From positions 1,759,501 through 1,823,500 of the forward strand of contig NZ_LN879468.1 in NCBI RefSeq assembly GCF_001403635.1: 64,000 bases of DNA, given 5' to 3'. Made by a program: the position numbers and the translations under genes. This document shows, one piece after another, positions 1 to 64,000 of the stretch; position 1 is the first letter of the stretch, and each line of letters starts with the position of its first letter. The notes beneath the pieces are model-generated. The model searched no databases, was not told the origin of the DNA, and saw only the letters and a list, made by a program, of their open reading frames with translations. This DNA comes from Clostridium massiliamazoniense (lineage in GTDB: Bacteria > Bacillota > Clostridia > Clostridiales > Clostridiaceae).

Positions 1-21
1 AGGTCTCTTTTTAGATTAAAT

Positions 22-186
22 TTATCTCGGGAGATGCTGTATCATAGTCCATGAAACATCTCTATTTCTGTATGTAGGCATTACTTCCCCTTGTTTTAAT
101 GCAACAGCTGTCTTTCCATGTTCTTCTGTTCTCCATATTCCTGATACTGGACAAATATCTCCTGTTAATATATTCTTTCCTATCAT
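22..186 (-). CDS. Small YjzC-like protein, copy 1
   Basis: This 54-residue protein is the most distal of three tandem paralogues. A strong AGGAGGAAGAA ribosome-binding site lies just upstream of the ATG. Features shared with the other copies are MIG at the start, a TG-x3-CPVSGIWR block, HGKTAV, KQGE-x-MP and a terminal W-x-MIQHLP. The arrangement resembles the small YjzC-type family of Firmicutes (GE-x-P-x-G near the start, KGE-x-P and a late Trp), whose function is not known to me. This copy is the most diverged. It is cytosolic by appearance, with no signal or membrane segment. Family assignment is from memory of the pattern and is moderate. Confidence 0.7.
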   Translation of the reverse strand: MIGKNILTGDICPVSGIWRTEEHGKTAVALKQGEVMPTYRNRDVSWTMIQHLPR

Positions 187-262
187 TCTTTCTTCCTCCT
201 GCTCATTTATTTTTAAACGTTTACTATAACTATTAAAAATTTTTCCCCATATTAATATTCTA

Positions 263-436
263 CTATTTTAACTTTTTAGGTAAGTGTTGAATCATTCTCC
301 AGCTTACTTCCTTATTTCTATGTGATGGCATTATTTCCCCTTGCTTTCTTACCACCGCTGTTTTTCCATGTCCTTCTGATCTCCATATTCCTGATACTGG
401 GCATCTTTCACCTGTTAAACTTCTTCTTCCTATCAT
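263..436 (-). CDS. Small YjzC-like protein, copy 2
   Basis: This is a 57-residue tandem paralogue, almost identical to copy 3 apart from one internal substitution and a C-terminal extension (K-L-K instead of ending after the double Lys). The start is set by AGGAGGAAGA 5-8 nt before ATG. A single Cys in the CPVSG motif and the conserved Trp residues suggest a small folded unit, possibly metal- or partner-binding, but nothing in the sequence shows a function. The 76-nt gap to copy 1 and the 76-nt gap to copy 3 indicate tandem duplication of gene plus spacer. Confidence 0.75.
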   Translation of the reverse strand: MIGRRSLTGERCPVSGIWRSEGHGKTAVVRKQGEIMPSHRNKEVSWRMIQHLPKKLK

Positions 437-512
437 ATTTTCTTCCTCCTGTTTCTTTTTTAACTTTATCTTATTATATTTAAACTGAATTTTTTATCAT
501 TTTAATAATTCA

Positions 513-680
513 TTATTTCTTAGGTAAATGTTGAATCATTCTCCAACTTACTTCCTTACTTCTATGTGATGGCATTATTTCTCCTTGCTTTCTTACCACT
601 GCTGTTTTTCCATGTCCTTCTGATCTCCATATTCCTGATACTGGACATCTTTCACCTGTTAAACTTCTTCTTCCTATCAT
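513..680 (-). CDS. Small YjzC-like protein, copy 3
   Basis: This 55-residue protein is the first gene of the three-copy array in the direction of transcription. It shares the blocks MIGRRSLTGERCPVSG, HGKTAVV, KQGEIMP and MIQHLPKK with copy 2. The GGAGGAAGAAAG ribosome-binding site is well placed. The array is probably one transcript read from the AT-rich region at 690-900, although no clear sigma-A promoter was found, so a sporulation sigma factor is possible but unproven. Function is unknown; the YjzC-like label rests on motif layout only. Confidence 0.75.
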   Translation of the reverse strand: MIGRRSLTGERCPVSGIWRSEGHGKTAVVRKQGEIMPSHRSKEVSWRMIQHLPKK

Positions 681-686
681 ACTTTC

Positions 687-1276
687 TTCCTCCTGTTTCC
701 TTTTTTTAATTTATCTTATAAGTTACTCTATTTAAACTACATTTTTACAATAATTAAATTTTAATTTTTAAAGCTAATTTTTATTAATTTATTATTTTTA
801 GCTTTTGTTCCTTGCTACAATCTTAGTATATCATCAAATTAATTATTTGTGGGTTAATGTTGTGTAAAGAATATCATCTTTCATTTACACTTAATTCATT
901 AATCTTATTATTTGTAAATCAATTCACATTTTAGTTAATATTTTATACATATTAAATACATTTAATAGTAAAATTTAATTTTTAAATATGGATTTTTCTT
1001 TAAATTAATTCCATTTTATTGAATATAATGTATAAAAAATAGCATTTTTATAAATTCATAACTCTATATATTCATATTTTCTTTTATCCTAATATGAATA
1101 ATTCAATTTTAAAACTTGCAATTTTCATATTTTTCTTCTTTTTAAAACTAACAACTATAATAAAAAAATATTAAAACTTCACTTCTAATCAAAAATTAAA
1201 TAGATAAAGTTTCCTAATAAAAGAATCTGTATGAAATCAGTACTTTAATTTATCTAATAGCTAAATAAAAAGTAAA
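687..1276. other. AT-rich intergenic region
   Basis: This stretch separates the aconitase terminator from the small-gene array. It is extremely AT-rich, and I found no open reading frame with a ribosome-binding site and no convincing RNA fold. The promoter of the array must lie in its lower-numbered part. Confidence 0.5.
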
Positions 1277-1278
1277 AA

Positions 1279-1304
1279 GGACATATCTGTAATTCGATAC
1301 ATCC
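1279..1304 (-). terminator. Terminator of aconitase operon
   Basis: Nine-base arms at 1279-1287 and 1296-1304 pair fully only on the minus strand, where two positions become G-U wobbles. It belongs to a family of GGATGTATC/GATACATCC terminators that recurs at 4694, 13083, 47909 and 58770. Confidence 0.65.
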
Positions 1305-1318
1305 TCTTACTTATTAAA

Positions 1319-3238
1319 CTACATACCTTTATTATAATTTAATGTTCCTCCAGCTTTAATTATTTCAATATCTTTTTCTGATAATTCTACTTTAACTTTA
1401 AATGTATAGTTTTTACTTATATTTTTTGCTGTTAAAATTCCCTTATCTATCTCTTCATATATATTATCAAAAGTTAAACTGTCCATAGGTTCTATTTTTT
1501 CGTAGTCCTTTGGATTCTCAAAGGTCATTGGTACTATACCACTATTAATTAAATTTGCCTTATGAATTCTAGCAAAAGATTTAACTAAAACTGCTCTTAT
1601 TCCTAAATAAAGTGGTGCTAGAGCTGCATGTTCTCTACTTGAACCTTGACCGTAATTCTCTCCTCCTACAATAAATCCACCGCCATTATCTATGGCTCTC
1701 TTAGGAAACTCCTCATCTATTGTACTAAAACAATAATTAGCTAAATAAGGTATATTACTTCTATAAGGCAATAACTTAGCATTAGATGGCATTATATGGT
1801 CTGTAGTAATATTATCTTCAGCTTTTAAAACCACTTTACCCTCTAAAGATTTTCCTAAAGGCACATTAAGAGGAAATGGTTTAATATTTGGTCCTCTTAC
1901 AATTTCAACATCTTCATTAATACTAGCTGGTTTTATTATCATACTATCGTCAATAATAAATTTATCTACATGTATATCTGAAAAATCAACTTCATAATCT
2001 CTAGGATCAGTTAAAACTCCACTTATAGCACTTACTGCAGCTGTTTCTGGACTTACTAAATAAACCTTTGCTGATAAAGTTCCACTTCTTCCATAGAAAT
2101 TTCTATTAAATGTTCTTAATGAAACAGCATTTGTTTTAGGTGATTGTCCCATACCTATGCAAGGTCCACATCCATTTTCTAATATTCTTGCTCCTGAACT
2201 TATAATGTCAGCTAAAGCTCCATTCCTAGCTATCATCTCCATAACTTGTCTTGACCCTGGGGCAATAACTAGGCTTATATCTTTATGAACCTTTTTACCT
2301 TTAAGAATTTTAGCAACTTTCATTAAATCTTCATAGGAAGAATTTGTACAACTTCCTATGGCAATTTGATCAACTTTTATCTTTCCTATTTTATTAACTT
2401 CTTCAACATTATCTGGACTATGAGGTTTTGCTGCAAGTGGCTCTAGTTCATTTAAATCTATTGTAATTTCTAAATCATAATTAGCATCCTCATCAGCCTT
2501 AAGCTCTATATAATCCTCTGCTCTTCCTTGTGCCTTAAAAAACTCTAAAGTTCTTTCATCACTTGGAAATATTGATGTTGTAGCTCCTAGTTCTGCTCCC
2601 ATATTAGTTATAGTTGCTCTTTGTGGAACTGAAAGTTCTTTAACTCCTTCACCGCAATACTCAAAAACTCTGCCAACACCACCCTTAACAGTAATTCTTC
2701 TTAATACTTCTAAGATAATATCCTTTGAAGATACCATTTTATTAAGTTTTCCAGTTAAATTAACCTTAACTACCTCTGGTGCTTTTATATAATATTCCTT
2801 ACCTGCCATAGCTAAAGCAACATCAAGACCTCCTGCCCCCATAGCAAGCATTCCAACTCCACCAGCAGTTGGAGTATGACTATCAGATCCAACTAAAGTG
2901 TCCCCAGGTGTTGAAAATCTTTCTAAAAATACTTGATGACAAATTCCATTTCCAGGCTTTGAAAAATAAATACCATGCTTAGAGGCTACAGTTTCTATAT
3001 ACTTATGGTCATCAGCATTTTCAAAGCCTTGTTGTAACATATTGTGATCTACAAAAGCAACACTTCTCTTAGTTTTAACTCTATCAATATCCATAGCTTC
3101 AAGTTGTAAATAAGCCATAGTTCCTGTAGAATCCTGAGTTAAAGTTTGATCTATTTTAATTCCAATAGATTCTCCCGCCTTAAGTTCTCCATTAACTAAA
3201 TGTTTTTTTAAAATCTTATAAACTAAATTACTTCCCAT
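1319..3238 (-). CDS. acnA: Aconitate hydratase
   Basis: This enzyme interconverts citrate and isocitrate through a [4Fe-4S] cluster in the cytosol. I place the start at the ATG at 3238 (639 aa), because the in-frame TTG four codons upstream overlaps the GGGGG ribosome-binding site. The three cluster cysteines are visible as C297 (GSCTNSS) and C357/C360 (NGCGPCIGMG). The SHTPTAGG block lies near residue 125 and the C-terminal swivelling domain carries GSSREHAALAP. At about 640 residues it is the short bacterial/mitochondrial-like form. It lies 59 nt downstream of a citrate/homocitrate synthase gene on the same strand, which suggests an oxidative route from citrate towards 2-oxoglutarate. No isocitrate dehydrogenase gene is present in the window. 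Confidence 0.93.
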   Translation of the reverse strand: MGSNLVYKILKKHLVNGELKAGESIGIKIDQTLTQDSTGTMAYLQLEAMDIDRVKTKRSVAFVDHNMLQQGFENADDHKYIETVASKHGIYFSKPGNGICHQVFLERFSTPGDTLVGSDSHTPTAGGVGMLAMGAGGLDVALAMAGKEYYIKAPEVVKVNLTGKLNKMVSSKDIILEVLRRITVKGGVGRVFEYCGEGVKELSVPQRATITNMGAELGATTSIFPSDERTLEFFKAQGRAEDYIELKADEDANYDLEITIDLNELEPLAAKPHSPDNVEEVNKIGKIKVDQIAIGSCTNSSYEDLMKVAKILKGKKVHKDISLVIAPGSRQVMEMIARNGALADIISSGARILENGCGPCIGMGQSPKTNAVSLRTFNRNFYGRSGTLSAKVYLVSPETAAVSAISGVLTDPRDYEVDFSDIHVDKFIIDDSMIIKPASINEDVEIVRGPNIKPFPLNVPLGKSLEGKVVLKAEDNITTDHIMPSNAKLLPYRSNIPYLANYCFSTIDEEFPKRAIDNGGGFIVGGENYGQGSSREHAALAPLYLGIRAVLVKSFARIHKANLINSGIVPMTFENPKDYEKIEPMDSLTFDNIYEEIDKGILTAKNISKNYTFKVKVELSEKDIEIIKAGGTLNYNKGM

Positions 3239-3297
3239 AAAAACCCCCAAATTTACCTATTTCTATACTTAATATAAATAATCATTTTTAATTGCCC

Positions 3298-4437
3298 CTA
3301 ATAATTATTTAATTCTTTATATATTTGTGCTAATTCTTTATCAAATAAAGTTCTCTTCAATTTTACAGAAAGTGCTCTTACTTCTTCTAATATTTTTGCT
3401 GCCATTTCATCTGTTAAACTTATATTATATTCACTAAATTTATTTATTATAGCAGCCTTTCCTGAGTGTTTTCCTATAACTATTTGTCTTTGTAATCCTA
3501 TTTCACTTGGGTCAAAAGCTTCATAATTTTTAGGGTCCTTTATTGCTCCATCTGCATGTATTCCTGATTCATGTCTAAACATATTTTCACCAACAATAGC
3601 CTTCCATGCTGGTAGTTTTCTTCCTGAGGCAGCTGATACATATTCACATATTTCCTTAAACATATTTGTATTAAAATTTAAATCTACACCATGGACATAC
3701 TTAAGAGCCATTATAACTTCTTCTAAGGCTGCATTTCCAGCTCTTTCTCCTAATCCATTCACAGTAACTCCTATATGATTTGCTCCTCCCATAACACCAG
3801 CTAATGCATTAGCTGTTGCCATACCAAAATCATTATGCGTATGCATTTCTATATCAAAATTAGTTTTATCATATAAATATTTTATTGTATCTCTTAATCT
3901 AAAAGGTTCCATAACTCCAACTGTATCACAATATCTAAATCTATCTGCTCCTGCTTTTTTAGACTCTTCTATAAATGTAACTAAAAATTCTTTATCTGCC
4001 CTTGAAGCATCCTCTCCATTTACAGAAATATACATACCATTTCTTTTAGCAAATTCAACAGATTTTATCATATTCTCTAAAACCCATTCTCTAGATGTTC
4101 TAAGCTTATGCTTAATATGAATGTCTGAAACAGAAATAGATATTGCAACAGCATCAACTCCACATGAAATTGATTTTTCTATATCTCCTATAACCGCTCT
4201 ATTCCATGCCATTATACTGCTTTTTAAATTTTTTTTGCATATTTGTTCAATTACATCTTTTTCATCTCCACCCATAGCTGGTATACCAACTTCTAATTGA
4301 TCTACCCCTATTTCACTAAGCATTTGTGCTATTGTTACTTTTTCATGATTTGCAAATACCACACCTGCTGTTTGTTCTCCATCCCTTAAGGTTGTATCTA
4401 CAATAGAAATTTTTCTATTCCCCAATATGTTTTCCAT
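3298..4437 (-). CDS. Homocitrate synthase family enzyme, probable Re-citrate synthase
   Basis: This 379-aa member of the isopropylmalate/homocitrate synthase family condenses acetyl-CoA with a 2-oxo acid. DTTLRDGEQTAGVVF sits at residues 14-28 (catalytic Arg18, metal ligand Asp19), and the metal-binding H-x-H is at 199-201 (MHTHNDFG), within a TIM barrel. A GERAGN motif and the HSGK loop follow. Annotation pipelines usually call it homocitrate synthase. However, no nif or lysine-aminoadipate genes are nearby, the next gene is aconitase, and clostridia such as C. kluyveri use relatives of this family as Re-citrate synthase. I therefore infer citrate formation for glutamate synthesis. Substrate choice cannot be read from the sequence. 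Confidence 0.85.
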   Translation of the reverse strand: MENILGNRKISIVDTTLRDGEQTAGVVFANHEKVTIAQMLSEIGVDQLEVGIPAMGGDEKDVIEQICKKNLKSSIMAWNRAVIGDIEKSISCGVDAVAISISVSDIHIKHKLRTSREWVLENMIKSVEFAKRNGMYISVNGEDASRADKEFLVTFIEESKKAGADRFRYCDTVGVMEPFRLRDTIKYLYDKTNFDIEMHTHNDFGMATANALAGVMGGANHIGVTVNGLGERAGNAALEEVIMALKYVHGVDLNFNTNMFKEICEYVSAASGRKLPAWKAIVGENMFRHESGIHADGAIKDPKNYEAFDPSEIGLQRQIVIGKHSGKAAIINKFSEYNISLTDEMAAKILEEVRALSVKLKRTLFDKELAQIYKELNNY

Positions 4438-4609
4438 TATTATAACCCCCTATATGTCTTTTATTATAAATTTTACCATATTTTGTAATTATAATCTATT
4501 TAAAAATTTTATAGGTAATAGTTATATAAAATTTACTGAGTTTAAGTGTAAATTTATATAAATAACTAAAATACAAAAGGTACTGTATCAAATCAACATC
4601 TTTTGTATT

Positions 4610-4690
4610 ACTTTTATAATAGAAAAAATATTAGAGCTTCTTTACGTAAGTTAGTGATCACAAATGATAAAGCTATATAACTAGATAAAA
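4610..4690 (+). repeat. Dispersed repeat, single arm
   Basis: This roughly 75-bp segment matches, with scattered substitutions, one arm of the large palindrome at 60605-60813 in inverted orientation. The shared core is AGAGCTTCTTTACGTA, followed by TCACAAATGAT and CTATATA-x-C-AGAT. It lies between the citrate synthase gene and the chemoreceptor terminator. Confidence 0.65.
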
Positions 4691-4693
4691 AGC

Positions 4694-4729
4694 AAAGAGG
4701 ATGTATCTATTATTTGATACATCCTCTTT
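4694..4729 (-). terminator. Terminator of chemoreceptor gene
   Basis: Perfect 14-bp arms at 4694-4707 and 4716-4729 (AAAGAGGATGTATC and its complement) surround an 8-nt loop. The hairpin lies 23 nt beyond the chemoreceptor stop codon and has flanking A/T tracts. It is the best-formed member of the GGATGTATC terminator family. Confidence 0.8.
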
Positions 4730-4752
4730 AAAATTACTATTTAACTTGCTGT

Positions 4753-6126
4753 TTAAATTTTAAATTGTTTAACGTCCTCATTTAATTTATTTATAAGTAA
4801 ATCTAGTTCTCTTGAAACGCTTTCTACTTCCTTACTTAAATTTATTAATTCATCAGATGACATAGCAACTTCTTCAGTAGTTGCCGACATTTCCTCTGAA
4901 AAAGCACTTACTTGCTCTAAATTAACATGTATTTGTTCTTCTTCTTTGTGCATTTCATTAAAATCTGCATTTAATACCTTTAATGAAGGTATTATGTCAT
5001 CTATTTTTCCTGATATATATTTAAATGATCCTATAGCATCAGTTGCATTACTTTGTTGTTCCTTAAGTTCTTTACTCATAGCACTAACATTATTAACTAC
5101 ATCTTCATTTTCATTCAATACGTTTTCAACAACTTTTGTTATTTCCTCTGAAGAATTTCTACTTTGTTCTGCAAGTTTTCTTATTTCTTCAGCTACAACT
5201 GAAAACCCTCTTCCTGCTTCTCCAGCTCTAGCAGCTTCAATAGCAGCATTTAATGCTAGTAAATTAGTCTGCTCTGAAATATTATTAATAACTTCTGTAA
5301 TTTCATTTACAGATTTTATTTTATCCTCCATTATTTCAATAGACTTTACAAAATTCTCAAAATTATCATTAAATCTATTCATAGATTTAATAAGTCTTTC
5401 CATATCTTTATTACTTACTTTAGCACTTTCTCCTATTTCTACCGAAGTACTATGTATATTAGATATATTTTCATTGATATACTTTGATTTATTTCCAAAT
5501 CTATTAAAGAGATTTACTACCTCTAAAATCTGCTCACTTTGAGCTATATTTCCTGTTGAAGCATCACTCATAGCTTTACTTATACTGCTTACACTATTTA
5601 ACATATTCTCTGAAGTGTCATTTAAATATTTTGACTTTGAATCAACTTCTTCAGATAATAATTTAATATTTGACATAATCCCTCTTAATCCATCTTTAGT
5701 TTTTTCTATAGAGTTATAAACCTCACTAATTTCATCACTTTTACTACTTTCAATAGAATTCTCTACTTCAATAAAGTTTCCACTTTCTAAACTTGATATA
5801 TTTTCTTCTAAAAACTTTATTCTTTTTACTAAATTATTAGCTACCCACACTAATAATACAGTTATCAATATAACTGAGATAATCATAATAATAATAAATA
5901 TATTTCTAAATTGAGTAGCATTAGCAACATAACTATCTATCAAAGATGTTACCTTTGTATTTAATGATGAACTAGTAATAGCAGCTAAATCTAAATCGTT
6001 CATATCTTTACTCAAAATTGGTCTTAAAAAATAATTTAATGCTACTAACATTATTAAAAAAATAGATATTATAGGTAATATAACCTCTGTAATAAGCATG
6101 GATTTCAAATTTCTTTTTTTACTCAT
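4753..6126 (-). CDS. Methyl-accepting chemotaxis protein with minimal sensor
   Basis: This 457-aa inner-membrane receptor would feed a CheA/CheW-type kinase. TM1 spans about residues 10-33 and TM2 about 75-97. Only some 40 residues lie outside the membrane between them, too few for a Cache or four-helix sensor domain. A HAMP linker (about 98-150) leads into a long coiled coil with the conserved hairpin tip [21 protein letters not shown] and [13 protein letters not shown]. The start is supported by GGGAGG 7 nt upstream. It is monocistronic, with its own terminator and no other chemotaxis genes nearby. The very small outer loop suggests it senses something in the membrane or cytoplasm, or signals through a partner. 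Confidence 0.9.
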
Positions 6127-6241
6127 AATAAAAAACCTCCCATTTATTAACTTCGTTTAAACAATTGATAAATTTAATAAAATTTACCTTTATTTTTCTT
6201 TTGTTAATAAAAGGAGATTTTTATTTACATTTTACTTTTTA

Positions 6242-7234
6242 TTATATTTGCTTTCTAAGCCATGCCTTTGTTTCATCATTACAAAAAGCACCTTCTACAC
6301 TATTTAAATAGATTTGTTTAAATTCTTCTAAACTTAATCCTGAAACTTTATTTATACTTTCACACTCTTCTGTTAAATCTAAATTAGATACAGTTCTATT
6401 ATCAGTACTTAAATTTACCTTTAAGCCATCATTTAAAAACTTTTTAGCTGGGTGATTTTTATAAGAATCTACAGCCTTTGTTTGTAAATTACTTTTTGGG
6501 CACATTTCTAAAGTTATATTATTTTCCTTTACAAGATTATAAGCAACTTCATCATCCTTTATAGCTACTGCATGTCCTATTCTTTCTGCACCTAAAAGCT
6601 TTATAGCATCTATAACATTACAGCTATAACCTGTTTCTCCAGCATGAATTGTAACTCTATATCCCATATCTCTTGCCTTTTTAAAAGCTTCCTCATATTG
6701 TGGTACAAAACCTTCTAATTCAGCTCCAGCAAGGTCTACTGCTACAACACCTTTTCCTAAGAATTCTTTTCCCTCTTCAAAAACCTCATACACTGAGTCA
6801 ACAGGATGATGTCTTAAAAGACTTAATATTAGTCCACTTTTAACACCAAACTTTTCTTCTCCATCTTTAAGCCCCTCTAATACAGCATTTATTATTTGTT
6901 TTATATTTAATCCTTGTCTATTATGCAATAATGGTGCAAATCTAACTTCTATATACTTCACATTTTCCTTGCTAACATCTTCTATTAATTCAAATGCTAT
7001 TCTTTTTAAGTTTTTTTCATTTTGCATTAACTTTAAAGGTAAATCAAATCTTTTTAAGTATATATCTAATGATGGACAATCTTCTGGTACAACTAATAAT
7101 TCCTTAACTTCTTCGTAAGTTTTTCCTGATAAATCAATATTTTCTTCCTTTGCAAGTTCTATAACTGTTTCTGTTCTTAAAGAACCATCTAAATGACAAT
7201 GTAATTCTACTTTTGGTAATTTTCTATAATCCAT
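6242..7234 (-). CDS. add: Adenosine deaminase
   Basis: This 330-aa cytosolic zinc enzyme converts adenosine to inosine for purine salvage. The zinc ligands His12 and His14 (ELHCHLDGS) and the catalytic HAGETG motif are present, as is LEMCPKSN. The late acidic motif reads STDNRTVS rather than the STDDP of enterobacterial enzymes, a variant I regard as normal for Gram-positive forms. The start follows GGAGGAAATT. The gene stands alone behind an adenine riboswitch (7345-7412) whose expression platform ends at 7301, so excess adenine should raise deaminase synthesis. This gene-riboswitch pair is established for C. perfringens and Vibrio vulnificus. Confidence 0.95.
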   Translation of the reverse strand: MDYRKLPKVELHCHLDGSLRTETVIELAKEENIDLSGKTYEEVKELLVVPEDCPSLDIYLKRFDLPLKLMQNEKNLKRIAFELIEDVSKENVKYIEVRFAPLLHNRQGLNIKQIINAVLEGLKDGEEKFGVKSGLILSLLRHHPVDSVYEVFEEGKEFLGKGVVAVDLAGAELEGFVPQYEEAFKKARDMGYRVTIHAGETGYSCNVIDAIKLLGAERIGHAVAIKDDEVAYNLVKENNITLEMCPKSNLQTKAVDSYKNHPAKKFLNDGLKVNLSTDNRTVSNLDLTEECESINKVSGLSLEEFKQIYLNSVEGAFCNDETKAWLRKQI

Positions 7235-7300
7235 AATTTCCTCCTAAATTCTTTCTAAATGCTATTAAAAATTCTTTTAACTATTTCTTTATAAAAAAAA

Positions 7301-7360
7301 ATTCTTGATTACGAAGGAAACAAAAACAAAGCCATTCTTATTTCCTTCGTAATCAAGAAT
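7301..7360 (-). terminator. Riboswitch-controlled terminator before add
   Basis: Two 20-nt arms (7301-7320 and 7341-7360) are perfectly complementary around a 20-nt loop, and a run of eight T follows on the minus strand. The first arm contains the 3' half of aptamer stem P1, so terminator and aptamer cannot form together. Ligand binding should therefore turn the gene on. Confidence 0.9.
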
Positions 7361-7412
7361 TATTGGTTCTTGGTAGAGACTCCCTAACCATATTATAGGG
7401 ATTATACGAAGT
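7345..7412 (-). promoter_or_regulatory. Adenine riboswitch aptamer upstream of add
   Basis: Read on the minus strand, P1 (ACTTCGTA with TACGAAGG) encloses TATAATCCCTATAATATGG, AGTCTCTACC and an AAGAACC/TTCTTG hairpin, the purine riboswitch core. The discriminator base before the 3' half of P1 (GAT-TACGAAG) is U, which selects adenine over guanine. Its position 110 nt before adenosine deaminase fits that ligand. Confidence 0.93.
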
Positions 7413-7530
7413 TCCTAATTTTTTATTATTTATATTTTATCATCTTTTTTTAATAAATCAATATATTTTTTAATTTATTTAATAATTAACATTCTCAATT
7501 TCACCATATTTTGTATGTATATATAATAAA

Positions 7531-7556
7531 GCTACATGGTTGTGTCCCCATGTAGC
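7531..7556 (-). terminator. Terminator of nrdD
   Basis: Arms GCTACATGG (7531-7539) and CCATGTAGC (7548-7556) form a stable hairpin 71 nt beyond the nrdD stop. The following minus-strand sequence is T/A-rich. Confidence 0.65.
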
Positions 7557-7626
7557 CCTAAAAGGATTAAGCCCAATAACTTTATTGGTCTTTTTCCCCT
7601 TTATATTTTATGCATTCTATAATATA

Positions 7627-9744
7627 TTATACATTTTTATAACTTTTTTCATGACTTCCACTATGAGAAATTCTATCTGCTCTTTCCTCATACTTTCCTG
7701 GTCCAAATCTTTCATCAAGACTTAAATAACCGGTAACCCTTGATACTCCTTGTATATCTGTTGAACCACATTCTGTACATTTCATTTCTTTTTGATGTAA
7801 TTGTGTTCCACAATTCTTACAATATCTTATATGGAAATTTACCCCCATATAACTTATATTAGTATTCTTGTACGCATAATTTAATATATCCATTATAACT
7901 TCTCCACTAGGAGTATCATCAACTTCTATATAACTTATATGTCCTGCATTACATAAATTATGATAAGGTGCTTCAATATCAATTTTATCTTTTATTGATA
8001 TTGGATAATTAACAGGAATATGAAAACTATTAGTATAATAATCCTTATCTGTAACTCCTTTTATAACTCCAAAGGCTTTCTTATCTTGTTTTATAAATTT
8101 ACCTGATAAACCTTCTGCTGGTGTTGCATAACAGCTCCAATTCAATCTATCTTCTTCAGTACATCTATCACAATAAGCTCTTATATATTGAATTATTTCA
8201 ATACCTAATGCTCTCACTTCTTTATCTTCCCCATGATGTTTTCCTGTTAAAGCTATTAGCGCTTCTGCAAGACCAATAAATCCAATTCCCCATGTTCCTT
8301 GTTTTAAAATATTCTCTATACTATCATCAGGACCTAACCCTTCTGAACCTTTCATAAGACCTTGACCAGCAACAAATGGTAAATCCTTCACCTTAAGATT
8401 TTTCAATACTGAATATCTGTGTAATAAGGATTCTCTAGTTGTGCTTAGTCTATCCTGTAATAAACTGAAGAACTCTTCTTTATTTCCTTTAGCTAATATT
8501 CCTATTCTAGGTAAGTTAATAGTAGCTGGAGCTATATTTCCCCTACCTTTGCATCCAGGTTCCCCATTAATATTTTTCATAAGATATGTTCTACATCCCA
8601 TTGTTGCAGGCATATAACCTTGGTCATAATAATATTTATTAAAGTCAGCATCTATATTCATAAAAGTAGGATTCATTCTTCTTGAAGCTACTCTACAAGC
8701 TAATTTATATAAATAGTAATAAGGATCTGATTCTTCTCTATTAACCCCTTCTTTAACTCTAAATATTATATTTGGGAAAATAGGTTGCTCTCCCTTTCCT
8801 AATCCCTTTTCAAACTCTTCAAGGAATATTTCACAAACTAAAGCTGCATCGCTATTAGTTGGTATACCTAAATTAATAGATGAAAATGGAACTTGTGAAC
8901 CTGCTCTTGAATGCATTGTATTTAGATTATATATAACACCTTGCATAGCTTGGTGTATTCTTTCTCTTAATTTTTTCTCTACTAACTCTTCTAATTTTTC
9001 ATCTGATATTCCTAACTCTTCATACTCAACTCTAATTTCCTCTCTTGTCGGCTCTACAAAAACAGATAAATCATTATCATAATCAGCATGAGATTGTCCT
9101 CCAAACATATCATTCTGTGTTGCTTGAAGAAGTATACATGATAACTCTGCTGCAGTCTCTATTCTTCTTGGCTTATTTATTGTTCCATAACCAGTATTAA
9201 AGCCTCTTTCTAAAATCTCTCTTGTTGGTATATGAAGACAATTAGTAGTTAAATTATAAGAATCTAAATCATGAAAATATATATCTCCATTTTCATGACA
9301 CTTCGCTAAGTGCTTTGGCATATTAGCTAGATTGTGCCACTTATTTGATTCTGAAGCAATTCTTAATAATTTTGATGAAAAATTATTTCCTACGTTAGCA
9401 TTATCTCTATCAGTTTCAACACCTATTTTTCCTATAGCTTTCATTAAATCTGATTTTATTTCTCTTACCCTTGTACGTTCATTTCTATAATTAGCATAAT
9501 TAACTGCTATATCTCTATATCCAGTATCTTTTAATCCTTTCTCAACGAAATTTTGGATTTCTTCAACTGATATTTTTTCTTTTTGTGTTTCCTCTATATA
9601 ACAAATTACTTTTTGAGTTATTTCTAAAATTTCGCTTAGTTTAAATTCTTTCCCTAGCTCTTGAGATGACCTTTTGATGGCATTAGCTATTTTTTCTGAA
9701 TTAAACTTAACTTCTCTTCCATCCCTTTTCACAACATATAGCAT
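7627..9744 (-). CDS. nrdD: Anaerobic (class III) ribonucleoside-triphosphate reductase
   Basis: This 705-aa enzyme makes deoxyribonucleotides without oxygen using a glycyl radical. The start at 9744 follows GGAGGGAAC; a 17-codon upstream extension lacks a ribosome-binding site. An N-terminal ATP-cone (LYVVKRDGREVKF, about residues 2-90) provides allosteric control. A zinc site is visible near the C-terminus (CKNCG and CTECG), and RVTGYL carries the radical Gly at about residue 672. The activating enzyme gene nrdG, commonly adjacent, is absent here: the next gene downstream is add behind its own terminator and riboswitch. A palindrome at 9761-9776 between the -10 box and the ribosome-binding site resembles an NrdR box, suggesting repression by NrdR. 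Confidence 0.95.
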   Translation of the reverse strand: MLYVVKRDGREVKFNSEKIANAIKRSSQELGKEFKLSEILEITQKVICYIEETQKEKISVEEIQNFVEKGLKDTGYRDIAVNYANYRNERTRVREIKSDLMKAIGKIGVETDRDNANVGNNFSSKLLRIASESNKWHNLANMPKHLAKCHENGDIYFHDLDSYNLTTNCLHIPTREILERGFNTGYGTINKPRRIETAAELSCILLQATQNDMFGGQSHADYDNDLSVFVEPTREEIRVEYEELGISDEKLEELVEKKLRERIHQAMQGVIYNLNTMHSRAGSQVPFSSINLGIPTNSDAALVCEIFLEEFEKGLGKGEQPIFPNIIFRVKEGVNREESDPYYYLYKLACRVASRRMNPTFMNIDADFNKYYYDQGYMPATMGCRTYLMKNINGEPGCKGRGNIAPATINLPRIGILAKGNKEEFFSLLQDRLSTTRESLLHRYSVLKNLKVKDLPFVAGQGLMKGSEGLGPDDSIENILKQGTWGIGFIGLAEALIALTGKHHGEDKEVRALGIEIIQYIRAYCDRCTEEDRLNWSCYATPAEGLSGKFIKQDKKAFGVIKGVTDKDYYTNSFHIPVNYPISIKDKIDIEAPYHNLCNAGHISYIEVDDTPSGEVIMDILNYAYKNTNISYMGVNFHIRYCKNCGTQLHQKEMKCTECGSTDIQGVSRVTGYLSLDERFGPGKYEERADRISHSGSHEKSYKNV

Positions 9745-9760
9745 TTTGTTCCCTCCATCT

Positions 9761-9776
9761 ATACAATATCTTGTAT
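9761..9776 (-). promoter_or_regulatory. Putative NrdR box in nrdD leader
   Basis: ATACAATATCTTGTAT is a near-perfect palindrome that fits the NrdR consensus ACACWATATNTWGTGT at most positions. It lies about 15 nt beyond a TATAAT at 9795-9800 (minus strand) and 17 nt before the nrdD start. Only one box was found, while NrdR sites usually come in pairs. Confidence 0.55.
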
Positions 9777-9961
9777 CACATTTACCATTTATCAATTATA
9801 GCTCAATAAAAGAGTAATTACTAATTTTAAATTTTCCTCCTTTTTTTAAAAACTAAATTTATATCTTAATTCCTCTTGAATTTAAACAATTATTCCATTT
9901 ATCTTAGGTTGACAAAAAACATTTTATGTATTTTTTTACTTTTATAGAAAATTATAATAAT

Positions 9962-9990
9962 TTGACATAATTAACTCATTAATCTAAAAT
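9962..9990 (+). promoter_or_regulatory. Sigma-A promoter of TSUP gene
   Basis: TTGACA (9962-9967) and TAAAAT (9985-9990) are separated by exactly 17 nt, pointing at the transporter gene that starts at 10046. Confidence 0.75.
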
Positions 9991-9999
9991 TTAAGTTAT

Positions 10000-10014
10000 T
10001 GCAAATGATTTGCA
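10000..10014 (+). promoter_or_regulatory. Palindromic operator candidate
   Basis: TGCAAATGATTTGCA is a perfect 7-1-7 palindrome placed about ten bases after the -10 box, in the initially transcribed region, a typical repressor position. The ATGATTTGCA half is reminiscent of Fur-family sites, but the regulator is not identified. Confidence 0.5.
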
Positions 10015-10045
10015 TTTATTTTTTTATACTTAAGAGGAGTTCTTT

Positions 10046-10780
10046 ATGATTTACTTTTTAATAGCATTAGTAGCTTGTTCTATAGGGAGTTTTGTTGGTC
10101 TTGGTGGGGATTTAATGATTATACCTTGCCTACTTTCTTTAGGTATACCTAAAGAACTTATTTCTATAAATACTGACTTAACAATGTTTTTTATGTCCCT
10201 ATTATCTACATATATTTATTTAAGAAGAAAGCAAGGAAACTTTAAAACTGCAATTCTTATGGCAATAGGAATAATCCCTGGTGCCTCCTTAGGAGTCTTT
10301 TTAAATAGTACTATTACAATACCTATGTTTAAGATATTTTTTATATGCTTAATAGTTATCCTTATGGTAATGGTAGTTTTAAAAAACAATTTAAATTCTC
10401 TTAAGCTCCCAACCATAACTAAACCTATTATAGGATTATTCATTGGTGTTATTTCTGGACTTTTTGGTATTGGTGGAGGTATAATTTTAATTCCTGTTTT
10501 ATTAATCTTTTATAACCTAAATCAAAAAGAAGCTGCTGCCACAACCATGTATTTAGTATTCATAAGTAGCATAGTCACCGTTAGTAGCTATTATTTAAGA
10601 GGTTTTACAGATATTCATTATGCTTTTTACATGATACCAGGAGCATTAATAGGCTCTAGAATAGGGACATACTTTAATAAAACAGCTAGTAATAAATCAA
10701 TTTCAATAATATTTAACTTAATATTACTAGGTATATTCTTAAAAGAAGTAACCCCCTTTATATTCAGTTTCATTAAATAA
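10046..10780 (+). CDS. TSUP family membrane transporter
   Basis: This 244-aa polytopic membrane protein belongs to the TauE/SafE (DUF81) family, whose members move sulfite, sulfoacetate, thiosulfate or related anions. The family's internal duplication is visible: FVGLGGDLMIIPCLLSLG near residue 17 and GLFGIGGGIILIPVLL near residue 138, each followed by hydrophobic segments (about eight in all). The first repeat has GLGGD in place of the usual GxGGG. AAGAGGAG precedes the ATG. The gene is monocistronic, between a consensus promoter with operator-like palindrome and a strong terminator. The substrate cannot be deduced. Confidence 0.88.
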   Translation: MIYFLIALVACSIGSFVGLGGDLMIIPCLLSLGIPKELISINTDLTMFFMSLLSTYIYLRRKQGNFKTAILMAIGIIPGASLGVFLNSTITIPMFKIFFICLIVILMVMVVLKNNLNSLKLPTITKPIIGLFIGVISGLFGIGGGIILIPVLLIFYNLNQKEAAATTMYLVFISSIVTVSSYYLRGFTDIHYAFYMIPGALIGSRIGTYFNKTASNKSISIIFNLILLGIFLKEVTPFIFSFIK

Positions 10781-10789
10781 AATATATTA

Positions 10790-10826
10790 AAAAATTACTT
10801 TCATCTTTTTTTGAAAGTAATTTTTT
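10790..10826 (+). terminator. Terminator of TSUP gene
   Basis: Arms AAAAATTACTTTCA (10790-10803) and TGAAAGTAATTTTT (from 10812) form a hairpin that merges into a T-run. Confidence 0.85.
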
Positions 10827-10964
10827 CTTTATTTATTAATTTCTATTCATAAAAATTAAAGGATTATAAACATTATCACTATTGATATAGTTTATTACTG
10901 TATTATATAATTTAGTTATAAATATAACTAAATATGGGTAAATATTGAATAGGGGGATAAATTT

Positions 10965-11810
10965 ATGCAGAAAATAGCAATCATAACAGATAGCTCCTGT
11001 GATTTAAGTACAGAGGATAGAGAGAAATACGGTATCTTTTCATTACCATTAAGGATTATATATAAAGATAGAGAATATTTAGACTACGTTAACATTACAC
11101 CACAAGAAATTTACGATAACTTTGAAAATGAAATTCCCACTACATCATTACCTTGTAGTGAATATATAAATACACTCTTTGATAAACTTGAAAATGAAGG
11201 TTACACCCATGTAATAGGTGTATTTATGTCTCAAGCTTTATCAGGAACATTTAATGCTGTAAGACTACAACTAGAAGAAAGAACAAAATTTAAATATCAC
11301 TTATTTGATAGTAAAACAGTTGGCCATCCTCTAGGTCTTATGACTGTAAAGTGTTGTGATTTAATTAAAGAAGGAAAGAATTTTGATGAAATAGTTGCCC
11401 TACTTCCTAAAATTAGAGAAAATACTTATGGATATTTTACAGTAAATACTTTAGAATATTTAAAAGCTGGTGGAAGAATAGGAAGAGTTGCAGGTACAAT
11501 AGGAGATATGCTTAATTTGAAACCTATAATAACTGTTGATGAAGAAGGTTCTTATGTCACAGCAGCTAAAGCTAGGGGTCGAAAAAAAGCTTTAAAAGGT
11601 ATTTCAGATATTGCAAAAAAAATCATTGATGAATCTCCTTGCGAACTCCATATACTTCAAGGTGATGCCTTAGAAGAAGCGACAGCAATATACGAAAATC
11701 TAAAAACTCATCCTAATGTAAAGAAAATAAGTATAGAACATATAGGTGCTGCTGTAGGAGTTCATACAGGACCTAAATTAATAGGTTTTTCATTATTAAA
11801 AGAATTTTAA
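10965..11810 (+). CDS. DegV family fatty-acid-binding protein
   Basis: This 281-aa cytosolic protein is of the DegV (FakB-like) family, which binds one fatty acid; in staphylococci the partner kinase FakA phosphorylates it for phospholipid synthesis. The family start IITDSSCDLS (residues 5-14), the ligand-proximal TTSLPCSEY and the SGT motif (QALSGTF) are present, and the C-terminal domain ends with GPKLIGFSLL. AGGGGGGATAA precedes the ATG. No FakA-like kinase gene is adjacent. It is followed after only 17 nt by a PadR-type regulator, so the two are probably co-transcribed. Confidence 0.9.
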   Translation: MQKIAIITDSSCDLSTEDREKYGIFSLPLRIIYKDREYLDYVNITPQEIYDNFENEIPTTSLPCSEYINTLFDKLENEGYTHVIGVFMSQALSGTFNAVRLQLEERTKFKYHLFDSKTVGHPLGLMTVKCCDLIKEGKNFDEIVALLPKIRENTYGYFTVNTLEYLKAGGRIGRVAGTIGDMLNLKPIITVDEEGSYVTAAKARGRKKALKGISDIAKKIIDESPCELHILQGDALEEATAIYENLKTHPNVKKISIEHIGAAVGVHTGPKLIGFSLLKEF

Positions 11811-11827
11811 CTTAAGAGAGGCTGACT

Positions 11828-12256
11828 ATGTATATAAATGCTGAAGAAAAAGAATTATATGAGAAATATAAAAGAGAAATAAAAAATTATAAGAAAGTAA
11901 AAAAAGAAAGTAATTCAGTAACTCAAGTTTTTACTAAAGGCTTATTACAAATATATGTATTATACATTCTTAGCCTAGGTCCTACCAACGGTAATGACAT
12001 TTCAAAAAAAATAGGCTATAAAACAAAAGGACTATGGCTTCCTAGTACTGGAGGTATATATCCTTTATTAAAAAAATTAGAAAAATCTCAGCTTATTGAA
12101 GGACACTGGGATGATCCTATTAAAAAATTTCAAAAAATATATACAATAACTGATGTTGGATTAAAAGAATTAGAAGAGAAAAAAACTTTACTTAAACCAC
12201 AAATGGAGAATTCCCTTGAGGTTTTTACTATAATTTTTGATGATTTATATAACTAA
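11828..12256 (+). CDS. PadR family transcriptional regulator
   Basis: This 142-aa protein has a winged-helix domain in its centre: LYILSLGPTNGNDISKKIG, then the PSTGGIYPLLKKLEKSQLI wing helix characteristic of PadR (PxxGTxYPxLxxLE). A lysine-rich helix (residues 1-40) precedes it, where most PadR proteins start directly with the domain. AAGAGAGG lies upstream. It is the second gene of a unit with the DegV protein. PadR proteins usually repress neighbouring or membrane-stress genes; its target is unknown, but autoregulation of this pair is plausible. Confidence 0.88.
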   Translation: MYINAEEKELYEKYKREIKNYKKVKKESNSVTQVFTKGLLQIYVLYILSLGPTNGNDISKKIGYKTKGLWLPSTGGIYPLLKKLEKSQLIEGHWDDPIKKFQKIYTITDVGLKELEEKKTLLKPQMENSLEVFTIIFDDLYN

Positions 12257-12259
12257 TAA

Positions 12260-12275
12260 CTGAAACTTAATTCAG
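12260..12275. repeat. Small hairpin motif CTGAA-N6-TTCAG
   Basis: CTGAAACTTAATTCAG lies just after the PadR stop. A related motif, CTGAGACTTAACTCAG, occurs at 56108-56123, where one base pair of the arms has changed from A-T to G-C. A partial version occurs at 18081-18095. Its role is unknown. Confidence 0.4.
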
Positions 12276-12284
12276 ATAAAAATA

Positions 12285-12313
12285 GGGCTATATCAACCTA
12301 ATTGATATAGCCC
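12285..12313. terminator. Bidirectional terminator between padR-like and ferredoxin genes
   Basis: GGGCTATATCAA (12285-12296) pairs with TTGATATAGCCC (12302-12313). Convergent genes end on both sides, and A/T tracts flank both arms. Confidence 0.8.
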
Positions 12314-12320
12314 TTATTAA

Positions 12321-12512
12321 TTATTCTTCTATACTTATTGCACCTACTGGACATTGTTCTGCTGCATCTCTTGCATCTGAATGCATGTCTGCTGGAACAT
12401 CACTTGTTATAGCTTCTGATTTTCCATCTTCTCCCATACTGAATACTCCTGGACATACTGATGTGCATAATTCACATCCAATACAAGTGTCTTTATCTAC
12501 CATTGCTTTCAT
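12321..12512 (-). CDS. Ferredoxin, single-cluster type (copy 1)
   Basis: This 63-aa electron carrier has a C10-x2-C13-x2-C16-x3-C20-P motif and an isolated C54 (EQCPVGAI). The first motif with the lone C-terminal Cys is the pattern of single [4Fe-4S] ferredoxins, where C20 usually does not ligate the cluster. It differs from the classic two-cluster clostridial ferredoxin of about 55 residues. The start follows AAGGAGGAATTAC. It sits 217 nt from a paralogue of 62 aa and has its own terminator. Likely partners are low-potential anaerobic oxidoreductases, none of which is adjacent. Confidence 0.92.
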   Translation of the reverse strand: MKAMVDKDTCIGCELCTSVCPGVFSMGEDGKSEAITSDVPADMHSDARDAAEQCPVGAISIEE

Positions 12513-12666
12513 TAGTAATTCCTCCTTAGAATGATTCTAGTAAAACTTTTTTGTCTTACTATATAATCTTAAATAGATTTATAAAATTTTCCATTTCTAA
12601 AAAAATACCACTAACTAAATCATTTATTAAATACTTTGAATAATTGAATTATATCAATATCTAAAA

Positions 12667-12703
12667 AAAATAGCAATAATATTTTACTATACCATTGCTA
12701 TTT
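12667..12703 (-). terminator. Terminator of ferredoxin copy 2
   Basis: AAAATAGCAAT (12667-12677) and ATTGCTATTTT (12693-12703) form a hairpin followed by a run of T on the minus strand, 27 nt past the stop. Confidence 0.75.
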
Positions 12704-12729
12704 TATACTTATAATATTAGACTATGCCA

Positions 12730-12918
12730 TTATTCAGTTACATGTATTGCATCTACTGGGCATTGTTCACCAGCTTCTCTTGTATCATCTTCCATTTCTG
12801 CTGGTATATCTGTTGTTGCATCTGATTTGCCTTCACCATCCATGCTAAATACTCCTGGACATATTGATACACATAATTCACATCCAATACAAGTATCCTT
12901 ATCTACAACTGCTCTCAT
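12730..12918 (-). CDS. Ferredoxin, single-cluster type (copy 2)
   Basis: This 62-aa paralogue of the ferredoxin at 12321 shares VDKDTCIGCELC, CPGVFSM and the isolated EQCPV-x-AI cysteine motif. The two differ mainly in the acidic central loop (residues 29-45), so they may have different redox partners. It has a separate ribosome-binding site (AAGAGGTGC) and terminator. The tandem arrangement points to local duplication. It should carry one [4Fe-4S] cluster. Confidence 0.92.
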   Translation of the reverse strand: MRAVVDKDTCIGCELCVSICPGVFSMDGEGKSDATTDIPAEMEDDTREAGEQCPVDAIHVTE

Positions 12919-13082
12919 AAAAGCACCTCTTTTCTAGAAAATATATGTAAAACTTCTAACTTAGTATAAACATCTTGATAAAAAAATATGTATTTATCTT
13001 TCTTTATTATTAGTTCTTTATCTCCATTGTATTTACTTGTAATACAAAATAATAAATCTATATAGTTAATTTTAAAAAAATA

Positions 13083-13116
13083 GTGGGGATGTATCTATAA
13101 TTTCATACATCCCCAC
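13083..13116 (-). terminator. Terminator of mrp-lgt operon
   Basis: GTGGGGATGTAT (13083-13094) pairs perfectly with ATACATCCCCAC (13105-13116). It belongs to the GGATGTATC terminator family of this window. Confidence 0.8.
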
Positions 13117-13164
13117 CTCTTTAAATTTAGTTACTTTAAATTAACTTTTCTTTATAAAATTTTA

Positions 13165-14022
13165 TTAATAAAGCGCACTAAACACCATTGAATATAATGG
13201 ACTTTCAAGAGAGTATTCTTCTGCCTTACCATTTTCTAAAGCTTCTGTTAACTCCAAATCTATTGGTAACTCTGCAATTAATGGTAATCCTAAATATTCA
13301 GCATGTTCCTCTGATGATTTCTTACTAAATACTTTCATTTTATTTCCACAATCACATTCTATGTAAGCCATGTTTTCTACAACACCTCTTACTTTAACTC
13401 CAACTTTTTCTGCCATGATTACTAGCTTCTTAACTATCATTGAAACCATATCTTGTGGTGTTGATACAACTACTAATTCTTTTACAGGATAACTTTGCAT
13501 AACTGTTAATGTTACATCACCTGTTCCTGGTGGCATATCTATTAATAAATAATCTAGTTCTCCCCAATTAGTTTGTTGATATAATTGGTTAAGAACACCT
13601 ATTATAACTGGACCTCTCCAAATAACAGGTTCTTCTTCTATTTCATTCACAAGATTTATAGACATTACCTTTATTCCAGTCTTACTTAATACTGGCTCAA
13701 ATTTCACATTTTGATTGTCTTCAACAGGAGTCATAATTGCTCTTTCTTCATGTATTCCAAAGAATCTTGGCATTGATGGTCCTGTTATATCTGCATCTAA
13801 TACGCCAACTTTATATCCTTGCTCTGCTAGTTGTGTTGCTAAAATCCCTGTTACAGTAGATTTTCCAACACCACCTTTTCCACTTATTACTCCAATTATA
13901 TTTTTTATATTTCCATACTTAGGTTGTAATTTTGTAAATACATCTGATGGACACTTTCCTTCACCATTCTCATTTACTGAACTACAACTTCCTTTACTTG
14001 GACAATTTGAACAATTTCCCAT
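13165..14022 (-). CDS. Mrp/Nbp35-type Fe-S carrier ATPase
   Basis: This 285-aa P-loop ATPase of the Mrp/NBP35 family receives and delivers iron-sulfur clusters. The deviant Walker A, GKGGVGKSTV, is at about residues 48-57, and IDMPPGTGD is present. The N-terminus carries four Cys (C4, C7, C13, C24) before the ATPase domain, a ferredoxin-like extension as in eukaryotic Nbp35. The C-terminal CxC (ECDCG) stands where many Mrp proteins have CPxC to bridge a dimer. AGGAGGAATAG precedes the ATG. It is last in a three-gene unit with lgt and a membrane-anchored protein, with 12 nt between it and the gene before. Confidence 0.92.
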   Translation of the reverse strand: MGNCSNCPSKGSCSSVNENGEGKCPSDVFTKLQPKYGNIKNIIGVISGKGGVGKSTVTGILATQLAEQGYKVGVLDADITGPSMPRFFGIHEERAIMTPVEDNQNVKFEPVLSKTGIKVMSINLVNEIEEEPVIWRGPVIIGVLNQLYQQTNWGELDYLLIDMPPGTGDVTLTVMQSYPVKELVVVSTPQDMVSMIVKKLVIMAEKVGVKVRGVVENMAYIECDCGNKMKVFSKKSSEEHAEYLGLPLIAELPIDLELTEALENGKAEEYSLESPLYSMVFSALY

Positions 14023-14034
14023 AGTCTATTCCTC

Positions 14035-14859
14035 CTAGCTATTCCAAGATTGTGGCATTTGATCATATACTTTAATATCCCAGCCTTGATCATAGTTTCC
14101 TTGAACATAATATGCCTTTTCAGTATTATCTTGTTGATCATTTATAGTTATTACTGTTTTAAATACTTTTGTATTAAATCCATAACACTTAACATTAACA
14201 ACAATATCAAAATCACTAGAATTATGATTTACTAATTGAATATTTGGAACTATTTTTCTAGCACTTAATAGAAAATCATTTATATCAGCTGATAATAAAA
14301 ACTTATTACATAAATAATCATTAGCTAAGTTTACTCCAACAGTACGCTTATCAGCTGTTAATGTTGGTTCTGCTTTCTTTAAAACATCTAATATTGAATC
14401 ATAATAAATCACATTAAAGTCTCTAGGTTGTTGTATAAAAGTTAAATTCTGTATAATGCTTGTATCTAACCTTCTTGATAAATGAAAATATTCATTCCCT
14501 CTATAGAAGTTACCATTATCACCATCAACAACATAATCATATGTTTGACTTTCTGTCCCCTCTGAAATTGTTACAATATAGTCTGGTGAAAGAGTGCTTT
14601 TTTCTTTAACTACTTTTGCTGATGATAACATCTTATAGATGTTTTGAATCTCACTTGGTTGAGTTACAAGGATTTTAAAACTAGGATCTCTTACACTTTG
14701 TATTGAAACCTCACTAACCCTATTTTGAGTGAAAAAGTTAAAATAATTATTCTTTAAACCAAGTTTAATAGCAATTTGATTTTTGTAGGTAAAACCAAAA
14801 AAGGCTGCTATAATAATTATTATAACTATAACTGGGAATAAAATCTTTTTTATACTCAC
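14035..14859 (-). CDS. Unknown membrane-anchored protein
   Basis: I do not recognise this 274-aa protein. An N-terminal hydrophobic helix (about residues 4-24, after MSIKK) without a lipobox Cys suggests a signal anchor, with the remainder outside the cell. The extracellular part looks beta-rich, with VSIQSVRDPSFKILV and several Tyr/Asp-rich strands, and carries no catalytic motif I can identify. It begins 3 nt after the lgt stop and ends 12 nt before the Mrp gene, so the three are surely co-transcribed. The neighbourhood hints at a cell-envelope role, but that is inference only. Confidence 0.75.
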   Translation of the reverse strand: MSIKKILFPVIVIIIIIAAFFGFTYKNQIAIKLGLKNNYFNFFTQNRVSEVSIQSVRDPSFKILVTQPSEIQNIYKMLSSAKVVKEKSTLSPDYIVTISEGTESQTYDYVVDGDNGNFYRGNEYFHLSRRLDTSIIQNLTFIQQPRDFNVIYYDSILDVLKKAEPTLTADKRTVGVNLANDYLCNKFLLSADINDFLLSARKIVPNIQLVNHNSSDFDIVVNVKCYGFNTKVFKTVITINDQQDNTEKAYYVQGNYDQGWDIKVYDQMPQSWNS

Positions 14860-14862
14860 TGC

Positions 14863-15627
14863 TTAGTTCTCCCTTTTTCTCTGTCTTTGTTTTAATATAA
14901 TAGTTCCACCTATTAATATAAAGATTGATATAAATTGAGATGTACTCAAAATTCCAACCTCACCTCTTGGATCATTTCTCAAAAATTCAACTAATATCCT
15001 TCCTATACTATATATAATTAAATATAATGAAAAAACTTCGCCCTTTACTCTTGCTCTATTTTTCCCATACCATAGTAAAAATATTGCCAGTAGAAAATCA
15101 AATATAGCAGAATACAATTGTGTAGGATGAAGATGTAATCCTGCTGGAGCTAATGACCCTTCTGGAAATACCAAATATAATGGTCCATTAGTTACTCCTC
15201 CATAACAACATCCTGCTAATAAGCATCCTATTCTTCCAAATCCTTGACCTAAGGCAACTGCTGGTGCTATAAAATCAAATATTTCAAGAGCATTCCACTT
15301 CTCTTTTCGACAATAAAGATATACTACTAATATACCTGCTATTATGGCTCCATAAATTACAAAACCGTAACCAAAATTCTCTATAATTTCCTTTGGATTT
15401 TTAATTGTATATTTAAAATTCGTTAGTATATAAAGAATTTTGCCTCCTAAAACTCCTGAAATTATACTTATAAAAATCATATTATAAGCTTTATCTTCGT
15501 CGTATCCTTTACTTTTCATCTTTCTAATAAAAAGCATTATAGCAAGTAATATTCCTATGGCTATCATGAATCCATAACCATAAACTTTAAATCCTAAAAT
15601 GTCAAAAAGGATTGGTTTCATGGACAC
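14863..15627 (-). CDS. lgt: Prolipoprotein diacylglyceryl transferase
   Basis: This 254-aa integral membrane enzyme transfers diacylglycerol from phosphatidylglycerol to the lipobox Cys of prolipoproteins. Visible motifs are YGFMIAIGI near residue 18, the YGAIIAG helix, GRIGCLLAGCCYGG (the Lgt signature region, here with Cys residues in place of GNFxN), HPTQLYSA and SIGRILVEFLR. About seven membrane helices are present. The GCLLAGCCYG version marks a Firmicute subgroup distinct from the E. coli form. It opens a three-gene operon, and AGGAGGTGTCC precedes the start. Confidence 0.92.
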   Translation of the reverse strand: MSMKPILFDILGFKVYGYGFMIAIGILLAIMLFIRKMKSKGYDEDKAYNMIFISIISGVLGGKILYILTNFKYTIKNPKEIIENFGYGFVIYGAIIAGILVVYLYCRKEKWNALEIFDFIAPAVALGQGFGRIGCLLAGCCYGGVTNGPLYLVFPEGSLAPAGLHLHPTQLYSAIFDFLLAIFLLWYGKNRARVKGEVFSLYLIIYSIGRILVEFLRNDPRGEVGILSTSQFISIFILIGGTIILKQRQRKREN

Positions 15628-15660
15628 CTCCTGCTTATAAACTATCTTTATATTAATAAA

Positions 15661-15682
15661 GAGAAGCCTCTTTTAGCTTCTC
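15661..15682 (-). terminator. Terminator of 191-aa gene
   Basis: GAGAAGC (15661-15667) and GCTTCTC (15676-15682) form a hairpin with a T-rich tail on the minus strand. It separates the upstream gene from lgt. Confidence 0.65.
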
Positions 15683-15731
15683 TCTATCCCAAATTAAATT
15701 ATAATACTTATATTTTCTTAAATCAAACCTT

Positions 15732-16307
15732 TTATGCCCTTCTTTGAAAACTATCTAAAACGATTCTATATATTGTTTCATAATTCTCTTTATACTTATC
15801 CTTCCCTGAAGAAAAAGAAACTTTTAATATAGCCTCTTCTTCATTTAGCTTTGCATAATAAGTTTTTGTTTCATAAACTCTCCCTATAGATGTCTTTTCT
15901 TCATATACAACCTTTTTAACTGTTTTATCCCCTATTTTATCGTCTAAACTCTTAACATCTTTTATATTAGCTTCTTTTAATATGTTAATATCAGAACTCA
16001 CTATGTCATCCAATGAAGAAGATGTTTTTATTATTTGTACATCTCCATTTATCCCCATCTCTTCTCCATAAAATTTATTATTGTACGCTATATATTCACC
16101 TGGATATGAAATTTCCTTACAAGCCCAATTATCAGGTAATTCATATGTTATTTGACCCTCCAATGCCTTATAGGTTAACATACTTTCAATATTATTACTA
16201 ATCAATGCTACATCTTTTATTTTCCCATTAAAAAATTTTTCTCCTACAACCATAACCATCATAAGACATATTAAAATGCTAGTTACCCCCAGTTGTTTTC
16301 TATTCAA
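15732..16307 (-). CDS. Unknown secreted or membrane-anchored protein (191 aa)
   Basis: This protein starts with MNRKQLG followed by a hydrophobic helix (about residues 8-22) and no lipobox, which indicates a signal anchor or cleavable signal. The rest is a soluble domain with YELPDNWACKEISYPGEYIAY, alternating strands and a charged C-terminal helix. The LPDNW-x-n-Y-G pattern recalls PsbP-like folds that bind lipoprotein or membrane partners, but I cannot confirm this. GAAGGTGAGGA precedes the ATG. It has its own terminator, so it is probably a single-gene unit. Confidence 0.7.
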   Translation of the reverse strand: MNRKQLGVTSILICLMMVMVVGEKFFNGKIKDVALISNNIESMLTYKALEGQITYELPDNWACKEISYPGEYIAYNNKFYGEEMGINGDVQIIKTSSSLDDIVSSDINILKEANIKDVKSLDDKIGDKTVKKVVYEEKTSIGRVYETKTYYAKLNEEEAILKVSFSSGKDKYKENYETIYRIVLDSFQRRA

Positions 16308-16462
16308 TTCCTCACCTTCTTTGCAACATAATAATTAATTCTTAATAAATATATTTGAAATCTTTACTTTTTATGCTTATTTATAAAAAATAAAGAACTG
16401 TATAAATACAGTCCTTTAATCTAACTAACAACCAAAAACTCTCTACAAATTTATCTATAATT

Positions 16463-17971
16463 CTATTTACTTGGAACTACAACAATATTATTTTTGAAGT
16501 CATAGAACATTAACCAATATCCCATATCTTTTCCTAACTCTGGAGATGGTGCCCAAGTTACAAAGCCAGTTTTTCCATCATAAGGTTGTTGCCCTTTCTC
16601 CTTACTTCCTTTGATTCCATAAACTAAATATTTAACATTTCCATACTTATCACATTTTAATCCTACTACGAAGTGCCCATGTTTTGAGATATATGGATAA
16701 TAATTAGTCATAGGATAATATAAAGCTGTATATTTATTGTAGTCAACTATATTACACATACTATCAAAGGATTTAACAGGAACCTTATACCACTTACACT
16801 TTCTTATTTCATTTGTACACCTAGTTTGCTCTAAAGAATCAACTACAGCCTCAAAAAATTCTCCAAGAGTTCCTCTTAAAGTAAAATCATCATCATCTTC
16901 TTGATAGGTATATTTCCCTATTTGACCTTCCTCTGAATTAGAATATCTTCTTCTCTCATAGCTCTTATAATTAGCATATTCATCATTTTCCTTTTCTCCT
17001 TCTTCTTTTGTTTCTTCTTTCTCTTCACTTTCTTCTCTTGTTTCTTCTCTTGTTTCTTTTCTTATTTTTTCTCTATCTTCCTTCTGTTCTTTCTCTTTTA
17101 CTTCTTCCCTTTCTTCTTTTTCTAAACTTGCCCTTTTTTCACTTTCAGATTTCTTACTTTCCTCGTTTTCACTTTCTGCCTCTTCTCTTTCCTCTTTCTC
17201 TATGCTACTCTCACTTTCTTTCCCCTTCTTTTCTAATTTAGTGTCACTTTCCCTCTTCTCTTCTTCTGAAACATCCTCTACTACTATTTTTCCCTCTTCA
17301 ATATCGCTATTATCTATATAGTTCTCATATTCATCATATTTACTTCTTGACTTAACACATCCACATTCAGTCTTTTTGTCCGTACTCACCTTAGCTTTCT
17401 CCACATTTTCAGTTATAGGCATTACTTTTTCTGTTACAGGTGCTACCTTTTTTGTTACAGGAGCTTCTTTTTTCTCCTTAGGCATAGTTGGTACCTCTTT
17501 CATTTGCTTAACTTCACTAACTTTATCTTCTGGCTTAACACAAATAAGCTTTTTATAACTCTTCCAATTACTTGTTGGCTTTTCGCCATTTAAAAAACCA
17601 CACATTAATGATTTTAAATTTCCAGTATCTTTTTTGCATAAAGAAGCTCCAACGACCTTATCATAACTTACTCCACTATTACCTATGTTATTTGCATCAA
17701 ATTCAATACTGATTTCCGCCTTTCCCTGAGGGGTTATGTTCATAGTTCCTAAGTCTAGTAATACCTCTGTGTCTTTCTTATTGCATATTAACATCATACT
17801 GCATTTACCATAATCTTTTTTAAGGTTTTGAGCATAAAAAGCAACCTTACATCTGTCATTTCTTACTTCAACCTTAGCATATCCTGATAAAGGCTTGTCA
17901 TTAGCTATGGAATGTCCCTTTTCATCTTCCTGTAAAATTATAAAACTTCTATATAATTTACCGTGTGCCAA
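16463..17971 (-). CDS. Large protein with Lys/Glu-rich spacer, possibly spore coat related
   Basis: This 502-aa protein has three parts. Residues 1-145 form a beta-rich domain with LSGYAKVEVRNDRCKVAFY. Residues about 150-345 are low complexity, first Lys/Pro/Val repeats (APVTKKVAPVTEKV), then about 110 residues of almost only Glu, Lys, Ser and Arg, predicted to be a charged helix. Residues about 365-502 form a conserved globular domain with GHFVVGLKCDKYGNVKYLVYG, QPYDGKTGFV and GYWLMFYD. Two-domain proteins like this, joined by variable spacers, occur widely in clostridia without a known function; a spore-surface role is a guess. There is no signal peptide. A hairpin-rich region precedes the gene. 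Confidence 0.75.
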   Translation of the reverse strand: MAHGKLYRSFIILQEDEKGHSIANDKPLSGYAKVEVRNDRCKVAFYAQNLKKDYGKCSMMLICNKKDTEVLLDLGTMNITPQGKAEISIEFDANNIGNSGVSYDKVVGASLCKKDTGNLKSLMCGFLNGEKPTSNWKSYKKLICVKPEDKVSEVKQMKEVPTMPKEKKEAPVTKKVAPVTEKVMPITENVEKAKVSTDKKTECGCVKSRSKYDEYENYIDNSDIEEGKIVVEDVSEEEKRESDTKLEKKGKESESSIEKEEREEAESENEESKKSESEKRASLEKEEREEVKEKEQKEDREKIRKETREETREESEEKEETKEEGEKENDEYANYKSYERRRYSNSEEGQIGKYTYQEDDDDFTLRGTLGEFFEAVVDSLEQTRCTNEIRKCKWYKVPVKSFDSMCNIVDYNKYTALYYPMTNYYPYISKHGHFVVGLKCDKYGNVKYLVYGIKGSKEKGQQPYDGKTGFVTWAPSPELGKDMGYWLMFYDFKNNIVVVPSK

Positions 17972-18080
17972 TGTATTCTACCTCCGCTTTTATTTTATTT
18001 ACTATATTATATGAGTATATGCTACTATTCAGAATATGCTTATAAATTTTTTTAAAATTTATAATTTTATTTTCACAAAC

Positions 18081-18190
18081 GCAGACTTAATTCAGGTAGA
18101 GTTTTGACTCCACCTGAATGCTTAGTAGACATTATCTAGAAGCGTGAGGCTATTTATCTCCTACTCTTATACAAGATAAGAGTATTACAA
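18081..18190. other. Hairpin-rich region upstream of the 502-aa gene
   Basis: Hairpins occur at 18091-18118 (AATTCAGGTAGAG with a nearly complementary CTCCACCTGAAT) and about 18161-18184 (CTCTTATACAAGATAAGAG). They lie between divergent units: the 502-aa gene leaves at 17971 and the rsmA terminator lies above. No coding frame fits. It could be a structured leader or terminators of an unseen short transcript. Confidence 0.35.
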
Positions 18191-18211
18191 TCTCTAGCTA
18201 TGATAAACAAA

Positions 18212-18251
18212 GAAGCTTCAACAATACCTTTAAAGTAATTGCTGAAGCTTT
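18212..18251 (-). terminator. Terminator of rsmA operon
   Basis: GAAGCTTCAACAAT and ATTGCTGAAGCTT arms lie 14-54 nt beyond the rsmA stop and form a long hairpin. Confidence 0.75.
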
Positions 18252-18265
18252 GAAATTTATATTTT

Positions 18266-19117
18266 TTATTTTATAATATCCTTTATTTCATTAGCTAATG
18301 CTGCAAATTCTTGAATACTTAGAGTTTCGCCTCTTCTCTTTGGATCTATTCCAGCCTTTTCATAAGCATTTTCTAACTCTTCTTTTGGAAGCCCTAATGA
18401 CTTTGTTGAATTCCATAATGTTTTTCTTCTCATGTTAAAAGAGTTTCTTATAATATCAAAAAATAACTTTTCATCTTTTACTTTAACCTTTGGTTCATCT
18501 AATCTATCTAATCTTATAACTATAGAATCAACCTTAGGTCTAGGCATAAAGCATGATGCTGGTACATTTCTCACTATACTTGTATTACAATAATATTGAA
18601 CAAGTAATGATAAAGCACCATATTCTTTACAATTTGGTTCAGCATTTATTCTCTCTGCAACTTCCTTCTGAATCATTATTGTTAAAGATTTAAATTTATA
18701 ATTTTCTTTTAAAAGTCTTGCTATTATTGGAGTTGTAACATAATAAGGTAAATTTGCAACTAACTTTACACTCTTTTCATTCCCTATTATTTCATTAAAA
18801 TCAACCTTTAAAGCATCTTTATGTATTAATTGAAATTTTTGATTATCCCCAAGTTCCTCCATAAGTATTGGAATTAGGTCATTATCTAATTCTATAGCAA
18901 CTACTCTTTTAGCTCTCTTTAATATTTGAGCTGTTAAAGTACCTACCCCTGGACCTATTTCTATTACTAAGTCTTCTTCATTTACATCTGCTCCATTAAC
19001 GATATCTGTTAGAACAGAATGGTCTGTTAAAAAGTTTTGTCCTAAACTCTTTGAAAATTTAAAATTATATTTCTCAACCAAATCCCTAGTTTTAATATCT
19101 TTTACTTCATTACTCAT
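18266..19117 (-). CDS. rsmA: 16S rRNA dimethyladenosine transferase
   Basis: This 283-aa enzyme (KsgA) dimethylates two adjacent adenosines in the 3' terminal helix of 16S rRNA, using SAM, late in 30S assembly. Motifs visible are SLGQNFLTD near residue 24, the SAM-binding [10 protein letters not shown] (about 53-62), IELDNDL and the catalytic [10 protein letters not shown] (about 121). The C-terminal helical domain contains [11 protein letters not shown]. It starts 10 nt after the RNase M5 gene in the conserved rnmV-ksgA order. Confidence 0.96.
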
Positions 19118-19127
19118 TTAAGTTCTC

Positions 19128-19679
19128 CTAATTAATTAAATTTTCTACCTTTTCAATAGCTTTTACAAATTCATCTTTTGATATTCCATAATTATTCAAT
19201 CTACTTAAAAGCTGATTTGCATTTCCATAACCTATTGATAACTCTTTTCCTAAAAGCTCTCTTCTTTGCTTTGCCTTTGGATCTGCTGCTAATTTAAAAT
19301 AAACTAAATCTGCAAATATAAATTCCTCTCTTTTTTCTTCTAAAGTTATCTTTGCTTCTTCTAAAGCTCTTATAATAACCTCAGGTGACGCATTCTCAAC
19401 ACCTATATTTCCATCTTTAGCTCTAGTTCCATCAACTCTTGCTATATAAGCATGTTTTACATCTGGAACTCTTTTTCTTATTATATTTCTAATTTTTTCA
19501 CCAGCAAAATCTGGATCAGTTAGTACTATAACACCTTTTCTCTTCTGAGCTTCTTTAATTCTTTCAATAACCTTACCATTTATTCCAAAGCCACCTACTG
19601 CGATTATTTCGGCATCTACAGCTCTTTTAACAGCAGTTACGTCATCTCTACCCTCAACTACTATAACTTCCTTAATCAC
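19128..19679 (-). CDS. rnmV: Ribonuclease M5
   Basis: This 183-aa TOPRIM nuclease matures 5S rRNA by cleaving both strands of the precursor. The TOPRIM residues are clear: Glu9 (VVVEGRDD) and the D-x-D at 55-57 (LTDPDFAGE). Length is typical. It is immediately followed by rsmA and preceded by the 3D-domain protein, as in Bacillus and most Firmicutes. AAGGGAG lies before the ATG. Confidence 0.95.
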   Translation of the reverse strand: MIKEVIVVEGRDDVTAVKRAVDAEIIAVGGFGINGKVIERIKEAQKRKGVIVLTDPDFAGEKIRNIIRKRVPDVKHAYIARVDGTRAKDGNIGVENASPEVIIRALEEAKITLEEKREEFIFADLVYFKLAADPKAKQRRELLGKELSIGYGNANQLLSRLNNYGISKDEFVKAIEKVENLIN

Positions 19680-19796
19680 ATTAAAAACTCCCTTTCTTAG
19701 TATATCTAAGCTAAATTCTCTTTCGTCTCTTTTACTATTTTAATTCTAATATCCCTTATAATCAAGCTAAGTAACTTTTACTTCCCTCAAAAAATA

Positions 19797-19822
19797 AGTG
19801 GTCATATCAATATAAGACCACT
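19797..19822 (-). terminator. Terminator of the 3D-domain gene
   Basis: AGTGGTC (19797-19803) and GACCACT (19816-19822) form a hairpin with a T-rich tail on the minus strand. The gene at 19867 therefore ends its own transcript before rnmV. Confidence 0.7.
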
Positions 19823-19866
19823 AAAATCTTATATTAATACAACCACTAATTTAAAGCAGGCTTGTC

Positions 19867-20949
19867 CTAAAGAATATATAAAGTTACATTTCTTCTTCCC
19901 CAAGTCCTACACTCTGAAGCACTATTCATAAATAGATCAATTATATTATTTTTTATAGCTCCACCTGTATCTGCTGCTATAGCATATCCATAGCCTTCAA
20001 TATAAACCTTTGTACCTAAAGGAATAACTCTTGGGTCAACTGCAATCGTACTATATCCCCCCGGATTTCTAACAGGCTTTGTACCTGTTGCTGTTATTCC
20101 ATCGCCTGAATAAGCTGTAGCTTCCATTACTAATTTTCTCTTATAATTTAAATTTCCTGAACTTCCTGAACCATTTGAACTATTACTAGATGAATTTCCT
20201 TTTGATGAATTACTACTTGAAGTATTAGCTTTAGTTGTTGTAACAACAACTTTCTTTTTAGTTCCTTTCTCAATTATTTGAGATTTTGGTTCTTTTACTA
20301 CCTTTTCCGAAACTACTTTTTTACTAAATTCCTTTCCATTCTCGTAGACTATTTTAGTTACAATTTCTTTTTCACCATTTTCACCTTTTTGAACAACTTT
20401 TTTTGTACCACTTTCTAAGTTGCTGTTCTCCTTAGTCTCAGTTTCAAATTCAATGGCTTCTTTGCTAGTAACTAATTTTTCTTCTACTCTTACTATTTCT
20501 ACTTTTAACCCCGATTTTATTTCTGCATCTTTCTGAGGGCTAACTCTATCAGTACTATTTATTGCTATTTTTTCTGATTTCAACATTGCTTCAATGGATG
20601 TTTCAGGTGTTTGAATTTTTCTTTCCTTACCATCTACTAATAAAATTACTTCTTTTGCCTTTTTTATATTTATGGAATCCCCTCTTTTTAAGCTTTCCTC
20701 TAATGATGGTTCTATCTTATCCTTCGGTGCTAGAACTATGTTATTCTGCTCTAATACACCTTGGACAGTCCACTTTAGTGTTGTAGCTTTCATCTCTTTT
20801 CCATCTACATTTATTGTTACAACCTTATAGGATGTCCCAATATAAGCCACACAAACTAATGCTGCTCCTGCTAAAAATGCTGTTACCTTCTTTTTTGGAC
20901 TGTCAAAGAAGCTTTTCTCCTTAAGATATGTCTTCACTCTCTTAATCAT
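19867..20949 (-). CDS. yabE: YabE/Rpf-like cell-wall protein: DUF348, G5 and 3D domains
   Basis: This 360-aa exported protein probably cleaves peptidoglycan as a resuscitation-promoting or YabE-type lytic factor. After an N-terminal signal anchor (about residues 20-42), two DUF348 repeats span roughly 43-145, a G5 domain about 150-238, then a Ser/Asn/Gly linker (about 245-270). A C-terminal 3D (MltA-like) domain has TAYSGDG, IAVDPRVIPLGT and IAADTGGAIKGN-like residues ending in D-x-F; the three Asp that name the domain are present. AGGAGGAATAAA precedes the start, and a perfect consensus promoter lies at 20986-21014. Confidence 0.92.
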   Translation of the reverse strand: MIKRVKTYLKEKSFFDSPKKKVTAFLAGAALVCVAYIGTSYKVVTINVDGKEMKATTLKWTVQGVLEQNNIVLAPKDKIEPSLEESLKRGDSINIKKAKEVILLVDGKERKIQTPETSIEAMLKSEKIAINSTDRVSPQKDAEIKSGLKVEIVRVEEKLVTSKEAIEFETETKENSNLESGTKKVVQKGENGEKEIVTKIVYENGKEFSKKVVSEKVVKEPKSQIIEKGTKKKVVVTTTKANTSSSNSSKGNSSSNSSNGSGSSGNLNYKRKLVMEATAYSGDGITATGTKPVRNPGGYSTIAVDPRVIPLGTKVYIEGYGYAIAADTGGAIKNNIIDLFMNSASECRTWGRRNVTLYIL

Positions 20950-20985
20950 TTTATTCCTCCTTTGGCAAATCTCACCTTTTATTGA

Positions 20986-21014
20986 ATTATAAACTACTTT
21001 TTTAAAAATGTCAA
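20986..21014 (-). promoter_or_regulatory. Consensus sigma-A promoter of yabE
   Basis: On the minus strand TTGACA (21009-21014) and TATAAT (20986-20991) both match the consensus exactly with a 17-nt spacer. The start codon is about 37 nt downstream of the -10, so the leader is short and carries no riboswitch. Confidence 0.85.
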
Positions 21015-21088
21015 ATTAGTTACAAAAAAATTTTTTTTGTAACTTTTTTAGGTAAAGGTAAACCCAAATTCATATTGGGAAAGAAAAA

Positions 21089-21118
21089 AACTGAGCTAAA
21101 TATTATCTTAGCTCAGTT
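21089..21118 (-). terminator. Terminator-like hairpin upstream of yabE promoter
   Basis: AACTGAGCTAA (21089-21099) pairs perfectly with TTAGCTCAGTT (21108-21118), and the minus strand continues into seven T. It would stop read-through from tatD. The stretch between here and 21450 shows no gene. Confidence 0.75.
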
Positions 21119-21459
21119 CAACTTTAAATTATCTAAGTAATTCGATATACAATATCTTCCTTTTTATCATTGTGATATCTTCCCTAAAAACTTTAGATAA
21201 ATCTAACTATAACTCATTTTAACTCCTTAAAATCAAAACTTTTATTTCTCACTTTCAATTAAAGTAACTAATAAAAATATAATTAAAGTAAAAGTTTATT
21301 GAGTTAAGTTTTAATTTATAGATTTAACTATAACCAAATTGAACTTTACCTACTTATTACATAAATATTACAACTTGGTTAAAACTATACGTATTTTTTT
21401 TAATTTTATATTTTCTTTTCTTCTATAAAAACTCTTTACTAAATTTCTCTATAAAGTTA

Positions 21460-21500
21460 AAGTGGCTATATATGCTATTTTAGCATCATATATCCACTTG
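21460..21500 (-). terminator. Terminator of tatD
   Basis: A long imperfect hairpin, AAAGTGGCTATATATGC against GCATCATATATCCACTT, begins 19 nt past the tatD stop. Confidence 0.6.
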
Positions 21501-21518
21501 AAATTTTTGGTTATTTTT

Positions 21519-22295
21519 TTAATCTATATTGAATAACCTTTTAGCATTATCTATAGTTACCTTACTAACTTCTTCTGGAGTAATTCCTTTTACCTCTGCT
21601 ATTTTTTCTATTACGTACTCAATATAATTAGATTGATTTCTTTTTCCTCTCATAGGTACAGGTGCCATATAAGGAGCATCTGTTTCTACTAAAATTTTAT
21701 CTAAAGAAACTTCCTCGCAAACCTTTATTATTTTTTTTGCATTATTGAAAGTTATTACACCTGTTATTCCTATATAATAACCTCTTTTAACACATTCTTT
21801 AGCAAATTCTACTGACCCTGAAAAACAATGAACAACTCCTTTTACATTTGGAAAATCCTTTATTATTTCTAAAGTATCATTATGTGCATCTCTATCATGT
21901 ATTATTACAGGTAATCCTAATTCGTCAGCAAGTGCCATTTGTCTTCTAAAAGCTATTTTTTGATCACTACTTGATGGATTCTCAGGCCAATAATAATCTA
22001 AACCTATTTCTCCAATAGCCTTTATTTTATCATTCTCAGCTAATTCCCTTATTCTATTTATACTTTCATCTGTTACATCAAAAGCTTCAGTTGGATGTAT
22101 TCCAACAGCTCCAAAGAACATCTCGTGTTCTTTTGTTAATTCTACAGCTTTTTCTGAACTTTTAATATCAGCTCCACAATTCATAATATAGATTACACCA
22201 TTATCTTTCATCTCTTTAATAACAGCTTCTCTATCATTATCATACTGTTCTGAATCGTAATGAGCATGTGAATCGAATATTTTATATTTTCCCAT
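21519..22295 (-). CDS. tatD: TatD family metal-dependent hydrolase
   Basis: This 258-aa TIM-barrel hydrolase has DNase or exonuclease activity in characterised relatives. The metal ligands are visible: H10-x-H12 (FDSHAHYD), GEIGLDYYW, VIIHDRDAH, HCFSGS and ETDAPYMAP. It is usually encoded next to metG, and here the two lie in the same conserved neighbourhood, separated by inserted genes. The gap to the DUF445 gene upstream is 23 nt, so the two are probably co-transcribed. Confidence 0.93.
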   Translation of the reverse strand: MGKYKIFDSHAHYDSEQYDNDREAVIKEMKDNGVIYIMNCGADIKSSEKAVELTKEHEMFFGAVGIHPTEAFDVTDESINRIRELAENDKIKAIGEIGLDYYWPENPSSSDQKIAFRRQMALADELGLPVIIHDRDAHNDTLEIIKDFPNVKGVVHCFSGSVEFAKECVKRGYYIGITGVITFNNAKKIIKVCEEVSLDKILVETDAPYMAPVPMRGKRNQSNYIEYVIEKIAEVKGITPEEVSKVTIDNAKRLFNID

Positions 22296-22318
22296 ATTAC
22301 TTTCTCCTTATGTTTATC

Positions 22319-23830
22319 TTAGAATTTAATACTACCTATTATAGGTGATAATATTCCTAAAACCCCTCCTAATAAAGCTCCAAGCCATGTTATTGCTTTA
22401 AGTTCTTTATTAGCTATTTCAACAATTAGTTTTTCTCCATAATCAACATCAAAAGAATTTATCTGATCTTCCACTATTTTAGGTATATTTACTACCTCTA
22501 AAACATTTGGTATCTCCTTATCTACAATTTTATCATAATTCTTATCAATAATACTTTCAATGAAATCTTTAACTACTTTAGATTTCTCTCCATCAATATC
22601 ATAATTTAAAATTTCTTCTTTTATATTACTAATAGAATTATTTATTAGAGTTTCTACTCTCTCACTATAAACTATTTTATTTATAAATAAATCAAGTTTA
22701 TTCTCTAATTTCTCTTCATAGTCTTCATCCATTGATTTAATTAAAGAGCTATAACTTTCAAAACTACTTATATAAGAAATCATTAATTTCTTTATTTTAT
22801 CTATACTATCTGGATTTAAAATAAATTCTGTACCTTTATCTCCTATTAATTTAGATACTTTACTATTCAAATCTCCAGGCATATTTTCAACAAAAGATTC
22901 AACCTTAACTTCACCTATGCTATTAATATAGTTGCTTATACAACTACAAACAATTCTTTGATTTTTTTCATCATCTAAATAAGATTCTAAGGCTCCAATC
23001 ATTTTGTCATAAACTAAATCTACACTTAAAAACATTGTTACTATACCTTTTAAACCACGGAATAAATTTTCTTCTATTTTTTCTTTTATTCTATAGCTTA
23101 CCTCTTCTTTTCTTAAGGTTTTACATATTTCTAAGCATATTTCTTCTTTATGATTTATTATATAATTATCAACTGCTTGGAATACTCCCTCTGGAACTAT
23201 ATCTCCTATAAGTTTGTTCTCTTCCTCTAATTCTCCTAACTTATCCTTAATAATATTTTCTATTATTATATAAAGTTCATCCTTAGGAATTAATTTAATT
23301 ATTCCTTCTGATAGTTTCTTACTATTAATATTCTCCACAAAGTTTATTAAATACTTAGGGTTCTCAGAAAGTTGATTTTTCACTTCATTAAAAATAAATT
23401 TTGATATTACTTTTTCTGCAGTCTTTTCTTTAATAACTTTTACTACTTTTTCTTTTGCTTTATTTTCACCAAAAGAAATTATATCATTAGATTTTTCTCC
23501 AAATAAATCATTAATTCTTTCTTTTAAAGTTCCTTTAGCTAATAAAAGACTATCTACTTTTCCTGCAAGAGCTTCTTTTACTTTTACTTTCACCTCAGGG
23601 TCTTTTAAAGCCCTTCCTATACTTTCTCTATTTAAAAGGTGTTCACCAACTGATTCAGAAACATTTCTTGCAATTCTATCTTTCTCTTTAGGTATAAGTC
23701 CCGGTGTAAAAGGTACTTTTATTCCTAAAATTCTTTTTTCAGTATGAGGTCTAAATAGCATTTTTATAGCTAACCAATTTGTAAAATACCCTATTATAGC
23801 ACCTACAATTACCCCTATTATATATTGCAT
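22319..23830 (-). CDS. DUF445 family membrane protein
   Basis: This is a 503-aa protein. I choose the ATG at 23830 (MQYIIG), preceded by AGGAAG, over an upstream start that lacks a site. An N-terminal membrane helix with GYFTNWLAIKMLFRP and the VPFTPGLIPKEK motif define the DUF445/YheB family. A long helical middle (residues 80-460) follows, and a second membrane helix near the C-terminus (GALLGGVLGILSPIIG) makes it membrane-tethered at both ends. Family function is unknown. It is likely co-transcribed with tatD. Confidence 0.88.
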   Translation of the reverse strand: MQYIIGVIVGAIIGYFTNWLAIKMLFRPHTEKRILGIKVPFTPGLIPKEKDRIARNVSESVGEHLLNRESIGRALKDPEVKVKVKEALAGKVDSLLLAKGTLKERINDLFGEKSNDIISFGENKAKEKVVKVIKEKTAEKVISKFIFNEVKNQLSENPKYLINFVENINSKKLSEGIIKLIPKDELYIIIENIIKDKLGELEEENKLIGDIVPEGVFQAVDNYIINHKEEICLEICKTLRKEEVSYRIKEKIEENLFRGLKGIVTMFLSVDLVYDKMIGALESYLDDEKNQRIVCSCISNYINSIGEVKVESFVENMPGDLNSKVSKLIGDKGTEFILNPDSIDKIKKLMISYISSFESYSSLIKSMDEDYEEKLENKLDLFINKIVYSERVETLINNSISNIKEEILNYDIDGEKSKVVKDFIESIIDKNYDKIVDKEIPNVLEVVNIPKIVEDQINSFDVDYGEKLIVEIANKELKAITWLGALLGGVLGILSPIIGSIKF

Positions 23831-24025
23831 TAGTACACTTCCTTTCATTTTAAGTAAAATGCTCAAAATTAGCTTTCATTTTACATTATTTTATCAAAAA
23901 CTATATCATACTAAAAGATAATCTCTTTTTCTTTTAGTATGATATGTTTTATTTATACTTACTATTGTATATAATTAAACTCTGTATTACCATATTTATA
24001 ATATTTTTATTAAGGCGGTGACTTT

Positions 24026-24700
24026 ATGACTATAGACTTTAATGATTTAAAAAAAGCTAAGTTATTTTCTGGATTTTCTGATGATGATTTAAAGCAATTA
24101 AAAAATTCTAGAAGATATTCAATTAAATCTTATAAGGCTAATGATGTATTATTTATTGAAGAGGAACATTGTGAACATTTAAGTGTTATTTTAAGCGGTA
24201 AGGTTGAAATTCAAAAACTTGACTCAAATGGAAATATTCTTATAGTATCATCCTTAGAAACTGGTAATATCTTTGGTGAAAACTTACTATTTGGTGATAG
24301 AAGCGAATATCCTATGTCTGTTGTGGCTAAGGAAGATTGTACTGTTGTACATATAAACAAAGATTACATATTTAAATTATGTACTGAAAATGTAGATTTC
24401 TTACGTGAAATCTTAAGATTATTTTCTAATAAAGCTCTTGTTTTAAGCTCTAAATTAAAACAAGTTAGTATGAAATCCCTTAGAGAAATGATTGCACATT
24501 TCTTAATATATAAATATAATCAAACTAGAAATCCAATTATAGAAACACATATGACAAAAAAAGAATGGGCTGAAAAACTTGGTGTTCAAAGACCTTCATT
24601 ATCTAGAGAATTAATAAAAATGAAAGAAGAAGGGCTTATTGACTATAATAGAAAAGAAATTATAATAAAGGACATTGAAAGATTAGAAGAATTTGTTTAA
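24026..24700 (+). CDS. Crp/Fnr family transcriptional regulator
   Basis: This 224-aa regulator has an N-terminal cyclic-nucleotide-type jelly roll (about residues 10-125, with LSGKVEI and ETGNIFGE), a long dimer helix and a winged HTH from about 150. The recognition helix reads VQRPSLSRELIKM: Arg replaces the Glu of Crp/FNR, so the target half-site should differ from TGTGA. There is no Cys cluster at the N-terminus, so it is not an FNR-type oxygen sensor. AAGGCGGTG precedes the ATG. Two tandem candidate small RNAs lie directly downstream on the same strand, each with TGTCA-N6-TGACA over its -35 box, a plausible target for this protein. Confidence 0.9.
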   Translation: MTIDFNDLKKAKLFSGFSDDDLKQLKNSRRYSIKSYKANDVLFIEEEHCEHLSVILSGKVEIQKLDSNGNILIVSSLETGNIFGENLLFGDRSEYPMSVVAKEDCTVVHINKDYIFKLCTENVDFLREILRLFSNKALVLSSKLKQVSMKSLREMIAHFLIYKYNQTRNPIIETHMTKKEWAEKLGVQRPSLSRELIKMKEEGLIDYNRKEIIIKDIERLEEFV

Positions 24701-24734
24701 AATTTGTTCAAAATTTTAATATAAATTCTATATT

Positions 24735-24772
24735 TGTCACATAATTGACATATTGTTGCTGTATATTAATAC
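24735..24772 (+). promoter_or_regulatory. Promoter and palindrome of small RNA A
   Basis: TGTCACATAATTGACA (24735-24750) is a 5-6-5 inverted repeat. Its right half is part of the -35 TTGACA (24745-24750), followed after 16 nt by TAATAC. Binding of a Crp/Fnr-type dimer here would cover the -35 box. Confidence 0.65.
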
Positions 24773-24778
24773 TTGTAA

Positions 24779-24919
24779 CGTAGCTAAAACACTAATTTAA
24801 TTTTACCCCTTAAATTAAACGTCCTTGAAATTCGTCCCCCTTACACTAATTTCAAGGTATGTTTCTTTTCACCAAGTAGAGAGCCTAGGACAACGGAAGT
24901 CCTAGGCTTTTTGGTTTTT
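24779..24919 (+). ncRNA. Candidate small RNA A (C-rich loops)
   Basis: A start about 7 nt after the -10 and an end at the T-run would give an RNA of about 140 nt. Hairpin 1 (TTTAATTT 24796-24803 with AAATTAAA 24812-24819) shows CCCC in its loop. Hairpin 2 (CCTTGAAAT 24823-24831 with ATTTCAAGG 24849-24857) shows CCCCC in its loop. The terminator (AGCCTAGGAC 24882-24891 with GTCCTAGGCT 24899-24908) has loop AACGGAA, and outer ACCAA/TTGGT may extend the stem. No ORF fits. C-rich single-stranded loops are typical of Firmicute regulators such as RoxS/RsaE that pair with ribosome-binding sites; homology to these is not claimed. Confidence 0.75.
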
Positions 24920-24960
24920 CTAATTCTTTCTACAAAAATTATTAATATAAATTTTATATT

Positions 24961-24998
24961 TGTCACATAATTGACATATTAGTACTGTATATTAATAC
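24961..24998 (+). promoter_or_regulatory. Promoter and palindrome of small RNA B
   Basis: The TGTCACATAATTGACA inverted repeat (24961-24976) is identical to that of copy A. It overlaps TTGACA (24971-24976), with TAATAC 16 nt further on. Conservation of the palindrome and -35/-10 boxes, while the spacer varies, supports function. Confidence 0.65.
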
Positions 24999-25004
24999 TT
25001 GTAA

Positions 25005-25147
25005 CGTAGCTAAAACACTAATTTAATTTTACCCCTTAAATTAAGCATCCTTGGAATTTGTCCCCCTTAAACTTATTTCAAGGTATGTTTCTTTTCACCA
25101 AGAGGCATCTAGAACAACGGAAATTCTAGATGCCTCTTTTGGTTTTT
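25005..25147 (+). ncRNA. Candidate small RNA B (tandem copy, C-rich loops)
   Basis: This is a second copy, 226 bp downstream of the first and about 90% identical up to the terminator. Hairpin 1 keeps its CCCC loop. Hairpin 2 is CCTTGGAAT/ATTTCAAGG with one G-U pair and the same CCCCC loop. The terminator stem is wholly different in sequence (GAGGCATCTAGAA 25102-25114 with TTCTAGATGCCTC 25124-25136) yet perfectly paired, and the loop keeps ACAACGGAA. This covariation is the strongest sign of an RNA product. It ends just before the convergent metG paralogue. Confidence 0.75.
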
Positions 25148-25151
25148 AATT

Positions 25152-26777
25152 TTATTTTCTTTTGTCTTTTAATACTTTTAACTCTTCCTTAACTCTACTT
25201 ATTGGAATTCTTTCAAAAAGAAAATCTATAATTTCTAAGGATATTTCTTTCTTAGTAAGTGGTTCCCAATACTTTTCTGAGATATTTAACATCTTTCTTA
25301 ATTTTTCTGTTCCTCTTGGCATAAACGGCTCTAATAAATTACAGAAATTAATAACTATATATAAACAACCTCCTATGACTTCTTCAGCCTTTTCTGGATT
25401 ATTCCTTATAAGTAGCCATGGTTTATTACTATCAAAATATTCATTTCCTAATTCCACAATATCTAAAATTCTTTTTAATGCAGAATTCATATTTCCGAGT
25501 TCAATCTCATTACCTATGAAATTATAAGCCTCTTTTACACTTTCAAGAATATCTTTATTAACTTCATTTATAACAAAGTTCCCTTTATAATATTTATTAA
25601 CAAAAGTCAAAATTCTATTTATAAAATTCCCATATATACCTAAAAGTTCATTGTTATTTACTTTAATAAAATCCTTCCAACTAAAATTAGTATTTCTTTT
25701 TTCAGGTCCATACTTCAATAAATAATACCTTATAAGGTCTTCACTATAATTGTCTGATAAATAATTAGCCCAAATAACCCAATTTCTATTACTTGAAAAC
25801 TTCTTTCCTTCTAAACTCATATACTCAGATGACAAAATTCTAAAGTTTGTTTTATCATAACCTATTCCCCTTAAAATAGATGGTAATATGATGCTGTGAA
25901 AGGGGATATTTTCTTTTCCATGAACTAAATAAACTCTACTATCTTCACTATTCCAATATTTATTAATTTCATTATTATCTCCTAAGTAATCCATAGTTGA
26001 AGTTAGATATGATAAAATAGCTTCTATCCACACATATATTTTTTTATCTTTAAAACCTTCAATAGGTACTTCAATTCCCCAATCAATATCTCTAGATAAA
26101 GTCCTGTCTCTAAGCCCTTCATCAACATACTTCTTAGTTAATTCAATAGCATTTTTTCTCCATCCTAAATCTTTTTCTACAAGTGAATTAATATAATCCT
26201 CAAAAGCAGATAATTTAAAAAATAATTGTTTATTAGCTCTAAGAATAGGAACACTTCCACAATTAATACAAGCTTTATTAGAAAGTTGTTCTGGTTCAAT
26301 AAGTTTAGAGCAATTATCACATTGTTCACCAGTAGTAATTTTACTACAATGAGGACAAATTCCCCTTATAGACCTATCTCCAATAACCTCTCTACATTTA
26401 GGACAGTAATATTCCTCAACATCCTTACCATAAATAAAGCCATTATCATAAAGTTTTAAAATAAACTCCTGAACCTTTTTAGTATGCCATTCATTATCTG
26501 TTTTTGAGAAAATATCAAAAGAAAAATTCAAACCTTCAAAAGTACGTTTAAACTCTCTATGAAAATAAGAACTTACAGCCTTTGGGCTTTTGTCCATTTC
26601 TTTAGCTTTATTCAAAATAGGTGTTCCATGACAATCAGATCCAGACACAAAAATAACATCATCGCCTCTAAGTCTATGATACCTTGCTATAACATCACCT
26701 GGAATCCAAGAAGAAACTCTCCCAATATGAAGAGAACCATTAGCATAAGGCCATGCATTTCCAACTATAATTTTCAT
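25152..26777 (-). CDS. Second methionyl-tRNA synthetase, short form
   Basis: This 541-aa class I synthetase would charge tRNA-Met. The HIGH motif is HIGR at 17-20. The connective domain has four CxxC knuckles (CPKC, CPHC, CDNC, CINC), so two zinc sites, unlike the single site of its neighbour. The KMSKS loop is altered to KFSSN (LEGKKFSSNRNWVIW). There is no C-terminal tRNA-binding domain. It belongs to a different MetRS branch from the housekeeping enzyme at 26917. Such second enzymes can give insensitivity to MetRS inhibitors in Gram-positive bacteria; that is inference here. It has no T-box of its own. Confidence 0.9.
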   Translation of the reverse strand: MKIIVGNAWPYANGSLHIGRVSSWIPGDVIARYHRLRGDDVIFVSGSDCHGTPILNKAKEMDKSPKAVSSYFHREFKRTFEGLNFSFDIFSKTDNEWHTKKVQEFILKLYDNGFIYGKDVEEYYCPKCREVIGDRSIRGICPHCSKITTGEQCDNCSKLIEPEQLSNKACINCGSVPILRANKQLFFKLSAFEDYINSLVEKDLGWRKNAIELTKKYVDEGLRDRTLSRDIDWGIEVPIEGFKDKKIYVWIEAILSYLTSTMDYLGDNNEINKYWNSEDSRVYLVHGKENIPFHSIILPSILRGIGYDKTNFRILSSEYMSLEGKKFSSNRNWVIWANYLSDNYSEDLIRYYLLKYGPEKRNTNFSWKDFIKVNNNELLGIYGNFINRILTFVNKYYKGNFVINEVNKDILESVKEAYNFIGNEIELGNMNSALKRILDIVELGNEYFDSNKPWLLIRNNPEKAEEVIGGCLYIVINFCNLLEPFMPRGTEKLRKMLNISEKYWEPLTKKEISLEIIDFLFERIPISRVKEELKVLKDKRK

Positions 26778-26820
26778 TTTTCTCCTCCTCTCAATATTTG
26801 TTTATTTCTTAGTTTATTAT

Positions 26821-26870
26821 AAAAAGACAGCTAATCATTCCATAGTAAAGAATAATCTTGCTGTCTTTTT
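26821..26870 (-). terminator. Terminator after housekeeping metG
   Basis: AAAAAGACAGC (26821-26831) and GCTGTCTTTTT (26860-26870) form a hairpin between the two synthetase genes, giving them separate transcripts. Confidence 0.75.
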
Positions 26871-26911
26871 AAAAGTTATCCACAACTAAAAAATTTAAAA
26901 GTTATCCACAA
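26869..26911. repeat. Direct repeat with two perfect DnaA boxes
   Basis: TTAAAAGTTATCCACAA occurs at 26869-26885 and 26895-26911 with a 26-bp period. Each copy contains TTATCCACA, the strict DnaA box, in the same orientation. It lies immediately beyond the metG stop codon. Confidence 0.7.
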
Positions 26912-26916
26912 TTTTT

Positions 26917-28851
26917 TTATCTAACTTGACTTCCAGTTTTTAAGTCTCCTGGATTTACTAATATAAGTTCTGAATCATCTGAAGGTGCTGCTGCTAGTAT
27001 CATTCCTTCTGATATTTCCCCTCTTAACTTAGCTGGTTTTAAATTAGCTACTAAAACTACATTTTTTCCAACTAAATCTTCTGGTTTATAATGCATAGCT
27101 ATACCTGAAATAACCTGTCTTGTTTCTCCACCTAAATCAACCTTTAATTTTAATAATTTCTTAGCCTTTTTAACTGGTTCACATTCTAAAACTTTAACTA
27201 CTCTTAAGTCTATTTTTTCAAAATCTTCTATAGTTATTTCTTCTTTTATTGGATTTACAGCTAACTCATTATTAACTTCTGCTGCTGCTTTTGCTTTTAA
27301 AGCTTCAAGTTCAGCTAATTTAGCTTCAACATCTATTCTTGGGAATATAACTTCACCTTTATTAACCTTTTCTCCAGCTACTGTTCCATCAAATGATTTA
27401 ACACTTTCCCATGTAGTATTTTTTGTGTTTAATTGTTCATTTATTTTCTCACTTGTTGAAGGTAAGAATGATGATACTAAAACTGAAGCTATTCTTAATG
27501 ATTCTAATAAGTTATAAAGAACTGTACCTAATCTTTCTTTTTTAGCTTCATCTTTAGCTAGTACCCAAGGCATAGTTTCATCTATATATTTATTGGCTCT
27601 ACCTATAAGTTCCCAAATGTATCCTAAAGCTTCTGGTATTTTTAAATTTTCAATAGCTTTTTCTACTTTTACTGGAGTTTCTAAAGCTAAGCTTATTAAC
27701 TCTTCATCAATAGTTTCTTTAGCTGTAGGAGCTTGAATTACTCCACCAAAGTATTTCTCTACCATAGCTATTGTTCTAGATAATAAGTTACCAAGATCAT
27801 TAGCTAAATCTGAATTTGTTTTCTTTATGAATATTTCATTATTGAATAATCCATCTGAACCAAATGGTATTTCTCTTAATAAGTAGTATCTAACTGGGTC
27901 TACTCCAAATTCATTAACTAATACTACTGGGTCTACAACATTACCTTTTGATTTTGACATTTTTCCACCGTCAACTAGTAACCAACCGTGTCCAAATACT
28001 TGTTTAGGTAGTTCTTGACCTAAAGCCATAAGCATAATTGGCCAATAAATTGTATGGAATCTTAAAATATCTTTTCCTATTAAGTGTACATCTGCTGGCC
28101 AATATTTTTTGAATAACTCATCATTTTCACTACCGTAACCTAAAGCAGTAATATAGTTTGATAAAGCATCTATCCAAACGTAAATTACATGGTCTGTATC
28201 GAAAGTTACTGGAACTCCCCAATTGAAACTAGTTCTTGAAACACATAAATCTTGAAGCCCTGGTCTTAAGAAGTTATTTAACATTTCATTTTTTCTTGAT
28301 TCTGGTTGTATGAAATCTGGATGACTTTCAATATACTCTATTAATCTATCAGCATATTTACTCATTTTGAAGAAGTAAGCCTCTTCTTCAGCCTTTTCAA
28401 CTGGTCTTCCACAATCAGGACAATTACCATTTACAAGTTGGCTTTCAGTCCAGAATGATTCACATGGTGTACAATATAATCCTTCATATGAACTCTTATA
28501 TATATCTCCTTGATCATATAGTCTTTTAAAGATATCTTGAACAGCTTTTACATGATAATCTTCAGTTGTTCTTATGAATTTATCATATTTTATGTCCATC
28601 ATATCCCAAAGTTCTTTGATACCTGCAACTATTTCATCAACATACTCTATTGGAGTTACGCCTTTTTCTTCTGCTTTTCTTTGTATCTTTTGACCATGTT
28701 CATCAGTTCCAGTTAAGAACATTACATCATGCCCTGTTAATCTTTTAAATCTTGCTAAAGCATCAGCTGCCACTGTTGTATAAGTATTACCTATATGCAA
28801 CTTAGCTGATGGATAATAAATAGGTGTTGTAATATAAAACTTCTTACTCAT
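26917..28851 (-). CDS. metG: Methionyl-tRNA synthetase (housekeeping)
   Basis: This 644-aa enzyme has TPIYYPSAKLHIGN at residues 9-22 (HIGH variant HIGN). Its zinc knuckle has two CxxC pairs (CTPC, CPDC). The canonical [12 protein letters not shown] lies near residue 300, followed by an anticodon-binding helical domain. A C-terminal EMAP/Trbp111 tRNA-binding domain spans about 540-644 (EEITIEDFEKIDLRVVKV, VGKNVVLVANLKPAKL). It is the B. subtilis-like form that dimerises through its C-terminus. A methionine T-box leader precedes it. Confidence 0.96.
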   Translation of the reverse strand: MSKKFYITTPIYYPSAKLHIGNTYTTVAADALARFKRLTGHDVMFLTGTDEHGQKIQRKAEEKGVTPIEYVDEIVAGIKELWDMMDIKYDKFIRTTEDYHVKAVQDIFKRLYDQGDIYKSSYEGLYCTPCESFWTESQLVNGNCPDCGRPVEKAEEEAYFFKMSKYADRLIEYIESHPDFIQPESRKNEMLNNFLRPGLQDLCVSRTSFNWGVPVTFDTDHVIYVWIDALSNYITALGYGSENDELFKKYWPADVHLIGKDILRFHTIYWPIMLMALGQELPKQVFGHGWLLVDGGKMSKSKGNVVDPVVLVNEFGVDPVRYYLLREIPFGSDGLFNNEIFIKKTNSDLANDLGNLLSRTIAMVEKYFGGVIQAPTAKETIDEELISLALETPVKVEKAIENLKIPEALGYIWELIGRANKYIDETMPWVLAKDEAKKERLGTVLYNLLESLRIASVLVSSFLPSTSEKINEQLNTKNTTWESVKSFDGTVAGEKVNKGEVIFPRIDVEAKLAELEALKAKAAAEVNNELAVNPIKEEITIEDFEKIDLRVVKVLECEPVKKAKKLLKLKVDLGGETRQVISGIAMHYKPEDLVGKNVVLVANLKPAKLRGEISEGMILAAAPSDDSELILVNPGDLKTGSQVR

Positions 28852-28889
28852 TTTCTTTCCTCCTAGTTAATTGCTAATTTTTAAACATA

Positions 28890-29165
28890 AAAAAAGCCTC
28901 TATGGAAAATCCCATAGAGGCGTTTACTTACGCGTTACCACTCTAATTTTAGACTTTGTCACCAAAGCCTACTCTGTAAGTAGAAGTAAAATTTAAAAAG
29001 GTAAATATATAAAGATTTTCTTCTACTTTGCAAGATAACGGTTGCTACCGTATTTCCCTAAAAAACTCTCAGGAAATATGCTCCGAGGCCATCTTCATAA
29101 AACTTTTAACACTGGCTTTCACCTCTCCCAGCTCTCTTTTAGTTAAAAACATTTTACTACTCTTC
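28890..29165 (-). promoter_or_regulatory. T-box leader of metG (methionine)
   Basis: On the minus strand, stem I starts with AGAGAGCTGGGAGAGGTGAA. ATG triplets lie at the expected specifier position, and the T-box GTGGTAACGCG (about 28931-28942) is complementary to the tRNA acceptor end. The terminator GCCTCTATGG/CCATAGAGGC (28896-28921) with a T-run completes it. Uncharged tRNA-Met should allow read-through. Confidence 0.92.
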
Positions 29166-29208
29166 TCTTCATAGCATTATTATCACTATTTTTTTATTAT
29201 ATTCTTAT

Positions 29209-30339
29209 TTAATTATTTCTGTCAATTCTTTTTCTTATTGCTTTTAATTTTTCACTTAATTTATTTTTTACCTCTTTACTCTTATTAGAAATATTTTTTC
29301 CTTTTTCCCTTGTTTTTTTTACCTTATCTAAGTATTTTTCATATTCTATATTTTCTATAGAAGTAAAAAAGTTATTATTCTTACTTCTATTTCTCTCAAG
29401 TCTACTTTTTATAGGCTCTTCTTTCTCTTCCTCATCTAAATCTTCTATTATCTCAGCATAACTAAAGGATGCAGTTTTATCTAAATCCTCATTTTTATTA
29501 TTAGTTACTTTATGAAAACTTTGAGTTTTTTCTATATCCTCTTCTATAAAACTAGTACTATTATTTACATTATTTACTTTAGAATCAGTGCTATATTTCT
29601 CTGAAATTTCCTCTTCCTCATAATCTACTGTAGGTATCTCTCTGTCTATTTTGTTTATATCACCTTTTATTAAAAGTCCATGTTCAATAGATACCTCTGA
29701 ACTCATATCAATATTAAATAATAATATTATTGAATATACAAAGGTCATTACAGCTATAAATCCTCCACCCTTTACTACATTCATTAACTTTATTAATATC
29801 AAAAGAACTACTAAGAATAAAGTTACCACTGTAAAAATCTTTTCTTTTTTTCTTTTCAATAAAATAACTTCTTCATAACGATTCTCTGAAATAGCTGAAT
29901 AAATTCTCTTCTTATTAAGTGACTTTATAACCCTATATCCAATTAATACTGAACAATAAGCAATTGCACCTATCCAAAGATAATCTATAATTGCTATATT
30001 TAAATCTAAAAAATATCTAATTGTAGCCTCTACTAATACAACAGTATCAAATATCAGTAGGCTTTTTATATATTTTAAGTTTCCCTCAATATCTCCTAGA
30101 TTCTCTTTCATTTTTCTCACTTTAAGAAATTTCTTGCAACACTTAAAAATTAAAAACAAATCTAATAGCAAGAACACCCCTCTAGAAACTCCCGTAGTTA
30201 TATAAAGAGAGAATGCTCCTACAGCGAATACTGTTAGTATCATATTTGCATGATAATAATACTCTAAATTTCCCTTAACATTATCCTTTATTCTATAGAG
30301 CATATAATCATTATTAGCTGCTTCTCCTGCATAAAACAA
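29209..30339 (-). CDS. Unknown membrane protein with charged C-terminal tail
   Basis: The start is the TTG at 30339 (376 aa), placed 5 nt after GGGAGGGG; a longer frame would include the ribosome-binding site. About six membrane helices lie between residues 30 and 225 in two groups of three, each followed by a basic loop (KCCKKFLKVRK and LNKKR/LLKRKKEK). This hints at an internal duplication. Residues 230-376 are a cytosolic tail, first acidic (DYEEEEISE, DLDEEEKEE), then strongly basic (KLKAIRKRIDR), with possible coiled coil. I recognise no family. It lies directly upstream of the metG T-box but ends before it. Confidence 0.7.
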   Translation of the reverse strand: MFYAGEAANNDYMLYRIKDNVKGNLEYYYHANMILTVFAVGAFSLYITTGVSRGVFLLLDLFLIFKCCKKFLKVRKMKENLGDIEGNLKYIKSLLIFDTVVLVEATIRYFLDLNIAIIDYLWIGAIAYCSVLIGYRVIKSLNKKRIYSAISENRYEEVILLKRKKEKIFTVVTLFLVVLLILIKLMNVVKGGGFIAVMTFVYSIILLFNIDMSSEVSIEHGLLIKGDINKIDREIPTVDYEEEEISEKYSTDSKVNNVNNSTSFIEEDIEKTQSFHKVTNNKNEDLDKTASFSYAEIIEDLDEEEKEEPIKSRLERNRSKNNNFFTSIENIEYEKYLDKVKKTREKGKNISNKSKEVKNKLSEKLKAIRKRIDRNN

Positions 30340-30354
30340 ATTTACCCCTCCCAA

Positions 30355-30738
30355 TAAATTATATAATTATTGATAATTTTACCACTTTTTAATTTCAAAT
30401 TCCTTCTAATAAAATTACAATTTTTTAAACTTTTAATTGATTAACATTACTTTATTAATTAGTATGATATAATATTTCTCTAATAACTAAGGTCTGTAAT
30501 ACTTTAAAATTCTATAAGCTAGAGATAAACAGACATAGTTCTCTAAATAACAATCACTAAAATTCAATTAGAGTCAAAATTCTATTTGAAGTTTAGTTTT
30601 GGTTATATTATTGACAAGGTTCATTTAAGCTATAACTTAGTACACTATGAAATAAAATTTTAGTTTTAATATCTAAATAACATTAATAATATTTTATAAG
30701 TACTTCTAATTTAATATATTTAATAATGAGGTTTAATT
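30355..30738. other. AT-rich intergenic region
   Basis: This region separates divergent genes. It holds a TTGACA at 30611-30616 facing the gene at 30739, but without a well-spaced -10. No coding frame or convincing RNA structure was seen. Confidence 0.4.
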
Positions 30739-31236
30739 ATGGAGAAAATATCTTTACCCAAAATAGGTGCTAGAAATCTAAAAACAGCTTTTGCAGTATT
30801 TCTATGTATAGTAATCTTTAGAGTTTTCGGTTCTGAATCACCATTTTTTGCTTGTATAGCTGCTGTTATATGTATGCAAGATTCCTATGAAAATTCAATT
30901 GTTGCTGGTAAAAATAGAATGATTGGAACTTGTATAGGTGGTATTGCTGGAGTTCTTGAAACATTTATATTAATTAAATATGATAATCCACTTTTTTCAG
31001 CAATAGTAGTTTCCTTATTATGCATAGCTGTTATATACTGTTGTAATATTTTCAAAAAACCTGGTGCTATAAATATAGCTTGCATAGTTTTATTTGCTAA
31101 TACTGTAGTTGTAAGAGATATTCCAAGCTACACTTATACCATAACAAGAATTATAGAAACCTTAATAGGAATAGTAATTGCGGTTTTAATTAATAGATAT
31201 ATATTTCCTTATAAAAAAGAGGATAAATATAAATAG
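30739..31236 (+). CDS. Small ArAE/FUSC-like membrane protein
   Basis: This 165-aa protein has about five hydrophobic helices. The N-terminal LKTAFAVFLCIVIFRVF and FFACIAAVICMQDSYENSI, followed by GKNRMIGTCIGGIAG, match the membrane half of the aromatic acid exporter (ArAE/FUSC) family. Only the membrane part is present; a large cytosolic domain as in full-length members is missing, which is usual for the short Firmicute versions. The last ten residues are charged (KKEDKYK). It is monocistronic with a strong terminator. The substrate is unknown. Confidence 0.75.
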   Translation: MEKISLPKIGARNLKTAFAVFLCIVIFRVFGSESPFFACIAAVICMQDSYENSIVAGKNRMIGTCIGGIAGVLETFILIKYDNPLFSAIVVSLLCIAVIYCCNIFKKPGAINIACIVLFANTVVVRDIPSYTYTITRIIETLIGIVIAVLINRYIFPYKKEDKYK

Positions 31237-31257
31237 GGCTGAAAAACAGCCCTATTT
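31231..31257 (+). terminator. Terminator of ArAE-like gene
   Basis: AAATAGGGCTG (31231-31241) and CAGCCCTATTT (31247-31257) overlap the stop codon and form a strong hairpin. Confidence 0.85.
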
Positions 31258-31471
31258 ATATTTATTAAAATTTATCATTTCTATCATCTCATTGTTTCTT
31301 TTCTCAATATTAACCATTAAAACTTCCTTGTTTTTTATCTTTATTCTTACTTTTTTCTTACAATTTAATTAAAATAAGTATTTTTATTACATTCAATATT
31401 ATAATTAGATAGAACAACAAAATAATTTATCATTCAAATCTATTATAATATAACATTTTAAAGGAGAGTTT

Positions 31472-32263
31472 ATGTATAAAAAATACAAAAAAAGAAATAC
31501 CTATTTTTTTTATGAATTAAAACGTTCAATATTTTCTAAAAATATGCTCTTTTCGTTACTTTTTTGTTTTATATTACTTTTAATCCCATTTATATATATT
31601 TTATTTAGCAAATCAATTCCTCTTGATCAAGGTGCTAACATAATATTTCAATCAGTATTTACGGATGAGGGAAATGCACGTCTACTAATTTTTTTACCAA
31701 TATTAGTGTGTATACCTTTTTCATTATCTTATTCTCAAGAATTAGATAGTAATATTTTAAAATACATTTTAAAAAAAATATCTGTTTTAAAATATTCAAT
31801 AATCAAATTAATTGTTGTATCTATAAATGCAGCTATAATTGTTTTTCTTCCTTTAACAACTGTATATATTTTTTTGCTTCTAATATTTGGTGTAGGTATA
31901 AATAGTTATTCATCTATAAATTTTACCTTAGAATCTTTATATATGACTAATCCTATTTTATATACTTTTATCCAAATACTTTTTGTAACGCTTTTTGGAA
32001 TATTTATTGCATTATTTTGTTTACTAATATCTACTTTTATAAAAAATAGAATGATTACTCTATTGACTCCTTTTCTTATATATATAGGCTTAGCAAATAT
32101 TAATAAAGCTCCATTTTACTTTTTACACTTTCAAGTTGTTGGAGATATTAGCTTAATTCCTACTATGCCTATATTTCCAAGATTATTATATGGTTTACTT
32201 CTGATTATTATATTTTCAATTTCATTTATAATAATCCTAAAAAAAAGGAGGGAATATGTTTAA
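31472..32263 (+). CDS. ABC transporter permease 1 of 3
   Basis: This 263-aa ABC-2-like permease has six membrane helices and a short cytosolic N-terminus (KKYKKRNTYFFYELKRSIFS). AAAGGAGAG precedes the ATG. It opens a four-gene unit in which its end overlaps the next gene by 8 nt. Two or three ABC-2 permeases with one ATPase is the layout of lantibiotic-immunity and related peptide-efflux systems (LanEFG). The sequence alone does not show a substrate, and no bacteriocin precursor gene was found in the 200 nt upstream. Confidence 0.72.
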   Translation: MYKKYKKRNTYFFYELKRSIFSKNMLFSLLFCFILLLIPFIYILFSKSIPLDQGANIIFQSVFTDEGNARLLIFLPILVCIPFSLSYSQELDSNILKYILKKISVLKYSIIKLIVVSINAAIIVFLPLTTVYIFLLLIFGVGINSYSSINFTLESLYMTNPILYTFIQILFVTLFGIFIALFCLLISTFIKNRMITLLTPFLIYIGLANINKAPFYFLHFQVVGDISLIPTMPIFPRLLYGLLLIIIFSISFIIILKKRREYV

Positions 32264-32969
32264 TAAATTGATATTTAAAATAGAAAATAAAATTAAGATT
32301 ATTATATTAACTTTACTTATAATAATCTCAATTGCTGGTCTAGATTTATTTTTGTTTATTAATAATTCTGATATGGATTTAATAGCATTTATTCTAGGAG
32401 TTTTAGATGAGCCTATTTTTCTTTTATTTGCTCTACCTTTTTTATCCTTATTATATTTTTTTAAATATAATAAGGAACTTAATTTTAATAAACAAGTAAT
32501 TATTAGAACAAATAGTAGAACTAAGTGGTTTCAATATAATTTAATATTTATATTCAAAAATATCTTAATTTTTGTTCTTACATATATATTATGTTTAATT
32601 GTAGTATCTATTTTAAACTTTAATAATTATAAAAGTTTTTCATTAAACTTAAATGAACTTGTTACATTAATTAAATATATACTATTTTTAATTATCTATT
32701 TATTTAATATAAATATTATTTATTTAATTATATATCTTTTAGTAAATAACCATAATATCACACTTGTTTTATCTATTATTCCATTAATCATAGATAGTAC
32801 TTTGGTAGAATTATATCCTAGAACAATGTATAGATTTTTCTTTTTCGCAAATGTTTTGCCTAGATTTGACCAGATAAACGGGTTATTCTCCATATTTTAT
32901 TGGATATTAACAACTGCATTATTGTTATTATCTTTAGATACTCTTAAAAATAAAAAAGATTTTTTATAA
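32256..32969 (+). CDS. ABC transporter permease 2 of 3
   Basis: This 237-aa protein has six predicted membrane helices and is extremely rich in Ile, Leu, Phe and Asn. The motif KQVIIRTNSRTKWFQYNLIF after the second helix fits the coupling helix of an ABC-2-type permease. It overlaps the first permease gene and is followed 10 nt later by the third, so translation is probably coupled. I cannot assign a family with confidence. Confidence 0.68.
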   Translation: MFNKLIFKIENKIKIIILTLLIIISIAGLDLFLFINNSDMDLIAFILGVLDEPIFLLFALPFLSLLYFFKYNKELNFNKQVIIRTNSRTKWFQYNLIFIFKNILIFVLTYILCLIVVSILNFNNYKSFSLNLNELVTLIKYILFLIIYLFNINIIYLIIYLLVNNHNITLVLSIIPLIIDSTLVELYPRTMYRFFFFANVLPRFDQINGLFSIFYWILTTALLLLSLDTLKNKKDFL

Positions 32970-32979
32970 GGGGGATGAC

Positions 32980-33762
32980 ATGAAATTATTCAATATTATT
33001 AGATTTAATTTGAAGTCTGCACTGAAGATAAAAAACATAATATTTTATATCTTAGGTTGTTTGTTTTTTATATTTTTAATTAAAAGTATTCATGAAAAAA
33101 ATAATATAAATTATATATTTCCCTTTGTAGGAATATATAAAAATGACTTTGCAGTTAAAATGTCTTATTATTTTTACATTGGATTTTTCTTATGTTTTTC
33201 TGATGTATTTATTTGTAATTTTTTCCATTTTTTAAATTACTTTTGCTTAAAAATAAGAAACCTAACTACTATAAAATTTAGTTTACTTCTTATACTATTA
33301 AAAGTTTCTCTTATTTTTACTCTAACAATACTTGCTCTTTCATTAATAATACTAGGTAAGGAACATACAAATTACTTATTTAAATTAATTAATATATCTA
33401 CTATTAATATAAATAACTTATTCTTAAACTTATTTATATTAAATAGTTTAAACTTAATCAATACTGCCTTAATTAGTTGTTGCTTAAGACTTAAATTAAA
33501 AGATGTTAAAAAATCTTTAATAATTACTCTTGCTTTTTATATTTTTTCAAATGAACTATTATTTAGTAAAATGAAATTTATACAAATTTTTTCTATATTA
33601 GGTACTGGAAATATACTTAATATAAGTCAATCTAACAATTTTATATACCAATATATATATGGTTTTATAATACTAATTGTATTAGTACTAATCTTATTCA
33701 AATTGATAAGTAAAAAATCTTTAGAAGAATTGATAATTAAAGGAGATTGTATATATGACTAA
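32980..33762 (+). CDS. ABC transporter permease 3 of 3
   Basis: This 260-aa integral membrane protein has six helices and resembles the other two permeases in composition but not in recognisable sequence. AAGGGGGATGAC precedes the ATG. Its stop overlaps the start of the ATPase gene by 8 nt. The loop after the second helix (FLNYFCLKIRNLTTIKF) is a possible ATPase contact. With the ATPase gene broken downstream, this membrane complex is probably not energised unless another ATPase substitutes. Confidence 0.65.
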   Translation: MKLFNIIRFNLKSALKIKNIIFYILGCLFFIFLIKSIHEKNNINYIFPFVGIYKNDFAVKMSYYFYIGFFLCFSDVFICNFFHFLNYFCLKIRNLTTIKFSLLLILLKVSLIFTLTILALSLIILGKEHTNYLFKLINISTININNLFLNLFILNSLNLINTALISCCLRLKLKDVKKSLIITLAFYIFSNELLFSKMKFIQIFSILGTGNILNISQSNNFIYQYIYGFIILIVLVLILFKLISKKSLEELIIKGDCIYD

Positions 33763-34406
33763 AAAAACTATAGAATTAAAAAATGTATCTAAAGTATTTA
33801 AAGATTCTACTATTTTAAATAATATAAACCTTAAATTAGAAGAAAAAAAAATCTATGGATTAATTGGTACTAATGGTTCTGGAAAAAGTGTACTAATAAA
33901 AATATTAAGTGGTCTTATTTTTCCAAGTGAAGGTGAAGTACTTATAAATAATAAAAAAGCTAATGGTGAATTTAAAGAAAACATTGGAGTATTATTTGAT
34001 CAAGCTGGGTTACTTCCTCAATATTCAGCTCTCGATAACCTTAAATTATTAGCCAGTATAAATAATTTAATTGATGAAATTACAATAAAAGAGTATTTAA
34101 AACTAGTAGGACTAAATCCTAATGATAATAAAAAGGTAAAAAACTTTTCTCTTGGCATGAAGCAGAAAGCTGGAATTGCAGCAGCTTTAATGGAAGATCC
34201 TGATATAATACTATTTAGATGAACCTATGAATGGTTTAGATTCCGAAAGCGTAGATAATATAAGAAATATTTTATTAAGCTTAAAAAGTAAAGGTAAAAT
34301 AATATTAATAACAAGTCACAACAAAGATGATATTGATTTGCTATGTGATACAGTATTTAAATTGGATAATTGTAGACTATCGACAATAAGAACACAAAAA
34401 ATCTAA
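33755..34406 (+). pseudogene. ABC transporter ATPase, frameshifted before Walker B end
   Basis: The intact frame runs to a stop at 34220-34222 after 155 codons. It contains Walker A (GTNGSGKSV), a Q-loop (LFDQAGLLP) and the signature NFSLGMKQKAG. The Walker B strand begins (DPDIIL) but breaks. Removing one T from the TTT at 34214-34216 restores DEPMNGLDSESVDN, the switch-region SHNKDD and a stop at 34404-34406, which gives a normal protein of about 216 aa. The lesion removes the catalytic Asp-Glu, D-loop and H-loop, so the 155-aa product cannot hydrolyse ATP. It could be a real recent mutation, a phase-variable site or a sequencing error. Confidence 0.85.
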
Positions 34407-34417
34407 AAGTCTAAAAA

Positions 34418-34461
34418 AATAACTATAGCTTTTTAAATTATATTTAATAGCTATAGTTATT
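34418..34461. terminator. Bidirectional terminator
   Basis: AATAACTATAGCT (34418-34430) and AGCTATAGTTATT (34449-34461) separate the ABC genes from the convergent NhaC-type gene. Confidence 0.8.
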
Positions 34462-34475
34462 TTCAATTACTTTTA

Positions 34476-36239
34476 TTATACAATAGTTCTATGCGATGAA
34501 TTCACCGTTTCTTCTACCAATACCTTTTTCCCAAATGTAAGCATAAATACTATCATAGCTACTATTGCTATAGGAATTGATATAAATGGACTTAGCCCAA
34601 GTCCTGCTGGTATATAACCAAATAAAATTGCTATTATTCCAACAAATATTGAATACCATATTTGTGTTCTTACATGCTCTATATGATCACAACCTGCTCC
34701 TGTTGAAGAAAGTATGGTTGTATCTGAAATAGGAGAACAATGGTCTCCAAATATCGCCCCTGTTAATACTGCTGATGTTGATACTATAACAAGGTTCATA
34801 TCCCCACTTGAAATAGTATAAGCAAGAGGAATTGCAAGAGGCATTAGAATTCCCATAGTACCATAAGCTGTTCCTGTTGCAAAAGCTATAATCGAACCTA
34901 AAATAAATATTAATGATGGCAGAATAAAAGCAGGAACTGTACCTGAAAGTATACCTACTAAATACTTTGCTGTTCCAAGTTCTTTAATTACTGAACTTAG
35001 TGACCATGCAAGTATTAATATTACTCCAGTTATTAAAAGTCCTTTCATTCCTTCTATCCAAGTTTCAATTGCTTCAGAAACTGTGAATATCTTTTTGAAC
35101 ACTGCTAAAACAATGGTGATTATACTTGAAATTAATGCTGACTGAAATAAAGCTATAGATGCATCAGCATTAGAAAATGTTTGCTGAATAGCTTGAAACC
35201 CAAAAGGTGAATTAGTTACTATAGCCTTTAAAGCTTCATCTTCCCCAACCATAATTGAAGAATATCCACTATAATAAAAGGCAATTAAAGAAAAAATAAT
35301 TAATGAACCTATTGGTATAATTGCATTCCAACAGCTTAATTTAACACCTTCCTTTGGTTCAAGTTCATCCATCATTTCATTAAGTTCTTCTGTATAAACC
35401 TTACTTTTATTATTTTCTCCAGAATGTATAACTCCTTTTCTAGCATTTTGCTCTGCTTTGTACATTGGTCCAAATTCCCTAAGGGTTAATGCTGAAATTA
35501 TTATAAAAGCTAAAATTAAAATATTATAAAATCTAAAAGGTATAGTTTGAAGAAATACACCAAAAGCGTCAACACTTTGACCAATACTATTAAAAGCATC
35601 TCCTATTAATCCAACTTCTAGTCCTATCCAAGTTGATATAATGGCAAGACCTGCTATGGGAGCTGCTGTAGCATCAATAACAAAGGCTAGCTTTTCCCTT
35701 GAAATTTTCATTTTATCAGCCACTGGTCTCATTATAGGTCCAACAATTAAAGCATTGGCATAATCATCAAAAAACACTGCAATACCTAGTAAAAATGTAG
35801 TTAACTGAACACTTTTAACTGATTTTGCTTTTTTAGCAAGAGCCTCTGCTACAGCCTTCGCCCCTCCCATCTTACCTACTAAATGAATAATTCCTCCAAT
35901 AACAAGAACCTGAAGAATGATTCCAGCATTCCATGGATCAGCTAAAGAATTTAAAGCTCTTGAAACAAAATCCATAAATCCTTGAATAAGAGCTATTAAA
36001 ATATTACTATCGGTAATATAAAGCATTACACATCCAACCATAGCTCCAATAAATAAAGATACTACTACATTTTTAGTAACAAAAGCTAAGACTATAGAAA
36101 CAAGAGGTGGCAGTACTGTCCAAAAACCAAATTTACTTGCATTTATAGTTGCAACTTCTTGACTTGCCAAAGCTTGAGTTGAAAGAAATAAAGTTCCAAA
36201 AATTAATACACATAGAAAAACACTAAATCTTTTTTTCAT
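34476..36239 (-). CDS. NhaC family antiporter, probable lysine transporter
   Basis: This 587-aa protein has about twelve membrane helices after a signal-like N-terminus (MKKRFSVFLCVLIFG, cleaved or retained). NhaC-superfamily motifs are FFDDYANALIVGP, STWIGLEVG, FATGTAYGTMGI and GAIFGDHCSPISDTTILSS. These families exchange Na+ or H+ for organic solutes. The leader carries a complete lysine riboswitch (36360-36543) with terminator. NhaC-type genes under lysine riboswitches were predicted to be lysine importers (LysW) in comparative genomics. I therefore favour lysine uptake over simple Na+/H+ exchange; transport itself is not proven. Confidence 0.9.
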   Translation of the reverse strand: MKKRFSVFLCVLIFGTLFLSTQALASQEVATINASKFGFWTVLPPLVSIVLAFVTKNVVVSLFIGAMVGCVMLYITDSNILIALIQGFMDFVSRALNSLADPWNAGIILQVLVIGGIIHLVGKMGGAKAVAEALAKKAKSVKSVQLTTFLLGIAVFFDDYANALIVGPIMRPVADKMKISREKLAFVIDATAAPIAGLAIISTWIGLEVGLIGDAFNSIGQSVDAFGVFLQTIPFRFYNILILAFIIISALTLREFGPMYKAEQNARKGVIHSGENNKSKVYTEELNEMMDELEPKEGVKLSCWNAIIPIGSLIIFSLIAFYYSGYSSIMVGEDEALKAIVTNSPFGFQAIQQTFSNADASIALFQSALISSIITIVLAVFKKIFTVSEAIETWIEGMKGLLITGVILILAWSLSSVIKELGTAKYLVGILSGTVPAFILPSLIFILGSIIAFATGTAYGTMGILMPLAIPLAYTISSGDMNLVIVSTSAVLTGAIFGDHCSPISDTTILSSTGAGCDHIEHVRTQIWYSIFVGIIAILFGYIPAGLGLSPFISIPIAIVAMIVFMLTFGKKVLVEETVNSSHRTIV

Positions 36240-36286
36240 AAAAAATCCCCCTAAATATTATTGGTGAATTAATTTAGAGGTAAATA

Positions 36287-36316
36287 AAAAGCCCTAGGCA
36301 AAAATCACCTAAGGCT
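36287..36316 (-). terminator. Lysine-riboswitch terminator
   Basis: On the minus strand AGCCTTAGG pairs with CCTAGGGCT around a short loop and is followed by TTTTTA. It lies between the aptamer and the NhaC-type gene, so lysine should stop transcription. Confidence 0.85.
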
Positions 36317-36359
36317 GAAAAATCAAATTTAAATTAATATAAAAATACTAAAATACACC

Positions 36360-36543
36360 TTGATGATAGCTCTCCACAAAATTGTGACAGTGATGCATAT
36401 ATTATATACACCCCCAGCTATAGAACCCTTAAAGCATTATTTCTATAACTTCGGCAACTATTCCTTTCACTTAGCTTCATAGTGCTTAACTCCACTAAGA
36501 TACTTTTAATAAATTGCGCCTCTACCTCTCAACTATTCACTTT
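36360..36543 (-). promoter_or_regulatory. Lysine riboswitch (L-box)
   Basis: Read on the minus strand it has the L-box core in order: GAGAGGTAGAGGCGC, then GAAAGGAATAGTTGCCGAAG, then GCTGGGGGTG, GCATCACTGTCACA and GTGGAGAGCTATC. The length of about 180 nt and the five-helix order fit the class. Confidence 0.92.
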
Positions 36544-36632
36544 ATATTAATATATAATATACTTTTTATACTCATTTTACAATATATGTTATATATTGTT
36601 TACACTTTATTATTAATTTTACTCTTATTATT

Positions 36633-37337
36633 TTAAATGTTTGGAATACTATTTCCTATTATCTCTTCAGTCTTACTCAAATTTCCATCTTCTATTTTTA
36701 TTATTTTATTACATTGTTTTGCAATATTATAATCATGAGTTATTATTATGACTGTTTTCCCTTCACTATTTATATTTTTCAGCATTTCCATTACTTCCAT
36801 TCCTGTTTTTCTATCTAAAGCTCCTGTTGGTTCATCAGCTAAAATTATCTTTGGATTATTTATTAAAGCTCTACCTATCGCCACTCTTTGCTTTTGTCCT
36901 CCTGAAAGTTTATCTGGTGTTTTTAATTTATGTGCTCCGAGACCTAATTTATCTAACATATCAATTGCAGTTTTTACTTTAGGTAATTTCTTTTTTGAAT
37001 ATGATAATGGTAAAGAAATATTATCTATTAAATTATAATCATATAATAAATTAAAATTTTGAAATACAAAACCAATTTCCTCATTTCTTATTATTGCAAG
37101 CTCTTTTCCTTTTAATAAACTAACTTCCTTATTATTTAGATAATACTTTCCTTCAGTTGGATTATCTATACACCCTAAAATATTTAATAATGTTGACTTT
37201 CCAGAACCAGATGGCCCCATTATAGAAATAAAATCACCTTCATTTATAGTCAAATTAATCTTTTTTAAAGCAATAGTCTCCGCATCAGTCCCTTTACCAT
37301 AAGTTTTTCCTATATCAATAAGCTTTATAACTTCCAT
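36633..37337 (-). CDS. ABC transporter ATPase (MacB/LolD type)
   Basis: This 234-aa ATPase has Walker A GPSGSGKST (about residues 42-50), Q-loop GFVFQNFNLLYDYN, signature KLSGGQKQRVAIGRAL, Walker B IILADEPTGALD and the H-loop ITHDYN. The DEPTGALD form and size mark the MacB/LolD/BceA subgroup that works with FtsX-fold permeases. It starts 13 nt after the permease gene at 37351. Such transporters use mechanotransmission to act on peptides, lipoproteins or antibiotics at the cell surface. Confidence 0.92.
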   Translation of the reverse strand: MEVIKLIDIGKTYGKGTDAETIALKKINLTINEGDFISIMGPSGSGKSTLLNILGCIDNPTEGKYYLNNKEVSLLKGKELAIIRNEEIGFVFQNFNLLYDYNLIDNISLPLSYSKKKLPKVKTAIDMLDKLGLGAHKLKTPDKLSGGQKQRVAIGRALINNPKIILADEPTGALDRKTGMEVMEMLKNINSEGKTVIIITHDYNIAKQCNKIIKIEDGNLSKTEEIIGNSIPNI

Positions 37338-37350
37338 AAAAACTCCCCCA

Positions 37351-38643
37351 TTAATTTTCTTTTACTAACTCTACAACATTCATTTTCTTTATCTCTCTTA
37401 CAGGAAAAATCGATATTAATATAGTCATTACTGTAACTAAGCATAAGTTTAGTATTAATATATTTATTCCTATGCCAACCTTTAAATTTAAAAATAATGA
37501 AATAATTGAAGCTGCTATTACTATACATAAAACCTCAATAATTATATCTCTGCTTATATCTTTTAAAGTTGCTCCCATGGCAATTTTAATTCCAAACTCT
37601 CTTTTTCTTTTATTTAGTTGCCCTAAGATTATACAACTTGTACCAACCATAGAAAGTACAAGCAATAATACTCCAAGTGCTATTGAAGATTTTACATCTC
37701 TATCGTAAGTTTCTGTAATTAAATTTTTTGCTCCTAAACTTATTTCATCACCTTTTAAATCATAAGCTCTTAGCTTTTTTTGTAATGTCTCTTCTAAATT
37801 TTTCACATCTGTTCCCTTTGGATATTCAAGAATTACTCCTGTTCCTGCCATACCTCTTCCATCTGTAAAATAAATAAAATCTTTAACTGTTGGAATAATC
37901 GCTATAATATCACTATAAATTATACTTGTTGCAAATTGTTGATTTGGTAATGTTGTGGTTGGTATGGCATTTCTCTCTAAAAAACCAACTACTTCAAAAT
38001 TTACAGTATCTTCTTCTAATTTAGTATCTTCTACGCTCTTTTTTGAACTTTCTTCATCAACATTTGAAATATCCTTCCACGGAAATACTTTTCCTAATTC
38101 GAATATTCCTTCAAAATCTTTACCTAATAAAATCGGTATATTAGTGGTTTTATAATCCAAATCAAAGTCACTATCTTTAAAATTTCTTCCGCTACTTATT
38201 TTCAAATCATAATGTTTATAAAATTCTTTATTTATTAAAATATTACTTGTATAATCCTCTTTTTGTATTTTTGATAAATTTTTATATTTATTAGGTATTT
38301 TTTCTATTAGTTCATCTATTCCAAGTACATTAGGCACTGGTGCATAAACTAATTTTTTACTTATTAATCCTAATTCCTTCATTTCATTAAAAACACTTTC
38401 TGCCTTATTGCCATCTAACCATGCTCTAAATAAATTTCCTTTTTCCAATCCCACTGATGGAACTATTCTAAACATAAGCGAATTTTCCACATTAAATAAA
38501 TCATCAATTCCCTTTTTTCTAGTTTGCGATTCCTCAAACAACTTACCACTTGTATTTATCATAGTTAGTCCAATACTTAGTTGTACTATCATTAAAAAGG
38601 CTATTGCTCCCATTTTTTTCACTCTTTTTATTCCACTAAACAT
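37351..38643 (-). CDS. FtsX-fold ABC permease (MacB-like), subunit 1
   Basis: I choose the ATG at 38643 (430 aa), preceded by GGGAGG; an overlapping GTG is one codon earlier. An N-terminal helix (about residues 10-28) leads into a large extracellular domain (about 30-315), then three helices in the C-terminal FtsX domain with CIILGQLNKRKREFGIKIAMGA, the coupling element of the family. It overlaps or abuts the second permease gene, so a heterodimeric membrane part with one ATPase is likely. No histidine kinase or regulator gene accompanies it, unlike BceAB modules. Confidence 0.85.
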   Translation of the reverse strand: MFSGIKRVKKMGAIAFLMIVQLSIGLTMINTSGKLFEESQTRKKGIDDLFNVENSLMFRIVPSVGLEKGNLFRAWLDGNKAESVFNEMKELGLISKKLVYAPVPNVLGIDELIEKIPNKYKNLSKIQKEDYTSNILINKEFYKHYDLKISSGRNFKDSDFDLDYKTTNIPILLGKDFEGIFELGKVFPWKDISNVDEESSKKSVEDTKLEEDTVNFEVVGFLERNAIPTTTLPNQQFATSIIYSDIIAIIPTVKDFIYFTDGRGMAGTGVILEYPKGTDVKNLEETLQKKLRAYDLKGDEISLGAKNLITETYDRDVKSSIALGVLLLVLSMVGTSCIILGQLNKRKREFGIKIAMGATLKDISRDIIIEVLCIVIAASIISLFLNLKVGIGINILILNLCLVTVMTILISIFPVREIKKMNVVELVKEN

Positions 38644-38645
38644 CA

Positions 38646-39707
38646 CTATTCCTCCCTAAGCATTTCTACTGGTTGTATCTTCATTAGATAAATAAGAAAT
38701 GGTATTGATGTTATTAAAGTTGTTCCTATAGTTATTACAAAAGATGCTATTATATTTATAAAACTCATTTTTATATTCATATCTAAAATATATCCACCAG
38801 TTAAAAATGAAATTATAAATTGTGATACTATAGCGGTAAACATTGATATAATAGCTATTTTAAATAATTCAAGAAAAAATATTTTTGTTACATCAAAATT
38901 TAAAGCTCCTACTACCTTTCTTAGAACTATTTCTTTTTTTCTACTCTCAATCCATAAATAAGCTATTCCTATTGAATTTATTAAAGTTACAAAAATTATT
39001 AATATTGTAGTTCTTACAAGCGCCCCCCATTCTTCATCCCTATCAAATGTCATATAATCGTATACAGAAACAGTATGATTTTTATTATTTGTTTCAATAT
39101 AACTCTTTATTTCATTTATTGTTTTTTCTAACTCTACCTTTTCTCCGTTAATTATAAGTTGTAAGCCCATATCATTAAAATTTATACCGCCCTTAAACCT
39201 TTTAAACATAGCCACTGGTATAGTCATTTTAGCTTCCTTCTCATAAGAGATTTCTGCATTAGTAAATTTAATTGTTTCTATTTCTCCATTATCTTTTACT
39301 AAATCAATAGCTTTTTCGCCTATAAAAGTATTAGAAAAAACAGCTTTATTTTTATTTGATTTAAAATCTTCCCTTGTAAAATATTCACCATTTTTCATAT
39401 CTTCTTTATAAAATTCACCATTAATTGTTAAATATGTTTCTACTGCTATTCCATCATCTTTATATCTTTTTAATATTGTAGAAATATTGTTTTTTTCCAA
39501 TATAGCAATAATATCTTCCGAATTTATTTCCTTTATATCTTCTACATTTTCTTTAACCTCAAAGACAATACTTCTATTATATTCTGCACTTCCCTTTTTA
39601 ATTTTTAACTTTTGTGAGTTTATAGCTGAAATTCCTACTGAAAAAGTTAAAATTGTTATAGTATAAGATATTATAAAAAAAATTATTATGGATTTTCTTT
39701 TTTTCAT
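38646..39707 (-). CDS. FtsX-fold ABC permease (MacB-like), subunit 2
   Basis: This 353-aa protein has the MacB layout: one N-terminal helix (about residues 7-27), an extracellular domain (about 30-225) and three C-terminal helices. AYLWIESRKKEIVLRKVVGAL is the FtsX coupling motif (R-K-E-I-x-L-R-x-x-x-G-A). A GGGGGGAAG site precedes the ATG. It is the first gene of a three-gene operon that ends with the ATPase at 36633. The neighbouring secreted-protein remnant at 39851 is transcribed divergently and could have been a linked cargo or bait, though this is speculative. Confidence 0.83.
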   Translation of the reverse strand: MKKRKSIIIFFIISYTITILTFSVGISAINSQKLKIKKGSAEYNRSIVFEVKENVEDIKEINSEDIIAILEKNNISTILKRYKDDGIAVETYLTINGEFYKEDMKNGEYFTREDFKSNKNKAVFSNTFIGEKAIDLVKDNGEIETIKFTNAEISYEKEAKMTIPVAMFKRFKGGINFNDMGLQLIINGEKVELEKTINEIKSYIETNNKNHTVSVYDYMTFDRDEEWGALVRTTILIIFVTLINSIGIAYLWIESRKKEIVLRKVVGALNFDVTKIFFLELFKIAIISMFTAIVSQFIISFLTGGYILDMNIKMSFINIIASFVITIGTTLITSIPFLIYLMKIQPVEMLREE

Positions 39708-39850
39708 TTCTTCCCCCCCTTACATAATATTTTATTATTTTTATTACATTTTTTCTATATTATTACATTTATTTAACGTTTTATATTTTTATATAAATAT
39801 TTAATATTAAAATGTAAATGAAATAATTTATTATGAAAGGCGTTTTTTAA

Positions 39851-40185
39851 ATGTAAAATCTAAAAAAATTATAGCATCACCTTTATTAGCTTTTCCTGCT
39901 ATAACTCAAGCTAGACCTGTTAATAAGTTGGTAGGAGCTAGAAATGGTTCTTTTTATTCAATGGCTTCATCATCTTCTTTAAGCGGAAACATGAAAGCTG
40001 TAAATGGACGTTCTTCAGCAAATAGCAATATAAAACTTGTTGAAAGTAAAGCTGGTTCTTCATATGATTCAGGTAGTAAAGTAGCAAATTCATATTATAC
40101 CACTAATAGAGAATTAGGTATCACAGTAACTAATTATGGAACACCTACTATAGGAACAAGAAATTCTCACTCAAGTGTTCAATAA
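39851..40185 (+). pseudogene. Small secreted Ser/Gly/Asn-rich protein with broken start
   Basis: The only ATG with a ribosome-binding site (AAAGGCG, then 39851) is followed at once by TAA. Two bases out of phase, an open frame of about 110 codons begins with a convincing signal peptide (KSKKIIASPLLAFPAITQA, expected cleavage after QA). It continues as a mature part of about 90 residues rich in Ser, Gly, Asn and Ala (SSSSLSGNMKAVNG, SYDSGSKVANSYYT). Deleting two bases after the ATG would restore MKSKKIIASP. A later TTG at 39928 lacks a site and the signal. I read it as a recently inactivated gene for a secreted or surface peptide, or a sequence error. Confidence 0.6.
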
Positions 40186-40202
40186 TTTTATTTCTAAATA
40201 TA

Positions 40203-40231
40203 AAAAAGGCTGTTAAAAACAGCCTTTTTTT
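40203..40231. terminator. Bidirectional terminator before pepP-like gene end
   Basis: AAAAAAGGCTGTT pairs with AACAGCCTTTTTT around a short AAA loop. It serves the convergent units. Confidence 0.85.
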
Positions 40232-40240
40232 ATAAACTTA

Positions 40241-41482
40241 TTATCTTTTCATGAACTTTTCAATATCTTCTACAGACTTAATAGCATCTTTAGTTAATAC
40301 TTCTCTTCCTGTTTCAGTTACTAAAACATCATCTTCTATTCTTATACCAATGCCTTCTTCTTCAATATATAAACCTGGTTCTACAGTCCAAACCATTCCT
40401 GGTTTTAATTCTACATTTCTTTTTCCAACATCATGTGTATCTAAACCTAAGCTATGTCCTATTGAGTGGAAATAATATTTTCTAAATTCTGATTTGTCTT
40501 CTATTAATCCAAGTCTAACACAAGCTTCTCCTAACATGTCATTAGCTAAATCATTAAGGTCTTTTACCATTACTCCTGGCTTTATAGCTTCTATAACTGC
40601 TTCATTCACCTTTAAAACTTCCTCATAAACTTCTCTTTGTCTTTTTGAAAACTTACCATTTATAGGGAATGTTCTTGATATATCTGCATTATAATAATTC
40701 CATTGTGCTCCTAAATCAAAAAGAATTAATTCTCCATCTTTAAGCTCACAATTATTTTCTACATAATGAAGTATAGCTGCATTTTTACCAGCTGCTGCTA
40801 TAGTATTAAAGGCTCTATCCTTAACACCTTGTTGCTTTATATAGAAGTCATAATAAGCCTCTAAAGCACCTTCTGTTATTCCAGCTTTACAGTTAGTCAT
40901 TAAATATTCTACAGCATCCTTTGTTATATCCATAGCTTTTTGCATTTCAGCAATTTCTTCTTTAGATTTAACAAGTCTTAATTCTGAAACTAATCCATAA
41001 GCATCTTTAATATTTATATTTAAATATCTCTTACTTATATTTCTAGCAAATTTTTGAGCAGGTCTATCTTCCTCATTATATGCTCTTCTCTCTAAATCTA
41101 AATAAATATTTTCAACATCTCCTGATGTTAATAATCTATTTAATTCAACATCAAATGAACCTAAATAATCTATATTTTCTATAGCAGATAACTCTTCTGC
41201 TTCTTCATCAGTGTAAGTTGCCCCAACCCACTTAGCCATAAATTCATCAGGTTCTTGAATGAATAATTTAACATCCACTTCACCATTTATCTTTGACATT
41301 AAAAGAATGTCTTTTTCTTCATCTATACCTGTTAAGTAATAAAAGTTTCTATTAGGTGTAAAAGGATACTTTTCATCAGCACTCTTAAACTTAGCCTCCC
41401 CAGCTAAAAATACTGCAATTGAATTATCCTCTATCATGTCAATAAATCTTTTTCTATTACCTTTGAATACTTTATTATCCAT
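40241..41482 (-). CDS. pepP: Xaa-Pro aminopeptidase
   Basis: This 413-aa metallopeptidase (M24) removes N-terminal residues before proline. The ATG at 41482 is chosen because AGGAGG is 8 nt upstream; an ATG two codons earlier is too close. An N-terminal creatinase-like domain (about residues 1-165) precedes the pita-bread domain. Metal ligands are in DLGAQWNYYNADISRTF (two Asp), HSIGHSLGLDTHD (His), VEPGLYI (Glu) and IRIEDDVLV (Glu). It is the cytosolic aminopeptidase P type, for peptide use. Confidence 0.93.
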   Translation of the reverse strand: MDNKVFKGNRKRFIDMIEDNSIAVFLAGEAKFKSADEKYPFTPNRNFYYLTGIDEEKDILLMSKINGEVDVKLFIQEPDEFMAKWVGATYTDEEAEELSAIENIDYLGSFDVELNRLLTSGDVENIYLDLERRAYNEEDRPAQKFARNISKRYLNINIKDAYGLVSELRLVKSKEEIAEMQKAMDITKDAVEYLMTNCKAGITEGALEAYYDFYIKQQGVKDRAFNTIAAAGKNAAILHYVENNCELKDGELILFDLGAQWNYYNADISRTFPINGKFSKRQREVYEEVLKVNEAVIEAIKPGVMVKDLNDLANDMLGEACVRLGLIEDKSEFRKYYFHSIGHSLGLDTHDVGKRNVELKPGMVWTVEPGLYIEEEGIGIRIEDDVLVTETGREVLTKDAIKSVEDIEKFMKR

Positions 41483-41600
41483 AGACATTTCCTCCTAATC
41501 TGTGTTATTACTACTAATTATATCACAACAATAGTAAAGAAACTCCTTTAACTTCTAAGTAAGCATATTATGATGAAAATTATTATTTTTAATAAAAAAA

Positions 41601-41619
41601 CCCCAAGCCTAAGCTTGGG
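41601..41619 (-). terminator. Terminator of adhE
   Basis: CCCCAAGC and GCTTGGG form a compact hairpin followed on the minus strand by GGTTTTTTT, 31 nt beyond the adhE stop. Confidence 0.85.
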
Positions 41620-41649
41620 ATTCTTCATTAGAACTTTTTATAATTCTTA

Positions 41650-44256
41650 TTAGAATTTTTTAACTGTTCCTTCAAATGCATTGATGTACATTTGTTTAAC
41701 TTCACTTATTAATGGGTATCTTGGGTTTGCACCTGTACATTGGTCATCAAATGCATCCTCAGCCATTTTATCTAATGAAGCATAGAATGCTTCTTTACTT
41801 ACACCATATTCAGCTATTGATTTTGGTATATTAACTCTTGCATTTAATTCAGAAATTGCTTTCATTAATGCATCTACTAATTCATCATCATTCTTACCTT
41901 TTAATCCAATATATTCAGCTATATGAGCATATCTTCTCTTAGCGTTTGGATATTTATATTGTGAGAATGCAGCTTGTTTAGTTGGTGTATCAGTAGCATT
42001 GAATCTAATTGTATGGTTTAATAACATAGCGTTAGCCATACCATGAATAACATGATGGTTTGATCCTAATTTATGTGCCATTGAGTGACATACTCCTAGG
42101 AATGCATTTGCAAATGCTATACCAGCCATTGTTGATGCATGAGCCATTTTTTCTCTAGCTTCAACATCAGTTGTTCCGTTTTCATAAGCTCTTGGTAAGT
42201 ATTCAAATACTGTTTTTATAGCTTCTAAAGCCATACCATTTGTCATATCAGTAGCCATTACTGATACATAAGCTTCTATTGCATGAGTTAATACGTCAAC
42301 TCCTGATGCAGCAGTTAATCCTTTTGGCATGTTCATCATTAATTCAGCATCAATGATAGCCATTTTTGGAAGTAACTCATAATCTGCTAATGGATACTTT
42401 TTGTTTATTGCATCATCAGTTATGATTGCAAAAGGTGTTACCTCTGAACCAGTACCTGCTGATGTTGACACACATACTAATGTAGCCTTTTCTCCCATTT
42501 TAGGGAATTTGTATATTCTCTTTCTTATGTCAACGAAGTTCATTGCTAAATCTTCAAATTCAACTTCTGGATGCTCGTACATAACCCACATAATCTTAGC
42601 AGCATCCATTGGTGATCCACCACCTAGTGCTATTATAGCATCTGGTTCGTACTCTCTCATTAATTCAGCACCTTTTTTAGCTACTGATAATGTTGGGTCT
42701 GGTGTTACAGAACTGAATATTCTATAATCCATTCCTATTTCATCTAAAGTCTTAGTTATTTTATCTACATATCCTAATGATGCTAAAACGCTATCAGTTA
42801 CGATAAATGCTTTCTTTCTACCTTCTTCTTTAAGATCTTTTAAACCTACTCCTAATGAACCGTACTTGAAGTAAACTTTTTCTGGAACTCTAAACCAAAG
42901 CATATTTTCTCTCCTCTCAGCAACACTCTTGATGTTTATAAGATGTTTTGGACCAACGTTTTCTGAAACTGAGTTTCCTCCCCATGATCCGCATCCAAGT
43001 GTTAATGATGGAGCTAATTTAAAGTTATATAAATCACCTATACCACCTTGAGTTGATGGAGTGTTTATTAATGTTCTTCCTGTTTTCATTGCTGCACTAA
43101 ATTTAGCAACCTTTTCTGGACACTGTCTTGTATCTACATATAAAACTGAAGTATGTCCATATCCACCTAATTCTACTAATCTTTCAGCTTTTCTTAAAGC
43201 TTCATCAAAGTTCTTAGTTTTGTACATAGCTAAAACTGGTGATAATTTTTCATGTGAGAATTCTTCTTCTAATTCTACTGAAGTAACTTCTCCTACTAAA
43301 ACTTTAGCAGTTACAGGAACTTTTACTCCAGCTAATTCAGCTATTTTATGAGCTGGTTGTCCAACTATTTTAGCATTTAAAGCACCGTTTATTAAAATAG
43401 TTTTTCTTACTTTTTCAACTTCTGCTGGTTTTAAAATGTAAGCTCCTCTATATTCTAATTCTTTTCTAACTTCGTTATAAATTGACTCATCTACTAATAT
43501 TGATTGCTCTGAAGCACAGATTACTCCGTTATCAAAAGTTTTTGATAATAAAACTGAACTTACAGCCATTTTTACGTCACAGCTTGAATCAAATATAGCT
43601 GGTGTATTACCTGCTCCAACACCGATTGCTGGTTTTCCTGATGAGTATGCAGCTTTAACCATTCCTGGTCCACCAGTTGCTAATATAATATCAGCTTCTG
43701 CCATTACTATTTGTGATAATTCTATTGATGGCTCATCTATCCATCCGATAATTCCCTTTGGAGCACCTGCTGCTACTGCTGCATCTAAAACAACCTTAGC
43801 TGCTGCTATTGTAGCTCCTTTTGCTCTTGGGTGTGGTGAGAAGATTATTCCGTTTCTTGTTTTAAGAGATATTAAAGCTTTAAATATAGCTGTTGAAGTT
43901 GGATTTGTAGTTGGTACTATAGCTGCTACAACCCCTATTGGTTCAGCTATTTTTGTTAAGCCAAAAGCTTCATCCTTTTCTATAACTCCACAAGTTTTCT
44001 CATCTTTATACTTATTGTATATATATTCTGATGCAAATTGGTTCTTGATGATTTTATCCTCAACAATACCCATTCCTGATTCAGCTACTGCTTGTTTAGC
44101 TAAAGTAATTCTAGCTTGGTTTGCTGCCATAGCTGCTGCTTTAAATATTTTATCAACTTGCTCTTGAGTAAAGGTAGCAAATTCTTTTTGAGCTGCTCTT
44201 ACTTCTTCAAATTTTGCATTTAATTCTTCTATATTTGTAACTTTTTTCACCGTCAT
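41650..44256 (-). CDS. adhE: Bifunctional acetaldehyde-CoA/alcohol dehydrogenase
   Basis: This 868-aa cytosolic enzyme reduces acetyl-CoA to acetaldehyde and then ethanol, reoxidising NADH. The ATG at 44256 follows AAGGTGG; an upstream GTG overlaps that site. The N-terminal half is an aldehyde dehydrogenase with the catalytic Cys in NGVICASEQ (about residue 245). The C-terminal half is an iron-dependent alcohol dehydrogenase with GGGSPMDAAK, LTHAIEAYVS and metal-binding His in CHSMAHKLGSNHHVIHG. Such proteins form spirosomes. A CodY-like box and Rex-like half-sites lie in the 700-nt upstream region, fitting redox and nutrient control. Confidence 0.96.
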   Translation of the reverse strand: MTVKKVTNIEELNAKFEEVRAAQKEFATFTQEQVDKIFKAAAMAANQARITLAKQAVAESGMGIVEDKIIKNQFASEYIYNKYKDEKTCGVIEKDEAFGLTKIAEPIGVVAAIVPTTNPTSTAIFKALISLKTRNGIIFSPHPRAKGATIAAAKVVLDAAVAAGAPKGIIGWIDEPSIELSQIVMAEADIILATGGPGMVKAAYSSGKPAIGVGAGNTPAIFDSSCDVKMAVSSVLLSKTFDNGVICASEQSILVDESIYNEVRKELEYRGAYILKPAEVEKVRKTILINGALNAKIVGQPAHKIAELAGVKVPVTAKVLVGEVTSVELEEEFSHEKLSPVLAMYKTKNFDEALRKAERLVELGGYGHTSVLYVDTRQCPEKVAKFSAAMKTGRTLINTPSTQGGIGDLYNFKLAPSLTLGCGSWGGNSVSENVGPKHLINIKSVAERRENMLWFRVPEKVYFKYGSLGVGLKDLKEEGRKKAFIVTDSVLASLGYVDKITKTLDEIGMDYRIFSSVTPDPTLSVAKKGAELMREYEPDAIIALGGGSPMDAAKIMWVMYEHPEVEFEDLAMNFVDIRKRIYKFPKMGEKATLVCVSTSAGTGSEVTPFAIITDDAINKKYPLADYELLPKMAIIDAELMMNMPKGLTAASGVDVLTHAIEAYVSVMATDMTNGMALEAIKTVFEYLPRAYENGTTDVEAREKMAHASTMAGIAFANAFLGVCHSMAHKLGSNHHVIHGMANAMLLNHTIRFNATDTPTKQAAFSQYKYPNAKRRYAHIAEYIGLKGKNDDELVDALMKAISELNARVNIPKSIAEYGVSKEAFYASLDKMAEDAFDDQCTGANPRYPLISEVKQMYINAFEGTVKKF

Positions 44257-44280
44257 AAAAAATACCACCTTTTTAGTTAT

Positions 44281-44983
44281 AAATTTAATATTATAGAAAT
44301 ATCAAAAATATAACCCCTTTCTTAAAATTTATTCTATAAAATGCAATAATAATTTTGCTAAGTAACAAATTTAATTGTCATAAATTCTTTTTTTATTAAA
44401 ATTAATTTAATCTTTGATAATATTTTAACATACTTTTTTATTTAAGGTCAATTATATTTTGTCGAATTTTCAGAATATTTATATTTTTTTGTTTTTCGTA
44501 ACATAATACGTAACTTATTCTTTTTTATTTATTTAAAAAAAATTAAGAAAACCTTTTCCTTGTGATTATATCTACCTTCTTATTTGTTAAATATTTATTT
44601 ATATTTTTATACTTAATTAACAAACGCTAGAACTTTCCTTAGCAATCTTTTACCTATATTCTTTATATAATTTTTTATTCATTATTTCTCAAATAAAATC
44701 ATAATGATTCTGCCTATAAGTTAATAACTTTTATACTTTAAATTTATTTTTCTTATATTTTACTATTTAAATCAATTTGTAAAAGTTTTTTATAATTATA
44801 TAATTTAAAATATATTTTACTTTTAATACATCTAACTAATAATTCAAGTTTAATTACTAGAGGAAGCCTATATTGACTTTTCCTATTAATTAAATTACCC
44901 CTAGAGAGAAACGCTTTAATTCTAGCTCTTTCTCTAAGTTTTAAAAATATTTTGAAACAAACTTACTTTTAGGAGGAATTTTT
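44281..44983. other. Regulatory intergenic region between adhE and gadB
   Basis: This long AT-rich region lies between divergent genes. It holds a CodY-like box at 44465, single Rex-like half-sites (TTTGTTAAATATT near 44584 and TTAATTAACAAA near 44612) and a hairpin near 44901-44940 just before gadB (CTAGAGAGAAA facing TTTCTCTAAG). No coding frame was seen. Confidence 0.45.
44465..44479. promoter_or_regulatory. Putative CodY box
   Basis: AATTTTCAGAATATT differs at one position from the CodY consensus AATTTTCWGAAAATT. It lies about 210 nt before adhE and 500 nt before gadB. Confidence 0.5.
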
Positions 44984-46372
44984 ATGTTTACAGAAGATAA
45001 TTTAGAAATTGAAATCAAAAATATATCATCAACACCTATATTCGGGAGCTTTGAAAGTGATATTTCATTACCTAAAGAAAAACTAAATAATGATTCTATG
45101 AATCCTCAAATAGCCTATAGATTAATAAAGGATGAGCTATTAAATGAAGGAAATTCTAGATTAAATCTAGCTACCTTCTGTCAAACTTATATGGAAGATG
45201 AAGCTACAAAAATAATGTCAGAAACTTTCGATAAAAATGCCATAGATAAATCTGAATATGCACAAACTGCTGCTATTGAACAAAGATGTGTAGATATAGT
45301 TGCTGACTTGTGGAATGCTAATAAATCTGAAAATTACATAGGTACTTCTACTGTAGGCTCTTCCGAAGCTTGTATGCTTGGAGGAATGGCAATGAAATTT
45401 GCTTGGAGACATAGAGCTGAAAAATTAGGTCTTGATTTAACAAAACAAAAACCTAATTTAATAATAACTTCTGGTTTTCAAGTTTGTTGGGAAAAACTTT
45501 GTGTTTATCTAGATATTGAATTAAGAGAAATTCCTATGACTAAAGACAATATGTGTATAGATACTGAACATGTTTTAGATTATGTAGATGATTATACTAT
45601 AGGTATAGTAGGACTTCTTGGAATAACTTATACTGGGAAATTTGACGATATAGAAGCCTTAGATAAAATCTGTGAAGAATTTAATAAAACTCATGAGCAA
45701 AAATTATACCTTCATATAGATGCTGCTTCAGGTGGATTATTTACTCCATTTGTTAACCCTGAATTACCTTGGGATTTCAGATTAAATAATGTTATTTCAA
45801 TAAGTACATCTGGTCATAAATATGGACTAGTTTATCCAGGAATAGGTTGGGTAATTTGGAGAGATAGAAAATTCCTACCTGAAGAATTAATATTTGAAGT
45901 TAGTTATCTAGGTGGTAAACTACCAACCATAGCTATAAACTTCTCTAGATCTGCTAGTCAAATCATTGGTCAATATTATAACTTTGTTCGTTTTGGATTT
46001 AATGGATATAAAAGAATTCATGAAAGAACCAAGGATGTTGCAATGTTTTTATCTAGAGAAATTGAAAAATTAGACTTGTTTGAAATATATAATGATGGAG
46101 AAAATCTTCCTATAGTTTGTTATAAACTAAAAGATGATGCCAATGTAAATTGGACTCTATATGATTTAGCTGACAGATTATTAATGAGAGGATGGCAAGT
46201 ACCTGCTTACCCACTTCCAGCTAATCTTGAAGAAACTTTAATACAACGTATAGTTTGTAGAGCTGATATGGGTAAAAACCTTGCTGAATCATTTTTATCA
46301 GATTTTAAAACTGCCGTTGATGAATTAAGCAATAAAAGAGAAAGAACTGGAGCATTTGGTTTTACACATTAA
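44984..46372 (+). CDS. gadB: Glutamate decarboxylase
   Basis: This 462-aa PLP enzyme converts glutamate to GABA, consuming a cytosolic proton. STVGSSEACMLGG binds the phosphate, HIDAASGGLFTPF carries the PLP Asp, and ISTSGHKYGLVYPG carries the Schiff-base Lys. The C-terminal end (KRERTGAFGFTH) includes the late His that caps the active site in E. coli GadB at neutral pH. AGGAGGAATTT precedes the ATG. In acid-resistance systems the enzyme is paired with a glutamate/GABA antiporter, but none is adjacent: the next genes are the convergent spmB/spmA. It has its own strong terminator. Confidence 0.96.
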   Translation: MFTEDNLEIEIKNISSTPIFGSFESDISLPKEKLNNDSMNPQIAYRLIKDELLNEGNSRLNLATFCQTYMEDEATKIMSETFDKNAIDKSEYAQTAAIEQRCVDIVADLWNANKSENYIGTSTVGSSEACMLGGMAMKFAWRHRAEKLGLDLTKQKPNLIITSGFQVCWEKLCVYLDIELREIPMTKDNMCIDTEHVLDYVDDYTIGIVGLLGITYTGKFDDIEALDKICEEFNKTHEQKLYLHIDAASGGLFTPFVNPELPWDFRLNNVISISTSGHKYGLVYPGIGWVIWRDRKFLPEELIFEVSYLGGKLPTIAINFSRSASQIIGQYYNFVRFGFNGYKRIHERTKDVAMFLSREIEKLDLFEIYNDGENLPIVCYKLKDDANVNWTLYDLADRLLMRGWQVPAYPLPANLEETLIQRIVCRADMGKNLAESFLSDFKTAVDELSNKRERTGAFGFTH

Positions 46373-46387
46373 TTATTAAGTAGAATA

Positions 46388-46423
46388 CTGCCTCAAAGTG
46401 AAATTACTCTCACTTTGAGGCAG
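46388..46423. terminator. Terminator of gadB (and spm operon)
   Basis: CTGCCTCAAAGTGA (46388-46401) is perfectly complementary to TCACTTTGAGGCAG (46410-46423) and is followed by TTTTTTA on the plus strand. Confidence 0.88.
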
Positions 46424-46427
46424 TTTT

Positions 46428-46952
46428 TTATTTATTAAAGAAAACTCCTACCATTGTTATTGCCATTATCAAAGCAATCATATCAGCCATTATTGCAGTC
46501 CAAAGAGTATGTCTTATTTTTTTTATTCCCACTGCTCCAAAATAAATTGTTATGGTATAAAAAATAGTTTCTGTAGTTCCCATTAAAACAGAAGCAATTA
46601 ACCCAGTTCTAGTGTCAGGTCCTACTGTATTTAGTATATCTGTAAATATTCCTAAAGCTCCACTTCCAGACAAAGGCTTTATTAAAACTAATGGAACTAA
46701 TTGTGCTGGTAACCCTATTAATCCAACAATAGGTTCTAAAAAGTTATTTATATATCCTAATACATTAGAATCTCTAAGTATTCTTACAGCAACTAACATA
46801 GCCAATAGAGATGGAAATATTCTCATACAAACAGATAACCCTTCTTTCGCTCCCTCTAAAAACCATTCATAAACCTTTTTTCCCTTTATCATTCCATAAA
46901 AAACTATAATAACTAATATTATTGGTATTAAACTGTTAGTAATATAATTCAT
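46428..46952 (-). CDS. spmB: Spore maturation protein B
   Basis: This 174-aa membrane protein works with SpmA in dehydrating the spore core. The nucleoside-recognition (Gate) domain motif is visible as GAKEGLSVCMRIFPSLLAMLVA near residue 34 and KPLSGSGALGIFTDIL near 90. Five or so membrane helices are present. It follows spmA after a 10-nt gap. The pair affects spore core water content and heat resistance in Bacillus and C. perfringens. Confidence 0.92.
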   Translation of the reverse strand: MNYITNSLIPIILVIIVFYGMIKGKKVYEWFLEGAKEGLSVCMRIFPSLLAMLVAVRILRDSNVLGYINNFLEPIVGLIGLPAQLVPLVLIKPLSGSGALGIFTDILNTVGPDTRTGLIASVLMGTTETIFYTITIYFGAVGIKKIRHTLWTAIMADMIALIMAITMVGVFFNK

Positions 46953-46962
46953 ATTTCCTCTC

Positions 46963-47538
46963 CTAAAAATATTTTTGTAGTATTTTACATATTATTATTC
47001 CAGAAAGTGCTGCTACAGCAGTTGATATTATAGCTGCTGGTACTATAGATGCTGGAGTACTTGATCCTGCTGCAGCTCTTATTGCTATAATTGTTGATGG
47101 AATAAATTGAATACATGCAGCATTCATCACTAGAAATAAAGCCATATCATTAGATGCTCTTCCCTTTTCATTATTTATCTTATCTAGTTCCTCCATTGCT
47201 TTTATTCCAAAGGGGGTTGCCGCATTAGCTAATCCAAACATATTTGCAGTTAAATTCATAACAATAGCCCCTAAAGCTTCGTCACTCTTTCCTGCATCCT
47301 TGAAAAGAAGCTTCAATATAGGTTTCAGCACCTTAGCTAATTTTGAAGTTAATCCACTTTTTTCTGCTATTTTCATTACTCCACACCAAAAACACATCAT
47401 TCCGACCAAGGAAATTATGAATTTTGTTGTGCCTTCTGCTGATGCCATAATTCCATTTGATATAGTAGGACCTTGTCCTGTAAAGAGCCCGACTATTACA
47501 CCAATCACTATAATTCCAAACCATATGTAATTTATCAT
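46963..47538 (-). CDS. spmA: Spore maturation protein A
   Basis: The ATG at 47538 (191 aa, MINYIWFG) is chosen because AAGGAGATTT lies 5-8 nt before it; a longer frame has no site. The protein has a Gate-type membrane domain with FIISLVGMMCFWCGVMKIAEKSG and TANMFGLANAATPFG, plus about five helices. It is the partner of SpmB in the next gene. Expression in the mother cell during sporulation is expected from the family, but no sporulation promoter was identified here. Confidence 0.92.
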   Translation of the reverse strand: MINYIWFGIIVIGVIVGLFTGQGPTISNGIMASAEGTTKFIISLVGMMCFWCGVMKIAEKSGLTSKLAKVLKPILKLLFKDAGKSDEALGAIVMNLTANMFGLANAATPFGIKAMEELDKINNEKGRASNDMALFLVMNAACIQFIPSTIIAIRAAAGSSTPASIVPAAIISTAVAALSGIIICKILQKYF

Positions 47539-47661
47539 TTTAAATCTCCTTAACATGTTTTCTTTTTGTATAATATATGCCTTGCACTCTCTAATTAGTA
47601 GTGATAACATAAAATAAAATAGTAATTTAATTTAAGTTTAACTATCAAAGGAGATTAAAAG

Positions 47662-47847
47662 ATGGACGAAAACAAATTAAAGCTAGCTCAAGCAGATATA
47701 GATGATGCTATTAAAACAATTGAAGACCTAGAAAGTAGCATTGATAATGAAAATGTATCAACTGATTTACTTAAGGAAAAGTTTGTATCTCTAACTGAAA
47801 AAGTAAAGGAATTAGAATTAGTACTAAAAGAAGAAGGAATAATATAG
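47662..47847 (+). CDS. Small coiled-coil protein (61 aa)
   Basis: This acidic, helical protein of 61 residues has heptad-like hydrophobic spacing along its length (IDDAIKTIEDLESSI and LKEKFVSLTEKVKELELVL). AAAGGAG lies 8 nt before the ATG, and a terminator follows. It is divergent from spmA. No family is recognised; the small-helical-hairpin shape suggests an oligomerising or partner-binding protein. Single-gene unit. Confidence 0.72.
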   Translation: MDENKLKLAQADIDDAIKTIEDLESSIDNENVSTDLLKEKFVSLTEKVKELELVLKEEGII

Positions 47848-47908
47848 AATTGAAAATTTAAAATGAGGAATTTTTCTCACTTTATTATTACATTCAATTA
47901 TATAGAAA

Positions 47909-47945
47909 AAAGGTGATGTATCTTTAGTTAAGACACATCACCTTT
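47909..47945. terminator. Bidirectional terminator
   Basis: AAAGGTGATGTATCT (47909-47923) and AGACACATCACCTTT (47931-47945) pair with one wobble and belong to the same family as the hairpin at 4694. Convergent genes end on both sides. Confidence 0.78.
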
Positions 47946-47952
47946 ATTTTTA

Positions 47953-49317
47953 TTAAGCTACTAATTCCTCCTTTTCTACACCTTCTAATAAATTCATTTC
48001 TCTTGTTATAAAAATTGCTGTTATTATTGATGAAAGTAAATCTGAAGTTGGTCCTGCAAGCCATACACCTGTTAATCCAAAATACTTTGGTAATATTATT
48101 AACAATGGAATCAATAATATAACTTGTCTTAAAAGACTTAAAAACATTGATGTCTTTGCTTTCCCAACAGCTTGGAAATAGTTTGTGCTTATTGCTTGGA
48201 ACCCTATTATAGGAAGCATTGCTAGATATATTTTTATACCACTTACTCCTATTTCTATTAACTTTGGGTCGTCATTAAACATTTTTATAGCTATGTCTGG
48301 GAATAGCTGAATTAATATTCCTCCAACTGCTACTACAATAGTAGCTGCTATAATTGCATAAATAAGTGTTTGCTTTACTCTTTTATATTTTTTTGCTCCA
48401 TAATTATAACCAATTATAGGCTGTGAACCTTGATTCATTCCAAAGATAGGCATCAAAAATATCATTCCTACTGATGATATTATAGCCATAACTCCAGCTG
48501 CTAAATCTCCACCATAAGTTATTAAAGCTCTGTTAGATACAACTTGAACAAGACTTGCTGCCATTTGCATAGCACATGGTGCCATTCCTATAGCAAATAT
48601 ACCAAGTACTAAAGGCTTTTCTAATTTTAAAGTTTCCTTTTTTATTTTTAAATTTGATGAACCCTTTGTAAAATAATATAATACACATACTGCTGATACA
48701 GCTTGAGATAAAATTGTTGCCAATGCAGCACCTTGTATTCCCCATTTAAAAACAAATATAAATAATGGATCTAAAGCTATGTTTAATCCACATCCTATAA
48801 GCATTGTTGTCATAGCTACCTTAGGACTTCCATCTGACCTAATACTTTGATTTAATGAAAAACCAACTAAATTAAATACAGTTCCAATTAATATGATTTT
48901 TATAAATTGGTCAGCATAGCCTATGACACTGCTACTTGCACCAAATAATAATAAAATATTCTTTGAAAACATAATTCCTAAAATAGTAACTATAACACTA
49001 ATAATTAAAGATAAAGTCAAAGCATTTCCTAATAACTTTTCAGCAACCTTCTTTTTCCCCTGACCTAATTTAATTGATATAGATGCTGCTGTCCCAACTC
49101 CAACTAACATTCCTAAACCTAAAACAATATAGACAATTGGCATAGTTATACCAACTCCACTCATAGCTATTGAACCTACACCTGGAATACGGCCTATAAA
49201 CATCCTATCAATAATTGTATAAAGAGAATTAACCATCATAGCTATAATAGCTGGTACTGAATATTTTGTAAGTAATTTTATAACGGAACCTTCCCCAAGC
49301 TCCTTTTGTTTATCCAT
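47953..49317 (-). CDS. MATE family multidrug or metabolite exporter
   Basis: The ATG at 49317 (454 aa, MDKQKELGEG) follows GGGGGACAAG; an upstream extension of 22 codons lacks a site. Twelve membrane helices in two six-helix halves are expected. MATE features include SVPAIIAMMVNSLYTIIDRMFIG near the start, GSQPIIGYNYGAKKYKRV after helix 7-8 and QAVGKAKTSMFLSLLRQV. It is the DinF/MepA-like branch, which uses Na+ or H+ to expel cationic compounds. The substrate is unknown. Confidence 0.9.
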   Translation of the reverse strand: MDKQKELGEGSVIKLLTKYSVPAIIAMMVNSLYTIIDRMFIGRIPGVGSIAMSGVGITMPIVYIVLGLGMLVGVGTAASISIKLGQGKKKVAEKLLGNALTLSLIISVIVTILGIMFSKNILLLFGASSSVIGYADQFIKIILIGTVFNLVGFSLNQSIRSDGSPKVAMTTMLIGCGLNIALDPLFIFVFKWGIQGAALATILSQAVSAVCVLYYFTKGSSNLKIKKETLKLEKPLVLGIFAIGMAPCAMQMAASLVQVVSNRALITYGGDLAAGVMAIISSVGMIFLMPIFGMNQGSQPIIGYNYGAKKYKRVKQTLIYAIIAATIVVAVGGILIQLFPDIAIKMFNDDPKLIEIGVSGIKIYLAMLPIIGFQAISTNYFQAVGKAKTSMFLSLLRQVILLIPLLIILPKYFGLTGVWLAGPTSDLLSSIITAIFITREMNLLEGVEKEELVA

Positions 49318-49432
49318 AACTTGTCCCCCTTTTTTTTCTAGTGTGTTATACACTAAGTTTATTATAAAAAAAATTAGAACCATATTCTTTTTTAATATAG
49401 TCCTAATTTAAATACCAAACTTTTTAATTTTA

Positions 49433-50146
49433 CTATGCCCTAGTATTGTTCACAGTAGGTAAATTATAATAAAATACCACTGACGCTATTACACTTATTG
49501 TTGTAAGTATTCCTGACACTAATAAAACAATAGCAAAAGAACCTTGATTTAATTGCTTTACTCCTGTTAACCTAGTAATTAAAGACATTACTAAAGCTGT
49601 TGGAAGAGAAATGACAAAGTTTAATAATATATTTTTTATTAAAACATCAACTAGATTTTTTGAAACAATGCTAAAGCTTGCTTTTGTACTTCCAATCATG
49701 TCCATACCTGATAACACAGCAAATTGTATATTTAACATTACGAGACTCCCAAAAAGCGTAGCTATAAATCCACCACCAAACATAGTTACAACATTTATTA
49801 ATAAACTTTGCATTAAAAATGCACTTATAGCTAACATTGGATTATTGAAAGTCTTTTTAATAGCATCTTTCCACCCTATATCTTCACCTTTTGCCCTTCT
49901 ATCAATTAAAATAGTAATAGCAGCCATAGAAATTGCTGTACAGAATATATTAATCAAATTACCTATTATCCCCCTAAAGCCTATCATTGTCATTAAAGCT
50001 ATAGGTAAAGCAAATAAAAATCCTATTGTAAAAATATCCTTTAAATTGGTCTTAAATAAATTAAAAACTACACTAAAATGCTCTTTAATCGACATCTTCC
50101 CCTGTAAACACCTATTCATTAAATTAGCTGTCTTTACATTTTTCAT
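49433..50146 (-). CDS. Unknown polytopic membrane protein (237 aa)
   Basis: This protein has about six membrane helices. An amphipathic N-terminal stretch (SIKEHFSVVFNLFKTNLKDIF) precedes the first helix, and a cytosolic loop DRRAKGEDIGWKDAIKKT lies after the second or third. The FSVVFNLFKTN-like start and overall design resemble the loosely defined membrane families near glycerophosphodiesterase membrane domains, without catalytic residues. AAGGGGGCG precedes the ATG. It lies 115 nt upstream of the MATE gene on the same strand and might share its transcript. Confidence 0.72.
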   Translation of the reverse strand: MKNVKTANLMNRCLQGKMSIKEHFSVVFNLFKTNLKDIFTIGFLFALPIALMTMIGFRGIIGNLINIFCTAISMAAITILIDRRAKGEDIGWKDAIKKTFNNPMLAISAFLMQSLLINVVTMFGGGFIATLFGSLVMLNIQFAVLSGMDMIGSTKASFSIVSKNLVDVLIKNILLNFVISLPTALVMSLITRLTGVKQLNQGSFAIVLLVSGILTTISVIASVVFYYNLPTVNNTRA

Positions 50147-50289
50147 CTTAACGCCCCCTTAATAACCTTTTCATTTGATTTTAATTCTTCATAATTTCTT
50201 ACTTATATAATATCAAATTAATTTATAAAATTAGCTTTAGTTTCAATTTATTAGCAATTAATTTGCCATTTATTAATATACTCAAAAAA

Positions 50290-50320
50290 AAACTAGAAAA
50301 AGCATTCCTTTTTCTAGTTT
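50290..50320 (-). terminator. Terminator of ccpA
   Basis: AAACTAGAAAAAG (50290-50302) and CTTTTTCTAGTTT (50308-50320) form a hairpin 27 nt beyond the ccpA stop. Confidence 0.78.
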
Positions 50321-50346
50321 AATTAACTCTATTTATTACTAAAAAT

Positions 50347-52000
<1,654 letters not shown>

Positions 52001-52327
52001 TTGAAAAACTTAGAATTAAATGAAGTTTGTGAACTTATAAAATCTGAAAAAGATTTATTTATATTAGATGTTAGAACAAAAGAAGAATTTGAAGAAAGCC
52101 ATATAAAAGGAGCTTACTCACTACCTTTAGCTAAATTAGCTATAAGTGATGATGACATAATAGAATATGAAGATAAACCAGTATTAGTTTACTGTGAAAA
52201 AGGTTTTAGAAGTGTTCAAGCTTCAGAAATCCTTGAAAACAACGGTTTCTCTGACTTATATCACCTTGAAGGTGGTTTTTCTAAATTCAAAAACTATAGA
52301 AATTCTAGTGAATTAATTGAAAAGTAA
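52001..52327 (+). CDS. Rhodanese-domain protein
   Basis: This is a 108-aa single rhodanese domain. The start is the TTG at 52001, 6 nt after GGAGGTG; an earlier in-frame ATG at 51986 precedes that site and cannot use it. The catalytic Cys lies in VYCEKGFRS, and the family motif LDVRTKEEFEESHIKGA is near residue 24. Such proteins carry persulfide sulfur between cytosolic partners. Only one domain is present, as in PspE/GlpE-type proteins. It is monocistronic with its own terminator. Confidence 0.9.
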   Translation: MKNLELNEVCELIKSEKDLFILDVRTKEEFEESHIKGAYSLPLAKLAISDDDIIEYEDKPVLVYCEKGFRSVQASEILENNGFSDLYHLEGGFSKFKNYRNSSELIEK

Positions 52328-52336
52328 TTTCTACAT

Positions 52337-52375
52337 AAAAAAAAGCTAAAGAAGCAATACTTCTCTAGCTTTTTT
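52337..52375. terminator. Bidirectional terminator
   Basis: AAAAAAAGCTAAAGAAG and CTTCTCTAGCTTTTTTT form a hairpin with one bulge between the convergent rhodanese and ileS genes. Confidence 0.82.
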
Positions 52376-52401
52376 TATATTTCTTGTTGTTAAATTAATT
52401 C

Positions 52402-55400
52402 TTATCTTTTTTCAACAGCCATTTGAAGTTTTTTACCATTAATTGTTACTTCAGTCATTGAAGCTTCATTATTGTATCTAACTTCTTCTGTTAATGTTTC
52501 TTTCTTAATTGTATCTTCGAATTTCTTGATTACTCCTTCAAGCATTTCATTTCCTGATACATAAAGATTTATTTTGTCTGCAACTTCAAATCCACTTTCT
52601 TTTCTTGCATTTTGGATTTTAGAAATCATTTCTCTAACGTATCCTTCTTCTTTTAATTCTTCAGTTATTGTTTCATCTAAAACAACACCTATTGAACCTT
52701 CACCAGCAAATGCAAATCCTTCTAATCCTTGCATTGTTACTAAGATACTTTCTGAATTTAACTCTATTTCAGTTCCATCAACATTGATTACTTCAACATT
52801 TCCAGCACTAATTTTTTGAGCTAATTCCATTTGATTTCTAGCAGCTATTTCTTTTCTTATTCCTGGTATTAACTTTCCATAAGCTTTACCTAAAACAGGT
52901 AAGTTAGGCTTGATTTCAAAGTTAACATACTTAGAAACGTCAGCACCAAATTCAACTTCTTTAACATTTAACTCATCTCTTATGATTGCACCGTAGTACT
53001 CTGGAAGAGCTGTAGTTGAAATTGATAATTTTGAAAGTGGCTGTCTATTCTTGATGTTAGCAGCATTTCTTGCACTTCTACCAAGTTTAACTATTTTATA
53101 TGCTAAATCCATTTCTCTTTCAAGTTCTGGGTTAATAGCATTTTCATCAATTGTTGGCCATTTGCATAAGTGAATACTTTCTTCAGCATCCTTATCTAAT
53201 CCAACAACTAAGTTTTGGTATATTTCTTCTGTGATAAATGGTACAAATGGAGCAGCAACTTTTGATAAAGTAACTAATACTTTATGAAGTGTTACATAAG
53301 CACCTATCTTATCATCAGTTAATTCTTCTGACCAATATCTAGCTCTATTTCTTCTTACATACCAGTTTGATAACTCATCTGTAAAGTCTTCTATCATAAG
53401 AGCAGCTTTAGTTATATCATAAGTTTCAAGTGATGCATCAACATCCTTAATTAAAGTATTAAGTTTTGATAACATCCATTTATCCATAACATTTTCTGAT
53501 ACGAAATCTTTGTAATCATATGGATTGAAGTTATCTATATCAGCATAAAGAACGTAGAATGAGTAAACATTCCATAGAGTTCCTAAGAACTTTCTTTGTG
53601 CTTCTGCAACATCATCTACTGAGAATCTAGTTGGTAACCATGGTGCACTAGCAGTATAGAAGTGCCATCTTGTAGCATCTGCTCCTACTGAATTTAATAC
53701 ATCAAATGGATCAACTACATTACCCTTAGATTTTGACATTTTTAAGCCCTTCTTATCAAGAACGTGACCTAAAACTATACAGTTTTCAAATGGATTTCTA
53801 TCAAATATAGCAGTTGAAATTGCTAATAATGTGTAGAACCATCCTCTTGTTTGGTCAACAGCTTCTGATATAAATTGAGCTGGATAGTTTTGTTCAAATA
53901 ATTCTTTATTTTCAAATGGGTAGTGAAGTTGAGCAAATGGCATTGATCCTGAATCGAACCAACAGTCAATAACTTCTTTAACTCTTGTCATTTCCTTTCC
54001 ACATTTTTCACAAGTTAAATGAACATTATCTATATAAGGTTTGTGTAATTCTATATCTTCTGGTACATTTACACCCTTAGTTTTTAATTCTTCTATGCTT
54101 CCAACACAATCTCTGTGACCACATTCACATTCCCAGATTGGAAGTGGAGTTCCCCAGTATCTATCTCTTGAGATTCCCCAGTCAATAACATTTTCTAAGA
54201 ACTTACCGAATCTACCTGTTCTTATGTTGTCTGGTAACCAGTTTATTTTATTATTGTTCTCTAGAAGATTATCTCTTAAAGTACTCATAGCAACAAACCA
54301 GCTTGCTCTTGGATAGTAAAGAAGTGGTGTGTCACATCTCCAACAGTGTGGATATGAGTGAGTATGCTTTTCAGCTTTTAATAATAGATTTCTTTCTTTT
54401 AAGTAATCTACTATTTCTTGGTCACATTTCTTAACTAACTTTCCAGCCCATGGAGTAACTTCGTCTACGAATCTTCCTTGAGTATCAACTAAGTTTATGA
54501 ATGCTAAACCATTTTTCTTACCGATTAAGTTATCATCTTCACCGTAAGCAGGTGCTATATGAACTATACCAGTACCATCTGTTAAGGTTACGTAATCACC
54601 ATGAACAACTTCGAAAGCTTTTCCTTCAGTTGGAGCATGGAATGGTAATAATTGCTCATATTTAGTTCCAAGTAATTCTGAACCGTTAAATTCTCTAACT
54701 ATTTCAGCTTCTTCTCCTAAAACTTTTTCTACTAAGTCTTTAGCAAGAATTAAAGTTTCTTCTCCAACTTTAGCTTCAACATAAGTGTATGCTTTATTTA
54801 TACATAAAGCTACGTTTGAAGGTAATGTCCAAGGAGTTGTTGTCCAAGCTAAGATATATTTATTTTCTTCACCTTTAACTTTGAATTTAGCTATAGCAGT
54901 TAAGTCTTTAACATCTTTATATCCTTGTGAAACTTCGTGTGATGATAATGCTGTTCCACATCTTGGGCAGTAAGGCATAACCTTGTGACCTTTGTATAGT
55001 AAGTCTTTATCCCACATTTGTTTTAAAGCCCACCATACTGATTCAATATATGAGTTATGGTATGTTACATATGGATCATCCATATCAACCCAATAACCTA
55101 TTTGTTCAGTCATTTTTTCCCACATACTTACATAAGTAAATACGCTATCTTTACATTCTTGAACAAACTTTTCTACACCGTATTCTTCTATTTGTTCTTT
55201 ACCTGAAATACCTAATTTTTTCTCAATTTCAAGTTCAACTGGAAGACCGTGAGTATCCCATCCTGCTTTTCTTATAACTTTATAACCCTTCATAACTTTA
55301 TATCTTGGGATTATATCTTTCATAACCCTTGTTAAGATATGTCCAACGTGAGGTCTACCATTTGCTGTTGGAGGTCCGTCATAGAAAGTGAAATATTCAC

Positions 55401-55512
55401 CATCTTGGTTTAAGTCAAAGTTTTTTCTAATTACATTTCTGCTATTCCAAAGATTAGCAATTTCTTTTTCCATACCAACGAATCCGCTAGTAAGTTCAAC
55501 TTTTTTGTACAT
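52402..55512 (-). CDS. ileS: Isoleucyl-tRNA synthetase, type 2
   Basis: This 1036-aa enzyme charges tRNA-Ile and edits misactivated valine. The ATG at 55512 follows AAAGGAG; an ATG six codons earlier is part of that site. The HIGH motif reads HVGH ([15 protein letters not shown]), followed by [10 protein letters not shown], the CP1 editing domain and [12 protein letters not shown]. Size and the [16 protein letters not shown] pattern place it with the eukaryote-like type-2 enzymes, which are generally much less sensitive to mupirocin than type 1. It is the only IleRS gene in the window and is controlled by an Ile T-box. Confidence 0.95.
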
Positions 55513-55611
55513 TAATTTTTCTCCTTTCATACTATGAAATTATTTTTTACTTCAATCTAAATCCTATTACAAGGAACTCTATATTTACTCTTCTCTAAAC
55601 TTTTAGAGAAA

Positions 55612-55875
55612 ATAAAAAAACTCCATCCCAAAAGGACGAAGTTGAAATTCGCTATACCACCTAAGGTTTAAAGCCCTAAAACATCAAGGCTTAAATTTTC
55701 AAGTACTTACATACTCTATCCATTAACGCTGGCAAACGGGTTAGCTTAATTGAAAAATCTTTCAGCCTTCCAACTCATAGGTGATTTTCTTTAAGGTTCT
55801 TTATAGCTTTGCACCAAACAGCTACTCTCTGAAAAAGATGATCTTAAGTACTTTTCCTACTCATAGTTTTTTAAA
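55612..55875 (-). promoter_or_regulatory. T-box leader of ileS (isoleucine)
   Basis: On the minus strand AGAGAGTAGCTGTTTGGTGCAA begins stem I, an ATC triplet lies at the specifier position (AAAATCACC), and the T-box AGGTGGTATAGCG is near 55650-55662. The terminator ACTTCGTCC/GGGATGGAGT ends in seven T near 55613. Confidence 0.9.
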
Positions 55876-56188
55876 TTTAAATCTTCTTTTATTTTATACT
55901 ATTGATTTTATTTAATCAATAACTAAAAAAATGTTTTTTTCATTTATTAATAAATTTAAAAATGGAAATTATTTATATATTGTTTACCCTATAGTAACAG
56001 TCTATATACTACTCTGTGATTTATATCACATATGTTAAAATTATAACATAGTAGAATTATCTTGTAGTATTATTAATTTAATATACAGTAAATTATAGTG
56101 TAACAAACTGAGACTTAACTCAGAGAAAATACACTTTATTTATATACATATAAAACCTATTTTTCAATAATCTAAGGGGGTAGAAATA
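55876..56188. other. Intergenic region with TDT promoter
   Basis: This AT-rich region lies between the ileS leader and the divergent transporter gene. It contains the palindrome at 56015-56030 and the CTGAG-N6-CTCAG motif at 56108-56123; otherwise nothing was seen. Confidence 0.45.
56015..56030 (+). promoter_or_regulatory. CRP-like palindrome upstream of TDT gene
   Basis: TGTGATTTATATCACA matches the TGTGA-N6-TCACA core of Crp/Fnr-family sites exactly. It lies 159 nt before the transporter start, in the range of an activator site. Confidence 0.6.
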
Positions 56189-57166
56189 TTGGAAAAACAT
56201 CTAAACAAAATAGAAAATCATCCTATGAAGAAATATCTCGATAAATTAGAGAATTATCCTATAGGAATTTGCGGAACTGTTTTAGGACTTATTACAGTTA
56301 GCAATGCATGGGCTATTAATAAAGTTACTTTTTTAAAGCCAATATCAATTGTTTTAGCTATTATAGTGATTAGTTTAATGGTTTTAAGATTAGCTTTATT
56401 TCCTAAAAAAATAGGAGCAGAACTTAAAAATCCAGTGGTAGGAAGCTTTTATCCTACTATTGACATGTCTTTATTCTTAATAGCTTCATTTTTTCAAAAA
56501 AGTTCTCCAAAACTTGCTAGTGCCTTATGGCTTTTTGCAGCAATACTACACTTTAGCTTAATAATATCTTATACATTCTTTAGATTAAAGAATCGTAATT
56601 TTTCTGAAGTTATTCCAAGTTGGTTTGTTGTATATGTTGGTTTAATTACAGGAAGCTTAGCTAGTAAAGGAATGGGCTATGATAAATTAGCTAAATTCAT
56701 GGTTCTTTTTGGAACAACAGCCTTTCTAATATTATGGCCTGTTATGCTTTATAAAATATTTACTAATAAAGTAGATAAGGATAAAATAGCAACTTGTGCC
56801 ATAATTGCAGCTCCTGGCAGCTTAGCACTTGCAGGAGTAATTACAATGTTTAAAACTGCAAACTTATACTTTGTAATCTTTTTAGGTTTTGCTTCTATAT
56901 TTAATGTTTTAATTGTTTATTATTTTGCATTTAAACTATCAATATATAAATTCAAACCTAACTTTGCAACTTTTACTTTCCCACTTGCTATAAGTGTTTT
57001 AGCGATTTACAAATTCAGTGAATTTTTAGCTGGAAAAAATCTATATACAGCATCAACTATAATAAAATTTGTAGGTCATTTTGAAATAGTAGTTGCAACT
57101 ACTATAATATTATTTATTTTATTAAACTTTATAAAAATGTTTATTACAGCATTAAAAGAGGCTTAA
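56189..57166 (+). CDS. TDT family transporter (TehA/SSU1-like)
   Basis: This 325-aa protein has about ten membrane helices. It starts at TTG 56189, 7 nt after AAGGGGG. The pattern LENYPIGICGTVLGLITVSNAW and the late TFPLAISVLAIYKF follow the TDT family, which includes TehA, malate permease Mae1 and sulfite exporter SSU1, with a central pore gated by a Phe. Substrates across the family are small anions. A CRP-like palindrome lies upstream, and a [2Fe-2S] BFD-like gene follows after 239 nt on the same strand. Confidence 0.85.
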   Translation: MEKHLNKIENHPMKKYLDKLENYPIGICGTVLGLITVSNAWAINKVTFLKPISIVLAIIVISLMVLRLALFPKKIGAELKNPVVGSFYPTIDMSLFLIASFFQKSSPKLASALWLFAAILHFSLIISYTFFRLKNRNFSEVIPSWFVVYVGLITGSLASKGMGYDKLAKFMVLFGTTAFLILWPVMLYKIFTNKVDKDKIATCAIIAAPGSLALAGVITMFKTANLYFVIFLGFASIFNVLIVYYFAFKLSIYKFKPNFATFTFPLAISVLAIYKFSEFLAGKNLYTASTIIKFVGHFEIVVATTIILFILLNFIKMFITALKEA

Positions 57167-57405
57167 TTCCTTTATCTAACAGCTATTGGTTTCCTAATCA
57201 ATAGCTATTATTCTATAGTAAAAAATATTTTTTAATATTTTTTATATTTTAATGTTGACTTTTTTTATCTGTTATCTTATAATTAACTCATAACAAATTA
57301 ATTCCATTTCCCTTTATTAAATACATAGTTTTCTGAATATTAAAATGAATTAAGAAAAAACTATCCATAAACAAATTCAAGTTCATTTTAAGGAGACATA
57401 TATGT

Positions 57406-57624
57406 ATGGAAAATAACAACAATCTAAATCAAGAAGTACTTGATAAAATCACTAAAGTTTGCTTATGTAAAGCAATCTCAAGGAAGAAAATTAAAGATGC
57501 TATATCAGATGGTGCTACCACCTATGATGAGGTAAGACAAAGTACTGGTGCCGGAACAGGTTCCTGTAAAGGTACTAGATGTAAATATAAAATTGAAGAG
57601 CTTATTGAAAAAGCTCGAAATTAG
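57406..57624 (+). CDS. BFD-like [2Fe-2S] protein
   Basis: This 72-aa protein carries the Fer2_BFD cysteine pattern: C-x-C (VCLCKAI) near residue 18-20, then about 33 residues later C-x4-C (GSCKGTRCKYK). The helix-turn SRKKIKDAISDGATTYDEV between them is typical. Such domains bind one [2Fe-2S] cluster; stand-alone versions act as bacterioferritin-associated ferredoxin or accessory electron carriers. No bacterioferritin gene is near. AAGGAG precedes the start and a terminator follows, so it is probably its own transcript. Confidence 0.88.
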   Translation: MENNNNLNQEVLDKITKVCLCKAISRKKIKDAISDGATTYDEVRQSTGAGTGSCKGTRCKYKIEELIEKARN

Positions 57625-57700
57625 ATATTTACTATTATAAAATGAAAATTAAATCTTAATTTACATTTTGTATCTCCCTATTAAAAATCTAAACATATAA

Positions 57701-57728
57701 AAAAGAAAGGTGCCCTCACCTTTCTTTT
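57701..57728 (+). terminator. Terminator of BFD gene
   Basis: AAAAGAAAGGTG (57701-57712) and CACCTTTCTTTT (57717-57728) form a hairpin with a T-tail. Confidence 0.85.
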
Positions 57729-57901
57729 TTTTGTTATTTTAAATTATTTTTAAACTTAGAATTATATGAATTATTTTTATCCAAATATTAAACATTAATA
57801 AATTAAAGTTAAATAACTGTATAATAACCAATATTACACAACTATCTATGCTATAATTAACTTTAAACAAACTGATTTTTTACATAAGGAAGGGGATTAT
57901 T

Positions 57902-58327
57902 ATGGCATTATTAGTTAGTAAAAGAGGCGCTCGTGTTTTAGGAAATGAAATTGACAAAGTATTAAGAAATATAGATCAAATAACTCAATCAGAAATAGAC
58001 AGGGTTTGTGATAAAATAGATGCTGAATTAAATTCATGTGGAAGAGAATTGTCTAATTCTATAAAAACTCTTCAACAAATTGAACCACTTTTAAACAGAG
58101 TAATGGATCAAGTAGCACAAAATGCTCCTGACCATGTTCAAGTTCTACTAGGCTCAATAACTCAAGAAATAGCTTCCAAGGTTTCTACTTCCATAGACAA
58201 TCAATTAGAAGTTCAAAAAAATATTAAAGATGTTGATAAGTATACCGATCAAATAGATGAATTAACAGATAGAATAGATGTAGCCACTAACACTATTGAT
58301 AAATTAACAGATAAAATTCAAAACTAA
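57902..58327 (+). CDS. Unknown helical protein, first of pair (141 aa)
   Basis: This is an all-helical, coiled-coil-rich protein with no signal or membrane segment. Polar heptads dominate (IDKVLRNIDQITQSEIDRV, and DKYTDQIDELTDRIDVATNTIDKLTDKIQ at the C-terminus). GGAAGGGG precedes the ATG. It is followed 12 nt later by a second small helical protein, and both end with a D-R/K-x-TD-x-IQN motif, which suggests they are distant paralogues or assembly partners. I recognise no family; a structural or spore-related role would be a guess. Confidence 0.72.
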   Translation: MALLVSKRGARVLGNEIDKVLRNIDQITQSEIDRVCDKIDAELNSCGRELSNSIKTLQQIEPLLNRVMDQVAQNAPDHVQVLLGSITQEIASKVSTSIDNQLEVQKNIKDVDKYTDQIDELTDRIDVATNTIDKLTDKIQN

Positions 58328-58339
58328 GGAGGAGATTCT

Positions 58340-58672
58340 ATGTTTAACAACAATGAACAAACTCAATATATGAGTTGGAATGGTACTAATAGAAATGTTG
58401 CTAATAATATAGATCACATAGCTGATAAAATAAGCTTTACTACAGAAATGATAGATAATTCATTGCTTAACTTTGATGCTATTGAAAAGGAATTAATTGC
58501 TATGTCAACAGCTCAAATTCCTCCTCAGCCAACAAATTTATCTGCTATGGCCTATAGAATTAATAGTAGCCAAGTACAATTAAAAAATGCCTTATGCAAA
58601 ATAAGAGAACTTAATAAAGATATAGATAGATTAACTGATATTATCCAAAATGGTAATAATGGTTGGAGATGA
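58340..58672 (+). CDS. Unknown helical protein, second of pair (110 aa)
   Basis: This protein shares composition and its C-terminal DIDRLTDIIQNG with the end of the preceding protein. Predicted long helices (NIDHIADKISFTTEMIDNSLL) flank a Pro-rich turn (AQIPPQPTNLSAM). AAGGAGGAG precedes the ATG. The tight spacing implies co-translation with the 141-aa protein, and the two may form a complex. No motif for enzyme activity is present. Confidence 0.7.
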   Translation: MFNNNEQTQYMSWNGTNRNVANNIDHIADKISFTTEMIDNSLLNFDAIEKELIAMSTAQIPPQPTNLSAMAYRINSSQVQLKNALCKIRELNKDIDRLTDIIQNGNNGWR

Positions 58673-58684
58673 TAGTTTATCAAA

Positions 58685-58757
58685 TCAAATAAGGGAAATA
58701 TTAAAGCTTCTTTACACAAGTAAATGCTCATAAATGTTAAACTTATATATCTAGTCT
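58685..58757 (+). repeat. Dispersed repeat, diverged single arm
   Basis: This is a more diverged copy of the segment at 4610-4690: AAATATTAAAGCTTCTTTAC, then CATAAATGTTAAAC and TATATATCTAG in the same order and spacing. It precedes a GGATGTATC-family terminator in the same way. Confidence 0.55.
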
Positions 58758-58769
58758 CTCAAATGTAAA

Positions 58770-58802
58770 GGAGGATATATCCAATTTATAGATATATCCT
58801 CC
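58770..58802. terminator. Bidirectional terminator
   Basis: GGAGGATATATC (58770-58781) is perfectly complementary to GATATATCCTCC (58791-58802). It lies between the helical pair and thiT, which are convergent. Confidence 0.82.
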
Positions 58803-58809
58803 TTATCAT

Positions 58810-59403
58810 TTATTTACTTTTTGAAATTTTCATAATTGCACTCATTGGAAATACTGCAAGTGCTATTATATTCATTAATCCATCGATTCCTGATGTAGTT
58901 AAGTTATATATTATTGAATAAAGCCATACATTCATACCAGGAGGAGCATATTCCCCAAAGAAAACAGCACCTGATACTGTATGTGATAAAATATTTAAAG
59001 CTATAGCTAATATAGCACCTAAAACCAATTTATACTTTTTATCATTGCCAAAAATCCCAGTTAACCCTAATGGCATCGCTGCAAGACTATAGTCTAGTAA
59101 AAATTGAATCGGATTTATAACAAAAGAATCATTTATAAGCTCTAAAGCTCCAAATATTAAACCTGCTGTAAGTCCTTCCTCTTTTCCAAACATTGCTCCA
59201 AGCAACATAATTGGAAGAAAAGCAAATAAATTTATAGTTCCTCCTTGAGGCAATCTAAATAGAACTATTAAATGTAAAACAAATGCTACAGCAACTGTTA
59301 CACCTATTCTTGTAATTGATTTTGTGGTAAATTTGTATTTTCTTATGACTAGAACATACCATATCATTAGTAAAATACTTATAATCCCTACTACATATAC
59401 CAT
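58810..59403 (-). CDS. thiT: Thiamine ECF transporter S component
   Basis: This 197-aa membrane protein binds thiamine and joins the shared EcfA1A2T energy module, which is not encoded here. Six helices are expected. Family motifs include FRLPQGGTINLFAFLPIM and the C-terminal thiamine-binding HTVSGAVFFGEYAPPGMNVW with SIIYN. GGGGAG lies before the ATG. A complete TPP riboswitch (59543-59625) with terminator precedes the gene, so thiamine should shut off uptake. It is a single-gene unit. Confidence 0.95.
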   Translation of the reverse strand: MVYVVGIISILLMIWYVLVIRKYKFTTKSITRIGVTVAVAFVLHLIVLFRLPQGGTINLFAFLPIMLLGAMFGKEEGLTAGLIFGALELINDSFVINPIQFLLDYSLAAMPLGLTGIFGNDKKYKLVLGAILAIALNILSHTVSGAVFFGEYAPPGMNVWLYSIIYNLTTSGIDGLMNIIALAVFPMSAIMKISKSK

Positions 59404-59494
59404 TGTAAAACTCCCCTTTATTATATTTATTAATTTTGAAACTTTGTCTAAGGAGCCTTATTTACCTGAATTAAATTCCAGTTGTAAAATAAAA

Positions 59495-59520
59495 AGCTGT
59501 ATTCTTTATAGAATACAGCT
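59495..59520 (-). terminator. TPP-riboswitch terminator
   Basis: AGCTGTATTC (59495-59504) and GAATACAGCT (59511-59520) pair perfectly and are followed by TTTTTA on the minus strand, between aptamer and thiT. Confidence 0.88.
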
Positions 59521-59542
59521 AGATCTCTCATCTTTATAATGC

Positions 59543-59625
59543 TTTCCTACGCTGGTATTACCCAGATCAGGTATGAGGGTTAATAGATTCATACATCTAT
59601 CTCTCAGTCAAAATGACACCCCTAG
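59543..59625 (-). promoter_or_regulatory. TPP riboswitch
   Basis: On the minus strand it reads GGGGTGTC, CTGAGAGATAG, ACCCTCATACCTGATCTGG and GTAATACCAGCGTAGGAAAG. These are the conserved thi-box elements in order, including the pyrimidine-binding CTGAGA and the pyrophosphate-sensor helix. Confidence 0.95.
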
Positions 59626-59824
59626 CCAAATATTCCTATTAAATTATACATCTATTTAAAGTAAATTTCTACAAGTTTTCATACTTTTTTATTTCTGCCC
59701 TTGTTCTTCTTTACTTTAAAATAATCTTAGTTTATATTCTAAAAAATTTAAGTAAAGTCTCTAAGACCTTCTCTGTAAGAGTTTTATACTTCATTTAAAA
59801 AATCTTATGCTCATTAGGTATAAC

Positions 59825-60444
59825 CTAAATATCAAAAGGCACTAATTCATCACTTTCTCTCCATGCAAGACAATGCTTTGGATACCCATAGGTAGTTAAA
59901 GGTCCAACAACATACATATCCTTAATGTCTTCTGTGTTAATTTTTATAAGTTTATAACCCTTTAATAAATATTTTATTCTTTCATCATAAATTGATTTAA
60001 CTCCCCTTGGAGGCTCTCCCCATGCTAATACTATATAATTACTTTCTATCATAGCTTGAAATATAACCTCATCATTTTTTATTATATTACACTCATAGAA
60101 AAACCCATCATTTCCAACTATGAATTTTTCCCCTTCATAGCTAAAGCTGTTTCCAAAGTTGAACAATCAAACTCTGTAATAGGAAAAAGAAAGACTATAT
60201 CAATAAATCCTATATCTTTAAAATATTCATCCATATTCCGTTTTATATACTTTATAATTCTAATTGTCATTGAATTCTCACCATTATATTCACTTATCTT
60301 AGGAGCCCTAGTTATAACCAAAACCCTTTTCTCACCTGAATTTTTAAGTGGTAATGTTAATTTAAATAAACGCTGATTCTCTATATCTTCTATTTTCTCT
60401 ATCTCTTTTATATTTATAAACTTAGGATATTTTATTTTTTGCAT
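59825..60444 (-). pseudogene. DUF1643-like protein split by a frameshift
   Basis: Two overlapping frames form one protein of about 200 aa. The first (60444 to 60118) has KRVLVITRAPKISEYNG, SMTIRIIKYI and GFIDIVFLFPITEFD. The second (60166 to 59825) has FQAMIESNYIVLAWGEPP, YDERIKYLL and a late YGYPKHCLAWRE. Together they follow the DUF1643 layout (LxIxxNPS-like start, NLFP-like strand, then AWG and YP-x-H). Neither half is complete, and the shift lies in the shared 60118-60166 region. Function of the family is unknown. The lesion may be real, programmed or a sequencing error. The first frame begins at an ATG preceded by AAAAGAGGTAAC. Confidence 0.65.
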
Positions 60445-60604
60445 ATTAGTTACCTCTTTTTATAGTTTTGTACTTTTACTAAAATACATATTTATGTTAC
60501 TTGAAATGTATTCTAGTTTTTTACTATATCTTATATGAAATAAAAATCCTAATCGTTCCATCTCTCTAATTTAATTTAAAATAAATATATTTTTCACTGC
60601 CTTT

Positions 60605-60816
60605 TATCTGGCTATATAGGTTCATCATTTGTGACTACTCACCTACGTAAAGAAGCTCTAGCATTTCTTCTATAACAGTTGCTAAAATTTCCAAACTCAC
60701 TTCGTTCACACAGTGGAAATTTCTTAACGCAACTTTTTATCAGAAATGAAGAGCTTCTAATTACTAGTTCAATAGTCACTGCATTTTGTACCTATATAAC
60801 CATCTCGGCAGATAAA
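60605..60816. repeat. Large imperfect palindrome, MITE-like
   Basis: Two arms of about 90-100 bp (60605-60693 and 60714-60813) are imperfect inverted copies. Outer ends ATCTG and CAGAT, shared GAAGCTCT cores, and inner AAATTTCCA/TGGAAATTT around a 20-nt centre make up the element. Arm fragments recur at 4610 and 58685. There is no coding capacity. It could be a non-autonomous mobile element or encode a long RNA hairpin. Confidence 0.65.
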
Positions 60817-60862
60817 AAATACATTTTACAATTGTATATTATAAATTTAAAAGTTAAGTTCC

Positions 60863-62791
60863 TTATTTATTTTTCTTATTATTTTCTATTTCTTCTGCTA
60901 GTTGATTTAAATATTCCCATCTTTCATATTTAAATTCTAATTCTTTTTCTGTTTTTTCTTTTTCTTCTATGATTTCTTGAAGTTTTGAATAGTCAGAGGC
61001 ATTTTCACCCATTGCTACTTCTAGTTTTTCTAACTTTTCTTCTATTTTTCCTATTTCGTCTTCAATGCTATCAAATTCTAATTGTTCTTTATAAGAAAAC
61101 TTTAATTTCTTTTCATTGTTTTTTCCTGAAGTTTTTTCAGTTTCTTTCTTAGGCTTTTCTACAACTTCAGTGTTATTTGTTTTTTCAATTTTATTAGCTT
61201 CTAAGAAAATTAAGTAATCACTATAATTACCTGTGTACTCTCTAACTTTTCCATTACCTTCATAAGCAAAGATTCTTCTACAAACTCTATCTAAGAAGTA
61301 TCTATCATGGGAAACTGTTATAACAGCTCCTCCAAAGTCATCAAGATAATCCTCTAATATTTTTAATGTTTCAATATCTAAATCATTTGTAGGCTCATCT
61401 AATAAAAGAACATTAGGCGCTGACATTAAAACTCTCAGTAATTGAAGTCTTCTTCTTTCACCACCTGATAACTTACCTATTAAGGTATATTGCATTGTTC
61501 CATCAAATAAAAACTTTTCACACATTTGAGATGCGGTTATTCTTTCACCTGTCGCAGTCGGAACATATTCAGCAACTTCTTTTATATAATCTATAGCTCT
61601 CATATTATAGTCCATTTCATCACTATCCTGTGAGAAACATCCTATTTTAACAGTTTCCCCTTTAACTATTTCACCACTATCTGGAGTTATCTTTCCTTCA
61701 ATCATTTTTATTAATGTTGATTTACCTACTCCATTGTCTCCAACGATACCTATTCTATCATTTCTAACCATAGTATATTCAAAGTTCTCTATAATTTTTT
61801 TATCACCAAAGCTCTTTGAGATGTTATGAAATTCTATTACCTTTTTCCCTAATCTTGTTCCAGCAAGGGATATTTCAATATTTTCATATTCCTTAAAACT
61901 TTCCTGTTCTGATAATTCATGAAATCTATCTAATCTAGCTTTTTGTTTAGTTGATCTAGCTTTTGCCCCTCTTCTAACCCAAGCTAATTCTTTTCTTAAA
62001 AGATTTTGTCTTTTTGCTTCTGAAGACCTCTCCATTTCTATTCTTTCCATTTTCTTTTCAAGAAACATAGAGTAATTTCCTTCATAACTAAACATTCTTC
62101 CTCTATCTATTTCTAGAATTCTGTTTGTAACTCTATCTAGGAAATATCTATCATGGGTAATCATAACAAGGGAGCCTTTTCTATTATTTAAATATTCCTC
62201 AAGCCATGATATAGTTTCATTATCAAGATGGTTAGTAGGCTCATCTAATATTAAAAGTTCACATGGCTTTATAAGAGCTGAAGCTAAAGCTATTCTTTTT
62301 CTTTGTCCTCCAGATAAATTCTTAACTTTAGCTGTAAAATCACTTACTCCTAACTTTGTAAGAACCATTTTAGCTTCACTTTCTAAATCCCATAGATTTA
62401 AAGCATCAACCTTTACCTGTAAATTCATTAATCTATTATGTAATTCTTCATTGTTTGGTTCTAAATTTATTCTTTCAAGTGCTTCCTCGTATTCCCCAAG
62501 AACCTTCATCTCTTCTGAATTTCCCTTAAAAACTTGTTCTATTACAGTAGCATTTTCATCGTAATCTGGACTTTGAGATAAATATTCTATTCTTACTCTA
62601 TTCCCTTTTATTATACTTCCTGAATCTGGCTCATCAATTCCTGCAAGAACTTTTAAAAATGTAGACTTTCCAGCACCATTAACTCCTATTATCCCTATTT
62701 TTTCACCATCATTTATCCCTAAAGATATATTATCTATTAAAACTTTCTCTGAAAAACTTTTACTTATATTTTCTAAAGTAATTAAATTCAC
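60863..62791 (-). CDS. ABC-F ATPase, Uup/YfmR-like
   Basis: This 642-aa soluble protein has two ABC domains in tandem and no membrane segment. Walker A motifs are GVNGAGKST (about residue 36) and GDNGVGKST (about 350); signatures are LSGGQRKR and LSGGERRR; Walker B/D-loops are LDEPTNHLD and LDEPTNDLD. The linker between the domains (KAKRQNLLRKELAWVRRGAKARSTK-type helix pair, here SSEAKRQNLLRKELAWVRRG) is the P-site tRNA interaction motif. A C-terminal coiled coil (about 570-642, EDEIGKIEEKLEKLE) matches Uup. Such proteins act on stalled ribosomes or large-subunit function. It is monocistronic. Confidence 0.92.
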   Translation of the reverse strand: MNLITLENISKSFSEKVLIDNISLGINDGEKIGIIGVNGAGKSTFLKVLAGIDEPDSGSIIKGNRVRIEYLSQSPDYDENATVIEQVFKGNSEEMKVLGEYEEALERINLEPNNEELHNRLMNLQVKVDALNLWDLESEAKMVLTKLGVSDFTAKVKNLSGGQRKRIALASALIKPCELLILDEPTNHLDNETISWLEEYLNNRKGSLVMITHDRYFLDRVTNRILEIDRGRMFSYEGNYSMFLEKKMERIEMERSSEAKRQNLLRKELAWVRRGAKARSTKQKARLDRFHELSEQESFKEYENIEISLAGTRLGKKVIEFHNISKSFGDKKIIENFEYTMVRNDRIGIVGDNGVGKSTLIKMIEGKITPDSGEIVKGETVKIGCFSQDSDEMDYNMRAIDYIKEVAEYVPTATGERITASQMCEKFLFDGTMQYTLIGKLSGGERRRLQLLRVLMSAPNVLLLDEPTNDLDIETLKILEDYLDDFGGAVITVSHDRYFLDRVCRRIFAYEGNGKVREYTGNYSDYLIFLEANKIEKTNNTEVVEKPKKETEKTSGKNNEKKLKFSYKEQLEFDSIEDEIGKIEEKLEKLEVAMGENASDYSKLQEIIEEKEKTEKELEFKYERWEYLNQLAEEIENNKKNK

Positions 62792-62980
62792 AAAAATCCA
62801 TCCTTCACTATCAATTTACATACTTAAATAATAACATAGATAGCGTAATTTAAACAAAGTCAATTCGGCAATGATTATATTTATAAAATTCCAACTATCC
62901 TAATTCTCAAAATACCTCGTATTTAGTGTATAATAAGTTAAACAAATGAAAATAATTGACTAAAGAGGAGGTTACTAATC

Positions 62981-63676
62981 ATGGTATTAGTGTTAACATT
63001 TCTTTTATTTATAACATTTTTCTTGATTATAGTTGATTTCTTTACCATACTGTTTAGACTTACTGGAATGCCTATAGAAAAAGCTAGATTCCAAGTTATC
63101 TCTTTACTTACATCAACAGGATTTACAACTAAAGAAAGTGAAATTATAACGCAACATCCAGTAAGGAGGAAATTAGCTGCTTGGCTAATGATTTTTAGTT
63201 ATGCTAGTACAGCAACTATTATATCTTTCTTAATTAAAATATTATCTACAATGGTTTTAAATAAAGAATCTGTAAGTTTTACTCTAGGTTCTATAGTTGC
63301 TTTTATAATCATAGTTTATGTTTTTCAAAAATCATCATTATTAGAAAGAATGGAAAGTTATTTAGAAAGGTTAATAAAAAGCTCACGCCGTTTTGGTGCT
63401 TATTTTGATGATAGAATACTTATAAATATCTCTAGTAAAAAAGGGTATGGAATATTTGATATTTACCTTAGTGGTTCTAGCGACCTTATTGGCAAAACAA
63501 TTTTAGAAAGCAAATTAAAAGATCACGAAATTCAGGTTCTAAACATAGATAAAGGAGATAAATTAATTAATTTCCCATCAATAGACTATGTGTTTTCTAA
63601 ATCAGATAAAATAACAGTTTATGGAAATATAAAAAACATAAATAAATTATTCCGTCATGTTTCAGGGAAAAAATAA
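62981..63676 (+). CDS. Membrane protein with TrkA-C (RCK_C) domain
   Basis: This 231-aa protein has three membrane helices: about residues 2-28, 65-90 and 100-116. Between the first two is a conserved cytosolic segment (EKARFQVISLLTSTGFTTKESE). A cytosolic helix then leads to a TrkA-C domain (about 150-225, YLSGSSDLIGKTILESKL and KITVYGN). Such domains bind small ligands, including c-di-AMP in some transporters. The protein resembles a regulatory or half-size ion transport component; its partner is unknown. AAGAGGAGG precedes the ATG. Confidence 0.8.
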   Translation: MVLVLTFLLFITFFLIIVDFFTILFRLTGMPIEKARFQVISLLTSTGFTTKESEIITQHPVRRKLAAWLMIFSYASTATIISFLIKILSTMVLNKESVSFTLGSIVAFIIIVYVFQKSSLLERMESYLERLIKSSRRFGAYFDDRILINISSKKGYGIFDIYLSGSSDLIGKTILESKLKDHEIQVLNIDKGDKLINFPSIDYVFSKSDKITVYGNIKNINKLFRHVSGKK

Positions 63677-63850
63677 AAATCTTATTGATTATAATATTAT
63701 TTTCAATATTCAAATTTAATAATTAAACTTTTTATTATATGTTATACTTAATAATGATTTGAAATTACGGGATTTGCTTTAAAATTAATAAGATTTTTTT
63801 AATTTAAATTACATATAAAAAGTTATAACCCATACTTAAAGGAGGTTTTT

Positions 63851-64000
63851 ATGTCTAGTAAATTTTACTTACATAAAGGAAAGAACAAAAGAGCTGAACA
63901 AGGAAGACCATGGATATATATTGATGAAATAAATGAATATGATGGCGACTATGAAAATGGTGATATAGTTGAAGTTTATAACCATAAAGGATACTTTATA
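63851..64000 (+). CDS. RlmI-like rRNA methyltransferase, N-terminal fragment (runs off the window)
   Basis: Fifty codons are visible. The start ATG follows AAAGGAGG. MSSKFYLHKGKNKRAEQGRPWIYIDEI, then GDIVEVYNHKGYF, is the N-terminal PUA-like domain of class I SAM-dependent 23S rRNA cytosine methyltransferases (RlmI/YwbD type), which methylate C5 of a cytosine. The catalytic domain lies beyond the window, so the assignment rests on the PUA domain alone. Confidence 0.75.
   Translation, partial: MSSKFYLHKGKNKRAEQGRPWIYIDEINEYDGDYENGDIVEVYNHKGYFI

Follow-up and report, generated by a model that had tools for sequence, protein, structure and literature searches.

Tandem genes of a candidate clostridial small RNA family with a direct-repeat promoter box and predicted anti-Shine-Dalgarno segments

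The window, that is, the whole stretch of 64,000 nucleotides from Clostridium massiliamazoniense analyzed here, holds a 167-nt unit at 24710-24876 that is repeated at 24936-25102 with a spacing of 226 nt. The two units sit between the gene of a Crp/Fnr-type regulator and a convergent methionyl-tRNA synthetase (MetRS) gene. They are identical at 155 of 167 positions (93%), in good agreement with the original prediction of a tandem unit of about 165 bp with a step of 226 bp and about 90% identity. In each copy, promoter-like boxes precede a conserved 5' part that contains ACCCC; a hairpin whose loop presents CCCCC follows, and a terminator with the loop AACGGAA comes last. The twin elements are a real tandem pair and members of a conserved RNA family. 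The features of the locus are the following.

24026..24700, + strand: Crp/Fnr-type regulator gene, context only (Pfam cNMP_binding and HTH_Crp_2)
24735..24751, + strand: promoter box of copy 1, direct repeat TGTCAC-ATAAT-TGACAT, conserved in relatives
24762..24767, + strand: -10 hexamer of copy 1, TATATT, 10 nt after the second half-site
24775..24918, + strand: small RNA copy 1, predicted transcript with putative ends (model match 24774-24868 plus terminator)
24801..24812, + strand: predicted anti-Shine-Dalgarno segment of copy 1, TTTTACCCCTTA, conserved in relatives
24818..24863, + strand: C-rich hairpin of copy 1, loop CCCCCTTAC at 24836-24844 (fold, covariation)
24877..24918, + strand: terminator of copy 1, AACGGAA loop (terminator scan, fold)
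24961..24977, + strand: promoter box of copy 2, TGTCAC-ATAAT-TGACAT
24988..24993, + strand: -10 hexamer of copy 2, TATATT, N10 as in copy 1
25001..25145, + strand: small RNA copy 2, predicted transcript with putative ends (model match 25000-25094)
25027..25038, + strand: predicted anti-Shine-Dalgarno segment of copy 2
25044..25089, + strand: C-rich hairpin of copy 2 (fold, covariation)
25100..25147, + strand: terminator of copy 2, same AACGGAA loop with another outer stem (15-nt arms, 100% complementary; fold)
25152..26777, - strand: methionyl-tRNA synthetase gene, convergent, context only

Both copies fold far better than shuffled sequences (z -5.5 and -6.2; 0 of 200 shuffles equally good). 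Promoter-like boxes and a terminator hairpin were found in each copy, as predicted. The generic promoter scan, with 16 sites vs 10.3 (sd 3.6) in shuffles, is weak by itself. The generic terminator scan picked up the first terminator only, because the 9-nt loop of the second exceeds the limit of the scan. The transcription start of copy 1 probably lies near 24775, which would place the predicted RNA 5' end near GUAAAGUAG.

Two claims about these hairpins were confirmed in part. Two hairpins with C-rich loops had been proposed, and the one with the CCCCC loop is supported by fold and covariation. The first hairpin, with a CCCC loop, appears in the minimum-energy fold but is absent from the centroid, and its covariation score was 0.042 vs 0.033 in shuffles. 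It was therefore rejected as a conserved element, and the CCCC is better seen as unpaired. The terminator stems had been described as completely different in sequence yet perfectly paired. Their outer parts do differ with pairing kept, but the inner CTAG is common to both, as is 86% of the 21-nt core.

No convincing reading frame was found over 24720-25147, consistent with the predicted absence of a coding frame. Five frames of at least 20 aa overlap this interval: four begin with TTG or GTG and measure 23-41 aa, and the fifth, of 20 aa at the 3' edge, begins with ATG. The TTG-started frames at 24825-24905 and 25051-25149 (+ strand) have FVPL-LISRYVSFHQ in common. As the stem covaries in other species, we attribute this similarity to conservation at the nucleotide level.

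No Rfam 15 family reaches its threshold at the twin elements, and none does so for the RNA at 10 other loci, where only T-boxes were detected. A permissive search of the region (up to E 5) returned 16 rows, all far below threshold. The proposed assignment to the RsaE/RoxS type did not hold as membership: RF01820 matched 24775-24912 with 19.5 bits against a threshold of 79 (E 0.75). The best permissive E-value came from an opposite-strand match to a deltacoronavirus 3'UTR model (26.2 bits against a threshold of 174.8) and was taken as chance. LhrC, which we take to be RF00616, gave no row at the Rfam gathering level and was missing from the permissive results too. No published description of such a clostridial sRNA family was found, including in the available parts of PMC3879012, PMC9229411, and PMC8217750. 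Single members may already be listed or studied, for example as sr8384 (Yang et al., 2020) or among the RNAs of Chen et al. (2010). The small regulatory RNA family is apparently undescribed so far.

A search with the regulator protein led to 27 loci. The RNA follows the regulator gene in eight of these, two of them with two copies, and the eight loci together with the window supplied a starting alignment of 12 sequences. RNAalifold predicted 11 pairs in the C-rich hairpin, each (11/11) with at least one compensatory change. The covariance model built from these sequences, R1, matched 76 of 206 genomes of one family (the family of genome G001, taken as Clostridiaceae from its named members). 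Over 81 sources, R1 gave 90 matches (87 distinct sequences) with 96.6% of cells paired and both-side changes in all 11 hairpin pairs; covariation reached 1.053 vs at most 0.168 with partners slid, in an alignment that leans toward the model because it was fitted to it, which does not apply to the unfitted 12 sequences. A second model, R2, whose members come partly from the same genomes as those of R1, had 163 matches in 79 of 225 genomes of the order, with more than one copy in 27 genomes, at least five in 8, and at most 10. All 79 fall among the 206 genomes of the one family, and in a class sample 7 of 391 genomes matched, all seven already within the 79; these large-set counts are lower bounds owing to the stricter Infernal filters used. 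Furthermore, 45 loci, selected because they held a box hit or an R2 copy, yielded 43 matches at E 0.1 or better, with 93.1% of cells paired and covariation of 0.945 vs at most 0.200 slid.

In these alignments, the stem of the C-rich hairpin covaries while its loop stays. Conserved loops with compensatory stems, the covariance-model check suggested with the original prediction, were thus found in many species, and the idea of a clostridial family beyond Rfam was borne out by the matches and by the lack of any Rfam 15 model that reaches it. A T-rich end immediately follows the C-rich hairpin in 84 of 90 members and 40 of 43 further matches. Eight of the 90 members, two in each of four genomes, are followed by the AACGGAA-loop terminator, and none of the 43 is.

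Three tandem copies were seen at L123 (4108-4716) in a genome that belongs to the genus of G001, with no adjoining Crp/Fnr gene. A second paralogue class (L202, L204, L205, L206, L208, L212, and L216) combines a TTTTTTTCATAAATATTTACCC-like segment with a GAGTAACA-type hairpin, and three of its members (L204-L206) lie within 70 kb of one genome. No copies were found on plasmids or on viral contigs (one exact 27-mer).

The promoter box is conserved as well. The relaxed pattern TGWCAY-N5-TGWCAY occurs in 80 of 90 promoters, in 78 of them 39-40 nt before the first base of the model; the other 10 do not fit the repeat as written. The best -10 hexamer follows the second half-site at N10 in 53 of the 80, at N13 in 19, and at other distances in 8. 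The plain box TTGWCAC-N5-TGWCAYA was found at 11 places in a set of 13 genomes (reversed control 0) and at 49 places in a second set of 38 (reversed control 2), giving 60 hits in 51 genomes vs 2 for the reversed pattern, with a hit in 39 of the 51. Among 55 distinct box sites, a terminator-like hairpin lies within 200 nt in 40 and has CCC in its loop in 37, vs 27/400 and 6/400 in random windows of the same loci. R2 matches at E 0.1 or better lie just downstream of 44 of the 55 boxes (40 at E 0.01), although many of these belong to R2's own alignment. Either an R2 match or a CCC-loop terminator follows 47 boxes. Judged from these patterns, the family is multi-copy and possesses a direct-repeat promoter box of its own.

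The remaining eight boxes are located in L160, L166, L182, L183, L194, L195, and L197, and one of two in L213. By eye, the sequence downstream of the box appeared RNA-like in L183 and L197. In L160 and L166, from two species, the box near position 1500 has a lipoprotein gene on one side and a different gene on the other, and no RNA-like unit follows. L155 (- strand, about 1881-1790 and 1547-1440) likewise holds a tandem pair of RNA-like units with this type of box. They carry a segment complementary to AGGAG-ATG-AAAAAA, and the facing gene is CooS/Hcp-like by eye. These units are possibly a sub-family for GGAG sites.

In enteric bacteria, FNR drives the small RNA FnrS, and the twin RNAs could likewise be the output of the adjacent Crp/Fnr regulator, bound to the palindrome TGTCA-N6-TGACA. 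Both window boxes do read as this palindrome. In the window, as in 26 of 90 members, the regulator gene is found immediately upstream. In the other 64, however, the gene is absent from the locus, although it may be located elsewhere in these genomes, and most of these members keep the box. A MetRS gene faces 73 of the 90 members from downstream, and members located elsewhere retain the 5' part and the hairpin, mostly with the box. The family is not tied to the neighboring Crp/Fnr gene. Nor do the half-site pairs favor a palindrome: among the 80 promoters, TGTCA/TGACA occurs 13 times, TGACA/TGACA 29 times, TGACA/TGTCA 12 times, and TGTCA/TGTCA 8 times. As the third position of either half accepts A or T with hardly any preference, the palindrome is just one of several combinations. 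Flanking bases agree somewhat better with a direct than with an inverted repeat (r 0.55 vs 0.14), with little difference in L1 distance (0.90 vs 1.01). The palindrome was therefore rejected, and control by the adjacent regulator is unlikely.

The same comparisons bear on the explanation that a chance duplication copied nothing more than a terminator or the 3' end of the regulator mRNA. The first copy lies close behind the regulator gene and ends in a terminator, but a conserved promoter of its own, the 64 members without the regulator gene, and unlinked copies in many genomes make this explanation extremely improbable.

With its TGTCA repeats at 11-bp spacing, the clostridial box resembles the enteric Pho box, and its geometry suits PhoB-type regulators, so that the RNAs might serve phosphate starvation under PhoP. 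No phosphate gene was recognized at the box sites read, and the predicted targets described below point to exported proteins generally; we consider a phosphate role improbable. No two-component operon was recognized after the box sites read, most flanks of which are without annotation.

The search for targets started from the conserved 5' part. In the window, the complement TAAGGGGTAAAA is confined to the two copies. The segment in most relatives is GCATTATTATTTACCCCTT or a close variant, the complement of which reads Shine-Dalgarno, spacer, and ATG, and a second class of relatives has TTTTTTTCATAAATATTTACCC instead. In the clade of the window, the segment CACTAATTTAATTTTACCCCTTAAATT is anti-Shine-Dalgarno only and has no anti-AUG part. 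The predicted pairing with ribosome-binding sites is supported by these sequences.

The target test covered 12 multi-copy genomes outside the clade of the window, whose RNAs are without the anti-AUG part. The complement AAGGGGTAAATAATAATG, with up to two mismatches, gave 113 hits vs 50 for the reversed pattern. Many of the 113 are the RNA genes themselves; 54 others end in ATG, and 40 of these have a frame of at least 60 aa. By a simple N-terminal hydrophobicity rule, 30 of the 40 genes look exported (17 of 25 by cluster). For the control C1 (AAGGAG, other spacer), this was the case for 4 of 24 genes (p 7e-6) and 3 of 19 clusters (p 8e-4), and for C2 (AAGGGG, other spacer) for 5 of 12 genes (p 0.04) and 4 of 10 clusters (p 0.15). 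The latter control weakens the export signal, as with 5/12 exported the difference is weak. Because of the way the loci were drawn, both controls are parts of their hit lists: for C1, 112 hits, 30 supplied and 20 hand-picked loci, 42 with ATG, and 24 usable; for C2, 73 hits listed, 30 supplied loci, 26 with ATG, and 12 usable. In a background of loci not chosen by the complement, which includes the surroundings of sRNA genes and 60 control loci, 70 of 230 non-redundant genes look exported (p 5e-4 vs 17/25 clusters). A GGGG Shine-Dalgarno alone was rejected as the export signal (20/54 vs 50/176 background genes, p 0.24), and the 17/25 clusters differ from these 20/54 genes as well (p 0.015). 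The export signal seems to need more than GGGG, in a test that is small, uses rough start calls and control parts drawn by hand, and covers one lineage. Inside the window, the link of a GGGG Shine-Dalgarno to export was not significant (8/13 vs 11/25, p 0.50); a duplex ranking of this small set placed mostly membrane or secreted genes at the top.

Among the matching genes are chemoreceptor-like and lipoprotein-like groups (the latter in six genomes), genes for choline-repeat proteins and for a solute-binding protein, as well as cytosolic ones, for example one that is ribosomal protein L31-like by eye. In the flanks of unlinked copies, 14 related ORFs at 13 loci form one single-linkage cluster among 142 ORFs. 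Pfam analysis of eight of the 14 gave choline-binding repeats in seven and a bacterial Ig-like domain in one. These choline-repeat neighbors were rejected as obvious targets, as, by eye, little of their start regions is complementary apart from the Shine-Dalgarno sequence.

The conservation of loop and 5' part while the stems change would also suit an RNA that acts via a protein, with the C-rich loops as the site of an RNA chaperone or RNA-binding regulator instead of mRNA pairing. In two classes that diverged separately, however, the 5' part reads as complementary to a start region, and the genes matching this complement share a class. A protein site thus has a small chance of being the right explanation.

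The organization of the family resembles that of known systems. As described in the available part of PMC3091779, streptococcal csRNAs are driven by a CiaR box, TTTAAG-N5-TTTAAG, located 10 nt before the -10 hexamer, and carry anti-Shine-Dalgarno and anti-AUG segments. Compared with this part of the description, the clostridial RNAs have the same hexamer-N5-hexamer direct repeat, with 10 nt to the -10 hexamer in 53 of 80 promoters and both window copies, several copies per genome, and a terminator hairpin; most relatives also carry a putatively unpaired segment complementary to Shine-Dalgarno and AUG. Unlike the csRNAs, their box is TGWCAY (80/90) instead of TTTAAG, they carry C4-C5 motifs and a C-rich terminator loop, and the copies of the window's clade are without the anti-AUG part present in most relatives. 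The family matches occur in one clostridial family only.

LhrC1-5 of Listeria, according to the accessible portion of PMC5880928, is multi-copy, depends on the response regulator LisR, binds the Shine-Dalgarno region with a loop, and targets surface or envelope proteins such as oppA, tcsA, and lapB. To the extent of that portion, the clostridial family is alike in its several copies and in the proposed response regulator, Shine-Dalgarno pairing, and exported targets, but LhrC is absent from the 16 permissive matches of the region. RsaE/RoxS shares C-rich single-stranded motifs and a weak permissive match on the right strand. It differs in promoter code, multi-copy spread, and score (19.5 bits vs 79), and RoxS is regulated via redox or NO signals in the part of PMC4409812 available.

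Genome comparison reveals a conserved RNA with its own promoter, an ACCCC-bearing 5' part, a C-rich hairpin, and several copies per genome. From these features we infer transcription, a response regulator, pairing, repression, an exported-protein regulon, and action in trans. In our main reading, to which we assign a probability of about 0.6, the twin elements would be a tandem pair of genes for trans-acting, anti-Shine-Dalgarno sRNAs of a clostridial family, driven by a response regulator and directed at exported proteins. By analogy, the family is best read as a clostridial counterpart of csRNA and LhrC under a two-component regulator. An OmpR/PhoB-type response regulator would bind TGWCAY-N5-TGWCAY and switch on the RNAs, whose unpaired ACCCC segment and CCCCC loop would pair with GGGG-type Shine-Dalgarno sequences. 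Pairing would extend to the start codon in most relatives, not for the window's copies, and would block translation at the start region. Favored targets may be lipoproteins, choline-repeat cell-wall proteins, and membrane receptors. By masking the ribosome-binding sites of exported proteins, the family would thus probably switch off their translation and ease the burden on the cell envelope, much as LhrC reduces surface proteins in Listeria.

A bolder version of this reading is put forward tentatively. A Clostridium response regulator with a regulon made up almost wholly of sRNAs might run an anti-secretome under envelope stress, in which multi-copy, diversifying RNAs recognize the GGGG Shine-Dalgarno and AUG of exported proteins and shut down their translation, while copies settle beside cell-wall proteins of the controlled kind.

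Few sRNA regulons have been worked out in Clostridium, and a family in 79 genomes with a clear promoter code offers a concrete hypothesis for the tuning of secreted and envelope proteins in these anaerobes. If the main reading is true, Firmicutes would have arrived at one design three times separately, in csRNA, LhrC, and the clostridial family, and the regulator that acts on the clostridial box could be searched for directly.

Beside the twin elements, two adjacent methionyl-tRNA synthetase genes were observed, at 25152-26777 (541 aa, the shorter one) and 26917-28851 (644 aa); two such ORFs were seen at related loci as well. Ordinary riboswitch-type elements above Rfam thresholds are also present in the window, all on the - strand: two T-box leaders (28913-29181 and 55629-55873) and lysine (36359-36532), purine (7330-7429), and TPP (59527-59633) riboswitches.
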